From Aliarcobacter cryaerophilus (GTDB lineage: Bacteria; Campylobacterota; Campylobacteria; Campylobacterales; Arcobacteraceae), in the NCBI RefSeq assembly GCF_014352935.1, contig NZ_CP060694.1, forward strand, positions 496,001 to 560,000: a stretch of 64,000 nt of DNA, read 5' to 3'. Below the pieces are notes generated by a model. It saw only the letters and a list, made by a program, of their open reading frames with translations, searched no databases and was not told where the DNA came from. Shown here piece by piece: positions 1 through 64,000 of the stretch. Position 1 is the first letter of the stretch. The number at the start of each line of letters is the position of its first letter. Both the position numbers and the translations under genes were made by a program.

Positions 1-3000
1 AATCTTGTAAATTCAACTATTACAAATGATGGTACATTTGATATTTCAAGTAATAATGGTGCTTATGGTATATATGTAGATAGGGATGTACAAAATTCTC
101 AAGTTATCAATAATGGTGATATGACTATCAAAGTAGAGCGTGATTTAGTAAATGCAGATGTTCAAACACAAGATAGTACTAATTTATATGCTTCAGGAAT
201 TGAAGTAAATGCTGTACGACAATATACAGCACCTGCAGAGGGAATTATAAATATCTCTAATAGTGGTACTATCAATGCATCGGCAACTGGAAATCTTACG
301 GTAACTGGAACTATAGAAACAGGTGAAAATGAAGAAGGAGACCAAAGATACACATCATTAACAGCAGAATCAAAAGGTATAGCCATAAACTCTCTTCTTG
401 GGGATGACTTAGTTGAGGGTGCAATTGCAACATTTGAAAATAGCGGTGAGATTAAAGCTACTTCAAAATTAAATTTGGATTTTATAAATCAAGGTGATTC
501 GATAAATTTTGGTTATGACCAATTTAAAGCAATAGCAACTGGTTTAGAAGTAGATGGAGATGATGCCCAAATAATTAATACCGAAAGTGGAAAAATAAAT
601 GCATTGGCAGAAATCAATATTGATGAAAAAGGAACAGTAAGCTCTTATTATCTATTTGCAGAAGCAAATGGTATCAAATCGTATGATTTTGAAAATATTA
701 CTTTTGTTAATGATGGCACTATTGATTCAAGAGCAATTTTTAATGGTACATCAGATGCTTATTCTAAATCATTTGGTATCTATATAGATACTGAAGTATC
801 AAATGCTTCAATAACATCAGCAAATATTATTTCAAAATCAGATGCTACTGCTACTAAAGGAGATGCTTATGCTAGAGCAAGAGGTATTGATATTTATTTT
901 TTAGAGAATGGTAATATAAGAAATATTGATTCTATTGAAGTAGAAGCTAAATCAGATGGGATTTCTGGAAGTGATTCATCTGCTTATGGTATTGTATCAG
1001 ATGATTTTAGAAACTCACATATTACAAATGATCAAACAGCTGAACTAAAAATAACATCAATATCAAAGTCAATTGAAGGTATATCAGAAGCTAGCGCTAG
1101 AGGTATTTTTGCTAATAATGTAGGTGATGATTTCTCAATCACAAATATAGGAAATATAGAAATAGTAGCAACAGCAAATAGCTATGATTATACTATTGTA
1201 GAAGCTTACGGTATTCAAATAGACGATAATGGCGTATATGGAGACGAAGGAGCAGTTATTTCAAATAGTGGAAATATAAATGTAAAAGCAAATGGAACAA
1301 TTATTGACACAGTAGATGGATATATGCAATTAGAAGCTTATGGTATTAAAACAGGTTTTAATGATGAAAGTCAATTAAATATTATAAATAGTGGAACAAT
1401 AGAAGCACATATAAATAACCAATTAGATCAAAGAGCTTATTCACTCCATTTAGGTAATTCAACAAATAGTGATTTGAATGTTACAAATAGCGGGATATTA
1501 AAAGGAAATATTTATGTAGATGGAACATTAACAAACAACGGTACATCAAATAATAAAGCTATTATAGAATTAGCACATAATGCAATGGATGAAGAGAATG
1601 CATATATTTCTAATTTTACAAATGGTGAACATGGTATTTTAAAAATAGGACTTTTAACAGATGGGACTATAGGAAATACAAAATATTCACAACTAAATAC
1701 ACAAAGTGCAGTTTTTAATGATGGCTCAACACTAGATGTAAATGTTTTAAGTGCTTCAACAAATCAACCATTATTAGCAGGGAAAAGACTTGAAAATGTA
1801 GTAACAGCAAGTAATGATTTAACAATAAATGGAAAATTAAATGTAACAGACAACTCAGCTCTTTTAGATTTTGCTTATGTAACAAGTGATGAGTGGACAA
1901 ATGGTGAAGATGGAGCAATTCATTTAAATATTGTTCAAGCAACAAATGCAAAAGGTGAAGAAATCACAATTGAAACTGCTACAAAAGAAGGTGGTGGAAA
2001 TAAAAATACTCAAGCAGCAGCAAAAGTATTAAACAATATTTCTAATAACTTAGAAAACTATCCTACTATGGCTCCTGTTATTAGTGCATTTAATGGTTTA
2101 CAAACAGAAACTCAAATTGCCAAAGCAGTAGAAACAACAACACCATTAGCCCCAACAGCAACAGTAGGCGCAACAACACAAATATCAAATGGAATAGCAG
2201 GAATAGTAACTCAAAGACAAAATGCAAATATTTCAGGTGGAGGTTTAAACTCAGGAGATACAATGTTTGCACAAAAGAACTTCTGGTTTAAACCTTTTGG
2301 ATCTTTAGGATCTCAAAAAGATAAAGATGGGATTTCGGGATTTGATGTAAAAGCTGGTGGATTTGGATTGGGTCTTGATGGAGAGTATAAAGATAATCAA
2401 AATATAGGATTTGGATTGTTCTATACAAATGCAAATGTAGATGTAAATAATGTAAATCAAAAAGCAGACCTAGATGTATTTACAACTTTAGTATATGGAA
2501 ATGTACCTGTAATAGATGATAAAACAAACTTCCTATATCAAGTTGGTTACTCTTGGCAAAAAACAGATGGTAGTAGAGAGATATTTACAGGTCAAACAGC
2601 AACATCTGATTATACAAGTAAAACAGCATCTTTAGATTTGAAATTAATGAGAGATGTACAAATAACTGATAATTTACTGTTGCAACCAATGGTTGAGACA
2701 ACATATAGACACTTTACAAACCCAGCATATAAAGAGAATGGCGCAGGAGCATTAAATTTAAATGTAGATAAATTTACATCAAAAGATTTAATAGTAGGAT
2801 TAGGAACTATTGCTCACTATAAATTAACAGATGATTCAAAAATAGTAGGGAATGTAAATGTAGGATATGATTTCGAAGGTAAAAATCAAACAGTAACATC
2901 AGCATTTCAAGGAGCAGCAGGAGTAAAATTTGATACAAATGGTATAGATAATGGAAGATGGTCTTACCAAGCTGGAATAGGGTATGAATTAGATATAAAT

Positions 3001-3096
3001 AAAACAAATAGTATAAATGTATCATATGATTATCAAGGACAAGGAAGTGATTTCTCAAATAATACAGTATCTGCTAAATATGTTTTAAAATTCTAG
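1..3096 (+). CDS. Autotransporter adhesin-like protein, 3' part (5' end outside window)
   Basis: The reading frame is open from base 1, so the ATG at 121 is internal and the gene begins upstream of the window. The visible passenger is Asn/Ser/Thr/Gly-rich, with many NSGxI-type turns typical of a beta-helix, and carries about a dozen degenerate repeats headed by a short AYGI/ARGI-like motif (near bases 61, 190, 664, 769, 880, 988, 1099, 1207, 1339). From about base 2270 it becomes an autotransporter beta-barrel (WFKPFG start, alternating aromatic strands) and ends in a C-terminal Phe, as outer-membrane barrels do. This is a type V secretion architecture: the barrel sits in the outer membrane and the passenger is surface-exposed. 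The ligand is unknown. No protease motif was seen. Confidence 0.9.
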   Translation, partial: NLVNSTITNDGTFDISSNNGAYGIYVDRDVQNSQVINNGDMTIKVERDLVNADVQTQDSTNLYASGIEVNAVRQYTAPAEGIINISNSGTINASATGNLTVTGTIETGENEEGDQRYTSLTAESKGIAINSLLGDDLVEGAIATFENSGEIKATSKLNLDFINQGDSINFGYDQFKAIATGLEVDGDDAQIINTESGKINALAEINIDEKGTVSSYYLFAEANGIKSYDFENITFVNDGTIDSRAIFNGTSDAYSKSFGIYIDTEVSNASITSANIISKSDATATKGDAYARARGIDIYFLENGNIRNIDSIEVEAKSDGISGSDSSAYGIVSDDFRNSHITNDQTAELKITSISKSIEGISEASARGIFANNVGDDFSITNIGNIEIVATANSYDYTIVEAYGIQIDDNGVYGDEGAVISNSGNINVKANGTIIDTVDGYMQLEAYGIKTGFNDESQLNIINSGTIEAHINNQLDQRAYSLHLGNSTNSDLNVTNSGILKGNIYVDGTLTNNGTSNNKAIIELAHNAMDEENAYISNFTNGEHGILKIGLLTDGTIGNTKYSQLNTQSAVFNDGSTLDVNVLSASTNQPLLAGKRLENVVTASNDLTINGKLNVTDNSALLDFAYVTSDEWTNGEDGAIHLNIVQATNAKGEEITIETATKEGGGNKNTQAAAKVLNNISNNLENYPTMAPVISAFNGLQTETQIAKAVETTTPLAPTATVGATTQISNGIAGIVTQRQNANISGGGLNSGDTMFAQKNFWFKPFGSLGSQKDKDGISGFDVKAGGFGLGLDGEYKDNQNIGFGLFYTNANVDVNNVNQKADLDVFTTLVYGNVPVIDDKTNFLYQVGYSWQKTDGSREIFTGQTATSDYTSKTASLDLKLMRDVQITDNLLLQPMVETTYRHFTNPAYKENGAGALNLNVDKFTSKDLIVGLGTIAHYKLTDDSKIVGNVNVGYDFEGKNQTVTSAFQGAAGVKFDTNGIDNGRWSYQAGIGYELDINKTNSINVSYDYQGQGSDFSNNTVSAKYVLKF

Positions 3097-3136
3097 TAGA
3101 GAGTATAAAAAAAGTGAAAGAGTAAAAGTTTTACAA

Positions 3137-5059
3137 ATGAGATTAATTTTAATTTTCTTAATATTTGTTTCAGCGCTTGAAGCTAAAAAAGATATAAAAG
3201 TTCAGCTTCGTTGGAAACATCAATTCCAATTTGCTGGCTATTATATGGCTTTGCATAAAGGTTTTTATGAAGATGTTAATCTTAATGTAAAATTATTGGA
3301 GGGTGATGAAAAGATTGATGTTGTAAAAACAGTCTTATCAAAAAAAGCTGACTTTGGTATTTCAAACTCTAGTTTAATTCTTGATTATATGAAAGGTTTA
3401 GATGTTCTAAATTTAGGGGCTATTTTTCAACACTCTCCAAATATTTTATTAACAACAAAGGATTTTAAAAGTCCTGTAGATTTAGCAAGGGATGGAAAAA
3501 TTGCTCTTATGGGAGGTGATCAAGATATTGAACTAAAAGCAATGTTTTCCAAAGAGGGTATAGATTTATCAAAAGTAAAATTTGTAACAAACGAAAACTA
3601 TTTTGAAAATTTCATTGAAGGCAAAATCGAAGCAATTAATTCTTATATCTCAAATGAGCCTTTTGTTTTGAATCAAAAAGGCTTAGATTTTAAAATAATT
3701 GATCCTCGTGACTATGGATTAGATTTTTATGGAGATACTTTATTTACATCTAAATTGTTTTATAACAATAATTATGAAACAGTTTCAGCCTTTAGAACTG
3801 CTACTTTAAAAGGTTGGGATTATGCTTTAGAGAATATTGAAGAGAGTGTAGATGTTATATTAAAATATTATAATACTCAAAATAAATCAAAAGAAGCTCT
3901 TATATATGAGGCAAATACTTTAAAAAAACTTATAAATAATGATTTAGTAGAAATAGGTCATATAAATCGTGGTAGATGGGAAAATATAGCTTTGGTTTAT
4001 AAAGATTTAGGTTTGGTTAAAAGTCTATCAAAATTTGATGATTTTTTTTATATTGAAAATAAAAAAGTAGATTTAACATGGTTTTATATCTATTTTTTTA
4101 TATCATCTTTTTCTATTTTTATTATCTTAGGTATTGTTTATTACATTTATAAAATAAATAAAAAATTATTAAAAAGTGAAAAAAGACATAAAATACTTTT
4201 TCAAAACTCAGCATCTGCTGGATTGGTTTGGAAAAAAGATTATATTATTACAGAGTGGAATGAACAAGCTACAAAACTTTTTGGTTGGAGTGCAAGTGAA
4301 GTAATAGGAAAAAGTTTTTTAGATTTTTTAATACCACAAGATGAAAAATTTAAATTTGATGATGGTCTAAAAGCTATTTTTGATGATAATAATCTTCATA
4401 TTTTTATAAATAAAAATTGTAAAAAAGATAAAAGTATAATAATATGTGAGTGGTACAATACAAAATTGCAATCAACTACTGATAATAGCTCAGAAGTTGT
4501 CTCTCTTGCTATAGATATTACAAAAAGGTTTGAAGATGAACAAACTCTTAAATTACAAGCAAATAATGACTTTTTAACAAAACTTCCAAATCGTCTATTT
4601 TTTGAAAATATACTTCAAAAAGTTTATTCATATTCAAAAAGGAATTCTACTATATTTGGTTTAGCAATTATAGATTTAGATGGATTCAAAGCTATAAATG
4701 ATATTTATGGTCACTATGCTGGAGATGCTCTTTTACAAGAGATTTCTTTAAGATTTCAAGATTGTATAAGAGCAGAAGATACAATAGCAAGAATAGGTGG
4801 AGATGAGTTTGCATTTATTTTTCATATAGGTACAATTAAAGAACCTTATGAGAAAATAATAGATAGATTGTTGCAAGAAGCTTCAAAAATTGTAGTATTT
4901 GATGGAAATATTAAATTACAAGTATCTGCAAGTATTGGAATAAGTTTTTATTCAAAAGATAATGATGTTGATACTAAAACTCTACAAAAACAAGCTGACC
5001 AAGCTATGTATTTATCAAAAACAAAAGGCAAAAACTGTTTTACAGTTTTTGATACTTAA
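3137..5059 (+). CDS. NMT1-like periplasmic sensor / PAS / GGDEF diguanylate cyclase
   Basis: This 640-residue protein starts with a signal peptide (about residues 1-16). A periplasmic substrate-binding domain of the NMT1/THI5-SsuA type follows (about 18-290; the region around QLRWKHQFQFAGYY is typical). Next come one membrane helix (about 314-337), a PAS domain (about 350-460) and a GGDEF domain. The active-site GGDEF is intact at residues 554-558. An RxxD inhibitory site (residues 545-548) lies five residues before it, which suggests product inhibition by c-di-GMP. By family knowledge it makes c-di-GMP in response to a periplasmic ligand, perhaps a pyrimidine or amine-like molecule; the ligand is inference. 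It begins 40 bases after the autotransporter gene. No strong ribosome binding site is visible. Confidence 0.88.
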   Translation: MRLILIFLIFVSALEAKKDIKVQLRWKHQFQFAGYYMALHKGFYEDVNLNVKLLEGDEKIDVVKTVLSKKADFGISNSSLILDYMKGLDVLNLGAIFQHSPNILLTTKDFKSPVDLARDGKIALMGGDQDIELKAMFSKEGIDLSKVKFVTNENYFENFIEGKIEAINSYISNEPFVLNQKGLDFKIIDPRDYGLDFYGDTLFTSKLFYNNNYETVSAFRTATLKGWDYALENIEESVDVILKYYNTQNKSKEALIYEANTLKKLINNDLVEIGHINRGRWENIALVYKDLGLVKSLSKFDDFFYIENKKVDLTWFYIYFFISSFSIFIILGIVYYIYKINKKLLKSEKRHKILFQNSASAGLVWKKDYIITEWNEQATKLFGWSASEVIGKSFLDFLIPQDEKFKFDDGLKAIFDDNNLHIFINKNCKKDKSIIICEWYNTKLQSTTDNSSEVVSLAIDITKRFEDEQTLKLQANNDFLTKLPNRLFFENILQKVYSYSKRNSTIFGLAIIDLDGFKAINDIYGHYAGDALLQEISLRFQDCIRAEDTIARIGGDEFAFIFHIGTIKEPYEKIIDRLLQEASKIVVFDGNIKLQVSASIGISFYSKDNDVDTKTLQKQADQAMYLSKTKGKNCFTVFDT

Positions 5060-5078
5060 ACAATTAGGAGTAATATAT

Positions 5079-5900
5079 TTGAAAAATATTTTTATCTATA
5101 TAGTTTTATTAAATATTTTTATTTTATTTTTTACAGGATGCTCAAATAAAATTCCATCTTTAAATGATAGAAAGCAGTTGGCTTTTTCTTTGATAAATGA
5201 TAAAAATATTACTCAAAAAGATATAAATACAACTCAATTTAATATATTCTCTTTTCAAAAAGTATCAAATAGTTGTAAAGATGGCATAAAAGTATATATT
5301 GAAGGAGATGGATTATCTTGGATTTCAAGAAATATTGTATCTTCAAATCCAACACCCACAAATCCAATAGCCTTAAAATTAATGCTACTAGATAATAGCT
5401 CTTGCAAAGTATATTTAGCAAGACCTTGCCAATATATAAACTCTAACTCTTGTGAAGAAAAATATTGGACAAGCCATAGATTTAATTTAAAAGTTATTGA
5501 AAGTTATCAAGAGGTTTTAAATAATTTAAAAAAAGAGTATTCAAATACTAAATTTGATTTAGTTGGATATTCTGGTGGAGGAGCAATTGTCACGCTTTTA
5601 GCATCTTTTCGAGATGATATAAATAGTATTACAACAGTAGCTGGAAATTTGGACATAGAAGAGTGGAGTAGAATTAAAAATATTTCAAAGCTAAATGGTT
5701 CTTTAAATCCAGCAGATTTTACTCAATCTTTGGAAAATATTAAACAGTATCATCTTATAGGTTCAAACGATAAAATAATTCCAAAAGAGATATTTTTTTC
5801 ATATCAAAATAGATTTAAAAATAAAAAGAATATAGAATATTTTATATATGAATCTGATCATAGTTGCTGTTGGGAAAATATTTATAAAGAGAGATTTTAG
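5079..5900 (+). CDS. Alpha/beta-hydrolase lipoprotein
   Basis: I chose the TTG at 5079 because AGGAG lies at 5066-5070 with an 8-base spacer. Translation from there gives a lipoprotein signal peptide ending in the lipobox FTGC (Cys near residue 21). The in-frame ATG at 4962 would overlap the preceding gene and bury the signal. The mature protein has an alpha/beta-hydrolase nucleophile elbow, GYSGGG, and a late SDHSCCW segment that could supply the catalytic His. A serine-hydrolase role at the inner or outer membrane is inferred; the substrate is unknown. Its stop overlaps the kdsA stop on the other strand by four bases, so the two genes are strictly convergent. Confidence 0.78.
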   Translation: MKNIFIYIVLLNIFILFFTGCSNKIPSLNDRKQLAFSLINDKNITQKDINTTQFNIFSFQKVSNSCKDGIKVYIEGDGLSWISRNIVSSNPTPTNPIALKLMLLDNSSCKVYLARPCQYINSNSCEEKYWTSHRFNLKVIESYQEVLNNLKKEYSNTKFDLVGYSGGGAIVTLLASFRDDINSITTVAGNLDIEEWSRIKNISKLNGSLNPADFTQSLENIKQYHLIGSNDKIIPKEIFFSYQNRFKNKKNIEYFIYESDHSCCWENIYKERF

Positions 5901-6697
5901 TTTCCTAAAGCCTCTTTAATAGCAAAAATCTCATCCATAGTTTTATAAAGTTGTTCAATATGAAGCATATTTGGTCCATCGCTTTTTGCTGTTTTTGGGT
6001 CAATATGTGTTTCAAAGAAAAATCCATCAACTCCAACACTAGCAGCAGCTCTTGCCATATATGGTACAAATGAGCTATTTCCACCAGTAGTACCTCCAGT
6101 GCTTGGAATTTGTACACTATGAGTTGCATCGAAAATCACAGGAGCATATTGTCTTAAAAGTAGCAGATTTCTCATATCTACAACCAAAGCTCCATATCCA
6201 AAAGTATTTCCTCTCTCACAAAGCCAAACACCAGCTTTTTGGCTATTTTCATAAGAAACTTCGCTTACTCCTCTTGTGTTTAACACTTTTTCAACAGGGT
6301 GTTTCATAGCATCAGCTGCCAAAAACTGCCCTTTTTTTATATTTATTTTTGCTTTTGTTTTAGCAGCAGCTACAAGTAAATCTGTTTGACGACACAAAAA
6401 AGCAGGTATTTGAAGTATATCCATAACCTCTCCAGCAGGAGCAGCTTGATATGACTCATGAATATCAGTAACCACTTTATATCCAAACTCTTTTTTGATT
6501 TTTTCAAAAATTTTTAAACCCTCATCAAGTCCTGGACCTCTAAATGAGCTTAGGCTTGTTCTGTTTGCTTTGTCAAAACTTGCTTTAAAATAAAAATCAA
6601 CTCTTTTATCAAGACTAAGAGGTCTTAATTTTTCTGCTATTTTTAAAACTGTATCCATATCTTCTAAAACACAAGGTCCTGTCATAACTGTCAACAT
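5897..6697 (-). CDS. kdsA: 3-deoxy-8-phosphooctulonate synthase (KDO-8-P synthase)
   Basis: KdsA condenses phosphoenolpyruvate with arabinose-5-phosphate to give KDO-8-phosphate, the precursor of the LPS inner-core sugar KDO. The 266-residue length is normal. Family landmarks include TGPCVLE at the N-terminus, the KASFDKANR substrate loop, SFRGPG, VTDIHE and FDATHSVQ. Cys9 in GPC occupies the position that distinguishes the metal-dependent class from the Asn-containing metal-independent class of E. coli. The AAAAGGAAAA ribosome binding site lies inside a long hairpin (see 6698-6856), so translation may be controlled. It lies downstream of an EamA-family transporter gene, separated by that structured leader. 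Confidence 0.95.
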   Translation of the reverse strand: MLTVMTGPCVLEDMDTVLKIAEKLRPLSLDKRVDFYFKASFDKANRTSLSSFRGPGLDEGLKIFEKIKKEFGYKVVTDIHESYQAAPAGEVMDILQIPAFLCRQTDLLVAAAKTKAKINIKKGQFLAADAMKHPVEKVLNTRGVSEVSYENSQKAGVWLCERGNTFGYGALVVDMRNLLLLRQYAPVIFDATHSVQIPSTGGTTGGNSSFVPYMARAAASVGVDGFFFETHIDPKTAKSDGPNMLHIEQLYKTMDEIFAIKEALGN

Positions 6698-6856
6698 AAT
6701 ATATTTTCCTTTTATTTAATTGGTTCCCAATTAAATAAAAGGAACCATACTATATTAAACTACTTTTTAACGGAATTTATAAAAAATTCCTAAAAGTAGC
6801 TTGTTCGTTCGAACTCTCTTTGAGAAAACTCTAAAGGGCTTCGAGAACGAAGCCTT
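6698..6856 (-). promoter_or_regulatory. Structured 5' leader of kdsA with paired Shine-Dalgarno (copy 1 of a two-copy element)
   Basis: Read on the minus strand, this leader has three parts. First comes a hairpin at 6856-6827 (AAGGCTTCG, loop, CGAAGCC) followed by TTTAGAGTTT. The second is a hairpin with CTACTTTT pairing AAAAGTAG, containing an inner GGAATT/AATTCC stem. The third, next to the gene, allows two exclusive pairings: GGTTCC with GGAACC, or an 18-bp perfect stem at 6706-6744 (TTCCTTTTATTTAATTGG and its complement, three-base loop) that contains the kdsA ribosome binding site. The same plan recurs before bcp (13380-13481) with different stem sequences. Control of translation is inferred; the first hairpin could also terminate transcripts from the upstream gene. 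Confidence 0.6.
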
Positions 6857-6867
6857 GAATTAATTTT

Positions 6868-7746
6868 TTATTTCTTACTAACCATTATTCCACTAATTAC
6901 AATCAAAATTATACCCAAAAGCACTATAAAAGATGGAAAAGCATCACCCATAAAAAGCCCCAAAACTATTGAAAAGGCTATATTACTATAAGAAACCGTG
7001 CTTACAATTCCAGCTTTTGCAAGAGAGTAAGATTTTGTCATATATATTTGTGCATAAGTAGAAAAAACTCCTAATAAAGCTATAAAAATCCAATCTCTTG
7101 CCTCTGGCATTACAAAAGTTCCTAGCATAAAATCAAGATGTGGGTTTGTGTAAAACTCACTTATTATCATAAAAATCAAAGGAAAAATTGTACCAACTGC
7201 CATAAAAGATAAAACTATGGCTCTGCTGTCATAAAATCTTCTAAGTTCTCGTATTGAAGTATATGCAAGTGCTGCTCCAACACCTGATAAAATTCCTAAA
7301 TAATCTGTTTTTTCTAAGCTACTTCCATCAAACTCGGCTATAAATAAAATTCCAATAAATCCTACAATTACTCCAATCCAACCTTTAATTCCAATTTGCT
7401 CTTTTAAGAAAAAATATGCCAAAAGTGCTGTAAATATTGTAGAAGTTTTTGAAAAAGTCATTGCCTCACCCAAAGGAATATTTGCTATATTATAAAAGAA
7501 AAATAGTAGTGCCAAAAACCCAGCAACTCCTCTAAAAATAAGTAACCAAAATTTTCCACCTAGTTGTTTTAAAGGACTTTTGTATATAGAAAATAGTATA
7601 AAAAATACTCCAAAAACATTTCTAAAAAATACTATTTCAATAGTGCTTAATTTATCACTAAGTTCTTTTGCAGCAACTCCCATTAAAGCAAATAAAAAAG
7701 AGGCAATAATCATATATTTTATAGCTTTATTTACATTTTCTTCCAA
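6868..7746 (-). CDS. DMT-superfamily transporter, EamA family
   Basis: This 292-residue protein has about ten hydrophobic helices arranged as two EamA repeats (about residues 8-140 and 148-288). That is the normal layout of drug/metabolite transporters in the inner membrane. The substrate cannot be read from sequence; homologues export amino acids or other small metabolites, or are uncharacterised. It is encoded just upstream of kdsA on the same strand and is divergent from murA across 96 bases. Transcription may continue into kdsA unless the hairpin at 6827-6856 stops it. Confidence 0.85.
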   Translation of the reverse strand: MEENVNKAIKYMIIASFLFALMGVAAKELSDKLSTIEIVFFRNVFGVFFILFSIYKSPLKQLGGKFWLLIFRGVAGFLALLFFFYNIANIPLGEAMTFSKTSTIFTALLAYFFLKEQIGIKGWIGVIVGFIGILFIAEFDGSSLEKTDYLGILSGVGAALAYTSIRELRRFYDSRAIVLSFMAVGTIFPLIFMIISEFYTNPHLDFMLGTFVMPEARDWIFIALLGVFSTYAQIYMTKSYSLAKAGIVSTVSYSNIAFSIVLGLFMGDAFPSFIVLLGIILIVISGIMVSKK

Positions 7747-7782
7747 TCCAAAATCCTTTTAAAAGCAAAAGTATTGCAAAAT

Positions 7783-7810
7783 TTGGGTTAAAGCAATATT
7801 TCGATAAAAT
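7783..7810 (+). promoter_or_regulatory. Possible sigma-70 promoter for murA
   Basis: TTGGGT at 7783-7788 and TAAAAT at 7805-7810 are separated by 16 bases, about 32 bases upstream of the murA ATG in the divergent intergenic region. Both boxes are imperfect and the region is AT-rich, so this is tentative. Confidence 0.3.
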
Positions 7811-7842
7811 CTTAACCATTTTAAACATTATTTAGGAAATTT

Positions 7843-9111
7843 ATGGATTATTTAAAAATCATAGGAAATCAAAAACTAAGTGGAGAAATATATATTTCTG
7901 GAGCAAAAAATGCTGCACTTCCTCTAATAGCAGCTACAATTTTAGCAAAAAATGAAACTATCATAAACAATCTTCCAAATGTGGCTGATATAAATACTTT
8001 TTTGAAGTTAATAAAAATGCTAGGTGGAAGTTTTACTCAAGATAAAAATAGGGCAGTTATCGATACAAGCACTATTACAAATACAACTGCAACTTATGAT
8101 ATTGTAAAAACCATGAGAGCCTCTATTTTGGTTTTAGGTCCACTATTAGCTAGATTTGGACATTGTGAAGTTTCACTTCCAGGTGGTTGTGCAATAGGTC
8201 AAAGACCTGTTGATTTACATTTAAAAGCTATGGAAGCTATGGGAGCAAAAATTGAGATTTGTCAAGGATATATAAAAGCAACTGCACCAAATGGATTAAA
8301 AGGTGCAAAAATTGTATTTGATAAAGTTACAGTTGGTGGAACTGAAAATACAGTTATGGCAGCTGCTTTAGCTTCAGGAGTTACAACTATAATAAACGCA
8401 GCAAAAGAGCCAGAGATTGTTCAATTATGTGAAGTAATAGCAAGTGCTGGAGTAAAAATAGAAGGAATTGGAACTTCTAAAATTATAATTGAAGGAACAG
8501 GTGGAGAACTACTTGATATTAAACCTTTTAGCGTAATTCCAGATAGAATAGAAGCTGGAACTTATATGTGTGCTGCTGCTATTACAAATCAAAAATTAAC
8601 TATAAAAAATATTGTTCCAGCTCATCTTGAAGCTGTTATTTCAAAGTTAGAAGAGATGAATTTTGAGATAGGTATAAAAGAAGATGAACTTACAATTTTT
8701 CCAACATCAAAAATTTTACCAGTAAATATTATAACAACAGAATACCCAGGATTTCCAACAGATATGCAAGCTCAGTTTATGGCACTTGCAACTCAAGCTG
8801 AAGGAACAAGTACAATTGATGAAAGACTTTTTGAAAATAGATTTATGCATGTTAGTGAACTACTTAGAATGGGTGCAGATATTCAGTTAAATGGAAATAT
8901 AGCTACAATTATTGGAGAAAAAGGTAATTTAAGTGGAACAGATGTTATGGCAACAGATTTAAGAGCATCTTCTGCTTTAGTTCTTGCAGCACTAGTTGCT
9001 CAAGGAGAGACAAATATTCATAGAATTTATCATCTTGATAGAGGATATGAAGATTTAGAAGGAAAATTTTTGAAAATTGGTGCAAATATTCAAAGGTGTA
9101 AAGAAAAGTAA
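7843..9111 (+). CDS. murA: UDP-N-acetylglucosamine 1-carboxyvinyltransferase
   Basis: MurA transfers enolpyruvate from PEP to UDP-GlcNAc, the first committed step of peptidoglycan synthesis in the cytoplasm. The 422-residue length is standard. The N-terminus has [10 protein letters not shown] with the conserved Lys-Asn pair. The active-site loop [10 protein letters not shown] carries Cys116, equivalent to Cys115 of E. coli and the fosfomycin target residue, so the enzyme is of the Cys (sensitive) type rather than the Asp type. The C-terminal [11 protein letters not shown] motif is intact. The start is supported by TTAGGAAA eight bases upstream. It is followed after three bases by a small HNH-like gene, probably in the same transcript. 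Confidence 0.97.
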
Positions 9112-9114
9112 TTT

Positions 9115-9684
9115 ATGCTTCATAATATTAAAAAACTATTTGAATCTAAAGAAGAAGAGAAAAAAGAGTTAAAATTTAATAGATTTCAGCTCTTTTTAGA
9201 TTTGGTTAATAGTTATTTAAAAAGAGAGTATCCAAATATTACTTTTGATTTATCTTTATATGAAAATAATGAAGAAGAAGATAATTTAAAAGTTCAAAAA
9301 GCTATGCTTATTTATGAAGTTATAAGACAATTTGCAGATTTCAAATGGGAAAAGAGAACCCAAAAAAGTGTAAAAAAGGATCTTATTTGGAGTGGTTATG
9401 GAATAAACTCTCAACCAAATAAAAAGATACCACAAGATTTTTTAAGAAGAAAAGAGTTAGTTTTTTTTAGAGAACAAGGCACTTGTAACAGATGTGGTAA
9501 TGTTATGGATAAGATACAAAAAAGTTCTATAATTTTAGCTCAAGAAAGTGATGAAAATGGAGGGTATAATGTTGAAAATCTTATACTTCTTTGTTCAAAC
9601 TGTTATAATCTTATACAAAATCAAGATAAGAGTTTTTCAGAAATTCCTCTTAGAATCAGAGATGATTTATACGACTTGATTTAG
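9115..9684 (+). CDS. HNH-fold-like protein with zinc cysteines but no catalytic histidines
   Basis: This 189-residue cytoplasmic protein has a charged, helical N-terminal half (about 1-110) of unknown function. The C-terminal segment resembles an HNH nuclease: Cys124-x2-Cys127, a Gly-Gly-Tyr-Asn-x-x-Asn-Leu-x-x-Leu core, then Cys160-x2-Cys163. In active HNH enzymes a His precedes the core and a His follows the last Cys. Here those positions are a hydrophobic ILA stretch and Tyr164. The zinc site is therefore kept while nuclease activity looks lost. It starts three bases after murA and its 3' end overlaps the yihY-like gene on the other strand by 18 bases. A structural or nucleic-acid-binding role is only a guess. 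Confidence 0.7.
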   Translation: MLHNIKKLFESKEEEKKELKFNRFQLFLDLVNSYLKREYPNITFDLSLYENNEEEDNLKVQKAMLIYEVIRQFADFKWEKRTQKSVKKDLIWSGYGINSQPNKKIPQDFLRRKELVFFREQGTCNRCGNVMDKIQKSSIILAQESDENGGYNVENLILLCSNCYNLIQNQDKSFSEIPLRIRDDLYDLI

Positions 9685-10452
9685 ATATTTCATATTTAAT
9701 TTATGACAAATTTTTATACCATAAAGATAGATTATCCATGAAATATAAATCCATAAAATAGAGAAAAGTAAAGTTGAAAGTGAGCCATAAATTGTTGTAT
9801 ATGTTTTGTTGTAAACAACATAATATATAAAAAGATTTTTTGTAATACTCAAAGTTGTTAAAGTAAGAAATGATGATATAAAAGCTGCTTTAATAGAGAT
9901 AATTTTGTTTACACTCACTTTAAATAGTGCAAAAAATATAAGCCAAGTAAATAAGAATAATAGAATTTTCTTAAACAAATTATTATCATAAAAACTAAGA
10001 AGTAAATTTAAAACAATAAAAATAGCAGGAAAAACTATAAAAAATATTGTGTATATAAAAAATGATTTATATATTTCTCTTCTTGTTGTTTGATGTATTT
10101 TATTTACAATATAGTCATAATCTTTGAAAAACATAATATATACAAAAAGCATATAAAATATTCCTACAAATCCTAATTTATCAGAGTTTGATATAAAATT
10201 TTTTAGAGTATTTACAATTTCATCAGAGTGTGTAGGGTTTAGAAAATTTAGTAAAAAATTTGTAAACATATCAAGATATGAATTAAACTCTTGAAATTGT
10301 GAAATAATAGCAATTCCAAGAGCAATTATTGGTAGTATTGAAAATATAGTAAAGAAACTAAGACTTGCAGCATAGTAGCTTGTGTCATCATTAAAAAATG
10401 TTTCAACTGCTACAAATAGCTTTTTGGAAATAGTATTTTTACTATTTTCCAA
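9667..10452 (-). CDS. YihY/BrkB-family inner-membrane protein
   Basis: This 261-residue protein has about six hydrophobic helices and an N-terminal VETFFNDDTSYYAASLSFF segment, the YihY/BrkB family signature. Family members were once annotated as ribonuclease BN, which is now regarded as wrong; their biochemical role is not settled. It is the last gene of a minus-strand run bcp, PgbA-like, glcD-like, yihY-like with gaps of one to eight bases or slight overlaps, so it is probably co-transcribed with them. Its 3' end overlaps the HNH-like gene convergently. Confidence 0.82.
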   Translation of the reverse strand: MENSKNTISKKLFVAVETFFNDDTSYYAASLSFFTIFSILPIIALGIAIISQFQEFNSYLDMFTNFLLNFLNPTHSDEIVNTLKNFISNSDKLGFVGIFYMLFVYIMFFKDYDYIVNKIHQTTRREIYKSFFIYTIFFIVFPAIFIVLNLLLSFYDNNLFKKILLFLFTWLIFFALFKVSVNKIISIKAAFISSFLTLTTLSITKNLFIYYVVYNKTYTTIYGSLSTLLFSILWIYISWIIYLYGIKICHKLNMKYLNQVV

Positions 10453-10453
10453 T

Positions 10454-11842
10454 TTATAATCCCATTTTAAATGGATTTAAAATATTGTTTGGGTCAAAAG
10501 CTTTTTTAATACTTCTAAATAAATTCATTTCAGCATCTGTAAAAGCAATATTCATAAATGGTGCTTTTGATATACCAATACCGTGTTCACCACTTAAAGT
10601 TCCACCCATATCAACAACTAGTTGGAAAATCTCTTCAATAGCTTTGTGACCATCAGCCATCTCTTTTTCATTTGTTTTATCTTTTACCATAACATTTACA
10701 TGAATATTTCCATCTCCAGCATGTCCAAAACAAGGTACTTGGAAACCATATTTTTCACCAATTTTATAAATCTCATCTAAAGCCTCTGGAAGCTTACTTC
10801 TTGGAACACTTATATCTTCATTTAATTTTTTAGTTCCATAAACCATAGTTGCTGGACTTGCATTTCGTCTTGCAAACCATAGCTTTTTACCTTCTTCTTC
10901 ATCAAGAGCCACAATAAAATCAATTGAGCCATTATCTTTAAATGACTCTTTTAAAATATTTAATTGGTCTTCAATTTCAGCTTCACTAGAAGCATCTACA
11001 TCTCCAATTAAAATTCCACCAGCATTTTCTGGCAATGAAATTTGAGGAAATTTTTGCTTTAGTGCTTTTATTACAAGTGAGTCTAAAAACTCCATAGCAA
11101 CAGGATTTGCACCACTTGCAAGCGATTTAAATACAGCTGTCATAGCACTATTTACGCTTGGAAAAACTCCCATGTAAGTTTTTTTGAATTTTGGTTTTGG
11201 GATAAGTTTTAAAGTAATCTCTGTAATAACTGCCAAAGTTCCTTCACTAGCTATTAAAATACCAGCAACATTATAACCAGCAACATCTTTGATAGTTTTT
11301 TTACCAGCTACGATAATATCACCATTTGGTAAAACTGCTCTTAAAGCCATTACATAATCTTTTGTAATACCATATTTAGCAGCTCTCATTCCACCTGCAT
11401 TTTCACTTACATTTCCACCCAAAGTTGAGTACTCTTCACTCGCAGGATCTGGAGGATAAAATAAACCAACTTCTTCAACTGTTTTTTGAAACTGCATATT
11501 TATAACTCCTGGTTGAACAACTCCAACCATATTTTGCATATCAATTTCAAGTATCTTATTCATATGTCTTTCAAGTGATAAAATAATTCCTCCATTTGAA
11601 GGTAATGCTCCACCTGTAAATCCACTTCCAGCACCTCTTGGTACAATTACAATTTTGTGTTCATTACAATATTTTAAAATATCACTTACATCTTGTTCAT
11701 GTCGTGGAAAAACAACTGCATCTGGCTCAAAACGGCTTCTTGTAGCATCGTAGCAAAAAGCTATTAGATGAGCTTTATCAGTTTTGATATTCTCATCTCC
11801 TACAATAGAAGTTATGTACTCTAAATGTTTTTTATCAATCAC
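10454..11842 (-). CDS. glcD: FAD-linked oxidase, GlcD / D-lactate dehydrogenase type
   Basis: This 462-residue flavoprotein has an N-terminal FAD-binding domain (PCMH type; RGAGSGFTGGALP binds the pyrophosphate) and a C-terminal oxidase domain with GHAGDGNIHVN and SGEHGIG, as in GlcD and respiratory D-lactate dehydrogenases. It probably oxidises glycolate, D-lactate or another 2-hydroxy acid and passes electrons to the respiratory chain. The exact substrate is not readable, and no GlcE/GlcF partner is adjacent. Its ATG overlaps the end of the upstream PgbA-like gene by one base, showing tight operon organisation. Confidence 0.88.
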   Translation of the reverse strand: MIDKKHLEYITSIVGDENIKTDKAHLIAFCYDATRSRFEPDAVVFPRHEQDVSDILKYCNEHKIVIVPRGAGSGFTGGALPSNGGIILSLERHMNKILEIDMQNMVGVVQPGVINMQFQKTVEEVGLFYPPDPASEEYSTLGGNVSENAGGMRAAKYGITKDYVMALRAVLPNGDIIVAGKKTIKDVAGYNVAGILIASEGTLAVITEITLKLIPKPKFKKTYMGVFPSVNSAMTAVFKSLASGANPVAMEFLDSLVIKALKQKFPQISLPENAGGILIGDVDASSEAEIEDQLNILKESFKDNGSIDFIVALDEEEGKKLWFARRNASPATMVYGTKKLNEDISVPRSKLPEALDEIYKIGEKYGFQVPCFGHAGDGNIHVNVMVKDKTNEKEMADGHKAIEEIFQLVVDMGGTLSGEHGIGISKAPFMNIAFTDAEMNLFRSIKKAFDPNNILNPFKMGL

Positions 11843-12861
11843 TATTTAACTCCCAAAAGTTGCTTATAGTAGTTGTCATAACTTGAATCATCTATACCAT
11901 CTTCATTTAAACCTAATACATCTGATACTATAGGAATATTTTTAAGATCAATTAATGGTCCTTTTATCTCTTCAACTCTTGTAAAGAATGGTAACTGTTT
12001 TTTAGAAGAACCAATTTGTAAACTATAACTATCTAGTAGAGTAAATGTTTTTGCATCATAGATAAATATCTTTCTATTTAATACAATAAAAATAGTTCCT
12101 AAATTTTGCTCAATTGCAAACTTTTGGAAATCTTCAATTCTAGGAAGTGGTTGATTTTGAAATTTTAAAGATGCTGCAAATAAGTCTGGATGTATAAAAT
12201 TATTTTGTGCAAAATCATCTTTTACTGCTTTATAGTTATTAAAATCAGGAGCTATAAGTAAAGATTGGTCATACATATAGTTTAAAAGTAAAATATCACC
12301 TTTTTCAACTACTCTATTTGTATTAGGAATCGCATCTTGTTTTAAATCATCAAAAGGAAAATACTCAATAACAGAACTTTTTTCATTTGAGCTTACTACC
12401 TTTGCATTTGAAACTATTAGTCTTCTATCATTGTCATAAATATGAACAACAATTCCACTTTGACCTACAAGTAAATTTCCTTTTGGTATTGTTGTTTTAT
12501 TGTTTTCTAAATTATCAATTTTAAATGCGATAGGTGAAATAGAGAACTCTTTTTTCCCATAATCTAATTTTGATGCATAAGTTCCACTACTTAAACCCTG
12601 TTTTGCATTTTGATAAAAGTAGTAAGAGTAACTTAACTTTCCATTTTCAGTTGTTACATTTATATCTAAAATTTGCCAACCATTTTTTAACATTTCACCA
12701 ACAGTAGTTTTACCACCACAAATTCCACCTTCAAGCTTTGCAGTTTCTATTTGAGATGGTGTATCTAAACCATTTTTATAACAAACAGTTTCAACTGCTA
12801 AACTATTTGTAGCAAATAAAATAGCACCAATAAAAGCTAACTTTGTAAACATTTTTTTCAT
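11842..12861 (-). CDS. Secreted protein with plasminogen-binding (PgbA) N-terminal-like domain
   Basis: This 339-residue protein has a clear signal peptide (about 1-22, ending NSLA). The mature part resembles, from memory, the plasminogen-binding N-terminal domain first described in Helicobacter PgbA. Landmarks are the VGQSGIVVHIYDNDR segment, a GDILLLNYMY stretch, LLIAPDFNNY and IHPDLFAASL. The Lys-rich C-terminal tail thought to bind plasminogen in Helicobacter is not obvious here; the protein ends in a short LLGVK. A periplasmic or outer-membrane location is likely, and a role in plasminogen binding should not be assumed. It lies 8 bases after bcp in the same operon. Confidence 0.6.
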   Translation of the reverse strand: MKKMFTKLAFIGAILFATNSLAVETVCYKNGLDTPSQIETAKLEGGICGGKTTVGEMLKNGWQILDINVTTENGKLSYSYYFYQNAKQGLSSGTYASKLDYGKKEFSISPIAFKIDNLENNKTTIPKGNLLVGQSGIVVHIYDNDRRLIVSNAKVVSSNEKSSVIEYFPFDDLKQDAIPNTNRVVEKGDILLLNYMYDQSLLIAPDFNNYKAVKDDFAQNNFIHPDLFAASLKFQNQPLPRIEDFQKFAIEQNLGTIFIVLNRKIFIYDAKTFTLLDSYSLQIGSSKKQLPFFTRVEEIKGPLIDLKNIPIVSDVLGLNEDGIDDSSYDNYYKQLLGVK

Positions 12862-12869
12862 CTTTTTTC

Positions 12870-13379
12870 CTAATATTTTGATTGTAATTCTTCTAATTTT
12901 TCTCTAACTTCATCCACATGTAAAATTTCGATTTTTTCTCCTTTTACACTCTTTGTTTTTCTCACACTTACTTTATCCCAAATATATGCTATCTCTCCTT
13001 TTGGATTTATAATAAAAGTAGTTCTAATAACTCCCATAAACTCTTTTCCCATAAACTTTTTTAATTGCCAAACACCATAATCTTGAGCCATTTTTTTATC
13101 TTCATCTGCTAAAAGAGTAATTGCTAAATCATACTTTTCTATAAATTTTCTATGTTTTGCACTATCATCTGGGCTTACACCAATAACTGTTGCTTTTAGA
13201 TTGTCAAACTTATATAAGTTTGCAGTAAAATCACAAGCTTGTGTAGTACATCCAGGTGTCATATCTTTTGGATAAAAGTATAAAACTATCCAATTTCCAA
13301 CAATATCTCTTAGACAAATCTCTGTATCATCTTGATTAAAAGCACAAAATGCTGGTGCTTTGTCGCCTACTTTTAACAT
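12870..13379 (-). CDS. bcp: Thioredoxin-dependent thiol peroxidase (Bcp/PrxQ)
   Basis: This peroxiredoxin reduces hydrogen peroxide and organic peroxides using thioredoxin. From the chosen ATG at 13379 it is 169 residues, with the peroxidatic Cys44 in TPGCTTQAC and the resolving Cys49 five residues later, as in E. coli Bcp. A TTG 15 bases upstream would also be in frame, but the sequence between the two is itself the ribosome binding site (AAAGGAG), so the ATG is correct. That site is part of a hairpin (see 13380-13481). It heads the operon bcp, PgbA-like, glcD-like, yihY-like. Confidence 0.94.
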   Translation of the reverse strand: MLKVGDKAPAFCAFNQDDTEICLRDIVGNWIVLYFYPKDMTPGCTTQACDFTANLYKFDNLKATVIGVSPDDSAKHRKFIEKYDLAITLLADEDKKMAQDYGVWQLKKFMGKEFMGVIRTTFIINPKGEIAYIWDKVSVRKTKSVKGEKIEILHVDEVREKLEELQSKY

Positions 13380-13481
13380 ATATTCTCCTTTCAAATTGGT
13401 TCCCTAATTTGAAAGGGAACCGTTATTATTTAACTTCTTTTAAAAGAAGCAAACTCTAAAGGGCTTTAATAATAAAGCCTT
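13380..13481 (-). promoter_or_regulatory. Structured 5' leader of bcp with paired Shine-Dalgarno (copy 2 of a two-copy element)
   Basis: On the minus strand, directly after the cmoA stop, comes AAGGCTTTA, a loop and TAAAGCCCTT, then TTTAGAGTTT. Next is a CTTCTTTT/AAAAGAAG hairpin. Last comes a segment with two exclusive pairings: GGTTCCC with GGGAACC, or CCTTTCAAATT with AATTTGAAAGG, the second of which buries the AAAGGAG ribosome binding site. The loop text GGGAACCAATT and the downstream AATATAT are shared with the kdsA leader (6698-6856), while the stem arms differ in a compensated way. Translational control is inferred. Confidence 0.6.
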
Positions 13482-13484
13482 TTA

Positions 13485-14192
13485 CTATTTAATTGCTATA
13501 AAAGTTGCAAAGTTTACCCATTTAAAAAGAGTTTCACAATGTTTAAATCCAGCATCTTTTATCATCTTTTTATTTTCATCTTCAGTATAAGGAATAAGCA
13601 CATTCTCCAAAGCCTCTCTTTTTTGAGAGATTTCGAACTCACTATAACCTTGAGTCTTCTTAAAGCTATAATACTCATCTATAAACTGCTTATTCAAAAA
13701 ACTATCTTGTGAAACTAATTTTTCACTAAAGATAAAAATTCCACCATCTTCTAGGCTATCATATATCTTTTTAACTAGTTTTTCTCTATTTATTGGTCTT
13801 ATAAACTGTAAAGTGTAGTTTGCAAGAACAAGATTTGCATTTTTTAGTTCAACATCAAAAATATCACTGTTTAAAAGCTCAATATCAACACCAAAAGCTT
13901 TTGCTTTTTTACTAGCTCTTTGAAGCATCGCTTCTGAATTATCTATTCCTACTAAATTTAATTTATAAGGAGTTGATTTACTAAGTTCAATCAAAGTTGA
14001 AGCAGTTGAACAACCTAAATCATATACTTTGCTATTTTCTTTTAAAAAATTATTGGCAAAAGATATTGATAGTTTTTGCATCTGCTTATAAAAAGGAACT
14101 GAACGCTCTAACATATCGTCAAATACGCTAGCTACCTCTTCATCAAACTCAAACTGTTTTGAAATTGTTTTATTAAATACTTTATCAATCAT
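13485..14192 (-). CDS. cmoA: Carboxy-S-adenosyl-L-methionine synthase
   Basis: CmoA makes carboxy-SAM from SAM and prephenate, the cofactor CmoB uses to build 5-oxyacetyl-uridine at the tRNA wobble position. The 235-residue length fits. Landmarks are the N-terminal [20 protein letters not shown], which is diagnostic of CmoA over other methyltransferases, and the SAM-binding motif [10 protein letters not shown]. It sits 20 bases downstream of ribF on the same strand, so tlyA, ribF and cmoA are probably one transcript. The hairpin right after its stop may end that transcript. Confidence 0.92.
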
Positions 14193-14212
14193 TCTAATAT
14201 TCTATCTAAAAA

Positions 14213-15070
14213 TTAATAAAAATATTTTTTAGCAATATCTATATCTTTAAGAATTTGATTTTTTAGTTCTAAAAAATTATCAAATTTTCTATTTTCTCTT
14301 ATGCGTCTTATAAATTTTATTTGCACATTTTCATCTTTTATCTCTATATTTTCTTGATTTAAAATATGAGTTTCAACAGCAAATTTACCATCTGTTGAGC
14401 CTCTATGTCCTAAGAAACTAACAGAGTTGTATTCAATATCATTTACAATAGTTTTTGTGATATAAACTCCACTTTGTGGCAATAAAAACTCATTTACATT
14501 TAGATTTATAGTTGCTACAAACTCTTTTTTTCCAAGCCCTTGACCAACTATATGTTTGCCAAAAATTTTATACTCTTTTCCTAAAAAGCTATTTGCTTTT
14601 TCTATATCTCCATTTAGTAAAAATTCTCTTATATATCGTGAATGAACTGGAAAATTATTTAGTTTTATTTCAGGTATTACAACTACCTCTCCATCAAAAA
14701 TCTTTTTCAAATCTTGCGTTTTATATGCTCTATTTTTACCAAAACAAAAATCAAAACCAACAACTATTTTTTTCAAGTTTTTAAAATCATTTTTTAACAT
14801 CTCTATAAAATCAGCTCCATCAAGAGATTTTATATCTTCTAAATCATAATAAAAAATAGGGTATTTTGTGTACTCTTGTCTATAATTTTTTGGAGTAATT
14901 GAAGCATAACCTGTTTCTATACTTATAATTGCACCCTTAGGAGTTAAGTTTTTAAATAACTCTTGATGAGCAATATGCATACCATCAAATCCACCAATTG
15001 CAATTGAATCTATACTGTTTTTGTCTATATTATTTTTTACTAAAATAGAAGAACTCTTCTTCATTTCCAT
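14213..15070 (-). CDS. ribF: Riboflavin kinase / FAD synthetase
   Basis: This bifunctional enzyme makes FMN and then FAD from riboflavin. The N-terminal adenylyltransferase domain has GGFDGMHIAH (the family GxFDGxHxGH motif). The C-terminal kinase domain follows the SRYIREFLLNGD junction; the kinase PTAN motif appears here as ATIN, with Thr and Asn kept. Total length is 285 residues, slightly short for the family. The start overlaps the tlyA end by 41 bases. AGGA lies only four bases before the first ATG (15070) and ten bases before a second ATG two codons in, so either may be used. Confidence 0.9.
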   Translation of the reverse strand: MEMKKSSSILVKNNIDKNSIDSIAIGGFDGMHIAHQELFKNLTPKGAIISIETGYASITPKNYRQEYTKYPIFYYDLEDIKSLDGADFIEMLKNDFKNLKKIVVGFDFCFGKNRAYKTQDLKKIFDGEVVVIPEIKLNNFPVHSRYIREFLLNGDIEKANSFLGKEYKIFGKHIVGQGLGKKEFVATINLNVNEFLLPQSGVYITKTIVNDIEYNSVSFLGHRGSTDGKFAVETHILNQENIEIKDENVQIKFIRRIRENRKFDNFLELKNQILKDIDIAKKYFY

Positions 15071-15752
15071 CTTTTCCTACAAGCTTACTAATGCTGTTAT
15101 AATTTAATTTCCAATTCAAAGAAAATGCTTTGCTTAAGAAGTTTTCTTTAGCTTTTAAAATCGCATTTTTATCTTTTACTACACCTTTTTTATCTCTTTT
15201 TACACCAGTTCCTACTTCAAATTGTGGTTTAAAAAGTATAATTATATTTTTAAAATCTAAAGAGTTTATTGAGTCAATAATATTTAAAATAGAGATAAAA
15301 GAGACATCGCAAGTTACAATATCAAAGCTAATATCACTTTTAAAATCTCTAATATCGCAGTTTTCAAAAAACTCTATTCTGTTATCTTTTTTGATTCTTT
15401 CGTGAAGTTGATTGTTTCCAACATCAACACAAACTACTTTTTGAATATCAAATTCTAGTAAGATTTGTGTAAAACCACCTGTGCTACTTCCAATATCAAG
15501 AGCTATTTTATCTTTTAAGTTAATCTCATTTTTATTTTTTAGCTCATCTAAAAAATATTTTAGTTTGTATGCAGCTCTACTTACATAAAAATCCTCTTCA
15601 AGAAGTTCTATTTTCATCTTTTCATCAACTAAAAATGAGGCTTTTGATACAATTTTGCCATCAACTCTTACTTTATTTGAAAGAATTAGTTCAAGTGCTT
15701 TATTTCTACTTTGAATATCAAAGTTTTTGCTTAAGTATAAATCTAATCTCAT
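15030..15752 (-). CDS. tlyA: TlyA-family rRNA (cytidine-2'-O)-methyltransferase
   Basis: This 240-residue protein has an N-terminal S4 RNA-binding domain (about 1-60) and a FtsJ-like Rossmann methyltransferase domain with DIGSSTGGFTQILLE as the SAM site. TlyA enzymes 2'-O-methylate cytidines in 16S and/or 23S rRNA and affect capreomycin susceptibility. The older label haemolysin is not supported by anything visible. It overlaps ribF downstream. An unrelated polar protein gene ends 16 bases before its start. Confidence 0.9.
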   Translation of the reverse strand: MRLDLYLSKNFDIQSRNKALELILSNKVRVDGKIVSKASFLVDEKMKIELLEEDFYVSRAAYKLKYFLDELKNKNEINLKDKIALDIGSSTGGFTQILLEFDIQKVVCVDVGNNQLHERIKKDNRIEFFENCDIRDFKSDISFDIVTCDVSFISILNIIDSINSLDFKNIIILFKPQFEVGTGVKRDKKGVVKDKNAILKAKENFLSKAFSLNWKLNYNSISKLVGKDGNEEEFFYFSKK

Positions 15753-15767
15753 ATATTTATAAGTATC

Positions 15768-16235
15768 TTATTTAGATGCTTTTTTAAATTCATCTACAAG
15801 TCTTAGCTCTTCGTCTGTTGTAGGTTTTACAAAAGTTTCATTACCACCACTTTTTTGTAAATTCATTATATTTTGAATAGTCTCATTATCTAAATCTACT
15901 TTTTTACCTGTAACTTCATAAATAGCAGTTTGTAAATCTTGTTTTAAAGCTTGAATATACTCTTCAGGGCTAAGAGGTGCTTGTCCTGATTCGGCTCTTT
16001 GTTTTTGTAACTCTTCTAAAAGCTCTTTAATTCTGGCTAACTCTTCTTTTGTAAATCCAGTTTTAGAAACAAACTCTAAGTCACCTAAAAGTTCACTCCT
16101 CTCTTTTTTTTCAGCTTTATCTTTCTCTTGATTTTCTAAAAAAATATCAAACCTATCTTTTTGTTCTTCAGTTACTGAACTGTTTGTATTTGGATTTGAA
16201 TTTAAAATTGAATTTGTATTATTTGAAATTTCCAT
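15768..16235 (-). CDS. Unrecognised small polar protein
   Basis: I do not recognise this 155-residue protein. It has no signal peptide or membrane helix. The N-terminus is rich in Asn and Ser (MEISNNTNSILNS), the middle is a charged helical or coiled-coil-like stretch (about 25-85, with an ELLEELQKQRAE run), and a conserved-looking helix follows (SPEEYIQALKQDLQTAIYEV). Its N-terminal style resembles the proteins encoded next door (16314-20755). That might mean the group shares an export route such as flagellar type III secretion, but this is a guess. Confidence 0.6.
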   Translation of the reverse strand: MEISNNTNSILNSNPNTNSSVTEEQKDRFDIFLENQEKDKAEKKERSELLGDLEFVSKTGFTKEELARIKELLEELQKQRAESGQAPLSPEEYIQALKQDLQTAIYEVTGKKVDLDNETIQNIMNLQKSGGNETFVKPTTDEELRLVDEFKKASK

Positions 16236-16313
16236 AAAATGCCTCTTTATCTAAGATGAAATTTTTAAAAAATTATAACAATATTAGCTTAAATCTTATA
16301 AAATCAAATATCC

Positions 16314-17693
16314 CTACTCTTGATTTTTACTCTCTTCCCACTCTTTTAAAAGTTTATAAAACTCTTTATCTGCTTCACTATCATCTTTACCCATAAGATA
16401 TTTTTGCATAAGTAAAAGTTTGATTAGTTCCATATCTTTTGAGCCATATTTTTCAAGTAAACTATCTGCTTCAGATTTTATTCCTTTAAAGCTAAACTCT
16501 TTTAAATTTAGTGCATCTTTTATAATATCTTGACTATTTTCACCATAAACTATATCTTTTCTATATTCTTTAAAAGCTTCGCCTAAAGTTTGAGTCTTTG
16601 AAGCTTTTAATTCATATATCCAATCTCTTTTACCAACTCCATATGTTTCACTCTGTCCAACATCATGAAAAGAGCTATTTTTGTAATCTATTGATAAATT
16701 TAAATCTTCTATATTTTCAAAACCTTTTCTTGCAACTTCTGATAAATCTGCACTATAACTATCAAAGGCAACACTTTTATATTGTTCAGGAATATTTTTA
16801 CTATTCATAACACCAATTCTTAATAACTCTATAACATCTGTTCCATCTTTTGTTAAAAACTTACCATCTATATTTTCCAACTCTCTTAGGTCATATCCAG
16901 TTAGCTCTTTTACATTATGATATATTCCATATTTCATTGATTTATCTTTATCAAACTGAGTTGAATCATCTAAATAGCTTGAACGACTATATGAAATATG
17001 TCTAAATAATTCTTTTGAGTTATCTCCTGTGTTTAAAACATCTTCTATTAAACTAGATAGATTTTTATCATCAAGTCCACTAACAGTTACTTTATAATCA
17101 TAAGGTTCAATTGTAAATCTAAGATTACTATCTTTAGGAATAGAAATACCATATTTTTTTAAAAGTTTTTGGAACTGTTCATTAACCATATCTCTATTAA
17201 ATGCTTTTTTTTCTGCACTCTCTACTCTATCATTCATTGAATTTAAATCTTTTATATTTGGGTCAATAAAGCTTATATTTCTTAACTTTCCATATTTTAA
17301 ATAATCCATTTCATGTTTATGGGCTACATCTCTTTCCATTCTACTTAAACCTTCTATATAGTATGGTGAGGCTTGTGAATAATATTTATCATTAATATGT
17401 TGCTCTGGATTTGCAAATTTTTTATTCTCTTTTGTTGCTTTTGAGTAAACTTCTTCTAGTCTATTTCTAATAGCTTTTTCATCATCACTTATAAAGTTAT
17501 TGTAGCTTTTAATAAAAGTTTCTTCCTCCAAAGATGATAATAGATTTAAAGTATCTAGTGTCTTTGAGTCTATATTTATATTTACAGCTTCACTATTTTT
17601 GCTTTTATCTATACTTTGATTAGTATTTCCATTTTGTGTTACTTTTATTCCACTTTGTGAGCTAAACGATTGTATATTAGTATTTATATTCAT
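16314..17693 (-). CDS. Unrecognised 459-residue protein (possibly DUF4885-like)
   Basis: The N-terminus is polar and disordered (Asn/Gln/Ser-rich, about 1-45). The rest is soluble and mixed alpha/beta, with a distinctive KYGISIPKDSNLRFTIEPYD stretch near residue 190 that recalls, from memory only, the uncharacterised DUF4885 family. There is no signal peptide, membrane helix or enzyme motif. A strong AAGGGG ribosome binding site precedes the ATG. It is divergent, across 115 bases, from the tandem A/B gene array and may belong to the same accessory island. Confidence 0.65.
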   Translation of the reverse strand: MNINTNIQSFSSQSGIKVTQNGNTNQSIDKSKNSEAVNINIDSKTLDTLNLLSSLEEETFIKSYNNFISDDEKAIRNRLEEVYSKATKENKKFANPEQHINDKYYSQASPYYIEGLSRMERDVAHKHEMDYLKYGKLRNISFIDPNIKDLNSMNDRVESAEKKAFNRDMVNEQFQKLLKKYGISIPKDSNLRFTIEPYDYKVTVSGLDDKNLSSLIEDVLNTGDNSKELFRHISYSRSSYLDDSTQFDKDKSMKYGIYHNVKELTGYDLRELENIDGKFLTKDGTDVIELLRIGVMNSKNIPEQYKSVAFDSYSADLSEVARKGFENIEDLNLSIDYKNSSFHDVGQSETYGVGKRDWIYELKASKTQTLGEAFKEYRKDIVYGENSQDIIKDALNLKEFSFKGIKSEADSLLEKYGSKDMELIKLLLMQKYLMGKDDSEADKEFYKLLKEWEESKNQE

Positions 17694-17808
17694 AAGAATC
17701 CCCTTCTTTATTACTAACTTTTCTTAATATTAGTTTAATTATAATCTTTTAAACTTTATTTAACTTTAATACTAATAAAATAAAACATTATTATACAAGG
17801 GGTAAAAA

Positions 17809-18438
17809 ATGGAAATAGGTAAAGCAACAAGTGTATATCAAACACAAGAGGTAAAAGGAACAAAAGAGACTTATTATAAAGAAGCACAAAAAGTTGATTA
17901 TAGTAAATATTCAGCAGATGATTTAATGCAAATACCTTTTGAAGAGGCAAAAGTAAATCAAGAATCTATAGATAAAAGAGTTAAAGAATTAAGCAATGAT
18001 GGAAAAATAAATGATAAGAAATTTGGTAAATTTATAGATTTAAAAAGAGCTTTAAACTTTAGTGGAAATAGTAGTATTGATAAAGCGTATTATGAAACTA
18101 TTCAAAGTATACAACCACCAGAAAAAACTGGATTATTATCTTTTGAATTTCAAATGAATTTTCAAGGATTTGCACAAGGAGAAGATATAAGCCCAACTTT
18201 TATGAAAGATGGAAGATCTGGAAATGGAAGTTATCTACTAAATAAAAATCAAGCTACAAGTGTGGATTTTGATGCATTTATAAATAGTGCAATTGCAAGT
18301 TTTGAGAAGAACTTAACAAAAGCAAAATCTTCAAATGCAGAAAATAGTGTACAAAATCAATATCAAGGAATAGTTGATTTTTATAAAACTTTTCAAGATA
18401 ATTTTAATAAAGCTACTAAAGAGCCGTATTATGCTTGA
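17809..18438 (+). CDS. Tandem-array protein A1 (unknown function)
   Basis: This 209-residue soluble protein of unknown function has no signal peptide or membrane helix. The first 57 residues and last roughly 97 residues are nearly identical to A2; the central residues (about 58-112) differ. Two short motifs are shared with the B proteins: YSADD followed by a hydrophobic/FEE pattern near residue 35, and the C-terminal NK-x4-EP-x-YA. The A and B proteins are therefore probably distant paralogues. The ribosome binding site AAGGGG lies nine bases before the ATG. It is the first gene of the A1-B1-A2-B2 run. Confidence 0.7.
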   Translation: MEIGKATSVYQTQEVKGTKETYYKEAQKVDYSKYSADDLMQIPFEEAKVNQESIDKRVKELSNDGKINDKKFGKFIDLKRALNFSGNSSIDKAYYETIQSIQPPEKTGLLSFEFQMNFQGFAQGEDISPTFMKDGRSGNGSYLLNKNQATSVDFDAFINSAIASFEKNLTKAKSSNAENSVQNQYQGIVDFYKTFQDNFNKATKEPYYA

Positions 18439-18484
18439 TAATAAAATCAAAGAATAGTTAAAAATTATTATATGGGGGAAATAT

Positions 18485-19297
18485 ATGCACATAGGAAATA
18501 GCCAAACTCAAAGCTATGGATATAATCAAAATGTAAATGTAGCGAATAAAAATGATAGTTCAAACTCTTTTAATAATTATCTTGAAAATAAAGAGGAAAA
18601 TATAAATACAAAAAAACCAACTTCAAATATTATTGATTATTTAGATAAAAAAGATAAGTTTTCATCTTTATCAAAAGAAGATGAAATATTATTTAAAGAC
18701 ATTCTGTCTGATGGTATATATAGTGCAGATGAGATGAAAAAATTAAGCTATGAACAAATGAATAAATTTGCAGAGTTAGTAGATCCAAAAAATCTTATAA
18801 AAGATCATGGTTCTAATTCATTAAATGATTTACCACCTTTTATACTTTTAGGAATGGGAACATATCTATCATCTAATAAGACAAATGATGTAAATTTTAA
18901 TAAATCACTATTTGAAACAACTAAAAATATACAAAATAATCAAGAAAGAATAGATTTATTAGATTCAATAAATAGAAAATTAGGTTTAAATGATAACGAA
19001 GGTTATGGAAATTTACCTAAGGAAATAATAGATAATTTGATCAAAAAAGCACAAGAGATGGAGAAAGAAAAATATAAAGATTTTGAGAATCCTGAAAAAC
19101 TTATGACGGATTATAATAATTGGCAAATAAATGATTATGGTGGATTTATTAAAAATTTACAAAATGATTATAAATACCTTATTAAAAGTTCCAATGTAAA
19201 ACTTGAAGATAGAATTAGATATGAAGCGGTTTTAAAAAATCTTTTTACTTTGGAAACAAACTATAATAAAGTAATAAATGAGCCTAAGTATGCTTAG
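18485..19297 (+). CDS. Tandem-array protein B1 (unknown function)
   Basis: This is a 270-residue soluble protein that I do not recognise. The first 33 residues (MHIGNSQTQSYGYNQ onwards) are polar, Asn/Gln/Ser-rich and identical to B2. The middle diverges; the C-terminal part is partly conserved (FENPEKLMTDYNNWQINDY) and ends NYNKVINEPKYA, resembling the A-protein terminus. An LSKEDE-x-LF segment followed by SADEM-x2-LSYEQMNK precedes the divergent region. The ribosome binding site is a G-rich ATGGGGGAA. It lies 46 bases after A1. Confidence 0.68.
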   Translation: MHIGNSQTQSYGYNQNVNVANKNDSSNSFNNYLENKEENINTKKPTSNIIDYLDKKDKFSSLSKEDEILFKDILSDGIYSADEMKKLSYEQMNKFAELVDPKNLIKDHGSNSLNDLPPFILLGMGTYLSSNKTNDVNFNKSLFETTKNIQNNQERIDLLDSINRKLGLNDNEGYGNLPKEIIDNLIKKAQEMEKEKYKDFENPEKLMTDYNNWQINDYGGFIKNLQNDYKYLIKSSNVKLEDRIRYEAVLKNLFTLETNYNKVINEPKYA

Positions 19298-19323
19298 AGG
19301 TTAAAATAAATAAGGAAATAAAA

Positions 19324-19950
19324 ATGGAAATAGGTAAAGCAACAAGTGTATATCAGACACAAGAGGTAAAAGGAACAAAAGAGACTTATTATAAAGAAGC
19401 ACAAAAAGTTGATTATAGTAAATATTCAGCAGATGATTTAATGCAAATACCTTTTGAAGAGGCAAAATTAAATCAAGAATCTATAGATAAAAGATACCAA
19501 GAGTTAGCTGATGATGGAAACATAAAACCTAGACATGCTGTTGGACTTTTAGCTTTAAAAGGAGCTTTGAATTTTAGTGGAAACAGTAGTATTGATAAAG
19601 CATACTATCAAACTTTACAAAGTTCTCCAAAAGAAAATCTTGGTCTTGTAACATATGAATTTCAAATGAATTTTCAAGGATTTGCACAAGGAGAAGATAT
19701 AAGCCCAACTTTTATGAAAGATGGAAGATCTGGAAATGGAAGTTATTTACTAAATAAAAATCAAGCTACAAGTGTGGATTTTGATGCATTTATAAATAGT
19801 GCAATTGCAAGTTTTGAGAAGAATTTAACAAAAGCAAAATCTTCAAATGCAGAAAATAGTGTACAAAATCAATATCAAGGAATAGTTGATTTTTATAAAA
19901 CTTTTCAAGATAATTTTAATAAAGCTACTAAAGAGCCGTATTATGCTTGA
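19324..19950 (+). CDS. Tandem-array protein A2 (unknown function)
   Basis: This is the 208-residue paralogue of A1, one residue shorter. It keeps the same N-terminal 57 residues apart from one Val-to-Leu change and the same C-terminal block from the FQMNFQGFAQ segment onwards. The centre (about residues 58-111) is clearly different in sequence but similar in length. A contrast of this kind, with fixed ends and a variable core, suggests a binding or specificity surface in the core. That is inference; no enzymatic motif is seen. Confidence 0.7.
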   Translation: MEIGKATSVYQTQEVKGTKETYYKEAQKVDYSKYSADDLMQIPFEEAKLNQESIDKRYQELADDGNIKPRHAVGLLALKGALNFSGNSSIDKAYYQTLQSSPKENLGLVTYEFQMNFQGFAQGEDISPTFMKDGRSGNGSYLLNKNQATSVDFDAFINSAIASFEKNLTKAKSSNAENSVQNQYQGIVDFYKTFQDNFNKATKEPYYA

Positions 19951-19996
19951 TAATAAAATCAAAGAATAGTTAAAAATTATTATATGGGGGAAATAT

Positions 19997-20755
19997 ATGC
20001 ACATAGGAAATAGCCAAACTCAAAGCTATGGATATAATCAAAATGTAAATGTAGCAAATAAAAATGATAGTTCAAACTCTTTTAATAATTATCTTGAAAA
20101 AGAAGATTTAAAAAACATAAAGATAATAAATAAAAATCTAATCTCTATTTTAGAAAAGAATAATGCTTTCTCTTCTTTATCAAAAGAGGAAGAGACTCTT
20201 TTTAGATATGTGCTTGAAGATGATAAAATTTCAAATGATGAAATAAAAAATTTAACTTATGAACAGATGAATAAACTAAATAATATAGTAAATTCTGTAT
20301 CACAACAAGTAGGTGGAGTTGCATTAGTAAATGGCATTGAAACATTTAGTATGTCTAATATAACTAATAATAATGATTTTAATAAAGCTCTATTTGATAC
20401 ACTAAAAACTATAGAGAATGATACATATAAACTCGTATTTTCTTTAGATTTAGGTGGAAAGTTAGGATATAACAATACAAGCTTCAATAAAGTAGATATT
20501 GAACAACTTAAAGCATTAGAAAAAGAGAAATATAAAGATTTTGAAAATCCTGAGAGACTTATGGCTGATTATAATAATTGGCAAATAAATGATTATGAAG
20601 GATTTATAAAAAACTTAAAGAATGAGTATAAATTACTCTCAGAAGATACAATCATCTCATCAGAATCAAGAGTTTTATATAAAAGATATTCTCAATATAT
20701 GAGTGATTTGGAAACAAACTATAATAAAGTAATAAATGAACCTAAGTATGCTTAA
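19997..20755 (+). CDS. Tandem-array protein B2 (unknown function)
   Basis: This is the 252-residue paralogue of B1. The first 33 residues are the same, the middle is divergent and shorter by about 18 residues, and the C-terminal YNNWQINDY and NYNKVINEPKYA blocks are conserved. No signal peptide, membrane helix or known domain was recognised. The spacer before it is identical to the A1-B1 spacer, which suggests the ribosome binding site and translation level are conserved. It closes the array; yigZ follows after 69 bases. Confidence 0.68.
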   Translation: MHIGNSQTQSYGYNQNVNVANKNDSSNSFNNYLEKEDLKNIKIINKNLISILEKNNAFSSLSKEEETLFRYVLEDDKISNDEIKNLTYEQMNKLNNIVNSVSQQVGGVALVNGIETFSMSNITNNNDFNKALFDTLKTIENDTYKLVFSLDLGGKLGYNNTSFNKVDIEQLKALEKEKYKDFENPERLMADYNNWQINDYEGFIKNLKNEYKLLSEDTIISSESRVLYKRYSQYMSDLETNYNKVINEPKYA

Positions 20756-20824
20756 TGGAATAATTTAGTTTTATAATAAACTCTAAAAAGTCAAAATTTA
20801 TACCAAATGTTATAAAATCTACAA

Positions 20825-21397
20825 ATGAAATTTGTACAAAAAGAGTTTACAGCAACACTAGAAGAGAAAAAATCAAAATTTTTAGCTTTTTTAGTTCCAT
20901 ATAAAGATTTTGATAAAACAATGCAAAGATTAAGAAGTGAGCATCCAAAGGCTGTTCATTTTGTTTATGCTTATAGATATTTAAATGAGTTTGAGCAAAT
21001 TGTTGAAAATAGTAGTGATGATGGAGAACCACGAGGAACAAGTGGAAAACCAACTTTGGCTGTTTTAAGTGGTGCGGGTATTATAAATAGCGCAGCAATA
21101 ATAGTTCGATATTTTGGTGGAATAAAACTAGGAACTGGTGGATTAGTTCGAGCTTATGGTGGCTCTTTAAATGAAGTTATAAAAATTGCAGAGTTTTTTG
21201 AGTATAAAAAACTAGAGAATCATATATTAGAGTGCGAATATAGTTCTTTAGGGCAACTTGAGTACATTTTAAATCAAAATAGTATAAAAATTATAAATAA
21301 AGATTTTTTAAATATTATAAAAATAACAATCCAAATTACAAAAGATGAATTTGATACTCTAAAATCTTTACTTCCAAGAGAAATTAAGATAATATAA
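20825..21397 (+). CDS. yigZ: YigZ / IMPACT-family protein
   Basis: This 190-residue protein contains the UPF0029/IMPACT N-terminal domain, recognised by DDGEPRGTSGKP and the RYFGGIKLGTGGLVRAY segment. A shorter ferredoxin-like C-terminal domain follows, as in YigZ. The biochemical role in bacteria is not established; eukaryotic IMPACT modulates Gcn2, which bacteria lack. No ribosome binding site is obvious before the ATG (AAATCTACAAATG). It is followed 32 bases later by the secretin gene. Confidence 0.88.
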   Translation: MKFVQKEFTATLEEKKSKFLAFLVPYKDFDKTMQRLRSEHPKAVHFVYAYRYLNEFEQIVENSSDDGEPRGTSGKPTLAVLSGAGIINSAAIIVRYFGGIKLGTGGLVRAYGGSLNEVIKIAEFFEYKKLENHILECEYSSLGQLEYILNQNSIKIINKDFLNIIKITIQITKDEFDTLKSLLPREIKII

Positions 21398-21429
21398 AAA
21401 ACTTATCATATTATTTCTAGGGGTAGTAA

Positions 21430-22851
21430 ATGAAATGGTTTTTAAATCTCTTTTTTCTTATATTCTTTTCTGTACAAAGCTTTGCCAATGATTCTATAGA
21501 TGTAAATTTTACAAATTTAAAACTGGATGAATTTATAAAAATAGTTTCAAAAGTGAGTAATAAAAATATTCTTGTAAGTGAACCTTTGGATATAAATTTA
21601 AACTTTGTATCAAATAAAAAGGTAAAAAAAGATGAACTAATTACGATTTTAAAAACTATTTTAGATGAGCACAACTATGTTTTAGAACAAAAAGGTGATT
21701 TTTTAAAAATTAGTAAAAAAATACCACCAAAAAAAGAAAATTCTATCTCAAAAGTTTATGAATTAAGAAATATCGATGCAGAAAATATAGCTAAGATATT
21801 GGAAAATATTATTGAAAAAAATAGTTATGAAGATGGTGAAAAACCAAATATTTCATTTGCACAAGAGACAAATTCAATTGTTTTAACAGGTCAAAAAGAT
21901 ATTTTGGAGCCACTTTTTGCTCTTTTAAAAGATTTGGATAAACAAAAAGAGCAGGTCTATATTCAAGCAAAAATTATAGAGGTAAACAATGAACTTGTAA
22001 ATAAAATAGGTTTATCTTATGGAATTTTAAAAGCAGATAGCTCAAGTGATGGAATTATGGCAATATCAACAAACTTAAATGGTGGCTCAAAAAGTATTGA
22101 AGATGCTTCAACACTTTTAGGTATAGATGTAAAAAAATTAAATCTTAAATCAGGACTTGCTTTGGGTGCAAGTTTAAATCTTTTAAAACAGCAAGGAGCT
22201 TTGGATATTGTTTCTGAACCATCAATTTTGGCTTTAAATAACAAAGAGAGTTTTATATATGTTGGAGAAAAAATCTCTATGCAAACTTCAAGTAGTGTAA
22301 CAGATGGTGGAACTCAAAGAACAAACTATGAAAGAGAAGATATTGGATTGACTTTAAAAGTAAAACCTAGAGTTTCAAGTGACACAAAACTTACTTTAGA
22401 GATTAATACACTTTTGGAGAATTTAAAAGCAAGATCAGTTGGAGTTAGTAATCCTGACACTCTTAAAAAAGAGATAAATACAACAGCAATTTTAAGTAAT
22501 GGAGAGAGTGTAATAATAGGTGGGTTAATTGAAAATAAAAATGAGATTGTAGAAGAAAAAGTACCAGTTTTGGGAGATATTCCAGTTTTAGGAGGACTTT
22601 TTAAAAATGAGTCAAATCTCAATAGAAAAAATAATCTAGTAATAATTGTAACTCCATATATTATTCAAAAAAACCAAGATATTACATATATAAGAGATAA
22701 ATTAACAAAGCTAAAAGCACTAGAAGAGAGATATTTAGAAGAGAGTTTGAGTGATTTAAAAGTTGAATTAAAATCAAAAAATGAGAACAAAATAGAAGAT
22801 ACACAAGCTTTACAAGAAAAAAAGTTTAAAGATTTTTTTGAGCAACAGTGA
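21430..22851 (+). CDS. gspD: Type II/IV-type secretin (GspD/PulD family)
   Basis: This 473-residue outer-membrane secretin has a signal peptide (about 1-20), N-terminal domains (about 25-165) and the secretin core. The core includes the gate region with VGEKISMQTSSSVTDGG and the signature VPVLGDIPVLGGLFKN near the end. The protein is short for GspD and has a charged helical tail of about 50 residues after the last strand. It probably forms the exit channel of a type II secretion or transformation/pilus-like system. No other gsp, pil or cts gene is in the window, so the machine is not identified. An AGGGGTAA ribosome binding site precedes the ATG. Confidence 0.88.
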   Translation: MKWFLNLFFLIFFSVQSFANDSIDVNFTNLKLDEFIKIVSKVSNKNILVSEPLDINLNFVSNKKVKKDELITILKTILDEHNYVLEQKGDFLKISKKIPPKKENSISKVYELRNIDAENIAKILENIIEKNSYEDGEKPNISFAQETNSIVLTGQKDILEPLFALLKDLDKQKEQVYIQAKIIEVNNELVNKIGLSYGILKADSSSDGIMAISTNLNGGSKSIEDASTLLGIDVKKLNLKSGLALGASLNLLKQQGALDIVSEPSILALNNKESFIYVGEKISMQTSSSVTDGGTQRTNYEREDIGLTLKVKPRVSSDTKLTLEINTLLENLKARSVGVSNPDTLKKEINTTAILSNGESVIIGGLIENKNEIVEEKVPVLGDIPVLGGLFKNESNLNRKNNLVIIVTPYIIQKNQDITYIRDKLTKLKALEERYLEESLSDLKVELKSKNENKIEDTQALQEKKFKDFFEQQ

Positions 22852-22899
22852 TTTTTAGCTTATTTTGATAAAATCAGCAAAAAAATTAAGGAAAATAAG

Positions 22900-23775
22900 A
22901 TAAAAAAGTTTAAAAAAGTTCATATAGAACTTACAAATATTTGTAATCTAAAATGCTCTTTTTGCCCACCAAAACTATTTCCAAATAAAATTATGGATTT
23001 AAATACTTTTGATAGATTAAATTTTGAGCTAAAAGATATTACAAATGAGTTGGCATACCATATTGTTGGTGACCCTTTGGTTTTGACAAATTTAAGTGAA
23101 TATTTAAATATAAGCAAAAAGCATAATTTAAAGGTAAATATAACAACAACAGCAAATAATATTTCACAAAAGCACTATGAAGCTTTATTAAATCCTACAA
23201 TTAAGCAGATAAATTTTTCTCTAAACTCATATAATGCAAACTCTCATAAAAAAAGTTTTGATGAGTATATAGAGCCAATTTTAGAGTTTGTAAAGTTTGC
23301 ACAAGAGAGCAAACATGAATATTTTATAAACTTTAGAATTTGGAATTTGGATGAGCAAGAAAGTGCAAAAGAGTTTAATTTGAAGGTTTTTGATAGATTA
23401 AATAACTTTTTTTCTTCAAATTTAAATATAGATGAGATATATCTAAATAAGCCAAAAAATATAAGAGTTGCTAGAAAAATATTTATAAATTTTGATGAAT
23501 ATTTTGTTTGGCCAAACTTAAAAAATGAAGTAGTAAGTCAAAAAGGTTTTTGTTATGGTTTAAACTCACATTTTGGTATTTTATCAAATGGAACAGTTGT
23601 TCCTTGTTGTTTGGATTTAGATGCAAATATAAATTTGGGAAATATTCAAAAATCAACTATAAAAGAGATTTTGCAAGGACAAAGAGCAAAAGAGATGATA
23701 AATGGTTTTAAAAACAATATTTTAAAAGAGGAGCTTTGTCAAAAGTGTGAATATAGGACAAGGTTTGATTTTTAA
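22900..23775 (+). CDS. Radical SAM / SPASM protein, apparent ATA start
   Basis: The radical SAM cluster motif Cys15-x3-Cys19-x2-Cys22 is encoded at 22942-22965, upstream of the first in-frame ATG (22993), so that ATG cannot be the start. No in-frame ATG, GTG or TTG lies between the gspD stop (22849-22851) and the motif. AAGGA at 22888-22892 is placed seven bases before an ATA at 22900, giving a 291-residue protein that begins (M)KKFKKVHIELTNICN. The C-terminal part has the SPASM-like pair NGTVVPCCLD and LCQKCEYR. Radical SAM/SPASM enzymes modify peptides or proteins; the substrate is unknown. The gene is in the same frame as gspD and starts 49 bases after its stop. Confidence 0.8.
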   Translation: MKKFKKVHIELTNICNLKCSFCPPKLFPNKIMDLNTFDRLNFELKDITNELAYHIVGDPLVLTNLSEYLNISKKHNLKVNITTTANNISQKHYEALLNPTIKQINFSLNSYNANSHKKSFDEYIEPILEFVKFAQESKHEYFINFRIWNLDEQESAKEFNLKVFDRLNNFFSSNLNIDEIYLNKPKNIRVARKIFINFDEYFVWPNLKNEVVSQKGFCYGLNSHFGILSNGTVVPCCLDLDANINLGNIQKSTIKEILQGQRAKEMINGFKNNILKEELCQKCEYRTRFDF

Positions 23776-23819
23776 CCATTTGTAGGTAGAATATAGAAAA
23801 ATTAAATAAAAGATGAAAT

Positions 23820-24620
23820 ATGAATGAAATAGAGATTTTACAAAGAAGTATAAGAGATTTTTTTAGTTCAAAAATGCTTAAACTTGCACTAATTCCACTT
23901 TTTATAACAATGTTGATTTTATATATGTTGTTTTTTGGAGTTGCTAGTGTTGGAATAGAAACTCTTAAAACTGTGGCTGAAACCTCACAAGCTGGAGGTG
24001 AAGTTGTTATTGATGAAAATGCACCATTTTATTTTGTATGGCTTACGTATTTTATAGTTTTTTTATTTAAGTACTCTATTACTTCTTGGATTGCTGGATT
24101 TTTATTTTATAGTGTTGGAGCTATTTTTGTTTTTCATTTAAGTATTGTATTAACTTTGGTTATTATTGGTTTTTTAACACCTTTTGTTGTGAAATATTTA
24201 AATGAAACTAGTTATAAAAACTTAAATTTAAAACCATATGGAACTATTTTAGGAGCATTTTGGGTATTTTTGAAAGCATTTTTTATGATGATTTTATTAT
24301 ATATTTTGTTTATTCCTTTGTATTTTATTCCACTTATAAATTTTATAGCTCTTTATCTTCCTTTGTACTATTTTTTCCACAAAATGTTAAATTATGATGT
24401 ATCTTCAACTATTTTAAGTAAAGAAGAGTATGAAAAAATTTACTCTAAATCTTGTAGTGCTTTTAGAGTTAGAACACTTCTTTTATATTTTATTTCTACT
24501 ATCCCTTTTGTTACACTTTTTGTCTCAATTTTTTATATTATTTTTTTATCACATGCTTATTTTATAGAGCTAGAGAAACTTCAAAAAATAGAAAATAAAG
24601 ATATAAAAGAGGATATTTAG
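23820..24620 (+). CDS. EI24-domain inner-membrane protein
   Basis: This 266-residue protein has about four to six long hydrophobic helices. The first lies near residues 20-42, and there is a central GFLTPFVVKYLNE segment, in keeping with the EI24/CysZ-like family of bacterial inner-membrane proteins. CysZ members handle sulfate, but no cysteine-biosynthesis gene is near, so sulfate transport should not be assumed. The start is preceded by a weak AAAAGATGAAAT. The next gene begins three bases later, pointing to co-transcription. Confidence 0.75.
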   Translation: MNEIEILQRSIRDFFSSKMLKLALIPLFITMLILYMLFFGVASVGIETLKTVAETSQAGGEVVIDENAPFYFVWLTYFIVFLFKYSITSWIAGFLFYSVGAIFVFHLSIVLTLVIIGFLTPFVVKYLNETSYKNLNLKPYGTILGAFWVFLKAFFMMILLYILFIPLYFIPLINFIALYLPLYYFFHKMLNYDVSSTILSKEEYEKIYSKSCSAFRVRTLLLYFISTIPFVTLFVSIFYIIFLSHAYFIELEKLQKIENKDIKEDI

Positions 24621-24622
24621 TT

Positions 24623-25351
24623 TTGGAAAATATAACAAAAGCAATAATAAAATCAAATATTGAAATAGCAAAATATATAAAAAATAGTTTAAAAGAAGAT
24701 GATTTCAGATATACAAAACAGATTGGATATGGCGGGGATAATTCATTAAAAATTGATATTTTTTTTGAAGATATATTTATAAAAAATCTAAAAGATTTTG
24801 GAAATATTTTTAGTGAAGAGTGTGGATTTATTGATAATAAAAAAGATATTACATTTATAATAGACCCTCTTGATGGAAGTAATAATTTTTTGTCAAATAT
24901 TCCATATTTTGGCACTTCGGTTGCAGTTAAAAAAAATGGTGAAATTATTGCTGGTTTTGTAGCAAATATGGCAAACAAAACTTTAGTTTATAGAATTTTG
25001 GATGACGAGGTAAAATATTTTTGTTTGGAAAATAGAAAAGAGATACAAAAAATAGTTCATAATATTTCAAAAGTTGCAGTTTTTGAAAGAGGATATAAAT
25101 ATCCAAATATTTGTAAAAATATAGATGATAAAAATATAAAGTTTAGAGTTCTTGGTGCAACAGCACTATCTTTGGCAAATGCGAGAGATTTTTTGTTTGT
25201 GATTTTCAAAGGAGATTTAAGAGAGTTTGATTTAGAAGCTGGACTTTTTATAAGTAAAGATTTATATATAAAAAAAGAAGAAGATATTATATTTGTTACA
25301 AAATATAAAGAACAATTTTCAATATTTAAAGAAATTATTAAAGATTTTTAG
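24623..25351 (+). CDS. Inositol-monophosphatase-family phosphatase
   Basis: This 242-residue enzyme has the family's metal-binding motif DPLDGSNNF, a preceding Glu in EECGFID and a C-terminal DLEAG that corresponds to the WDxAAG motif. Members hydrolyse inositol phosphates, fructose-1,6-bisphosphate or 3'-phosphoadenosine-5'-phosphate in a Mg2+-dependent way; which one is not readable here. Translation starts at a TTG three bases after the upstream stop. I see no strong ribosome binding site, so coupling to the EI24 gene is likely. Confidence 0.85.
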   Translation: MENITKAIIKSNIEIAKYIKNSLKEDDFRYTKQIGYGGDNSLKIDIFFEDIFIKNLKDFGNIFSEECGFIDNKKDITFIIDPLDGSNNFLSNIPYFGTSVAVKKNGEIIAGFVANMANKTLVYRILDDEVKYFCLENRKEIQKIVHNISKVAVFERGYKYPNICKNIDDKNIKFRVLGATALSLANARDFLFVIFKGDLREFDLEAGLFISKDLYIKKEEDIIFVTKYKEQFSIFKEIIKDF

Positions 25352-25380
25352 GTATAACTCCAGATTAATAAAAAAATTAG

Positions 25381-25644
<264 letters not shown>

Positions 25645-25645
25645 A

Positions 25646-27115
25646 ATGTCGAAAATTACAACAGTCATCGATATTGGCTCAAATTCAATGCGGATGGTTG
25701 TTTTAGAAAAATCTAGCCGTTTTGCTTTTTCTTTAATAAATGAGACAAAAAGTAGAGTAAAAATTTCTGAAGGTTGCTATGAAAATGGTGGGAACCTTCA
25801 AGAAATTCCTATGGAAAGAGCTTATCAATCTTTAAAATCTTTTTTAAATATTTCAAATGCTTTAAAATCAAGAAAAGTTTTGTGTGTGGCAACTTCTGCT
25901 TTAAGAGACGCTCCAAATTCAAAAGTTTTTTTAAATAGAGTTAAAAATGATTTGGGATTGAGTATAAAAGTAATTGATGGAGAAAAAGAGTCTTATTTTG
26001 GTGGTGTTGCTACTTCAAATTTACTTCATGATGATGAGTTTATAACTATTGATATTGGTGGGGGAAGTACAGAATTTTGTTTTGTAAAAGATAAAAAAAT
26101 CTTAAAATCAATATCTTTAAATATTGGAACTGTAAGAATAAAAGAGTTGTATTTTAATAAAAACAATATCAAAGGTGCAAAAGATTATATTTTAGAGAAC
26201 TTAAAAAAAGTTTTTGAACAAAATATTGATATTCCTTCAAAAGCTGTTGGAATTGGTGGAAGTATTAGAACTTTATCAAAAATGATTATGGATAAAAATG
26301 AGTATCCATTAGATGCAATTCATGGGTTTACATATAATGTAAAAGCAGAAAAAAAACTTTTTGAAAATATTTTAAAAGCAGATACAAATGATGAACTTCA
26401 AGAATTAGGGGTTAAAAAAGATAGATTTGATACTATAAAAGAGGGTACATTTATTTTTAAAACTATTCTTGATGAGTTGGATATAAAAGAGGTTGTAACT
26501 TCTGGAGTAGGTGTGAGAGAAGGAGTTTATCTTACAGATTTACTAAGAAATTCAAATCATAGATTTCCAAATAATTTTAATGTAAGTGTAAAAAGTTTAT
26601 TAGATAGATTTGAATTAAATGAGAAACAGAGTGCTTATTTTGGGAATAATGCAAAAAAGATATTTGAAGTTTTAAAACCTCTTCACAATCTTGATGATAA
26701 ATTTAAAGAGCTTTTAGTTGTATCTTCAAAACTTCACTCAGTTGGTTCTAGTTTGAATTTTTATAAGAAAAATGACAATGCTTTTGAGTTTATTTTAAAT
26801 GGTTTAAATTATGATTTTCAGCATACTTCAAGAGTTATAGTTGCTCATACAATAAAGTTTTCAAAAAAATCTTTACCAAAGCAGAGTGATATAGAAGAGT
26901 ATAAAGAGTTATTACCAAATTTGGAAACTATGCAGTGGCTTTCATTTATGATTGCTCTAAATATTGCTGTAAATACTGATTTTTCTTGTCCAAAAGTAAA
27001 CTATATTTTAGATGATGATATTTTACGATTAAAGCTTCCAAATAGATCATTTTTAATAAATTCATATATTGAAAAACTAGAGCTTCCAAAAGATTTATCC
27101 TTAGAGATTTTATAG
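25646..27115 (+). CDS. ppx: Ppx/GppA-family exopolyphosphatase / pppGpp phosphatase
   Basis: This 489-residue protein of the ASKHA fold has the N-terminal phosphate-binding motif IDIGSNSMRMVV, the second motif IDIGGGSTEF and the GIGGSIRTL loop. An HD-like helical C-terminal domain follows (about 310-489). Family members degrade polyphosphate and/or convert pppGpp to ppGpp; one gene often does both in epsilonproteobacteria. The TAG stop shares its last base with the GTG start of waaC, so it is translationally linked to the LPS genes downstream. Confidence 0.9.
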   Translation: MSKITTVIDIGSNSMRMVVLEKSSRFAFSLINETKSRVKISEGCYENGGNLQEIPMERAYQSLKSFLNISNALKSRKVLCVATSALRDAPNSKVFLNRVKNDLGLSIKVIDGEKESYFGGVATSNLLHDDEFITIDIGGGSTEFCFVKDKKILKSISLNIGTVRIKELYFNKNNIKGAKDYILENLKKVFEQNIDIPSKAVGIGGSIRTLSKMIMDKNEYPLDAIHGFTYNVKAEKKLFENILKADTNDELQELGVKKDRFDTIKEGTFIFKTILDELDIKEVVTSGVGVREGVYLTDLLRNSNHRFPNNFNVSVKSLLDRFELNEKQSAYFGNNAKKIFEVLKPLHNLDDKFKELLVVSSKLHSVGSSLNFYKKNDNAFEFILNGLNYDFQHTSRVIVAHTIKFSKKSLPKQSDIEEYKELLPNLETMQWLSFMIALNIAVNTDFSCPKVNYILDDDILRLKLPNRSFLINSYIEKLELPKDLSLEIL

Positions 27116-28125
27116 TGCAAAAAATAGCTATTATAAAGCTATCTGCTATGGGTGATATTATTCACTCAATGGTTGCTTTACAGTTTATAAAAATAAAATA
27201 TCCAAATATCCAAATTGATTGGTTTGTAGAAGATGCTTTTTCTAAAGTTTTAGAAAATAATCCAGATATAAAAAATATAATCAAACTAAATTTAAAATCT
27301 ATTAAAAACTCAAAAAAAGAGATTTTAACTCAATTAAAACTTGTAAAAAGCTTTAAAAATAGAGATTATGATTTAATCATAGATGCTCAAGGTTTAATAA
27401 AATCAGCAATAGTTGCTAGATTTTTAGGTAAAAACAGAGTTGGTTTTTGTAAAAACTCAACAAGAGAAGGATTTGCAAGTTTTTTTTATAATAAAAAAGT
27501 ATCAATATCTTATGATAAAAATGTTATAGATAGAAACTGCTATTTATTTTCAAAAGCACTTAATTTTGAGATTTCAAAAGATGATATTCTAAATAAAAAA
27601 CCTTTTTTATTTTTTAAAAATGAAGATGAAAAAGTTTATCAATATTTAAATGAAACTAGAAAAAATATTCTTCTTGTAGTTGGTGCTAGCTGGAAGAGTA
27701 AAATGTATTCTAAAGAGAAGTTTGTTAAAATAGTACAAAATTTAAAAGAGAATTTTTTTATTGCTTGGGGAAATGAAGAAGAAAAAGAGATAGCAGAGTT
27801 TATTTGTGATAATTCAGATGCTATTGTTTTACCAAAGATAGATTTAAATACATTAAAAGCGTTAATAAGTAGAGTTGATTTAGTAATTGGAAATGATACA
27901 GGACCCACGCATATGGCTTGGGCTTTAAATGTCCCATCAATAACAATTTTTGGAAATACTCCAGCTTATAGAAATGCTTATGAAACAAAAATTAATAAAA
28001 GTGTAGAGTCTTCTTCTGTTGTAAATCCTTTTAAGTTGGATAAAAAAGATTTTTCAATCAAGATGGTTGATGAAAATATTATTATAGATATGGCAAAGGA
28101 GCTTTTAAGTGTACAGAAAAATTAA
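27115..28125 (+). CDS. waaC: LPS heptosyltransferase I
   Basis: This GT9 enzyme transfers the first L-glycero-D-manno-heptose from ADP-heptose to KDO in the inner core. The 336-residue length fits. Landmarks are the N-terminal IIKLSAMGDIIHSM and the donor-binding GNDTGPTHMAWALNVPSITIFG. It was called WaaC rather than WaaF by the LSAMGD start and its position beside the late lipid A acyltransferase, an order also seen in Campylobacter. The start is GTG, overlapping the upstream stop. It overlaps the downstream gene by 17 bases. Confidence 0.88.
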   Translation: MQKIAIIKLSAMGDIIHSMVALQFIKIKYPNIQIDWFVEDAFSKVLENNPDIKNIIKLNLKSIKNSKKEILTQLKLVKSFKNRDYDLIIDAQGLIKSAIVARFLGKNRVGFCKNSTREGFASFFYNKKVSISYDKNVIDRNCYLFSKALNFEISKDDILNKKPFLFFKNEDEKVYQYLNETRKNILLVVGASWKSKMYSKEKFVKIVQNLKENFFIAWGNEEEKEIAEFICDNSDAIVLPKIDLNTLKALISRVDLVIGNDTGPTHMAWALNVPSITIFGNTPAYRNAYETKINKSVESSSVVNPFKLDKKDFSIKMVDENIIIDMAKELLSVQKN

Positions 28126-29020
28126 AGATTATTTTAGACTCTTTTTATATAACACATTTCTTTTTTTATTTTTAATAACTCCTAAAATTCTTATGAAATA
28201 TATTTTGAAATTTTTTGCATTTTTTGCATTTAAATTTAATAAAAAACATATAAAAGTAGCACGTGCAAACTTAGATTTTGTGTATGGAAATAGTATAAGT
28301 GAAGATAGAAAAAACCAGATTATTTATAACTCTTATAAATCTTTGGTTTTTAATATGTATGAATTTATTGAAAATCAAAATATAGAAAAAGAAGATTTAC
28401 TAAAAAAAGCAAATATTTTAAATAAAGATATAATAGAAAATGCAATAAAAGAGAATAGAAAAATTGTTTATATTTCAGCTCATTATGGTGGTTGGGAATT
28501 AACTGTTCCATATATTGCACTTATGTTTGGTGATGTTGCAATAGTAAATAGAAGAATGAATAATCCTCATATTCAAAAAAAATATGAAAAAGCTAGAAGT
28601 AAAAATCATATTACAATGCTTGAAAAAGAGAGTGCTGCAAAGGGTATGATAAAAGCTTTTAAAGAGAATAAAACAGTTTGTGTAGTTATTGATCAATACT
28701 TAAATAGTGGAATAGATATAGAGTTTTTAGGAAAAATTACAAAAGCTACGGATTCAACTTCAAGAATTGCATTAAAATTTGATGCTGTTATTATTCCAAT
28801 TTTTACTCTTTGCAATGATTTTAGAGATTGGACAATTAAGGTTTGTGAACCAATTGATGTTAAAACTTATGAGTTTAAAAGTGAAGATAAAATCAAAGAG
28901 TTGACTCAAATTCAAAATGATATTTTATCTAAGCAAATTTTAGAGAAACCAGATTTTTGGCTATGGCAACATAAGAGATTTAAAGATGTAGAAAATGATA
29001 TTTATAAAAAAGAAGATTAA
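28109..29020 (+). CDS. lpxL: Lipid A late acyltransferase (LpxL/HtrB family)
   Basis: This membrane-anchored enzyme (N-terminal hydrophobic stretch about residues 8-37) adds a secondary acyl chain to KDO-lipid A. The catalytic H-x4-E motif is present as His125-YGGW-Glu130, with NRRMNNPHIQK and a VIDQYLNSGI segment downstream as expected. The 303-residue length is normal. The start is GTG, supported by AAGGAG seven bases upstream inside the end of waaC. The next gene begins immediately after the stop. Confidence 0.88.
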   Translation: MYRKIKDYFRLFLYNTFLFLFLITPKILMKYILKFFAFFAFKFNKKHIKVARANLDFVYGNSISEDRKNQIIYNSYKSLVFNMYEFIENQNIEKEDLLKKANILNKDIIENAIKENRKIVYISAHYGGWELTVPYIALMFGDVAIVNRRMNNPHIQKKYEKARSKNHITMLEKESAAKGMIKAFKENKTVCVVIDQYLNSGIDIEFLGKITKATDSTSRIALKFDAVIIPIFTLCNDFRDWTIKVCEPIDVKTYEFKSEDKIKELTQIQNDILSKQILEKPDFWLWQHKRFKDVENDIYKKED

Positions 29021-29791
29021 TTGAATAGTTTTGAAGATATAGCAAAAAAAGAGTATCAAAAATCAAATAATGATATTTTCCCTTTTATTTTTGAAGAAAA
29101 ACAGTATTGGCTAAAAAAAGCTAGAGCTACAAAACCTGATAAAATACAAAAGTTTTTTTATAAGTTCTTTCCTTTTGAACTACTTATTCCACCTATTGTA
29201 AAAAGTTCAAAAGAGGCTTTGCTTTATGAAATATCAAAGCTTGAAAAATTTAAAGAGTTAGGAATAAATGTTCCTGTTATAGCTTATAAATGTGAAGATT
29301 TTTTTGTTTTAGAAGATAGTGGAAATAGTGTAAATGCTTATTTAAGAAGTAAAGATATAAGCGAAGATAGATTTTACTTTTTTGTAGATAAATTGATATT
29401 TGAACTATCTAAAATTCATAATTTTTCACAATTTCATGGTGGAAGTCAACTAAGAAATTTTACTTTCAAAGATGACAAAGTTTTTGTTTTAGATTTTGAA
29501 GAGAGTTTTGAGACGGATGTAGATATTAAAACTTTACAATATAGAGATTTTTTGTTATTTTTGTTATCATTTATAAAAATAAAAGAAACTAATTTTAAAA
29601 TAGATTATGAAAAGATAATTAATAAATATTGCGAACTTACAAACAATATTGAATTTAAACAAAAATTAATAATATTTAGTAAAAAACTTCGATTTTTTTT
29701 ATGGCTTTATGAAAAAGATTTTATTAAAAAAATAGTTGGTAGTGATGTAAAATATTTTTTTGAGTTTATACAAGTATTGCGGAATTTATAA
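29021..29791 (+). CDS. Kinase-like LPS-core protein (BUD32/KdkA-like fold, atypical active site)
   Basis: This 256-residue protein has a protein-kinase-like layout: an N-lobe with Lys residues, then a SQFHGGSQLRNF catalytic loop followed by VLDFEE. Canonical LPS kinases have HGD-x4-N and DF/DIN. Here the catalytic Asp position reads Gly (HGG) while the loop Asn and the metal-binding Asp are kept. Activity is therefore uncertain, although from memory some small LPS kinase relatives share this HGG form. The start is TTG directly after the upstream stop. The context (waaC, lpxL, GT9) suggests phosphorylation or quality control of the core. Confidence 0.6.
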   Translation: MNSFEDIAKKEYQKSNNDIFPFIFEEKQYWLKKARATKPDKIQKFFYKFFPFELLIPPIVKSSKEALLYEISKLEKFKELGINVPVIAYKCEDFFVLEDSGNSVNAYLRSKDISEDRFYFFVDKLIFELSKIHNFSQFHGGSQLRNFTFKDDKVFVLDFEESFETDVDIKTLQYRDFLLFLLSFIKIKETNFKIDYEKIINKYCELTNNIEFKQKLIIFSKKLRFFLWLYEKDFIKKIVGSDVKYFFEFIQVLRNL

Positions 29792-29806
29792 AATTAAGGG
29801 AAAAAT

Positions 29807-30814
29807 TTGAAAAATATAAAAAAAATATTGATAATAAGATGTGGAGCTTTAGGGGATTTAGTATATTCTACATCTGTATTAGATGCATTAAGATTTGAGT
29901 TTGGAGAAGATGTAATTATTGATTATGTATCAACTCCAGCAGCTTCAAAACTTTTTGAATATGATAAGAGAGTAAATAAAATTTTTCATTTAAAACATAA
30001 AAAAATTCCAATAATTTTTAGTTCACAAAAAAAAGCTGTAATAAACTATTCGAAAAAAGAGCCTTACGATATTTTAATAAATTTTGAGATGGGTAAACAA
30101 TTTAAAAGTTTAGTTGAAAAAATTGTTGCAAATAAAAAAGTTGGTTGGTTTTGTGAAGATATTAAAATTACAAAAACTCATATGGTTGAAATTTGTAAAG
30201 AGTTTTATTCAAGCATAATTTCAAAAGAGAATTTGGATAAATCATTTCCCAAAGTTTTTGGTTCACCTTATAATGAAATTAAAAATAAATTTAGCCTACC
30301 AAATGATTATATAATTGTTAGTCCAAGTAATTCACACAATAAAAAGAAAAGATTAAACTATAGAGCATGGCCTCATGAAAATTGGAAAGAGTTTTTAAAT
30401 TTAGTTCCAAAAGATACTAATATTGTTTTAATTGGGGCAAAAGGTGAAGAAGATTTTTTTGAGCCCCTTAAACCTTATAATAGAAATATTATAGATTTAG
30501 TAGGAAAAATAACAATTTCCCAGATGGTTAGTGTTGTTGAAAAATCAAAGGCTTTGATTGTAACTGATACAGGAACAGCACATATAGCATCTGCTGTTAA
30601 TACTGCTGTCTTTTGTCTGATTGGACCAACTCCAGCAGAACAAACTGGACCATACAAAACACCTTTTAATGAAGTTTATATTATAAGTGCAGGATTATCT
30701 TGTAGTCCTTGCTATAAAACAGATGTTATGAAAGCTTGTAAGGATAATATTTGTATGAAGAATATTAAAGCCTCAAAAGTTTTGAATTTATTAAATGAAG
30801 CTAAGATATTGTAG
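29807..30814 (+). CDS. GT9 heptosyltransferase-family glycosyltransferase
   Basis: This 335-residue protein has the GT9 N-terminal IIRCGALGDLVYS and the donor-site VTDTGTAHIASAVNTAVFCLIGPT. A Cys-rich C-terminal stretch follows (CSPCYKTD with CKDNICM), as seen in several heptosyltransferases. It probably adds heptose or a similar sugar to the core; the acceptor is unknown. The start is TTG with AAGGGA nine bases upstream. It is one of four GT9 genes in the locus (with 27115, 47342 and 49469). Confidence 0.82.
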   Translation: MKNIKKILIIRCGALGDLVYSTSVLDALRFEFGEDVIIDYVSTPAASKLFEYDKRVNKIFHLKHKKIPIIFSSQKKAVINYSKKEPYDILINFEMGKQFKSLVEKIVANKKVGWFCEDIKITKTHMVEICKEFYSSIISKENLDKSFPKVFGSPYNEIKNKFSLPNDYIIVSPSNSHNKKKRLNYRAWPHENWKEFLNLVPKDTNIVLIGAKGEEDFFEPLKPYNRNIIDLVGKITISQMVSVVEKSKALIVTDTGTAHIASAVNTAVFCLIGPTPAEQTGPYKTPFNEVYIISAGLSCSPCYKTDVMKACKDNICMKNIKASKVLNLLNEAKIL

Positions 30815-30847
30815 AATATAAGCCAAATTATTTTAGAGGGAAGATAT

Positions 30848-31738
30848 ATGAAGGGTATAATATTAGCAGGTGGAAGTGGAACAAGACTTTATCCAATCAC
30901 AAAAGGAGTTAGTAAACAACTAGTTCCAATCTATGATAAACCTATGATATATTATCCTTTGTCTGTTTTAATGCTTGCTGGTATTAAAGAGGTTCTTATT
31001 ATTACAACTCCTCAAGATCAACCTAGTTTTATTAATCTTCTAGGAGATGGAAGTGAGCTTGGTATCAGATTTGAATATGTAGTTCAACCAAGCCCTGATG
31101 GTTTAGCTCAAGCATTTATCTTAGGTGAAGAGTTTTTAGCTGGTGATGATGCTTGTTTAGTTTTAGGTGATAATATTTTTTATGGTCATGGATTAACAGA
31201 ACTATTAGCTAAAAGTATAAAAAATATTAAAGATGAGAATAAAGCAACTGTATTTGGTTATTATGTTTCGGATCCTCAAAGATATGGAGTTGCAGAGTTT
31301 AATGAAAATGGTGATGTAATCTCTATTGAAGAGAAACCAAAAGAGCCAAAATCAAACTATGCTGTTGTAGGACTATACTTTTACCCAAATGATGTAGTAA
31401 AAAAAGCTAAAGATGTAAAACCAAGTGACAGAGGTGAACTAGAAATTACAACTTTAAATCAAGATTATCTAAATGAAAATAGATTAAAAGTAGAACTAAT
31501 GGGAAGAGGGTACGCTTGGCTTGATACTGGAACTCATGAATCACTACTTGAAGCATCTTCATTTATTCAAACAATTGAAAATAGACAAAGTCTAAAAGTA
31601 GCCTGTCTTGAAGAAATAGCTTATGAGATGGGATATATAAGTAAAGAAAAACTTCTTGAACTAGCAGAACCTCTAAAGAAAAATCAATATGGTCAATATT
31701 TAATCTCTAGAGCAAATCAACCAAGAAGGATGAAATAG
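30848..31738 (+). CDS. rmlA: Glucose-1-phosphate thymidylyltransferase
   Basis: RmlA forms dTDP-glucose from dTTP and glucose-1-phosphate, the first step of dTDP-L-rhamnose synthesis. The nucleotide-binding GGSGTRLYP lies at residues 8-16. The [19 protein letters not shown] and [13 protein letters not shown] segments are all typical. The 296-residue length is standard. A GAGGGAAG ribosome binding site precedes the ATG. The gene order rmlA-C-D-B follows, with 2-base, 8-base-overlap and 11-base junctions, so the four form one tight unit. Confidence 0.97.
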
Positions 31739-31740
31739 TT

Positions 31741-32316
31741 ATGACATTTACAAGAACAGCTATTCCTGATGTTGTAATTATTGAACCAAAAGTTCATGGA
31801 GACTCAAGAGGTTACTTTGTAGAGACTTTTGTGAGCAATAAGCTAGAAGAGTTTTTAGGATATAAAATAAACTTCTGCCAAGATAATGAATCAAAAAGCT
31901 CTAAAGGAGTTCTTCGAGGTCTTCATTATCAACTTCCACCTCATGCACAAACAAAGTTAGTGCGAGTAATTCACGGAAGAGTTCTTGATGTTGCAGTTGA
32001 TATACGAAAAAATTCTCCTACATTTGGAAAGTATGTAGCAGTAGAGTTAAGTGGCGAAAATAAAAAACAACTACTAATTCCACGAGGATTTGCTCATGGA
32101 TTTGTAGTACTTGAAGATGATACCATATTTGCTTATAAAGTAGATAATTACTACAGCCCACAATGTGATAGAGGAATAGCTTTTGATGATAAAAATCTAA
32201 ATATAGATTGGATTTTAAATCATAATGAATTAAACCTATCTGCTAAAGATACAAAACAACCAAAACTAAATGAAACAAATGATTTATTTGAATTTGGAGT
32301 AGATTATTATGCTTAA
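31741..32316 (+). CDS. rmlC: dTDP-4-dehydrorhamnose 3,5-epimerase
   Basis: RmlC epimerises C3 and C5 of dTDP-4-keto-6-deoxyglucose. The 191-residue cupin has the family's GVLRGLHYQ, with the active-site His, the LVRVIHGRVLDVAVDIR core and the PRGFAHGF motif. The start is two bases after the rmlA stop. The end overlaps rmlD by eight bases. Confidence 0.96.
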   Translation: MTFTRTAIPDVVIIEPKVHGDSRGYFVETFVSNKLEEFLGYKINFCQDNESKSSKGVLRGLHYQLPPHAQTKLVRVIHGRVLDVAVDIRKNSPTFGKYVAVELSGENKKQLLIPRGFAHGFVVLEDDTIFAYKVDNYYSPQCDRGIAFDDKNLNIDWILNHNELNLSAKDTKQPKLNETNDLFEFGVDYYA

Positions 32317-33202
32317 TTCAAACTCTTTAACTACTACTTACAATATACTTGTAACAGGTTCAAATGGACAAGTTGGAAGTGAAATAAAAGAACTTGCTTC
32401 AAAGTATTCTTATAACTTTTTTTTCACAGATAGAAATAATATAGATATTACTTCTAAAGATGATATAAGAAAATTCTGCCAAACAAATAGTATAAATGTA
32501 ATTATTAACTGTGCAGCATATACAGCTGTGGATAAAGCCCAAAGTGATATTGAAAATGCAGATTTAGTAAATAGAAAAGCTGTTAAAAAATTATCAATCA
32601 TTGCCAAAGAGCTAAATATAAAACTAATTCATATCTCTACAGATTATGTATTTGATGGTAAAAACTTTAAACCATATGTTGAAGAGTTTCAAACAAATCC
32701 ACAATCAGTTTATGGTAAAACAAAACTTGATGGCGAAAATGAAATCAGAGATATAAATCCATTAAACTCTATAATTATACGAACTTCTTGGGTTTATTCA
32801 TATTACGGTAATAACTTTGTAAAAACAATGCTTCGATTAGGAAAAGAAAAAGAAGAATTAGGTGTAATATTTGATCAAGTTGGAACTCCTACTTATGCAA
32901 AAGATTTAGCTAAAACTATTCTTGATATCATTCCACAAATAGAAAACTCAAAAGTAGAAATCTATAATTACTCAAATGAAGGAGTTCTATCTTGGTATGA
33001 TTTTGCCAAAGAGATAATGAAAATGGCAAAATTAAATTGTAAAATAAACCCAATAGAGACATATCAATACCCAACTCCTGCAAAACGACCTCATTTCTCA
33101 CTTTTAAATAAAAGTAAGATAAAATCAAAATTCAATTTAGAAATACCATACTGGAAAGATGGATTAGACGATTGCTTAAAGAGATTAGGTGAAAGAAAAT
33201 AG
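32309..33202 (+). CDS. rmlD: dTDP-4-dehydrorhamnose reductase
   Basis: RmlD uses NAD(P)H to make dTDP-L-rhamnose in the last step of the pathway. It is an SDR-family enzyme of 297 residues with the cofactor motif TGSNGQVGS at residues 16-24. The STDYVFDG segment and the YGKTK catalytic Tyr-x3-Lys follow. The start overlaps rmlC by eight bases. It is the third gene of the rml unit. Confidence 0.95.
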   Translation: MLNSNSLTTTYNILVTGSNGQVGSEIKELASKYSYNFFFTDRNNIDITSKDDIRKFCQTNSINVIINCAAYTAVDKAQSDIENADLVNRKAVKKLSIIAKELNIKLIHISTDYVFDGKNFKPYVEEFQTNPQSVYGKTKLDGENEIRDINPLNSIIIRTSWVYSYYGNNFVKTMLRLGKEKEELGVIFDQVGTPTYAKDLAKTILDIIPQIENSKVEIYNYSNEGVLSWYDFAKEIMKMAKLNCKINPIETYQYPTPAKRPHFSLLNKSKIKSKFNLEIPYWKDGLDDCLKRLGERK

Positions 33203-33213
33203 GGGAAAATAAA

Positions 33214-34248
33214 ATGTTTAATAATAACAGTAAAACAATACTTGTAACTGGATGTGCAGGGTTTATTGGTAGTAACTTTGTGCCATATTTTTTAGAAAAA
33301 TACCCAAACTATAATTTGGTAAATTTAGATCTTTTAACTTATGCTGGAGATTTGGAAAATCTAAAAGAGTGTGAAAATAATCCTCGCTATAAATTTATAA
33401 AAGGTGATATCTGTAATAGAGAATTAGTTGAATTTATATTTAATGAATATGATATAAAAGGTGTTATTCACTTTGCAGCTGAATCTCATGTTGATAATTC
33501 TATTAAAAACCCAGGTGTGTTTGTTCAAACAAATGTAAATGGAACATTTACTCTAATTGATGTTGCTTATAAATATTGGATGAATAAACCATTTACTTAT
33601 AAATCAGAATATCAAGACTGTAGATTTCATCATATCTCAACAGATGAAGTATATGGAACGCTTAGTCTAGATCCAAATGATCTATTTACTGAAAAAACAC
33701 CATACTCTCCAAACTCTCCATACTCTGCAAGTAAAGCTTCATCTGATATGATTATAAGAGCATATAATGAAACCTATGGATTAAATACAGTTATTACAAA
33801 CTGCTCAAATAACTATGGTCCAAAACAACATGATGAAAAATTAATTCCAACAATTATAAGAAATGCTCTTTTGGGAAATCCAATTCCAATTTATGGTGAT
33901 GGAAAGAATATAAGAGATTGGTTGTATGTACTTGATCATTGTAAAGGTATAGATCTTGTTTATCATAAAGGCAAAACAGGTGAGACATATAATATTGGTG
34001 GAAGAAATGAGAGAACAAATCTTCAAATAGTGGATACTATTACTACAATATTAGATAAAGAAGTTCCACAACCAAACTTCTCATACAAAAGTTTAATAAC
34101 TTTTGTAGAAGATAGAGCAGGACATGATAGAAGATATGCAATAGATGCAAGTAAACTAGAGAATGAATTAGGTTGGAAAGCAGATGAGAATTTTGATACA
34201 GGAATTGTAAAAACAATAGAGTGGTATTTAAAAAAATATGGAAAATAA
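33214..34248 (+). CDS. rmlB: dTDP-glucose 4,6-dehydratase
   Basis: RmlB converts dTDP-glucose to the 4-keto-6-deoxy sugar. It is an extended SDR of 344 residues with TGCAGFIGS at residues 12-20, the STDEVYGTL segment carrying the Thr-Asp-Glu catalytic residues, and Tyr170-x3-Lys174 in PYSASKASSD. A NNYGPKQHDEKLIP segment follows, as in other RmlB proteins. The stop overlaps the next glycosyltransferase by 11 bases. AGGGGAA lies eight bases before the ATG. Confidence 0.96.
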   Translation: MFNNNSKTILVTGCAGFIGSNFVPYFLEKYPNYNLVNLDLLTYAGDLENLKECENNPRYKFIKGDICNRELVEFIFNEYDIKGVIHFAAESHVDNSIKNPGVFVQTNVNGTFTLIDVAYKYWMNKPFTYKSEYQDCRFHHISTDEVYGTLSLDPNDLFTEKTPYSPNSPYSASKASSDMIIRAYNETYGLNTVITNCSNNYGPKQHDEKLIPTIIRNALLGNPIPIYGDGKNIRDWLYVLDHCKGIDLVYHKGKTGETYNIGGRNERTNLQIVDTITTILDKEVPQPNFSYKSLITFVEDRAGHDRRYAIDASKLENELGWKADENFDTGIVKTIEWYLKKYGK

Positions 34249-35083
34249 TTTAAAATGTTCAATAATAATATCTGTATATAAAGATACAGATAGCTTAGAT
34301 TTAATATTAGAATCTTTGATTAATCAAACAATTATTCCAAATGAAGTTATTATTTCTGAAGATGGAAATAGTAAAGAAATGGTTGAATATGTTAAGGTTG
34401 CTAAAGATAAATATAAAAAATTAGATATCGTACATTTATATCAAGAAGATATTGGCTGGAGGAAGAATATAGCACTAAATAGAGCTATTGTTGCTTCAAA
34501 ATATGAGTATTTGATTTTTATAGATGGTGATTGTGTACCATTTGATGATTTTATAGAGAATCATATTATGCAAGCTTCTAAAAAAATAGTTTTAGCTGGT
34601 AAAAGAGTAGAGTTAGGTGATCAGATAACAAAAGAGATTCGTTCTAAAAAATTAACAGTTTCAAAATTAACTAATAATTATTGGTTATATGCAATAAAAT
34701 TAATAAAAGATAAAACTAGGCATTTGGAAGATATTTTACACATTTCTTATAAATCATTTTTGGCTCCATTTATAAAGAAAGAGGTTAATTACATTATTGG
34801 TTGTAATTGGTCTGCATTTAAAGAAGATATTTTATCAATTAATGGTTTTGATGAAACATATGCCTTACCATCAGTTGGTGAAGATGTGGATTTAGGATGG
34901 AGATTTAGAGGATTAGGAATAGAGCTTAAATCTTGTAGATATAATGCAAATATTGTACACTTATATCATAAAAAAAGATTTGATAGTTCTCAAGGGATTA
35001 TAAATAATGCTATTTTGAAAAAAAATTTTGACGCAAATAAGTTTGTTTGTGATAATGGAATAGTTAAAAAGGATAATTTTTGA
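34238..35083 (+). CDS. Family 2 glycosyltransferase
   Basis: This 281-residue GT-A enzyme starts CSIIISVYKDTDSL, with the donor-site DGDC (DxD-like) near residue 93 and a GVGEDVDLGW-like acceptor segment (SVGEDVDLGWRFRG) near residue 225. It probably transfers a sugar to the growing LPS glycan; position directly after rmlB makes rhamnose a reasonable but unproven donor. It starts inside the rmlB end and ends overlapping the next gene by four bases. Confidence 0.82.
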   Translation: MENNLKCSIIISVYKDTDSLDLILESLINQTIIPNEVIISEDGNSKEMVEYVKVAKDKYKKLDIVHLYQEDIGWRKNIALNRAIVASKYEYLIFIDGDCVPFDDFIENHIMQASKKIVLAGKRVELGDQITKEIRSKKLTVSKLTNNYWLYAIKLIKDKTRHLEDILHISYKSFLAPFIKKEVNYIIGCNWSAFKEDILSINGFDETYALPSVGEDVDLGWRFRGLGIELKSCRYNANIVHLYHKKRFDSSQGIINNAILKKNFDANKFVCDNGIVKKDNF

Positions 35084-35967
35084 TAAAACTTGCAGCTTGT
35101 GTAGTATTGTATAATCCAGATGATACTATTTTTGAAAATATTTTAACTTATGGGAATTATGTAGATAAGTTAATAGTTATTGATAATTCATTAAAAAAGA
35201 ATAATCTTTTAATAGATAAGTTGAGTGAAGTTTTTGAATCAAAATTAGTTTATATAGATAATAATGATAATTTAGGTATAGCAACTGCTTTGAATCAAGC
35301 TTGTGATAAAGCTATAGAACTTAAATTTAAATGGATTCTTACTATGGATCAAGATAGTTCATTTATAAATTTTGACCACTATAAAAAATGCTTAGAAAAA
35401 GTACAAAATGTAAATAATGTAGCATTATTGGCAGCAAATACAGATAAAGAAGGTTATTCAAACTTCGATAAAAACGGGTGTAGTTGCAATTATAGAGAAG
35501 ATAAATTCAGTGTTATAACATCTGCAAATATAGTTAATCTTGAATATTTTGAAGAAATAGGTAGATTTAATGATAAACTTTTTATAGATATGGTTGATTA
35601 TGACTATTGTCTTAGAATTAATATTAAAAAATTTAAAATATTGTATTTCCCTGATGTTTTTGTAGAACATAAGTTAGGAGAAGTACACTTAAGAACTAAT
35701 ATTTTTACAAGAAAAAAGAAGTATAAAACCGAACATAATGCTCAAAGAGCTTATTATATAGCAAGAAATTATCTATATGTAGCAAGAAATTATGGAAAAT
35801 ACTTTCCTAATGATGTTGGAATGTTACATATATTAAATATAGTATTTATACATGATGTTACAAAAATCTTAATATATGAAATAGATAAATGGAATAAGTT
35901 AAAAGCTAAGTTTATCGGTTTATATCATTTTATTATAAATAGATATGGAAAGTATAATTTAAAGTAA
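35080..35967 (+). CDS. Family 2 glycosyltransferase, rhamnosyltransferase-like
   Basis: This 295-residue enzyme has LAACVVLYNPDDTIFENI at the N-terminus and the MDQDSSF metal-binding motif. The VVLYNP and MDQD patterns are typical of rhamnosyltransferases (RfbF/RgpF-like). With the adjacent rmlACDB genes this makes dTDP-L-rhamnose the likely donor, by inference. The start is TTG with AAAAAGGAT upstream. The gene overlaps its neighbour upstream by four bases. Confidence 0.82.
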   Translation: MIKLAACVVLYNPDDTIFENILTYGNYVDKLIVIDNSLKKNNLLIDKLSEVFESKLVYIDNNDNLGIATALNQACDKAIELKFKWILTMDQDSSFINFDHYKKCLEKVQNVNNVALLAANTDKEGYSNFDKNGCSCNYREDKFSVITSANIVNLEYFEEIGRFNDKLFIDMVDYDYCLRINIKKFKILYFPDVFVEHKLGEVHLRTNIFTRKKKYKTEHNAQRAYYIARNYLYVARNYGKYFPNDVGMLHILNIVFIHDVTKILIYEIDKWNKLKAKFIGLYHFIINRYGKYNLK

Positions 35968-35972
35968 ATATT

Positions 35973-36884
35973 ATGGTAGATATATCTTTTATAACAATCA
36001 ATTATAATTCTTCACAATATACTATTAGTTTAGTTGAAAGTATAATCAAAAATAGTTCTGATATTTTATATGAAATAATTATTGTAGATAATGCTTCTAA
36101 AAAAGACGATTTATTTAAGTTAAAAAATTTTGTTAGTGATAAAATTAATATAAAATTAATAGAGAATTCTATTAATAGCGGTTTTGCAAGTGGAAATATG
36201 CTAGGTATAAACTATGCAAAAGGAAAATATTATTTTTTTATAAATAATGATTGTACTCTTTTAAATAATACTTCAAAAATTTTAAAAGATTTTTTAGATT
36301 TTAATGAAGATGTTGGATTAGCAACCGCAAAAGTTTTGGATAATAATGGTAACTACTCATCTTCATACAAACAATTTCCACATTTAATAAAACAGTTATT
36401 TGGAAATAGTATTCAAAGAATTATTTCAAAAAATAGATTTCCAAGTAATAAAATAAAGATTGAAAAGAACTCTCAAGTTGAAGTAATAAGCGGTTCTTGT
36501 ATGTTTTTTAGAAAAGATGTTTTTTGTAGCATTGGTGGCTTTGATACTGTTTTTTTTCTTTATTGTGAAGAAGAAGATATTTGTAAAAGAGTTTGGGATT
36601 TTGGTAAAAAAGTTTATTTTATTCCTAAAGCAGAAGTTTTTCATGAAGCAGGAGGAAGTACAGAAAAAAGTTTTGAGATAGAACGAGAATTTTATATATC
36701 TTATTATCACCTGCTAGATAAACATTATAACTTTTTGGAAATTTTTTTATTTAAAATAGCACTTTTTATAAAATTATTTTTTAGAATATTCAAAAAGAAA
36801 AATGGATTTAAAATATTTTTAACAGCAATTCAAGGTTTTTCTATAAAAAGTAGTTTGAGATACCAACAAAAAGTAAACAATTAA
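35973..36884 (+). CDS. Family 2 glycosyltransferase
   Basis: This 303-residue GT2 enzyme begins ISFITINYNSSQYT and has a VDNASKKDD segment and NNDCTLL as the metal-site motif. The GSCMFFRKDVF and EEDICKRVW stretches resemble WbbL-type rhamnosyltransferases. The C-terminal roughly 50 residues are basic and hydrophobic, suggesting membrane attachment. Its last eight codons lie inside the 1.38-kb block later copied to 39493. Confidence 0.82.
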   Translation: MVDISFITINYNSSQYTISLVESIIKNSSDILYEIIIVDNASKKDDLFKLKNFVSDKINIKLIENSINSGFASGNMLGINYAKGKYYFFINNDCTLLNNTSKILKDFLDFNEDVGLATAKVLDNNGNYSSSYKQFPHLIKQLFGNSIQRIISKNRFPSNKIKIEKNSQVEVISGSCMFFRKDVFCSIGGFDTVFFLYCEEEDICKRVWDFGKKVYFIPKAEVFHEAGGSTEKSFEIEREFYISYYHLLDKHYNFLEIFLFKIALFIKLFFRIFKKKNGFKIFLTAIQGFSIKSSLRYQQKVNN

Positions 36885-38239
36885 GGAGCCCAATAAGTGT
36901 TATTTAACTCATACGAATTCATATTTTTATTTTTACCAATAACTTTTATACTCTATTTTTATCTATTAAGCCAAAGATTAATTCTTGGTGCAAAGATATT
37001 TTTAGTAATAGCAAGTTTGTTTTTCTATGGATATTGGAACTTCTCTTATGTTCCTTTAATACTATTATCTATATTTGTAAACTATAGCGTAGGATTAAGT
37101 TTAGTAAATCATGAGAAGATAAAGTTATCTTCTAAAACAATTTTAATATTTGGAATACTATTTAATGTAGGATTGCTAGGATACTTTAAATATACAGATT
37201 TCTTGCTTGAAAACTTTAATGGTATATTTGGCTCTAATATTCCTTTACCTCATATTATTCTTCCTTTAGGTATTAGCTTCTTTACATTTACTCAAATAGC
37301 ATTCTTAGTAGATGCATATAGACGTGAAGCCAAAGAGTATAGCCTTGTAAACTATATGTTATTTGTAACATACTTTCCACACTTACTTGCAGGTCCAATT
37401 TTACATCATAAAGAGATGATGCCACAATTTGCAAGTAAATATAACTGGGTAAAAAATTATAGAAATATAGCTTTAGGACTTTTTATATTCTCAATAGGAT
37501 TGTTTAAAAAAGTTGTAATTGCAGATACATTTGCTCCTTGGGCAACAGCTGGATTTGATACAGCAACAACACTAAATTTAATAGAAGCATGGGCAACAAG
37601 TTTAAGTTATACTTTCCAACTATACTTTGATTTTAGTGGATACTGTGATATGGCTATTGGAATTTCTTTAATGTTTAATATCAAACTTCCAATAAACTTT
37701 AACTCTCCATATAAAGCTTTAAATATTCAAGATTTCTGGAGAAGATGGCATATGACATTATCTAGATTCTTAAGAGATTATATCTATATTCCTCTAGGTG
37801 GAAATAGAAAAGGTGAATTTAGAACATATACAAACCTATTGGCAACATTTTTAATAGGTGGACTATGGCATGGAGCAGGATGGACATTTATAATCTGGGG
37901 AGCATTGCATGGTATAGCACTTGCAATTCATAGATTCTGGCAAAGCTTAGGATTTAAGATGAATAAAATCTTAGCTTGGTTTATTACATTTAACTTTATA
38001 AATATAACATGGATATTTTTTAGAGCAAAAGATTTTGATAGTGCGATGAAAGTATTGGGTAGTATGTTTAGCTTGGATAATGTTGTTTTGCCAGAGAAAT
38101 ATTTTAAATTCTTAGCTGAATATAATGATATTTATTTTAGGTTTGGTACAGTGTATGGTGATATATTAGGGAAAGACAATACAACTGTGTTTATTGTTGT
38201 TGGTTTTACATTGGTTTTAGCTTTTAAAAATAGTATGGA
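36859..38239 (+). repeat. 1,381-bp direct repeat, copy 1 (MBOAT gene)
   Basis: This block matches 39493-40873 (offset 2,634 bases). By eye I found only six differences, all between about 37588 and 37736 and all silent. It begins within the last codons of the upstream glycosyltransferase and ends 115 bases before the MBOAT stop, so the C-terminal tail is outside the repeat. Copy 1 is probably the source because it starts inside an intact gene. Confidence 0.95.
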
Positions 38240-38354
38240 AAAAATGATTAAATTTAAAACAAATTTTTTAAATTTATTACTTACATTTACGTTTATAATA
38301 TATTCTATTTTTCAGTTAAATAAAATTTCTGAATTTTTATATTTTAATTTTTAA
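36897..38354 (+). CDS. MBOAT-family membrane O-acyltransferase, copy 1
   Basis: This 485-residue protein has about ten or more membrane helices and is of the AlgI/DltB type. Family motifs are FWRRWHMTLSRFLRDYIY and GGLWHGAGWTFIIWG, with the catalytic His at residue 325. It probably moves acyl groups across the inner membrane for O-acylation of the glycan. The start is GTG with AAGGAG nine bases upstream. The first 447 residues are identical to the second copy at 39531; the last roughly 38 differ. The SGNH-like gene after it is its likely partner. Confidence 0.92.
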   Translation: MLFNSYEFIFLFLPITFILYFYLLSQRLILGAKIFLVIASLFFYGYWNFSYVPLILLSIFVNYSVGLSLVNHEKIKLSSKTILIFGILFNVGLLGYFKYTDFLLENFNGIFGSNIPLPHIILPLGISFFTFTQIAFLVDAYRREAKEYSLVNYMLFVTYFPHLLAGPILHHKEMMPQFASKYNWVKNYRNIALGLFIFSIGLFKKVVIADTFAPWATAGFDTATTLNLIEAWATSLSYTFQLYFDFSGYCDMAIGISLMFNIKLPINFNSPYKALNIQDFWRRWHMTLSRFLRDYIYIPLGGNRKGEFRTYTNLLATFLIGGLWHGAGWTFIIWGALHGIALAIHRFWQSLGFKMNKILAWFITFNFINITWIFFRAKDFDSAMKVLGSMFSLDNVVLPEKYFKFLAEYNDIYFRFGTVYGDILGKDNTTVFIVVGFTLVLAFKNSMEKMIKFKTNFLNLLLTFTFIIYSIFQLNKISEFLYFNF

Positions 38355-38366
38355 GGTAGTATAACA

Positions 38367-39494
38367 ATGAAAAGTTTAACATGGATAAAGATTTTAGTAA
38401 GTTTAATTTTAATAATTATTATCTCAGTATGTTCAATTAATTATATTGTAGATCCTTATAATCTATATAAAACAAATTTGTTAAAGAATAAACCTAAAGA
38501 ATTTGAATATATGAGATTAGTAAAAGCAATAAATGTAGAAGAAATAAAACCATATTCCATAGTATTAGGAACTTCTAGGGCAGAGATGGCTATTGATCCT
38601 GAACATGAATATTTTATAAAACCATCATATAACTTAGCAAATGCTGGTTCTACTATGTATGAAACAAAGTATTATTTAAAAGAAGCTATTTTGCAAGGCA
38701 AATTAAAAAAAGTATTGCTTGTAGCAGATTGGAGAATGTTTAATGATGTAAATATGAAACAAGTAGCAGATTTTGAAACATATTTTGAAAATAGAAATAT
38801 ATATAAATATTTATTAAATTATAAAGTTTTTGAAGATAGTTTATTTACAATTAAAAACCAGAATAAATTATCTCTTCATAAAAGTAATGGTCAAATGACA
38901 GATCGTTATGTAAATGATGTTCTTTTAGCACATGGGGGACAATATAAAACAATGTTAGCAGAAGAAAAAAATTATTATAAGAATTTTACAAATAATAATT
39001 CTTATAAAGATACAAAAAAAGATAGTTTTGAAGATTTTAAAGAAATATTACAAATGTGTTATAGAAATAATATAAAACTAGATATTATATTTGGACCATC
39101 TCATATTAGACAATGGGAAGCTTTTGATTACTATCATGGATATGAAACTTTTCTAAAATGGAAAAAAGATATTGTTTTATTTGTAGAAAAAATTGGTTTA
39201 GAAGAAAATAAAATTCCATTTAATATCTTAGATTTTTCTGTTTATCATAGATTAACAGCAGAGAATGTTCCAAAGGAACCAGAACAAAGAATGGAATTTC
39301 ATTTTGAAGGAAGTCATTATACAAATAAATTAGGATTAATAGTATTGGACAGGCTATCTAATAACTCATTATATAACGATTTTGGTGTATATATAAATTC
39401 ATCAAATATAGATAATCATTTAGAAAATTTACGAAAAGATAGATTAAACTTTATAGATATAAAAGAATATAGAAAAGAAGTATTTGGTGAATGA
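38367..39494 (+). CDS. SGNH/AlgX-like membrane-anchored acetylation partner 1
   Basis: This 375-residue protein has one N-terminal membrane helix (about 8-27) and a large periplasmic part. A Gly-Thr-Ser70-Arg motif and a late Glu314-x2-His317 (EGSH) resemble the nucleophile and catalytic-His blocks of SGNH hydrolase-like acyltransferases (AlgX/AlgJ, DltD). Position directly after an MBOAT gene supports a role as the periplasmic transfer partner. I am not sure of the family; it has no clear similarity to the partner of the second MBOAT (41000). AAGG precedes the ATG. Confidence 0.6.
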   Translation: MKSLTWIKILVSLILIIIISVCSINYIVDPYNLYKTNLLKNKPKEFEYMRLVKAINVEEIKPYSIVLGTSRAEMAIDPEHEYFIKPSYNLANAGSTMYETKYYLKEAILQGKLKKVLLVADWRMFNDVNMKQVADFETYFENRNIYKYLLNYKVFEDSLFTIKNQNKLSLHKSNGQMTDRYVNDVLLAHGGQYKTMLAEEKNYYKNFTNNNSYKDTKKDSFEDFKEILQMCYRNNIKLDIIFGPSHIRQWEAFDYYHGYETFLKWKKDIVLFVEKIGLEENKIPFNILDFSVYHRLTAENVPKEPEQRMEFHFEGSHYTNKLGLIVLDRLSNNSLYNDFGVYINSSNIDNHLENLRKDRLNFIDIKEYRKEVFGE

Positions 39495-40873
39495 TACCAA
39501 CAAAAAGTAAACAATTAAGGAGCCCAATAAGTGTTATTTAACTCATACGAATTCATATTTTTATTTTTACCAATAACTTTTATACTCTATTTTTATCTAT
39601 TAAGCCAAAGATTAATTCTTGGTGCAAAGATATTTTTAGTAATAGCAAGTTTGTTTTTCTATGGATATTGGAACTTCTCTTATGTTCCTTTAATACTATT
39701 ATCTATATTTGTAAACTATAGCGTAGGATTAAGTTTAGTAAATCATGAGAAGATAAAGTTATCTTCTAAAACAATTTTAATATTTGGAATACTATTTAAT
39801 GTAGGATTGCTAGGATACTTTAAATATACAGATTTCTTGCTTGAAAACTTTAATGGTATATTTGGCTCTAATATTCCTTTACCTCATATTATTCTTCCTT
39901 TAGGTATTAGCTTCTTTACATTTACTCAAATAGCATTCTTAGTAGATGCATATAGACGTGAAGCCAAAGAGTATAGCCTTGTAAACTATATGTTATTTGT
40001 AACATACTTTCCACACTTACTTGCAGGTCCAATTTTACATCATAAAGAGATGATGCCACAATTTGCAAGTAAATATAACTGGGTAAAAAATTATAGAAAT
40101 ATAGCTTTAGGACTTTTTATATTCTCAATAGGATTGTTTAAAAAAGTTGTAATTGCAGATACATTTGCTCCTTGGGCAACAGCTGGATTTGATACAGCAA
40201 CAACACTAAATTTAATAGAAGCTTGGGCAACAAGTTTAAGTTATACTTTCCAATTGTACTTTGATTTTAGTGGATACTGTGATATGGCTATTGGAATTTC
40301 TTTAATGTTTAATATAAAACTTCCAATAAACTTTAATTCTCCATATAAAGCTTTAAATATTCAAGACTTCTGGAGAAGATGGCATATGACATTATCTAGA
40401 TTCTTAAGAGATTATATCTATATTCCTCTAGGTGGAAATAGAAAAGGTGAATTTAGAACATATACAAACCTATTGGCAACATTTTTAATAGGTGGACTAT
40501 GGCATGGAGCAGGATGGACATTTATAATCTGGGGAGCATTGCATGGTATAGCACTTGCAATTCATAGATTCTGGCAAAGCTTAGGATTTAAGATGAATAA
40601 AATCTTAGCTTGGTTTATTACATTTAACTTTATAAATATAACATGGATATTTTTTAGAGCAAAAGATTTTGATAGTGCGATGAAAGTATTGGGTAGTATG
40701 TTTAGCTTGGATAATGTTGTTTTGCCAGAGAAATATTTTAAATTCTTAGCTGAATATAATGATATTTATTTTAGGTTTGGTACAGTGTATGGTGATATAT
40801 TAGGGAAAGACAATACAACTGTGTTTATTGTTGTTGGTTTTACATTGGTTTTAGCTTTTAAAAATAGTATGGA
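39493..40873 (+). repeat. 1,381-bp direct repeat, copy 2 (MBOAT gene)
   Basis: This is the second copy of the block at 36859-38239. It joins the upstream gene exactly at its TGA stop. Bases 39495-39530 are a non-coding remnant of the 3' end of the glycosyltransferase encoded at 35973-36884, followed by the same AAGGAG ribosome binding site and GTG start. This remnant shows the direction of copying. Confidence 0.95.
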
Positions 40874-40991
40874 GTTTAAAAGTATTTTTTATAGAAAATC
40901 TTATATATTAGCTATATTATCAATAATATCTACATATTATTGTTTATCAAATATGTCAAAATATACAGAATTCTTATATTTTAATTTTTAA
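39531..40991 (+). CDS. MBOAT-family membrane O-acyltransferase, copy 2
   Basis: This 486-residue paralogue has the same first 447 residues as the protein at 36897, including the catalytic WHGA His, then an unrelated C-terminal helix (about residues 448-486). It is followed by a different SGNH-like gene. Both copies are intact, so both are probably active; the different tails may match different periplasmic partners. The start and ribosome binding site are those of copy 1. Confidence 0.92.
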   Translation: MLFNSYEFIFLFLPITFILYFYLLSQRLILGAKIFLVIASLFFYGYWNFSYVPLILLSIFVNYSVGLSLVNHEKIKLSSKTILIFGILFNVGLLGYFKYTDFLLENFNGIFGSNIPLPHIILPLGISFFTFTQIAFLVDAYRREAKEYSLVNYMLFVTYFPHLLAGPILHHKEMMPQFASKYNWVKNYRNIALGLFIFSIGLFKKVVIADTFAPWATAGFDTATTLNLIEAWATSLSYTFQLYFDFSGYCDMAIGISLMFNIKLPINFNSPYKALNIQDFWRRWHMTLSRFLRDYIYIPLGGNRKGEFRTYTNLLATFLIGGLWHGAGWTFIIWGALHGIALAIHRFWQSLGFKMNKILAWFITFNFINITWIFFRAKDFDSAMKVLGSMFSLDNVVLPEKYFKFLAEYNDIYFRFGTVYGDILGKDNTTVFIVVGFTLVLAFKNSMEFKSIFYRKSYILAILSIISTYYCLSNMSKYTEFLYFNF

Positions 40992-40999
40992 GGATTTCT

Positions 41000-42100
41000 A
41001 TGAGTAAATTTAAAAAGATAACTTTTTTATGGATATTGTCAATATCTGTATTTTTAATTTTTAATTTTCTAATTTTTTTTAATTATACATCTAAAGTTTA
41101 TCCTGATACAGCAGATACTACTATTGGTGATTTAGCTAGAATGAGTTATTCTGTAGATATTATACAAGAGAGAGAAAATATAACTGACTTAGAAAAACTC
41201 CATTTATATCAAAATCAATATAATTATGAAAACATAGATATGGTTACTATTGGAGATTCTTTTTCAAATGGTGGGGCTGGTGGAAAAAATAGATATTATC
41301 AAGATTATATAAGTACAATCTATAATAAAAAAGTATTAAATTTAAATATACAAAATTATAAAAATTATTTAGAAATAATTGCATTTTTTGCAAATTCTGG
41401 ATATTTAGAGAAAATCGGTGCTAAATATGTACTTATTGAATCTGTACAAAGAGAAGCATTGGTGAGATTTGCTAGAAATGATTTAAATCTAGCTATAAAA
41501 ACTGATAAAAATTTGGAAACTATATTTAGAAATTCAATGGAAACATATAATATTGAAAAATTACATAATCTTAAACCTTCAATTATAAATAATTTAAATT
41601 TAAATGCATTTATTTATAATATTAAATATTACATAAAAGGATATGGAAAATTAAATTCTAGTGTTTATATAGAAAAATTAAATAAAGATTTATTTACTAG
41701 TAAATCTAGTTCAAAATTAGCTTTTTATCATGAAGATATAAAAAAATTATCTTTAGAAACAAAAGAAAATATTGAACTATTAAATCATAATTTTAATAAT
41801 TTAGCTGATATTCTTGAATCAAAAGGAATAAAGCTTATATTTATGCCAGCTGTTGATAAATATAATCTTTATAGACCATATATTATTAGTAATAACTATA
41901 GTGAAAGTATTTTTTTCGAATATTTATCAACTTTAGATAAAAAGTATATATTTATTAATACTAAAGAAATATTATCAAAAAATTTAGAAAATAGTGAAAA
42001 AGATATTTTCTATGCTGATGATACACATTGGAGCTATAAAGCTAGTATTAATATTATAGAAAGTGAAGCATTTAATAATATTTTCAAGAAAGGGGAATAA
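41000..42100 (+). CDS. SGNH/AlgX-like acetylation partner 2
   Basis: This 366-residue protein has an N-terminal membrane helix (about 11-31). The SGNH block Gly85-Asp86-Ser87-Phe-Ser and the C-terminal Asp340-Asp341-Thr-His343-Trp are the two motifs expected for AlgX/AlgJ-type O-acetyltransferases. It probably receives acyl groups from the MBOAT copy 2 and attaches them to a glycan in the periplasm. AAGGATTT precedes the ATG. The stop overlaps the ligase-family gene start by one base. Confidence 0.8.
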   Translation: MSKFKKITFLWILSISVFLIFNFLIFFNYTSKVYPDTADTTIGDLARMSYSVDIIQERENITDLEKLHLYQNQYNYENIDMVTIGDSFSNGGAGGKNRYYQDYISTIYNKKVLNLNIQNYKNYLEIIAFFANSGYLEKIGAKYVLIESVQREALVRFARNDLNLAIKTDKNLETIFRNSMETYNIEKLHNLKPSIINNLNLNAFIYNIKYYIKGYGKLNSSVYIEKLNKDLFTSKSSSKLAFYHEDIKKLSLETKENIELLNHNFNNLADILESKGIKLIFMPAVDKYNLYRPYIISNNYSESIFFEYLSTLDKKYIFINTKEILSKNLENSEKDIFYADDTHWSYKASINIIESEAFNNIFKKGE

Positions 42101-43347
42101 TGATTTTAGAAAAATTAAGAAATGATGAAATAAATATAAAAATAGTTAATATTTTAGCTGTTATATATTTATTCTCTTTAACTGTTTCATATAAAATAAG
42201 TGGAACGCTAATTTATATAATACTTTTTATTTTTTTATTAAATCCAAAAGTAGGAACTTATTTAAAAAATTCTTTAAAAAATAGTTTTGTTCAAGCTGGG
42301 CTATTGTATTTAGCAGTTATTTTAATATGGTTTATAGGAACTCATGATTTATCATTTGCTATCACGCAATTAAAAATAAATAAGTTTTATCTTTTGCCTA
42401 TACTTTTTTTTGCTTTTATTAGGGTTGAATATTTCAAATATTACGTTTTAGCATTTATTTTAGGGGCTATAGTTAATTTTGTATGGACATATTTAATGTT
42501 TTTTAATATCATTGACAATCATTATAGTAATTTAATAATAAATCAATCAGAGCACGCTTTTTTAATTTTTTTAACAATAATATCTCTATTTTATAGATTG
42601 GTAAAATATGAAGATAAATTAGTATATAAAATACTTATTATTTTTATAATATTACTTCTAAGTTCAAATGTATTTTTACTTAAAAAGACTCAAATTGTTT
42701 CATATGTGATAGTATTATTTGTTGCTTTTATTTATTTATATAGAAAAGATATAGTTAAAATATTAATACTTTCTTTAACATTTTTATCAATATTTTTAAT
42801 TGGTATAAATTTTTTATTTCCAACTGTTAAATATCAATTATTACATGAATTGGATGGTGTACAAAAAGCTATTCAAAAACAAGATTTTACAAATAGTATG
42901 TCTGCAAGATTAGGAGTCGCATATTATTCATTACAAGTTATAGAAGATAGTCCAATATTTGGCTACGGAACAGCTGATCATGCGTATGAAGTTAAAAAAG
43001 CAATTAATAATAGTGAACTTAAAAATATAGATTCTAAATCTTATGATATATTAATTCGTACTTTAATAACTGGAAAACATGTTACTTTACACAATACATT
43101 TCTACAAGTTTTAGTTCAATATGGAATAATAGGATTACTTATATTTTTAAATATATTCTATCAGATTTTGAAATTTACAAGAGGAGAAACTAATATCTAC
43201 TCTTTATTAATTGTAAGCAGTGTTACGATTGCATTCTTACAATTTCTATCAGGTTGGGATTTTCAATTTGGTAACTTAGCACAGATATTTATAATAACTA
43301 TATGTTTATTAATTTTATCACAAAGCAAGGAAAAATTAACTAGGTAA
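42100..43347 (+). CDS. O-antigen ligase / polymerase family (WaaL/Wzy-like) membrane protein
   Basis: This 415-residue protein has about eleven membrane helices and one large periplasmic loop (about residues 250-330). A HNTFLQVLVQYGIIGLL segment resembles the conserved His region of the Wzy_C/O-antigen ligase family. It could join a glycan to the lipid A core or polymerise repeat units; sequence alone does not separate the two. Its start overlaps the SGNH gene (TAATG junction). The 3' end overlaps a convergent acetyltransferase gene by 12 bases, marking the end of this plus-strand run. Confidence 0.82.
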   Translation: MILEKLRNDEINIKIVNILAVIYLFSLTVSYKISGTLIYIILFIFLLNPKVGTYLKNSLKNSFVQAGLLYLAVILIWFIGTHDLSFAITQLKINKFYLLPILFFAFIRVEYFKYYVLAFILGAIVNFVWTYLMFFNIIDNHYSNLIINQSEHAFLIFLTIISLFYRLVKYEDKLVYKILIIFIILLLSSNVFLLKKTQIVSYVIVLFVAFIYLYRKDIVKILILSLTFLSIFLIGINFLFPTVKYQLLHELDGVQKAIQKQDFTNSMSARLGVAYYSLQVIEDSPIFGYGTADHAYEVKKAINNSELKNIDSKSYDILIRTLITGKHVTLHNTFLQVLVQYGIIGLLIFLNIFYQILKFTRGETNIYSLLIVSSVTIAFLQFLSGWDFQFGNLAQIFIITICLLILSQSKEKLTR

Positions 43348-43965
43348 CTCTTTACTCCAATAAATATTACTTTTTATAATTTTAGCTGGAATTCCAGCTA
43401 AAATCACATTATTTTGATACACTCCAGAGCTTACAAGAGCGTTTAAAGCAATTACACTATTATTTCCAATATGTGCACCTTTAAGAATTTTGACATTTTG
43501 GCAAATCCATACATTATTTCCAATATGGATGTTTGAACTTGGATTTATTAAGTTTCCATTTTCAAAAATAGAGTGACCATCATTATTTCTAATTTCTATA
43601 TTTGAAGCAATTAGACACTGTTCATCTATATGAATCGAACTATTTTCACCAGCACAAACAATAGTAGCACCTCCTATTTCACAATTATTTTTTATAGTAA
43701 TTCTTAAATTATTACCTTGAATTATTATATTGGTGTCTCTTAACATACAATTATCATATATTTCTAATGTATTATTTTCACCATAAATACCTACTTTTAA
43801 TCTTTTGATATCAGATTTTTTTATTAATACAAAATTTTTATCACCTTTTATGATAATTTTAGAATTTTTTAAATTAGTCGAAATATCTATTTTGTTATTT
43901 TTTTTAACTTTAAAATATTTTTTTATTTGTAAAAAATTATTTATTGCTTTTTGAAAATAGTTCAT
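43336..43965 (-). CDS. Left-handed beta-helix acyltransferase (WbbJ-like)
   Basis: This 209-residue protein has hexapeptide repeats through most of its length and the typical end of xenobiotic/serine acetyltransferase-like enzymes: NVWICQNVKILKGAHIGNN, then VILAGIPAKIIK. The catalytic His is probably the one in NNDGHSIF. It likely O- or N-acylates a sugar in the cytoplasm using acyl-CoA. It lies three bases downstream of a GT4 gene on the minus strand, forming a two-gene block inside the plus-strand LPS locus. Confidence 0.85.
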   Translation of the reverse strand: MNYFQKAINNFLQIKKYFKVKKNNKIDISTNLKNSKIIIKGDKNFVLIKKSDIKRLKVGIYGENNTLEIYDNCMLRDTNIIIQGNNLRITIKNNCEIGGATIVCAGENSSIHIDEQCLIASNIEIRNNDGHSIFENGNLINPSSNIHIGNNVWICQNVKILKGAHIGNNSVIALNALVSSGVYQNNVILAGIPAKIIKSNIYWSKELPS

Positions 43966-43968
43966 ATT

Positions 43969-45021
43969 TTAGAAATCCTTATTTAGCAATTCTTTTATCT
44001 CTTCAAACTGTTTTTTACTATCAAAAAACTCATTAGCTTTAATTTTTCCATTTAAAGCTAAAGTCTCTTTTAATTCTTTATTTTGAATAATCAAAGATAA
44101 TTTTTCACATAAGCTATCGCTATTCATACTTTTAAATAGAAGTCCAGTTTTTTCATCATCTATTATTTCAAGAGGTCCGCCATTGTTACTACCTAAAACA
44201 CAAACACCACATTTCATAGCTTCAATAAGTACAAGCCCAAAAGTCTCTTTTTTTGTTGCTAGCACAACACAATCTGAAATTTGCATTAAATCTGTTGGAT
44301 TAGAAACAAAGCCTGTAAATATGTCATTTGAATAGCTATTTTTTAGATTATTAAAATAGTTTTCATCCATATAGTGACCAACAACTAAAGTTTTTATTTT
44401 TATACCACTTTTTCGCAAACTTTCAACAGCTTCTAAAACTATATGTTGTCCTTTTGCTTCTTCAATTCTTCCAACGATACAAACTATAAATTCATCAGCG
44501 ATATTAAAAGATTTTCTTAAACTATTTTTTTCTTCATTGCTTAAAAGTTTAGGAGTATTCGCTCCAATATAAGAAGTTTCTATTTTAGGTCTTATATCTT
44601 TTGGAATAAACTTTTCAAGTTGCTCTTTTACTAGATTTGTAACAGCAATCATCATATCTATATTTTTATATAAAAACTTATGATAAAAATCGCTTTTAAA
44701 TCTTGTCATATGCATATGTCTTGTTTGAACAATTTTTGGTTTTCTTTTTGAAAGAAGTTTTGCAAAAACAACTACTGGAAGGTCTTTTGTCCAGTGAAGA
44801 TGTACTATATCAATTTTTTCTTTATCTATAATTTTTGCAAGTTTTAAAAAGTTATATCTTGAAAGCTCAAAATAATTTATTTTTTCATTTTCAAATACAT
44901 TTTTCAGCTTTGATTTTTTATTTATTACAGCATTTGAATTTAAATACTTAGTTATATTTTTCATATATAGTTCAAGCCCACCCAAATCTGGTGAAAGACA
45001 AACTTCTAAAACTTTTTTCAT
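43969..45021 (-). CDS. Family 4 glycosyltransferase
   Basis: This 350-residue GT-B enzyme starts VLEVCLSPDLGGLELYMKN (acceptor-side loop). It has a CIVGRIEEAKGQHIVLEA segment and the donor-site E-x7-E block EAMKCGVCVLGSNNGGPLE. The sugar is unknown. It heads a minus-strand pair with the acyltransferase at 43336. It is divergent from the kinase gene at 45135 across 113 bases. Confidence 0.87.
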   Translation of the reverse strand: MKKVLEVCLSPDLGGLELYMKNITKYLNSNAVINKKSKLKNVFENEKINYFELSRYNFLKLAKIIDKEKIDIVHLHWTKDLPVVVFAKLLSKRKPKIVQTRHMHMTRFKSDFYHKFLYKNIDMMIAVTNLVKEQLEKFIPKDIRPKIETSYIGANTPKLLSNEEKNSLRKSFNIADEFIVCIVGRIEEAKGQHIVLEAVESLRKSGIKIKTLVVGHYMDENYFNNLKNSYSNDIFTGFVSNPTDLMQISDCVVLATKKETFGLVLIEAMKCGVCVLGSNNGGPLEIIDDEKTGLLFKSMNSDSLCEKLSLIIQNKELKETLALNGKIKANEFFDSKKQFEEIKELLNKDF

Positions 45022-45134
45022 AGAACTCTTTGTTTATTTATTTTAAGCGTATATTCTACTTTTTTAGTAGTTAAATCCAAATTAAATGCTTTTTTGGCTA
45101 AAATCTTAGCTATCAAAAAAGAAAAAGGTAAAAA

Positions 45135-45884
45135 TTGTCAAACTATAAATTTATTTTAAATGAAGAGTTTAAAAAATTTGAATATTTTTTATGTAATATA
45201 AAACAATTTTTCAAAGAAAATTCAAATACTATACACAAAGCTAGAAACGAACTAAAAGTTATAGAACATGAAAATCAAAAGCTAGTTGTAAAATATTTTA
45301 AAATACCAAATTTTATAAATAAAATTGTATATACATTTTTCAAAAAATCAAAAGCACAAAAATCTTATGAATATGCATTAAAAATAAAAGATTTTACACC
45401 AAAACCTATAGGATATATAGAGTTTTATAAATTTGGATTATTAGATGAGAGTTATTTTGTAAGCGAAAAGTTTGATTATGATTTTACTATTAGAGAGCCA
45501 CTTTTAGATATAAATTTTCCAAATAAAGATGAGATATTAAAAGCTTTTGCAAAATTTACATTTGAATTGCATGAAGCTGGAATTTTTCATTTTGATTATA
45601 GCCCTGGAAATATATTAATAAAAAAAGAGAATAGTAATTTTATTTTTAAAATAGTTGATATAAATAGAATGAAATTTTTTGATTTAGAACTTAATGATAA
45701 ACTTAAAAACTTTTCAAAACTTTGGGCAAAAGATGAAGATTTAGAAGTTATCATAAAAGAGTATGCAAGATTGTTACAAAAAGATGAAAAAGAGTTAGTT
45801 TCTAAAGCTTTAGATTTTTCTCATAAACATAAAGCAAAAATAAATTTCAAAAAAAGATTAAAAGGAAAAAAAGTTGTTGATTAG
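45135..45884 (+). CDS. LPS kinase-like protein (InaA/KdkA type)
   Basis: This 249-residue protein has a complete kinase-like catalytic loop HFDYSPGNIL followed by the metal-binding VDINR, so unlike the relative at 29021 it keeps the Asp-x4-Asn pair. A Lys in the LVVKYFK strand could bind ATP. It probably phosphorylates KDO or heptose in the LPS core, by context. The start is TTG, with AAAAAGG 6-7 bases upstream. Its end overlaps the deacetylase gene by 11 bases. Confidence 0.75.
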   Translation: MSNYKFILNEEFKKFEYFLCNIKQFFKENSNTIHKARNELKVIEHENQKLVVKYFKIPNFINKIVYTFFKKSKAQKSYEYALKIKDFTPKPIGYIEFYKFGLLDESYFVSEKFDYDFTIREPLLDINFPNKDEILKAFAKFTFELHEAGIFHFDYSPGNILIKKENSNFIFKIVDINRMKFFDLELNDKLKNFSKLWAKDEDLEVIIKEYARLLQKDEKELVSKALDFSHKHKAKINFKKRLKGKKVVD

Positions 45885-46599
45885 TATTATGTATCATCAT
45901 GTCAATAGTGATAGATGTTCAAATGATTTAGTAATTTTTGAAGAGCATCTAAAATATATAAAAAATAATTTTAAAACTATTTTTCCAGGTGAAGAAATAA
46001 CTTCAAAAAGTGTTTGTTTGACTTTTGATGATGCTTATGCTGATTTTTATTTTTTGATTTTTCCACTTTTAAAAAAGTATAATCTAAAAGTACTTTTGGC
46101 AATTCCATCAAAATATATTTTAGATGATACAGAAGAAGAAGCAGAAAATAGAATGAATTTTGAGCATAATGATTTGTTTGAAAATTATCAAAAAGCCACA
46201 TTTTGCACATATAAAGAGTTAAAACAGATGCAAGAGAGTGGTTTAGTAGTTTTTGCTTCTCATTCACATTCTCATATTGATTTAACACAAAAACAAGTTG
46301 ATTTAGATTTAGAGTTAAGAGTTTCGAAACAGATTTTAGAAGATAAGTTAAATACAAAAATAGAGAGTTTTGTATTTCCTTTTGGAAAATATAATCAAGA
46401 TATTTTAAAAGAGGCTAAAAAATATTATCAATACAATTTTAGAATAGGAAATGCAATACATAAAGATTTTAGTGGAATTAATGGAGCAATTTATAGAGTA
46501 GATGGTGATAATTTAAAAACTGCTGATGAAATATTTAAAACTACAAAACTATTAAAATATAAATTTAAAGGAATAGTTAAAAGATTGGGTAAAAAATGA
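45874..46599 (+). CDS. Polysaccharide deacetylase (NodB-type, CE4)
   Basis: This 241-residue protein has the NodB motif CLTFDDAYADF, with the catalytic Asp pair, and a second motif SHSHSHIDL with the metal-binding His. The later VFPFGKYN segment is also typical. It probably removes an acetyl group from an amino sugar of the glycan or a precursor. No signal peptide is seen, so it may act in the cytoplasm. The start is TTG with AAAGGA seven bases upstream. Confidence 0.85.
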   Translation: MLISIMYHHVNSDRCSNDLVIFEEHLKYIKNNFKTIFPGEEITSKSVCLTFDDAYADFYFLIFPLLKKYNLKVLLAIPSKYILDDTEEEAENRMNFEHNDLFENYQKATFCTYKELKQMQESGLVVFASHSHSHIDLTQKQVDLDLELRVSKQILEDKLNTKIESFVFPFGKYNQDILKEAKKYYQYNFRIGNAIHKDFSGINGAIYRVDGDNLKTADEIFKTTKLLKYKFKGIVKRLGKK

Positions 46600-47345
46600 A
46601 TATTAGTGTAGTTATGTTAGCAAAAAACAATGAAAAAACTATAGAAAATAGTTTAAAAAGTTTAGTTGATTTTAATGATGTTGTTATTTATGATAATGGT
46701 TCAACAGATGAAACCATAAATATTTCAAAAAAGTTTCCAAATGTAAATTTAATACAAGGTGATTTTAAAGGTTTTGGCTGGACAAAAAATCATGCAGCTT
46801 CTTTTGCTACAAATGATTGGATTTTAATAATTGATAGCGATGAAATAGTTGACGCAGAGCTATTAGCAGAATTAAAAAATAAAAAACTGGATAAAAAAAC
46901 AGTTTATAAGTTAAATTTTAAAGCTTTTTATAAAGATATTCAAGTAAAACATTGTGGGTGGAATAATCAAAAGATTAAAAGATTGTACAACAAAAATATT
47001 ACAAAATATAACTCAAATGATGTTCATGAGGATATTGTAACTGATGGTTTAAATATAGAAGAGTTAAAAGGAAATGTTGAGCATTATAGTTATCATACAA
47101 TTTCAGAATTTATAATAAAAGCAGATAGATACTCAACACTTTTTGCATCTAATAATGCGGGAAAAAAATCTTCAAGTCCAGTAAAAGCTTTTTTTAATGG
47201 AATCTATTCATTTTTTAGAACATATATCTTAAAACAAGGTTTTAGAGATGGTTATGTAGGACTTGTAATAGCCTTTTCTCATATGGTTACAAATTTTTAT
47301 AAATATATAAAATTATACGAATTTAATAAAGAGTTAAAAAAATGA
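46596..47345 (+). CDS. Family 2 glycosyltransferase, WaaE/LgtF-like
   Basis: This 249-residue GT2 enzyme begins ISVVMLAKNNEKTIENSL, with YDNGSTDET and IDSDEIVD as donor and metal motifs. The GWTKNHAASFATNDWI segment and the KRLYNK near the middle recall LPS-core beta-1,4-glucosyltransferases of the WaaE/LgtF group that act on heptose I. The sugar specificity is inferred from that likeness only. It overlaps its neighbours on both sides by four bases. Confidence 0.82.
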   Translation: MNISVVMLAKNNEKTIENSLKSLVDFNDVVIYDNGSTDETINISKKFPNVNLIQGDFKGFGWTKNHAASFATNDWILIIDSDEIVDAELLAELKNKKLDKKTVYKLNFKAFYKDIQVKHCGWNNQKIKRLYNKNITKYNSNDVHEDIVTDGLNIEELKGNVEHYSYHTISEFIIKADRYSTLFASNNAGKKSSSPVKAFFNGIYSFFRTYILKQGFRDGYVGLVIAFSHMVTNFYKYIKLYEFNKELKK

Positions 47346-48265
47346 ATTTACTTATAACAAGACACGATAAAATAGGGGATTTTGTAGTTACTTTACCACT
47401 TTTTAAAGCTATAAAAGAGCAGTATCCTAATACAAAAATTACAGCTTTGGTTTCAAAAATAAATTATAAATTTGCAAAAGATATTGAGTTTATAGATGAT
47501 GTTATTTTATATAATACAAATGATTTTCCTAGAACTTTACAAGATATAAAATCTAAAAATTTTGATGCAAGTATTAGCGCATATATAGATACACAATTAG
47601 GAAAAATACTTTATAAAAGCGGAATTAAAAAAAGAGTTGCACCAGCAACAAAACTGGCTCAATTTTACTTCAACAAACGTATAAGACAAAGAAGAAGTAA
47701 AGCTTTAAAAACAGAGTGGCAATACAATCTTGAATTAGCAAAAGCAATTTTCCCAGAAATTAATCTAGATTTTTCAAAACCACTTTTAAATATTAAAGAG
47801 AAAAAAGAGAAAAGAGTTATTTTTCATACTGGATTTGGTGGTAGTAGCGATGGAAATTTAAGAATTGATGATTATATAAACTTAGCTAGAAGTATTAAAA
47901 ATAGCACTTATGATATAGTTTTCTCTTTTGGTCCTGATGATGAGAAAGCAAAAGAGTATATTGAGACTAATTTAGATTTTGAAGCATATATTTATGAGTC
48001 AAAAGTTACTTTAATGGATTTTGCAAAATATATAGCAAGTAGTTCTCTTTTTGTGAGTACTTCAACAGGACCTATGCATCTTGCAGGTGCTTCAAATTCT
48101 CAAACTCTCTCTTTTTTTGGAGATAGTTTATTTGCAAGTAGTAAAAGATGGGCAACTGTTAGTGATGAAAGTTTACAAAATAATTTTATGATAAATAAGA
48201 ACTATTCAAAAGATGAATATTTGAAAATTGAAAATAGGTTAAAAGAGATTTTGGATGTCAAATAA
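47342..48265 (+). CDS. GT9 heptosyltransferase-family glycosyltransferase
   Basis: This 307-residue protein has the GT9 start LITRHDKIGDFVVTLPL and the donor-site STGPMHLAGASNSQTLSFFG. It likely transfers heptose or hexose in the LPS core; the acceptor is unknown. It lacks the C-terminal Cys cluster seen in the GT9 proteins at 29807 and 49469, so it probably belongs to another subgroup. It overlaps both neighbours by four to eleven bases, consistent with one operon from 45135 to 49325. Confidence 0.82.
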   Translation: MNLLITRHDKIGDFVVTLPLFKAIKEQYPNTKITALVSKINYKFAKDIEFIDDVILYNTNDFPRTLQDIKSKNFDASISAYIDTQLGKILYKSGIKKRVAPATKLAQFYFNKRIRQRRSKALKTEWQYNLELAKAIFPEINLDFSKPLLNIKEKKEKRVIFHTGFGGSSDGNLRIDDYINLARSIKNSTYDIVFSFGPDDEKAKEYIETNLDFEAYIYESKVTLMDFAKYIASSSLFVSTSTGPMHLAGASNSQTLSFFGDSLFASSKRWATVSDESLQNNFMINKNYSKDEYLKIENRLKEILDVK

Positions 48266-49325
48266 GCATTTTATTTGGGATAGTTATTCAGATCAACCTC
48301 AAGTTATCAAGGATAGAGCTTTTAAAAAAGCTACGAGAAGAAAGGAGTTAAAAGATAATTTAAAATTACTTTTTACTTCTATTTTTATTCTTCCTATTTC
48401 AATAATTATTATGAAATTTTTTAAAGGAAATGTTAAAACTTCAAATATAGATTTCATAGGTCTTGGAGTAAATCTAGATAAAGATGATGGTAAAAATACC
48501 CAACAAGATTTGGTTCAAGAGTTGGGTGTAAAGAATTTAATTATTAGATTACCTCTTAGTGATATTAAAAATATTGATTTATATTTTGAGTTTGCAAATA
48601 GTTTTAATAAAAATGAGAGAAAAAATATTTTAATAAATGTAATTCAAGATAGATTAAATATTGAAAATCAAGAACTTTTTAAAAAAAATATTGATTTGAT
48701 TTTTCAAAAGTTTGAAAATATATCAAATGAGTTTCAAATTGGAACTACAATAAATAGATTAAAATGGGGATTTTTTAGTACAGAAGAATTTATGAATTTT
48801 TATATGGTAGCTTTCAAAATAAAAGAGGATAAATATCCAAATATTAAACTTTTAGGACCATCAGTTATAGATTTTGAGTACTACTACAATGCAAGAGCTA
48901 TGTTTAATTTAAAAAAAATAAAATATGATATAACTTCATCTTTACTTTACGTAGATAGAAGAGGTGCTCCACAAAATAGTCAATATGGGATATTTGATTT
49001 AAAAAATAAGATAGATATGCTTTTTTCACTTGTAAAAATGAGTCCAAAAACTTTAAGTGATGATATTTATATTACAGAAGTTAATTGGCCAATATCCAAT
49101 ACAGCTCCATACGCACCTACAAGTGAAAAAGAGTGTGTTAGCTGCGATGACTACACGAAATATATGTTGGATTATTTTAAAATAGCACAATATTCAAGAA
49201 AAATAAAAAGAGTTTATTGGCATCAACTAATTGCTCCTGGGTATGGATTAGTTGATAATAGAGATGGAAAAATTTTAAAATATCCTCAATTTTATGTTTT
49301 TAAAGAGTTATTACAAAAAAAGTAA
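48255..49325 (+). CDS. Membrane-anchored glycosyl-hydrolase-like protein
   Basis: This 356-residue protein has one N-terminal membrane helix (about 35-54) and a periplasmic domain that looks like a TIM-barrel glycosidase of clan GH-A. Beta strands end in NLIIRLPLSD, FQIGTTINRLKWG, KLLGPSVIDF and YITEVNWP. In active clan-A enzymes the fourth strand normally ends in Asn-Glu (acid/base); here the pair reads Asn-Arg, while the Glu of the seventh strand is present. It may be inactive or use another residue. The context suggests trimming or binding of a glycan. I do not recognise a specific family. Confidence 0.5.
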   Translation: MSNKHFIWDSYSDQPQVIKDRAFKKATRRKELKDNLKLLFTSIFILPISIIIMKFFKGNVKTSNIDFIGLGVNLDKDDGKNTQQDLVQELGVKNLIIRLPLSDIKNIDLYFEFANSFNKNERKNILINVIQDRLNIENQELFKKNIDLIFQKFENISNEFQIGTTINRLKWGFFSTEEFMNFYMVAFKIKEDKYPNIKLLGPSVIDFEYYYNARAMFNLKKIKYDITSSLLYVDRRGAPQNSQYGIFDLKNKIDMLFSLVKMSPKTLSDDIYITEVNWPISNTAPYAPTSEKECVSCDDYTKYMLDYFKIAQYSRKIKRVYWHQLIAPGYGLVDNRDGKILKYPQFYVFKELLQKK

Positions 49326-49330
49326 GAATA

Positions 49331-49435
49331 ATTTTATTTTTATAAACTCACTAAGGCTTCACGATGGGTGCCCCAGATTTTGTTTACAAAATTTGACCCT
49401 TTCGTTGCAGAATCGTTCGTTTATATAAATAAAAT
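49331..49435. repeat. Nested inverted-repeat element between the GH-like gene and waaF
   Basis: The outer arms are 49331-49347 and 49419-49435 (17 bases, one mismatch). Inside are ACGAT/ATCGT (49361-49365, 49412-49416), GGGT/ACCC and ATTTTGT/ACAAAAT (49077 offset omitted; bases 49377-49383 and 49386-49392) around a two-base loop. The whole can fold as a roughly 105-base hairpin. It is richer in GC than the surrounding intergenic DNA. It could be a small palindromic mobile or REP-like element, or a structured RNA or terminator; no T-run follows the inner stem. Confidence 0.7.
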
Positions 49436-49468
49436 AGCATATAAAAATAGATTTAAAAGAGAGAGAAA

Positions 49469-50407
49469 ATGAAAATATTTATAGAGATTCCTTCGTGGCT
49501 TGGAGATGCAATTATGGCAACTCCTGCTATACAAAATATTATAAAAACATATCCAAAAGCAAAAATTACACTTTTAGGCTCTTTTGTATCTATTCAAGCT
49601 TTTGTTAATTATCCAAATATTGAAAAAATAATAGTTGATGATACAAAAAAAAGTGGAAATAGATATAAAAATTTAATAGTTTTAGCAAAATCAATAGGAA
49701 AAGTTGATTTAGCAATATCTTTTAGAAGAAGTTTCTCTTCAAAATTTATGATGTTTTTTATAAAAGCAAAAAATAAATTCAACTACAAAAGACTTACAAA
49801 AGATGAGATTCATTTAGCTATTCGTTATAACGATTTTGTAAATAAGGTTTTAAAATTAAACAATGAAGTAGGGGATTTAAAACTCTATTTTAAACCATTT
49901 TCTTATTCAAAACCAACTTTAGGAATAAATCCAGGAGCAACATATGGAAGTGCAAAAAGATGGTATCCCCAAGAGTTTGCAAAAGTTGCAATCAGTTTAG
50001 CTTCAAAGTATGATATTGTAATTTTTGGAGGACCTGCTGAAACTGATATTGCAAAAGATATTGAAAATGAATTAATAAAAAACAGTATTTTAAATTATCA
50101 AAATTTATCTGGATTAACAACTATTCCTGAACTTATAGAAAAAATTGCAGGTTTAAGCCTGTTTATTACAAATGATAGTGGACCTATGCATATTGCAGCT
50201 GCTTATAAAGTAAAAACTGTATCAATTTTTGGACCAACAAAATTTACTGAGACAAATCAATGGAGAAACGATAAAAATGGTTTGATAGTGACAAAAAATT
50301 TAGATTGTGCACCATGTATGAAAAGAGAGTGTCCGCTAAAACATCACAACTGTATGAAACTAGTTACAGCAAATGATGTTTTAGAAGCAATTACAAAATT
50401 AACTTAA
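49469..50407 (+). CDS. waaF: LPS heptosyltransferase II
   Basis: This 312-residue GT9 enzyme begins [18 protein letters not shown], has [12 protein letters not shown] in the middle and the donor-site [22 protein letters not shown]. It ends in a Cys cluster ([17 protein letters not shown]). These are the WaaF landmarks. It adds the second heptose to the inner core. GAGAGAG lies upstream of the ATG. It converges with gmhA by a nine-base overlap and has its own leader containing the nested palindrome at 49331-49435. Confidence 0.9.
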
Positions 50408-50965
50408 TTCATTATCAATAATTTGACAAATTGTGTGTGCAAAAAGAATATGCATCTCTTGAATTCTTGGTGTATCATTTGAAGGAACAACTAAATTTAT
50501 ATCACAAAGCTCATTCATAGCTCCACCATCTCTTCCTGTTAATCCTAAAGTTCTGCATCCCATTTCTCTTGCCACTTTTAAAGCATTTATTACATTTGTT
50601 GAATTTCCAGAAGTAGAAATTCCTATTAACAAATCGCCTTTATTTGCTAAAGCTTCAACTTGTCTATCAAAAACTCTATCATATCCATAATCATTTCCAA
50701 TAGCTGTTAATGCACTTGTATCTGTTGTAAGTGCAATACCTGGTAATCCTCTTCTTTCAGTTTTATATCTTCCTGTAAGCTCTGCTGCAATATGCTGTGC
50801 ATCAGCTGCACTTCCACCATTTCCACAAAGTAAAACTTTATTTCCTGCTCTTAATGTTTCAACTGCAAGTTTTGAAGCTTCTAAAAGAGGTTCTTGCATT
50901 GTTTCTATTACTTTTTTTATCGTTTCTTGGTGAGCTAAAAATTCTTTAATTATTGCATTTTTCAT
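50399..50965 (-). CDS. gmhA: D-sedoheptulose-7-phosphate isomerase
   Basis: GmhA converts sedoheptulose-7-phosphate to D-glycero-D-manno-heptose-7-phosphate, the first step of ADP-heptose synthesis. From the ATG at 50965, preceded by AAAGGA, it is 188 residues, the normal size. An earlier in-frame start at 51007 would lie deep inside hldE without a ribosome binding site. The SIS-domain motif [16 protein letters not shown] and the TSGNSTNV phosphate loop are intact. It overlaps hldE by 20 bases and is the last gene of gmhB-hldD-hldE-gmhA. Confidence 0.95.
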
Positions 50966-52382
50966 TTTCTTGTATCCTTTTAATTGTATTTGTTGTACTT
51001 TTTCCATCTACAAATTGAACAAGCTTTAACTCATCTGCTATATCTTGCCCAACAACTTCTTTACCTTCGTAATCTCCACCCTTTACTAAAACATTAGGTT
51101 TTATTAGTTTTATTAATTCATAAGGAGTCTCTTCTTCAAAAATAACTACATAATCAACACTTTCAAGTGAAGCTAAAATATATGCTCTATCATCTTGAGT
51201 ATTAATTGGTCTTGTTGGGCCTTTTAATTTTCTTACACTACTATCTGCATTTAATCCTAATATTAAAACATCACCATAGCTTTTTGCTACTTCTAAATAT
51301 TTCACATGCCCAACATGTAAAATATCAAAGCAACCATTTGTAAATACTATTTTTTTACCTTGACTATGTAGTTTTGAAGCTAAAGTTTTAATCTCATCAA
51401 ATGTTTTTATATGTGAAGTTGAATTTGATTTATGCAAACTATATTCATATTCATAAATCTCATCAAGTGTTGTTGTAGCACTTCCAATTTTTCCTACAAC
51501 AACTCCTGCTGCTAAATTTGCAAAATATATAGCATCTTTTATATCTAAATTGTTTCCTAAAGCAAATGCAATTGAAGCAATTACTGTATCTCCAGCACCA
51601 GTTACATCATAAACTTCTCTTGCAACGGTTGGTTTAATAGTTAGTTCATCATCAAAAATTGCAATACCTTGTTCGCTTAAAGTTATTAGTGAGACTTCTA
51701 ATTCACATTGAGTTTTTAAACTTTTTAAAGCTTCTATTAAAGAACTTTCATCTTTTATATCAATATTTGTAGCTTCCATAGCCTCTTTTTTATTTGGAGT
51801 TAGAGTGTATGAGCCTTTATATTTACTGTAATCTTTTCCTTTTGGATCAACTAAAACTTTTATACTGTTTTTATTTGCGATTTTTATAATCTCTTTTGTT
51901 AAATTTGTAGTTAAAACACCTTTTCCATAATCTGATAAAATTATTGAACTATATTTATCTATATTTTTCTCTAAAGTTTGAATAATCTGTTTATGACTAT
52001 TTTCATTAATATCATCAATACTTTCCATATCATATCTTAGAACTTGTTGTTGAGATGCTATAAGACGACTTTTTTTAGAAGTTTTTCTATTATTCTCAAC
52101 CACCAAGTTTGATGTTGGAACATCAATTTTTTCTAATAAACTTTTTAATTCATTTGCAACAGAGTCATTCCCAATTACACTTATTACATCAACTACGCTT
52201 CCTAGTGTCACTAAATTATTAATAACATTTCCAGCACCACCTAAAACAGAGCTCTCTTTTTTTACATTTACAACTTGAACTGGAGCTTCAGGAGAGATTC
52301 TATCGCAACTTCCCCATAAATAGTGATCAATCATTAAATCACCAATTACAAGAATATTTGGTTTTTTATTTAGTTTTATCAT
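50946..52382 (-). CDS. hldE: Bifunctional heptose-7-phosphate kinase / heptose-1-phosphate adenylyltransferase
   Basis: The 478-residue protein has an N-terminal ribokinase-like domain (about 1-315, with [10 protein letters not shown] and the DVTGAGDTV anion hole and catalytic Asp). A C-terminal cytidylyltransferase-like domain follows (about 335-478, with [17 protein letters not shown]). It provides steps two and four of ADP-heptose synthesis. The stop of hldD overlaps its ATG by four bases. The fused form matches E. coli and Campylobacter. ADP-heptose and the bisphosphate made here are also known signals for host innate sensing. Confidence 0.96.
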
Positions 52383-53386
52383 TTTACCTCTTCTGCAAAT
52401 AATCTTTTTATTTCAGGTATATAAGCTTTTATTCCATCTTCTAAACTAAATCTTGGTTCATAATCTAAAAATTTTTTAGTTGTTAAAATATTTGCTTCTG
52501 TAAAAAATTGGTAAGAACCAACATAAGGATTTGGTATGTACTCTTTTCCATTATCTATTTCAAGCTCTTTTTGTAAAATATTTACAATATCTTCAAAACT
52601 TCTAGCATTTCCAGTTCCAACATTATAAACACCAGATTTTTTAGGTTTACAAGCTTTAATATTTGCTTGAATAATATCTTCGATATATATAAAATCTCTT
52701 AATATTTTATCACTTCCTTCAAAAAGTTTTGGAGTGAGTCCTTTTAGAATTTGGTGACCAAATTGTACTACCATCGATGCTGTTTTATTTTTAAAAAACT
52801 CTTTTGGACCATAAACATTAAAATATTTTAATCCAACTATAGAAATTGGTAAATCTTTTTTTAAATATTCGTAAGTTATGTTATCCATCATAACTTTTGA
52901 AAAACCGTAAACATTATTTGGTTTTTCAAAACCAACTTCAAATCTATCACTGTCTCCATATGTTGCAGCACTTGAAGCATAAATCATATTTGCTCTATGT
53001 TTTATTGCAATTTTTAGTAAATCTTCATAAGCATTTACATTTGTTTTAATCATAATATCTTGCTCAATTGCAGTTGTATCAGAAATTGCTGCTTGATGGA
53101 AAATATAATCAAATTTATAATTATTTTCTAGAGATTTTAATAATTTTTTATCATTTATATCTCCGCTAATAACAACTCCATTAAATCCTAAAAGATTTTT
53201 AAAATGACCAAAACTTTTTAAATTTCCATTTGAAAAAGTTTCACCACTTCTAAAACAATCTAAAACCACTATTTTTGATTCTGGAAAGTTTTTTTGAAAA
53301 TAAAAAGCTAAATTTGAACCTATAAATCCAGCTCCACCAGTTATTAAAATTGTTTTTTTATTAAAATTTATATTGTTATATTTCAT
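52379..53386 (-). CDS. hldD: ADP-L-glycero-D-manno-heptose 6-epimerase
   Basis: HldD flips C6 of ADP-D,D-heptose to give the L,D form used by heptosyltransferases. It is a 335-residue extended SDR with ITGGAGFIGSNLAFYF at the cofactor site, an ASSAATYGD segment and the catalytic YGFSK. The RDFIYIEDI stretch is typical of this epimerase group. It is six bases downstream of gmhB and overlaps hldE by four bases. Confidence 0.94.
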   Translation of the reverse strand: MKYNNINFNKKTILITGGAGFIGSNLAFYFQKNFPESKIVVLDCFRSGETFSNGNLKSFGHFKNLLGFNGVVISGDINDKKLLKSLENNYKFDYIFHQAAISDTTAIEQDIMIKTNVNAYEDLLKIAIKHRANMIYASSAATYGDSDRFEVGFEKPNNVYGFSKVMMDNITYEYLKKDLPISIVGLKYFNVYGPKEFFKNKTASMVVQFGHQILKGLTPKLFEGSDKILRDFIYIEDIIQANIKACKPKKSGVYNVGTGNARSFEDIVNILQKELEIDNGKEYIPNPYVGSYQFFTEANILTTKKFLDYEPRFSLEDGIKAYIPEIKRLFAEEVK

Positions 53387-53392
53387 ATTTTC

Positions 53393-53908
53393 CTACTTTT
53401 TTATATATTTTACTGAATCTAGTAATGATTTTGCAAGCAAAAAATCTTTGCCATCTACTACATCTTCACTTATTAAAATTCTATTTGGTATATTACCATT
53501 TTTTGCACACTCAATATCACTCATTTTATCACCAATTAACCATGAATTATTTAAGTTTATTTCAAAATCGTTTAAAGATTGTAAAATCATTCCAGCTTTT
53601 GGTTTTCTGCAAGAACAATTATCATCTGGATTATGTGGACAATAATATACATTTAAAATATCAATATCTTTTTTTTTAAACTCATTTCTCATATGTTCAG
53701 TAAGCTCTAAAAACTCATCTTCACTATAATAGTTTCTTCCAATTCCAGATTGATTTGTAACAACAATAATCTCATATCCAAGATCTAAAAACTCTTTGCA
53801 AGCTTCAAAAACTCCATTTACAAATTTAAAATTCTCGATTTTACTAACATACCCAAAATCTTCATTTATAACTCCATCTCTATCAAGATAGATAATCTTT
53901 TTTTGCAT
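53393..53908 (-). CDS. gmhB: D-glycero-beta-D-manno-heptose-1,7-bisphosphate 7-phosphatase
   Basis: GmhB removes the 7-phosphate in the third step of ADP-heptose synthesis. It is a 171-residue HAD phosphatase with the nucleophile motif YLDRDGVINED and VTNQSGIGR. The zinc-binding Cys cluster CPHNPDDNCSCRKPKAGM is characteristic of GmhB, and GDKMSDIECAKN is motif IV. It heads the four-gene heptose operon and is divergent from the gene at 53996 across 87 bases. Confidence 0.94.
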   Translation of the reverse strand: MQKKIIYLDRDGVINEDFGYVSKIENFKFVNGVFEACKEFLDLGYEIIVVTNQSGIGRNYYSEDEFLELTEHMRNEFKKKDIDILNVYYCPHNPDDNCSCRKPKAGMILQSLNDFEINLNNSWLIGDKMSDIECAKNGNIPNRILISEDVVDGKDFLLAKSLLDSVKYIKK

Positions 53909-53995
53909 ATAACTTATCCTTACAATTTGAGTTTAAATAATATCATAAAGCACTTTTAACTATAATTACAACTTTAAAAATAGGAAAACTAAATT

Positions 53996-54868
53996 ATGAA
54001 ACAAACAACTGTATATTATAAAATAAGCAATACTTTGATAAACAACTTAAAACATAGAGATGATATAAAAATTTTAATAAAACCATCTTTTCTCACAAAG
54101 TTATTTTCAAAAAAAAGATATCCAGATATATATTTTCATAGTGGAGAATTAGATGAAAATTCAATAGAGTTTATAAAAAACTCTAAATTCGTTGTTACAA
54201 ACTCATTTTCAAATCTAAATCTAATTTTAGCAAAAACAAAAATAAGTCATGAAAAAATTAAAGTTATTTATCCAAGTGTTGATATAAAATATCAAAAACC
54301 AAAAGAGTTAAAAGAAAAATATAAAGATAGATTTTCTCTTACAGAAAATACAAAAATTATCTTTTTTACAGCAAAAAATTTCAAAACAAGTGGAGTAAAA
54401 GAGTTTTTACAAATAGTTTCAAATCTTTCATTTATAGATTTTAAAGTTATTATTGCAGGAGCAAAGCAACAGTTGGCAGCTTTGGAATTTACATTACCAA
54501 AATATTCAAAGTTGGAACCAAAAATTATATTATTAGATGAAAGCAAAGAGAAATTAGATGAACTATATCTTATCAGTGATGTTTTTTTACTTCCAAGCTA
54601 TAACAAAAATATTGCAAGCAGTGTTATAAAAGCTATGTTTTGCAAATGTGTAGTTTTTTCTACTATGAATAATGATGCAAAAGAGATAATAGATGTTTAT
54701 GCTACAATGGAAAATCCAAATGACCCTAGTACAGCTTTTAAGATAGATGCTATTTTATTTGATGAAAATGAACTTAAAAAAATAAAAAAACAAAATAGAA
54801 ATATTGCACTTGAAATGAGTTTGGATAAAAATATTGAAAAATTTAATGACATTTTAACAAAAATTTAA
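53996..54868 (+). CDS. Family 4 glycosyltransferase-like protein
   Basis: This 290-residue protein looks like a GT-B glycosyltransferase with a shortened N-terminal domain. The C-terminal half has IIFFTAKNFKTSGVKEFLQI and a donor-site-like stretch VFLLPSYNKNIASSVIKAMF. In most GT4 enzymes the latter reads Glu-x-F-G-x3-x-Glu; here the first Glu is replaced by Asn-Ile, so donor binding may differ. The substrate is unknown. TAGGAAAA precedes the ATG. It is the last LPS-type gene before the housekeeping run beginning with rpmB. Confidence 0.65.
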   Translation: MKQTTVYYKISNTLINNLKHRDDIKILIKPSFLTKLFSKKRYPDIYFHSGELDENSIEFIKNSKFVVTNSFSNLNLILAKTKISHEKIKVIYPSVDIKYQKPKELKEKYKDRFSLTENTKIIFFTAKNFKTSGVKEFLQIVSNLSFIDFKVIIAGAKQQLAALEFTLPKYSKLEPKIILLDESKEKLDELYLISDVFLLPSYNKNIASSVIKAMFCKCVVFSTMNNDAKEIIDVYATMENPNDPSTAFKIDAILFDENELKKIKKQNRNIALEMSLDKNIEKFNDILTKI

Positions 54869-54933
54869 CTCTAACTTAAGAATTTTAAGATAGAATTCTG
54901 AATTATTTTTCACTATAAAAAAGGAATACCAAA

Positions 54934-55122
54934 ATGGCAAGAAGATGTGCAATTTCTGGAAAAGGACCAATGGTTGGAAACAACGTAAGTCACGCTAAAA
55001 ACAGAACTAAAAGAAGATTTTTACCAAATATTAGAACAGTTAGAGTTACATTAGAAGATGGAACAACAACTAAGTTAAAAATTTCTGCAAAAGAGTTAAG
55101 AACTCTTAAAAAACACTCATAA
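54934..55122 (+). CDS. rpmB: 50S ribosomal protein L28
   Basis: This 62-residue ribosomal protein starts [20 protein letters not shown] and has the [11 protein letters not shown] segment diagnostic of L28. It is a component of the large ribosomal subunit. AAAAAGGAATACC places the ribosome binding site eight bases before the ATG. The neighbouring K+ channel gene matches the gene order I recall from Helicobacter. Confidence 0.97.
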
Positions 55123-55123
55123 T

Positions 55124-55145
55124 TAAGCACTAGAATAAGTGCTTA
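55124..55145 (+). terminator. Stem-loop between rpmB and the K+ channel gene
   Basis: TAAGCACT (55124-55131) pairs with AGTGCTTA (55138-55145) around a six-base loop, one base after the rpmB stop and two bases before the channel ATG. There is no T-run, so it may shield the 3' end of the rpmB message or hinder translation of the next gene rather than terminate. Confidence 0.4.
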
Positions 55146-55147
55146 GT

Positions 55148-56275
55148 ATGAGCATTTTCACAAAATTAAAAAAATATTTCAAATGGGAATATAACTCTAA
55201 TGTCCCTCAGTATGATTTAAATCCTATTATATATTCAAAATTAAAACCAATTAGATCACCTTTGATTCTAATTCAGATCCTTATGATGGTTGGTACTTTA
55301 GCTTATGTCTATTTAGAAGACTATACTATCATGCAAGCCATTTTTCAAACATCTTATACTATTACAAATACTGGATTTGGTGCTTTAAACGAATCAAATT
55401 TTAAAAACGAGACAATATTATTTACTGTATTTTTAATGTTAGCTGGATTTATGAGTTTAATCTTTGCAGTTGGAGTTGTAATTGATGTTTTTACAAATGG
55501 TAATTTAAGAGAACTTTTAAGGGAGAGAAGAATGCTTTACAAAATAGCAAGATTAAGAAGACACTTTGTTTTGTGTTATCACAATGAATATACAGCACAA
55601 GTTGCAAAACAGTTTAGAGAAAATCAAATTCCTTTTGTGGTTGTTGATTCAAGTGATGATATTGAAGCTATTGCAAAAGAGCATGGCTATCCATATTTTG
55701 TAAAAGAGGAACCATATAAGGAAGAAGCTTTTTTAAAATCTCACTTAAGCTCTGCCAAAGGAGTTATTACTTTATCAAAAAATATCTCTGATAATATTAC
55801 ACTTATAGCATCTGTAAGACTTTATGAAAAAGAGTTAGAGAGAAATCCATATTTAATTATTGCAAATGCTGAAACTCACAATGAAAAAGTAAGACTTAAA
55901 AAACTAGGAGCAAATAAAGTTGTTGCGACTCCATCTTTAATGGCAAAAAGAGTAAGTGCCATGGCAATAAGCCCTGATATGGAAAATATTTTAGATGAGT
56001 TTTTATATAAAAAAGATAGTCCAATAACAATGGAAGATATTTTAATAAAAGAGAACTCTTGGATTGTTGGAAAAGAGTTACGAGAATTAAACTTAAGAGA
56101 TACTCTTAGAATATCTATTATTGGAATAACTGAGTCAAGTGGAGCTTTTGTTCAGCTTCCAAATGGAGATAAAGTTATCAATAAAAACTCTAAACTTTTA
56201 ATTGTTGGTTCACAAAAAGGTCTTTTAAAAGCAAAAAGAGTATTAAATTTAACAAATCAACCAAAGGAATTATAA
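55148..56275 (+). CDS. Two-helix potassium channel with RCK (TrkA-type) domain
   Basis: This 375-residue inner-membrane protein has helix 1 (about 36-55), a pore loop and helix 2 (about 95-120), then RCK-N and TrkA-C domains. It resembles MthK and the Helicobacter KchA channel, which is also encoded beside rpmB. The selectivity filter reads TNTGFGA instead of the usual TVGYGD. The first RCK strand reads VLCYHNEYTAQVA and lacks the GxGxxG nucleotide loop, so ligand gating may differ. I chose the ATG at 55148; a GTG at 55139 lies inside the hairpin before it. No clear ribosome binding site is visible. Confidence 0.82.
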   Translation: MSIFTKLKKYFKWEYNSNVPQYDLNPIIYSKLKPIRSPLILIQILMMVGTLAYVYLEDYTIMQAIFQTSYTITNTGFGALNESNFKNETILFTVFLMLAGFMSLIFAVGVVIDVFTNGNLRELLRERRMLYKIARLRRHFVLCYHNEYTAQVAKQFRENQIPFVVVDSSDDIEAIAKEHGYPYFVKEEPYKEEAFLKSHLSSAKGVITLSKNISDNITLIASVRLYEKELERNPYLIIANAETHNEKVRLKKLGANKVVATPSLMAKRVSAMAISPDMENILDEFLYKKDSPITMEDILIKENSWIVGKELRELNLRDTLRISIIGITESSGAFVQLPNGDKVINKNSKLLIVGSQKGLLKAKRVLNLTNQPKEL

Positions 56276-56277
56276 TA

Positions 56278-57459
56278 ATGTTTACAATTTTACCAATAAA
56301 AGGTTATATAGACCAAATAGATGGATTTTTTTGTGATGGAATTCATGCTGGACTTAAACCAAATGGAAATAATGATTTAGGATTTATATATACAAAAGAG
56401 GCTTGTACTGTTGCTGCAATATTTACAGAAAATAGATTTCAAGCAGCTCCATTAAAACATTTTTTAGCTTATGAAGAGGGGTTTAAGACAAATTTTGTGT
56501 TAATTAACTCTAAAAATGCAAATGCATTGACTGGAAGAAAAGGAATTGAAGATATAAATACTCTTTTTTCTAAATTAAACTTTGATTTAATAAATCCAAT
56601 TATGAGTAGCACAGGAGTTATTGGTAACAGACTCCCTATTGAAAAATTAGTTACAGGAGCTTTAAAGTTTGATTTAACAGCAAAAAGTGGAGAAAATTTA
56701 TCTCGTGCTATTATGACAACAGATGCATACCCTAAAACTTGTCTTTATGAAGTTAAGCTTGAAGATGGAAGCTCATTTAAAATAGGGGCAGTTGCAAAAG
56801 GTGCTGGAATGATAAATCCAAATCTAGCAACAATGCTTTGTTTTATCTGTACAGATGCAGATGTACCTTATAAAGATATAAAAGAGGCATTAAATAAAAA
56901 TAAAGAGACAACATTTAATGCAATCTCTGTTGATGGAGATACATCAACAAATGATACAGTAATGGTGTTGGCAAATGGTAAATCAAATGCTTATAATAAA
57001 GATGCATTTTGTGAAGCTTTAAGATTGGTAATGCATGATATGGCTATGTTAATGGTTGCAGATGGTGAAGGTGCAAAAAAAGTTGCAGCTTTTGAAGTAA
57101 GAAATGCAGCAACTAAAGAAGATGCAATTAAAGCAGCAAAAGCTTTATCAAACTCTCTTTTAGTTAAAACAGCACTTTTTGGAGAAGATCCAAATTTTGG
57201 AAGAATTGCTTCAACAATTGGAGCTTCACAAATAGCTTGTGATGATGAAAAATTAGTAATTTCTTATAATGATGTTGTAGTATTTAATAAAGGTGAAATC
57301 TGTTTTGACTCTATAATTGAGCAAAAAGCTGCAGATGTTCTAAAAAAAGATCAATACAAGATTATTTGTGATATTGGTTTAGGCGATGAGAGTTTTACAG
57401 CATATGGTTGTGATTTGGGCTACAAATATGTAGAAATCAATGCAGATTATAGAAGTTAA
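56278..57459 (+). CDS. argJ: Bifunctional ornithine acetyltransferase / N-acetylglutamate synthase
   Basis: ArgJ recycles the acetyl group in arginine synthesis, moving it from N-acetylornithine to glutamate. The 393-residue precursor cleaves itself before Thr185 in NLATMLCF, and the residue is intact. Other landmarks are STGVIGNRLP and the DGDTSTNDT segment. The ATG lies two bases after the channel gene stop, preceded by AAAGGAATTAT. No other arginine gene is adjacent. Confidence 0.95.
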   Translation: MFTILPIKGYIDQIDGFFCDGIHAGLKPNGNNDLGFIYTKEACTVAAIFTENRFQAAPLKHFLAYEEGFKTNFVLINSKNANALTGRKGIEDINTLFSKLNFDLINPIMSSTGVIGNRLPIEKLVTGALKFDLTAKSGENLSRAIMTTDAYPKTCLYEVKLEDGSSFKIGAVAKGAGMINPNLATMLCFICTDADVPYKDIKEALNKNKETTFNAISVDGDTSTNDTVMVLANGKSNAYNKDAFCEALRLVMHDMAMLMVADGEGAKKVAAFEVRNAATKEDAIKAAKALSNSLLVKTALFGEDPNFGRIASTIGASQIACDDEKLVISYNDVVVFNKGEICFDSIIEQKAADVLKKDQYKIICDIGLGDESFTAYGCDLGYKYVEINADYRS

Positions 57460-57513
57460 TATTAAGAACTTTTTATATATAATCTCGTTTAAAATTTTAA
57501 ACAAGGACGGATA

Positions 57514-57729
57514 ATGCTTCACGAACACAGAGATGCAATCGCAGAACTAAGACAAAAAGATGCACATTTTGCTAAAGTTTTTGATAAACATAATGATTTA
57601 GATCATGAAATCACAAATTTAGAAAATTCACATGCTGACCAATTTACTATTGAGACAAAGAAAAAAGAGAAATTGAAACTTAAAGATGAAATTTACTCTA
57701 TGATAGTAAAATACAAAGCTGAAAAATAG
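57514..57729 (+). CDS. YdcH/DUF465-family small protein
   Basis: This 71-residue, highly charged, helical protein has the family's pattern HEHRDAIAELR near the start, HNDLDHEI in the middle and KKEKLKLKDEIY at the end. It is predicted to form a coiled coil. DUF465 proteins are widespread and of unknown role. ACAAGGACGG gives a good ribosome binding site. A strong terminator follows 26 bases after the stop. Confidence 0.88.
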   Translation: MLHEHRDAIAELRQKDAHFAKVFDKHNDLDHEITNLENSHADQFTIETKKKEKLKLKDEIYSMIVKYKAEK

Positions 57730-57755
57730 TTTTATAATTATTAATAGTTGTAAAA

Positions 57756-57787
57756 GGAAGTAGAGTTTTTCTCTACTTCCTTTTTTT
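57756..57787 (+). terminator. Rho-independent terminator after the YdcH-like gene
   Basis: GGAAGTAGAG (57756-57765) and CTCTACTTCC (57771-57780) form a perfect ten-base stem with a TTTTT loop, followed by seven T residues. This is the clearest intrinsic terminator in the window. Confidence 0.93.
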
Positions 57788-57873
57788 ATACATATAAAAC
57801 TATTACTAAGTATAAATTAGATAGAATAAAAACAATTTTTTTAAGAAAAACTTTATATTAAAGGCCTTATTTT

Positions 57874-60435
57874 ATGGAAAACCTTTTTGAGAACCAAGAT
57901 ATTGTAGATATAAATATTGAAGATAGTGTAAAAGCTTCATATTTAGATTACTCTATGAGTGTTATTATTGGACGAGCATTACCAGATGCAAAAGATGGAT
58001 TAAAACCCGTTCATAGAAGAATTTTATATGCAATGCATGATTTGAATTTAACTTCAAAAGTTGCTTATAAAAAATCTGCAAGAATTGTCGGAGATGTTAT
58101 AGGAAAGTACCATCCACATGGAGATATTTCTGTGTATGATGCACTTGTAAGAATGGCTCAAAGTTTCTCTATGAGAGCACCTTTGGTTGATGGACAAGGA
58201 AACTTTGGTTCAGTTGATGGTGATAGTGCAGCTGCTATGAGATATACAGAAGCTAGAATGACAAGAATTGCAGAAGAAGTTTTAAGAGATTTGGATAAAG
58301 ATACTGTAAATTTTGTTCCAAACTATGATGACACTATGAAAGAACCAGCTGTTCTTCCTACAAGGGTTCCAACTCTTCTATTAAACGGAAGTGAAGGAAT
58401 TGCAGTTGGAATGGCAACAAAAATTCCACCTCATAATCTAGGGGAGCTTTTAGATGCAATTTTACATCTAATTGATAATCCAAGTGCTGAAGCAATAGAT
58501 TTAATGGAGTTTATTCAAGGTCCAGATTTTCCAACTGGTGGAACAATTTTTGGAAGAAGAGGAATTGTTGATGCATATAATACTGGACGTGGAAGAGTTA
58601 GAATTAGAGCAAAACATCATATAGAATCAAAAGCAAAAAAAGATGTTATTGTTATTGATGAGTTACCATACCAAGTAAATAAAGCAAGATTAATTGAACT
58701 TATTGCAAACCTAGCAAAAGATAAGCAAATTGATGGAATTGCAGAAGTTAGAGATGAGTCTGATAGAGAAGGAATTAGAGTTGTAATTGAGCTAAAAAAA
58801 GAGGCAATGGCTGAAATAGTTCTTAATAATCTTTATAAATCAACTCCTATGGAGACAACTTTTGGAATTATATTGCTTGCAGTTTACAATAAAGAGCCAA
58901 AAGTATTTAATCTTCCAGAAATTTTAAATATTTTCTTATCACATAGAAAAACTGTAATTATTAGAAGAACAATATTTGATTTAGAGAAAGCAAAAGCAAG
59001 AGCACATATTTTAGAAGGTTTAAAAATTGCTCTAGATAATATTGATGAAGTTGTGAAAATTATTAGAGCTAGTGCAAATGATACAGAAGCAAAAGATAAT
59101 TTATCTTCAAGATTTGGTTTAAGTGCAATTCAGTCTCAAGCAATATTGGATATGAGATTGGGAAGATTAACAGGTCTTCAAAGAGATAAGCTTGAAGCTG
59201 AGTATGCTGAGCTTATGTTATTAATAGCAGAATTAGAGTCAATTTTAAGAAGTGAAGAGAAACTAAATGAGATTATAAAAGAGGAGTTAAATGAGATAAA
59301 AGAAAAATTCTCAACTCCAAGAAAAACAGAAATTGAAGACTCTTATGATGAAATTGATGTTGAAGATTTAATTCCAAATGAGCCAATGGTTGTAACAATA
59401 ACTCATAATGGATACGTAAAAAGAGTTCCTATTAAGTCTTATGAGAGACAAAAAAGAGGTGGAAAAGGTAAAGTTGCAGTAACAACTCATGATGATGACT
59501 TTATTGAGAGATTCTTTGTAAGTAATACTCACGATACATTGATGTTTGTTACAAATATGGGACAACTTTACTGGTTAAAAGTTTACAAAATTCCAGAAGG
59601 AAGTAGAACTGCAAAAGGAAAAGCTGTTGTAAATTTAATTAATTTAAGACCTGATGAGAAAATTATGGCAATTATTCCAACTCCAGATTTTGATGAATCT
59701 AAATCTTTAGTATTCTTTACAAGAAATGGAATCATAAAAAGAACATCACTAAATGAGTTCTCTAATATTAGAAGTAATGGAGTAAGAGCTATTGTTCTTG
59801 ATGATGCAGATGAGATTGTAACTGCTAAAATTGCGGATGTACAAACTCAATATATTATGATATTCACAAGCCTTGGACAATGTATTAGATTTGAACTTGA
59901 AAAAACAAGAGATCAAGGAAGAAGTACAAGAGGAGTTAGAGGTATTAAGTTTAAAATTGATACAGATATTGTTGTAGATGCAGATGTAATTGATAGTGAA
60001 GAGCAAGAGATTCTTACAGTTTCTGAAAAAGGAATTGGAAAACGAACAACAATAGAAGAGTATAGACTTACAAATAGAGCTGGTTCAGGTGTTATTGCTA
60101 TGAAATTGTCACCAAAAACTGGAAATATTGTTGGTGAAGTTTTAGTTGATGATACGCAAGATTTAATGCTTTTAACTTCTATTGGAAAAATGATTAGAGT
60201 TGATATGCAAACAATTAGAAAAGCTGGAAGAAATACAAGTGGTGTAATAATTGTAAATATGGATAAAGATGATAAAGTTGTATCAATTGCAAAATGCCCA
60301 AAAGAAGATGAAGAGATAGAACTTGATGAAAATGGGAATATTATTAGATATAACGAAGATGGTGAAGTAATAGAGACTTCAAAAGATGAAGAAGAAAATT
60401 TATTAGATATTATAGATAAAAAAGAAGAGGAATAA
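57874..60435 (+). CDS. gyrA: DNA gyrase subunit A, Ile at quinolone-resistance position 85
   Basis: GyrA cuts and rejoins DNA as part of the gyrase A2B2 complex that introduces negative supercoils. The 853-residue length is normal. The catalytic Tyr is residue 124 ([10 protein letters not shown]), the QRDR runs from about residue 68, and the GyrA-box QKRGGKGK is near residue 528. Six C-terminal beta-pinwheel blades and an acidic tail follow. Codon 85 (58126-58128) is ATT, Ile, at the position equivalent to Ser83 of E. coli; Asp89 (equivalent to Asp87) is unchanged. Thr85Ile is the substitution I recall from quinolone-resistant Arcobacter. asd follows after four bases. Confidence 0.97.
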
Positions 60436-60439
60436 TAAA

Positions 60440-61477
60440 ATGAGAAAGTTTAATGTTGCAGTTGTAGGAGCAACTGGGGCTGTTGGAGAAGAAGTATTTA
60501 GAGTTATGGAAGAGTTAAATTTTCCAGTTAATAAAGTAGTTCCACTTGCAAGTGCTAGAAGTGCTGGCTCTACAATAGAATTTAAAAATAAAGATGTTGT
60601 AGTTTTAGAGCTTACTGAAACTGTTTTTGAAGAACAAGAGGTTGAGATTGCGTTTTTTTGTGCAGGTGGAAGTATTTCTGAAAAATTTGCAAAATTTGCA
60701 GTTGAAGCAGGAGCTGTTGTAATTGATAATACAAGTCACTTTAGAATGGATCCAAAAGTTCCACTTGTTGTTCCAGAGGTTAATCCAGATGATATTGGTC
60801 TTTGGAGAGAGACTGGAATTATTGCAAATCCAAATTGTTCAACAATTCAGATGGTGCAAAGCTTAAAACCACTTGATGATTTATATGGTATTAAAAGAGT
60901 AGATGTTTCAACATATCAAGCAGTTTCTGGTGCTGGAAAATCTGGGATGGAAGAACTAGTTAAACAGATGCAAGATTTCTTTGCATTTAGATTGGACGAA
61001 ACAGAGATAAAAGCATTTGCACACCAAATTGCACTTAATGTAATTCCTCAAATTGATGTTGCAATGGAGAATGGTTTTACAAAAGAAGAGATGAAAATGG
61101 TAAATGAGACTCAAAAAATTATGCATAAAAACTTTGAAGTTGCAGCAACTTGTGTAAGAGTTCCAGTTTTAAGATCTCATAGTGAATCGCTAACAGTTAC
61201 ATTTAAAGATGGTGTTGATGTTGATGTAAATGAAGTTAGAAATGCATTAGAAAATTTTGAAAATGTAAAAGTAATAGATGATTTACCAAATAAAAAATAC
61301 CCAATGCCAATAATTTCAACAGATACAGATTTTACATATGTTGGAAGAATTAGAAAAGATGTTTATGCTTCAAATATAATTCATTACTTCAATGTTGCTG
61401 ATCAAGTAAGAGTTGGGGCTGCTACAAATGCAGTTAGAATTGGTTTAAAATGGATTGAGCTAGAAAGCGAAATGTAA
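60440..61477 (+). CDS. asd: Aspartate-semialdehyde dehydrogenase
   Basis: Asd reduces aspartyl-phosphate with NADPH to the semialdehyde used for lysine, diaminopimelate, threonine and methionine. The 345-residue protein has GATGAVGEE at the cofactor site and the catalytic Cys133 in NPNCSTIQM. The later HQIALNVIPQID and VRVPVLRSHSES segments with the catalytic His are intact. AGAGGAATAAT precedes the ATG. It follows gyrA closely, and the next gene starts one base after its stop. Confidence 0.95.
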   Translation: MRKFNVAVVGATGAVGEEVFRVMEELNFPVNKVVPLASARSAGSTIEFKNKDVVVLELTETVFEEQEVEIAFFCAGGSISEKFAKFAVEAGAVVIDNTSHFRMDPKVPLVVPEVNPDDIGLWRETGIIANPNCSTIQMVQSLKPLDDLYGIKRVDVSTYQAVSGAGKSGMEELVKQMQDFFAFRLDETEIKAFAHQIALNVIPQIDVAMENGFTKEEMKMVNETQKIMHKNFEVAATCVRVPVLRSHSESLTVTFKDGVDVDVNEVRNALENFENVKVIDDLPNKKYPMPIISTDTDFTYVGRIRKDVYASNIIHYFNVADQVRVGAATNAVRIGLKWIELESEM

Positions 61478-61990
61478 ATGTTTGAAAAATTTTTTGAAAA
61501 TGCCCTTTGGAAAAGTAGATTTATAGTAATTCTTGCTGTAATTTTTGGTTTTATGGGTTCTGTAATTTTATTTATTGTTGCAAGCGTTGATGTAATTAAT
61601 GTAGCAAAATTTATTTTTACAACATTTATGGATGGGACTCATCCTGAACATTTTCATGAAGATATTGTCGCTGGAATTATTGGAGCAGTTGACCTATATT
61701 TGATAGCAGTTGTTTTGTTAATATTCTCTTTTGGAATTTATGAATTATTCATTTCAAAAATAGATGCAGCTTGTTCACCTGAAGATTGTAACTCTATTTT
61801 AAATATTAGCTCACTAGATCAGCTAAAAGATAAAATAGCAAAAGTTATTATTATGGTTTTAGTAGTAAACTACTTTCAAAGAGTTTTACATACAAAGTAT
61901 GAAACACCGCTTGAGTTACTATATTTTTCACTAGCAATAGTAGCTCTTGCTGTTGGGCTTTACTTTACAGGTAAAGTTGGAAAAAAATAA
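61478..61990 (+). CDS. YqhA/UPF0114-family inner-membrane protein
   Basis: This 170-residue protein has three or four membrane helices, the first at about residues 15-37. The FENALWKSRFIVILAVIFG start and the FGIYELFISKID segment are typical of the UPF0114 family. The function is not known. It begins directly after the asd stop, with no separate ribosome binding site, so translational coupling is likely. Confidence 0.85.
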   Translation: MFEKFFENALWKSRFIVILAVIFGFMGSVILFIVASVDVINVAKFIFTTFMDGTHPEHFHEDIVAGIIGAVDLYLIAVVLLIFSFGIYELFISKIDAACSPEDCNSILNISSLDQLKDKIAKVIIMVLVVNYFQRVLHTKYETPLELLYFSLAIVALAVGLYFTGKVGKK

Positions 61991-62006
61991 AAAAAGGAAT
62001 TAAATT

Positions 62007-63044
62007 ATGTCAAAAATTTTTGTAGATGCATGTTTTAGAAGACCAACTCCTTATACTCCAGTTTGGATGATGAGGCAAGCAGGAAGATATCTAAAAGAGT
62101 ATATGGAAGTTAGATCAAAAGCAGGAAACTTTTTAAATCTTTGTCATAATCCAAAACTTGCAGCTGAAGTTACTATTCAGCCACTTGATATTGTCGGAGT
62201 TGATGCTGCAATTTTATTTAGTGATATTTTAGTAATTCCAAATGAGATGGGTATGCATCTTGAGTTTTTACAAGGAGAAGGGCCTGTTTTTAAAGATCCA
62301 ATTAAAACTGAAGCTGATTTGGATAAACTAATTGGAGGAGTTGAAGCTGCTAATAAATTAACTTATGTTTATGAAACTATAAAACTTTTAAAACAGCAAC
62401 TGCCTGAAGATAAAGCTTTAATTGGTTTTACAGGTGCACCTTGGACATTAGCAACTTATATGATTGAAGGACAAGGAACAAAAACATATAATCTTTGTAA
62501 AAAAATAATGTATTCAAATCCAGAGTTTTTACATAAAATTTTAAGAAAAGTAACAGATGTTGTTAAATTTTATTTAGAAAAACAAATAGAAGCAGGGGCA
62601 GATGTTGTTCAAATATTTGATTCTTGGGCAGCTGCAATTGAACCTGGTCGTTATGATGAGTTCTCTTGGAAATATATGGTTGAAATTGCAGAGTATATAA
62701 AAGAGAGATACCCACATATTCCTGTAATTATGTTTCCAAAAGGAGTTGCTGCATTTATTGAAAGAGGGCTTGTTTATGGAAACTTTGATGTATTTGGAGT
62801 AGATTGGGGAACACCAATGGCACTTGCTAAAGAGAAACTTGGAAGTAAATATGTACTTCAAGGAAATATGGAGCCATGTAGATTGTACTCTAAAGAAGAG
62901 ACTACAAAATGTGTTGAAGCAATTCAAAATGTTATGAAAGGTGAGGGGCATATATTTAACTTAGGTCATGGAATACTTCCAGATGTTCCAGTTGAAAATG
63001 CTATTCACTTTGTAAAAGAGTGTCAAAGAGTAAGTAAAAAGTAG
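62007..63044 (+). CDS. hemE: Uroporphyrinogen decarboxylase
   Basis: HemE removes four carboxyl groups from uroporphyrinogen III to form coproporphyrinogen III in heme synthesis. The 345-residue enzyme has [15 protein letters not shown] with the substrate Arg residues and [14 protein letters not shown] with the catalytic Asp. The [16 protein letters not shown] segment is also present. AAAAAAGGAAT precedes the ATG. It is the last protein gene before the tRNA and rRNA genes. Confidence 0.96.
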
Positions 63045-63070
63045 TAAATGATTACTAATTATAAACTTAC

Positions 63071-63109
63071 TTTGCAATAAATTTATAAATTTAATAAATT
63101 TATTGCAAA
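63071..63109 (+). terminator. Perfect stem-loop after hemE
   Basis: TTTGCAATAAATTTAT (63071-63086) is the exact reverse complement of 63094-63109 around a seven-base loop, giving a 16-bp stem. It lies 27 bases after hemE and just before the tRNA promoter. No T-run follows, so it may act as a weak or factor-assisted terminator, or protect the 3' end. Confidence 0.5.
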
Positions 63110-63114
63110 AACTC

Positions 63115-63143
63115 TTGACAATAAAATTTATTTTTACTATAAT
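63115..63143 (+). promoter_or_regulatory. Consensus sigma-70 promoter for the tRNA-Asn pair
   Basis: TTGACA at 63115-63120 and TATAAT at 63138-63143 are both perfect consensus boxes with the optimal 17-base spacing. Transcription would begin near 63150, about 20 bases before the first tRNA. Confidence 0.93.
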
Positions 63144-63170
63144 TCCACCCCATTAACGATAAAGAAAGAT

Positions 63171-63245
63171 TCCGGCATAGCTCAGCGGTAGAGTAGATGA
63201 CTGTTAATCATTTGGTCCCTGGTTCGATCCCAGGTGCCGGAGCCA
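63171..63245 (+). tRNA. tRNA-Asn (anticodon GTT), copy 1, CCA encoded
   Basis: The 75-base gene folds as a cloverleaf. The acceptor stem is TCCGGCA with TGCCGGA, the anticodon GTT is at 63203-63205, and the T-loop is GGTTCGATCC. The discriminator base is G as expected for tRNA-Asn, and the 3' CCA is encoded. Confidence 0.97.
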
Positions 63246-63270
63246 TTTTTTTATTTTAATGATTTTAATT

Positions 63271-63345
63271 TCCGGCATAGCTCAGCGGTAGAGTAGATGA
63301 CTGTTAATCATTTGGTCCCTGGTTCGATCCCAGGTGCCGGAGCCA
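63271..63345 (+). tRNA. tRNA-Asn (anticodon GTT), copy 2, CCA encoded
   Basis: This is identical to copy 1 over all 75 bases, 25 bases downstream. No promoter is seen between the two copies, so they are probably one transcript from the promoter at 63115-63143. Confidence 0.97.
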
Positions 63346-63478
63346 TTTTATAATTTTATTTAAAATTAGAGTTCTTTAAAATATGTATGAAGTTTATAAG
63401 TAATCTTTGTAAACTAAATATAATGATTGTTAAAAGTAAAAAAATTGAACAAGATATAAATATTGTAAAAGATATTTA

Positions 63479-63507
63479 TTAACTTGTCTATAAATTTGAG
63501 TGATAAT
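63479..63507 (+). promoter_or_regulatory. Candidate rRNA operon promoter
   Basis: TTAACT at 63479-63484 and GATAAT at 63502-63507 are spaced by 17 bases, about 77 bases before the 16S 5' end. The -10 box matches five of six consensus bases and the -35 box four of six. The rest of 63346-63583 is AT-rich and shows no gene. Confidence 0.4.
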
Positions 63508-63583
63508 TTTGTAATTAAGTAATTAAAAACAAAAATGTCAGTTTCAACTACTACATAATGATTAAATAAGATTTAATCAATAA

Positions 63584-64000
<417 letters not shown>

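Follow-up and report, generated by a model that had tools for sequence, protein, structure and literature searches.

In phage T7, the RNase III sites between cistrons are hairpins that follow a stop codon, precede the ribosome site of the next gene and recur along the operon. Translational riboswitches and other bistable Shine-Dalgarno leaders have a structured domain and, downstream of it, hairpins that exclude each other, one of them burying the Shine-Dalgarno sequence; the preQ1-II riboswitch (RF01054) is small and pairs its Shine-Dalgarno sequence. The boxA leaders, such as that of suhB, have CUUUA near the start codon and are used at several genes (PMC5725501). REP and GTAG-tagged palindromes and other bacterial MITEs are short, dispersed palindromic repeats (PMC3733652, PMC2229807). 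The main text of Stav et al. 2019 reports intergenic candidates of Arcobacter sp. L, some of them unnamed Arcobacter-only motifs (PMC6429828).

The element described here, a leader of about 120 nt, resembles each of these systems in part. Compared by placement, it resembles the T7 sites, to which it adds a two-state Shine-Dalgarno module. It shares the architecture of the translational riboswitches but precedes dozens of unrelated genes, in many copies per genome and with frequent loss, and it differs from preQ1-II in genes and sequence. Unlike the boxA leaders it has a large extra structure, and unlike the palindromic repeats it is strictly sense and start-adjacent and has its GTAG inside a stem, and the genome has no Y1 transposase. 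Literature searches found no description of it, and the main text of PMC6429828, in which the same family was scanned, has no matching one, although an overlap is possible. The Rfam check that the initial annotation had proposed gave no match: in Rfam 15, at gathering and permissive thresholds, no family reached its gathering cut-off on the bcp or kdsA copies. The preQ1-II model was rejected, with 25.8 bits on the bcp copy against a gathering score of 47 and no match to the kdsA copy. As far as these comparisons go, the element is one member of a previously undescribed, dispersed Arcobacteraceae family.

Organization of the Leaders before bcp and kdsA

The window (the whole 64,000-nt stretch that was analyzed) carries the element before bcp and before kdsA (Table 1). 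The leader before bcp is a minus-strand RNA, and bcp, kdsA, and their upstream genes are all read from that strand. From its 5' end, the element is made of a P1 hairpin, an unpaired CUUUAG-nn-UUUUG segment (J1/2), a P2 hairpin, and an A-X-A'-X' module. J1/2 is near invariant (CUUUAG, 1-3 nt, and UUU(U)G), and P2 has a conserved asymmetric internal loop, mostly A opposite GNUA.

The stop codon of cmoA is at 13485 and the bcp element begins 1 nt later. Its outer AAAG/CUUU can lengthen P1 beyond a 1-nt bulge, to 13458-13483, and its P2 has only the outer part, the inner stem being also present in most other copies. The start codon of bcp, at 13379, is served by the Shine-Dalgarno sequence AAAGGAG at the 3' end of the element. 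The kdsA copy is placed likewise, between kdsA and a minus-strand gene with no NCBIfam match. Its optional insert, between J1/2 and P2, consists of CUCAAAGAGAG and GUUC..GAAC mini-hairpins and is also found in one Campylobacteraceae copy (L353).

Table 1: Features of the two leaders and their genes (window coordinates).
Feature	Position	Strand	Remarks
Whole element before bcp	13385-13483	-	5' end at 13483; R2 match G000:C1:509386-509485, 82.6 bits
bcp copy, P1 hairpin GGCUUUA-UUAU-UAAAGCC	13462-13479	-	P1 covariation in 66-copy alignment
bcp copy, J1/2, unpaired, near-invariant CUUUAGAGUUUG	13450-13461	-	
bcp copy, P2 hairpin CUUCUUUU/AAAAGAAG, outer part only	13434-13449	-	
bcp copy, A arm GGUUCCC	13415-13421	-	
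bcp copy, X arm CCUUUCAAAUU, anti-Shine-Dalgarno	13406-13416	-	
bcp copy, A' arm GGGAACC	13398-13404	-	
bcp copy, X' arm AAUUUGAAAGG	13387-13397	-	Overlaps Shine-Dalgarno AAAGGAG (13385-13391)
bcp, thioredoxin-dependent thiol peroxidase, downstream gene	12870-13379	-	NF006960, 151 bits, over cut-off
cmoA, co-directional upstream gene of bcp copy	13485-14192	-	TIGR00740, 264 bits
Sister element before kdsA	6707-6857	-	R2, 88.5 bits
kdsA copy, P1	6837-6854	-	
kdsA copy, J1/2 CUUUAGAGUUUU	6825-6836	-	
kdsA copy, optional insert, two mini-hairpins	6801-6824	-	In 13 of 152 copies
kdsA copy, P2 with inner stem	6760-6799	-	R3, 47.5 bits
kdsA copy, A-X-A'-X' module with Shine-Dalgarno	6708-6746	-	
kdsA, 3-deoxy-8-phosphooctulonate synthase	5897-6697	-	TIGR01362, 357 bits

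Conserved Structure and Covariation

The word AACTCTAAAGGGCTT, which the initial annotation had noted in both leaders, has exact matches at 13452-13466 and 6827-6841, and allowing up to 2 mismatches adds no further site in the window. By itself it is modest evidence, 4 of 100 shuffles having reached two matches at that threshold. The identical loop GGGAACCAATT and the three differences between the paired arms of the bcp and kdsA copies were found as described. Two copies alone could not prove the covariation read from them, but it is real, as 66 aligned copies demonstrate. In this alignment 97.2% of the cells are paired versus 77.9% in shuffles, with none of 500 shuffles as high, a count that is biased upward by the fitting of the alignment to the model. 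Double changes fill 364 cells versus 97 in shuffles, both sides change at 26 of 32 pairs, and sliding the partners by 1-3 columns destroys the signal. The earlier conclusion that the RNA structure matters is supported. Orthologous copies at single genes give the same picture: among the pair comparisons of five bcp copies from three genera, 210 are identical and 40 are changed on both sides, and none is single-changed or broken.

G-U pairs exceed A-C mispairs by 53:19, the p value being indicative only because the copies are related, and this excess would be expected if the sense RNA is the strand that pairs. G-U pairs are scarce overall (about 1%), so correction of one arm against the other in the DNA may also take place. 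Such templated correction of palindromes could add to the covariation, since nearly all changes are double.

Alternative Hairpins at the Ribosome-Binding Site

The ribosome-site stem exists as first described, but its competition with GGTTCCC/GGGAACC had been overlooked. X' holds the Shine-Dalgarno sequence, and the A/A' and X/X' hairpins are mutually exclusive: they cannot both be fully paired because X lies inside the A/A' loop and the linkers are 0-1 nt. A full H-type pseudoknot was set aside because its loops would be 0-1 nt. Constrained folding of 145 copies gave -9.3 kcal/mol for the free state and -6.7 kcal/mol for the buried one (shuffled, -3.8 and -3.3), with a median gap of about 2.5 kcal/mol, and both hairpins are below -5 kcal/mol in 100 copies. 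The A arms vary widely (GGUUCC, GGUCCC, GGUUACC, and their partners) while both alternatives persist. Covariation and calculated folding both point to two competing folds, one with the Shine-Dalgarno sequence buried and one with it free. An RNA thermometer was rejected, as the calculated free-minus-buried gap is nearly constant from 5 to 50°C.

We regard it as an even call that the element is a cis-acting 5' leader working through a two-state Shine-Dalgarno hairpin, with a core read by a putative common factor. Pairing of A with A' would leave the Shine-Dalgarno sequence in X' free and the next gene would be translated, whereas pairing of X with X' would bury it. The core (P1, the unpaired CUUUAG-nn-UUUUG, and P2) would be read by the common factor, which would bias the switch or lead to processing of the transcript; an RNA-binding protein, a ribonuclease, or the terminating ribosome are candidates. 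We infer that the hairpins interconvert in the cell, under the control of the core. The leader reading is supported by the covariation of all helices, by the unbroken pairing among the bcp orthologues, by the G-U excess, and by the two hairpins, which are far more stable than shuffles and separated by a small gap. It is weakened by the unrelated genes and frequent loss described below, by the contribution that templated correction could make to the covariation, and by the separability of the parts: the adk copies of two genomes (G000 and G014) keep the core and lack the switch, and elsewhere the switch stands without the core.

A lone A-X-A'-X' Shine-Dalgarno module precedes an rpmA-like gene in a genome that belongs to a different family within the order (L276). 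In other Arcobacteraceae genera, other small hairpin repeats are found 3' of the core within the A-X-A' loop (L365, L374, L379, L380).

Distribution and Placement in the Arcobacteraceae

The genome-wide covariance search that had been proposed was performed with R2, a model built from the element with the ribosome-site module included. Nine copies were significant in this genome, before mrp, gatC, DJ-1, thrB, adk, kdsA, thiD, bcp, and an isochorismatase-like gene, the last copy being degenerate; gene names lacking a profile match were read from translated starts. A pattern search had given three leaders further to those of bcp and kdsA, before adk, mrp/apbC, and the DJ-1-like gene. The last module alone precedes other genes of this genome (weaker matches), including a hypA-like one, and hypA bears the full element in another genus. 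Within the genus, blast found matches in 27 of 31 genomes. Across the family, R2 matched 79 of the 104 Arcobacteraceae genomes, from 16 of the 20 genera, with 1-25 copies per matching genome and about 500 in total (summed table). Only four other genomes sampled across the phylum had matches, all weak.

All 152 aligned Arcobacteraceae copies are sense and immediately precede an open reading frame. The start codon was located automatically 0-23 nt past the model end in 151 of them and is visible by eye in the remaining one (L033). A core-only model of J1/2 and P2, R3, was built because the ribosome-site module of R2 might favour leaders, and all of its 21 inspected matches (in 20 Arcobacteraceae regions drawn from them) were also sense leaders. 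Among these 173 Arcobacteraceae copies none was antisense or intragenic, and this placement is further support for the leader reading. The leader is mostly intercistronic: the upstream gene is co-directional for 134 of the 152 copies, often with 0-15 nt between its stop codon and P1. The 18 other copies follow divergent genes, and the 30-194 nt that remain there could hold a promoter; transcription of the element is therefore probable at these sites, which also favours the leader reading.

Clustering of the proteins encoded downstream of the 152 copies gave 71 clusters; 13 of them occur in more than one genus, and no pathway is common to the 71. Families named by profile are bcp, kdsA, cysK, gatC, prpF, mrp/apbC, hypA, hypB, cysD, thrC, thrB, metE, hemE, ispH, hom, NifU-like, and others. 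Sulfur/threonine genes and Fe-S/redox genes turn up repeatedly, but no enrichment is claimed. The initial annotation had proposed a reusable control module before unrelated genes, which agrees with the sense, start-adjacent placement, but the coherent regulon that it looked for did not appear.

The Core outside the Arcobacteraceae

Among the genomes sampled from other families, R3 matched 22, most of them from a single family taken to be the Campylobacteraceae. The core there precedes genes, for example an infA-like gene (twice in tandem), and in single genomes lies just upstream of 16S (L349) or 23S (L274, L338). In two genomes it is antisense at the 23S 3' end (L343-L348), and other copies are antisense to neighbouring genes. 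Copies in both orientations and away from starts had been named in advance as the mark of a passive repeat; this pattern is absent in Arcobacteraceae, whereas in Campylobacteraceae the core is present in either orientation and also next to rRNA genes.

Several core copies without the switch precede genes on Campylobacter phage or prophage contigs, and an Arcobacter-like viral contig carries the full element (viral-contig loci L287-L288, L291, L292-L294, L296; the hosts of viral contigs were inferred from sequence). Searches by blastn of INPHARED phages and PLSDB plasmids gave no match, and IMG/VR contigs do have the element. Loose core patterns in viral contigs are mostly chance matches; the pattern with a paired P2 was found at at least 41 sites, of which at least 2 (L497, L582) look like chance.

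The best reading of these sequences is that the core is a Campylobacterales dispersed repeat, joined in Arcobacteraceae to the two-state Shine-Dalgarno hairpin and used there only as a leader. The control-module and mobile-repeat descriptions are thus each right in part. More tentatively, and with clearly less confidence than in the leader reading itself, one could envisage an RNA module of the order, spread over host operons, rRNA borders, and phages, in which one trans-acting factor would read the CUUUAG-UUUUG/P2 core and set the Shine-Dalgarno hairpin before tens of unrelated genes, the set being changed by copying or deleting the module. If translation control is confirmed, copying of a 120-nt cassette would be the means by which Arcobacter-type bacteria bring many unrelated genes under shared post-transcriptional control, and regulons are seldom seen to grow in so plain a way. 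Hundreds of natural variants with compensatory paired changes provide a ready-made mutational series.

Turnover and Mobility

Upstream of bcp, the 31 congeners present full sites, partial ones (P1 plus the switch, or only the switch), remnants left by internal deletions, and cleanly empty sites that read AAATAAAGGAG followed by ATG. The same mix was found at kdsA, and both elements are lost or decayed in most relatives. The X arm CCCTTTCAAATT is common to distant congeners, which suggests that the bcp copy is old and was repeatedly lost. The near-identical P2 of the kdsA, mrp, and adk copies of this genome indicates that copying between sites happens.

The main rival to the leader reading, which we consider unlikely but not negligible, is a selfish or passive MITE-like repeat that would insert at, or recombine via, AAAG(G) near ribosome-binding sites, with hairpins serving mobility and only incidental effects on genes. 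The variable copy number, the empty, full, and remnant orthologous sites that one expects of a mobile repeat, the near-identical P2 hairpins, tandems joined at AAAG, and the orientation and rRNA neighbourhood of the Campylobacteraceae core all speak for it. However, it does not predict the absence of antisense and intragenic copies among the 173 Arcobacteraceae copies, nor the sense-strand G-U bias. Some genes also bear the element across genera, and bcp and cysK do so with a same-sized upstream neighbour; together with the clusters found in more than one genus, this suggests long-term inheritance of part of the sites. Neither this genome nor 29 of 30 congeners have a Y1 transposase, and mobilisation of the IS200/IS605 or RAYT type was rejected for this genome on that ground. 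If the element is mainly mobile, it would be a repeat that settled near-perfectly strictly at ribosome-binding sites in one family, and it would show how repeats can give rise to leader RNAs.

Tandem head-to-tail copies, the inner ones without a Shine-Dalgarno sequence, were seen at L363, L042, and G081:C1:42760-42990; L363 has three tandem 112-nt units joined through AAAG (920-1197).

Other Explanations

Rather less probable than a mobile repeat is an intercistronic site of mRNA processing or stability, in which P2, a long stem, would be cut by RNase III or would block RNase J, separating the cistrons and protecting the downstream message in the manner of the T7 sites. Such a site would fit the filling of operon junctions, often a few nucleotides past the stop codon, the conserved P2 internal loop, and the core before several Campylobacter phage genes, but it leaves the unpaired CUUUAG-UUUUG and the two-state module unexplained, as well as the 18 copies that follow divergent genes. 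A metabolite riboswitch is improbable. In its favour are the structured domain with its conserved unpaired bases, the Shine-Dalgarno switch downstream of that domain, and the recurrence of sulfur/threonine genes (cysK, cysD, metE, hom, thrB, thrC) and of Fe-S or redox genes; against it stand the 71 clusters with no common pathway, the frequent loss, and the lack of any Rfam riboswitch match.

Finally, a Nus-factor (boxA) site that would recruit NusB/S10, with effects on translation or on termination by Rho as for suhB of E. coli, recalls the CUUUA of the core and the copies that some Campylobacteraceae have immediately before 16S or 23S, but it is very improbable and was rejected, since the CUUUAG of the element has G at an A position of the published consensus GYTCTTTAANA (PMC5725501) and no conserved YT before it, whereas the rrn leader of this genome has a perfect match to that consensus, GTTCTTTAAAA, at window positions 63371-63381. 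At 63171-63342 of the window, just upstream of the 16S rRNA gene, lie two tandem tRNA genes with equal scores.
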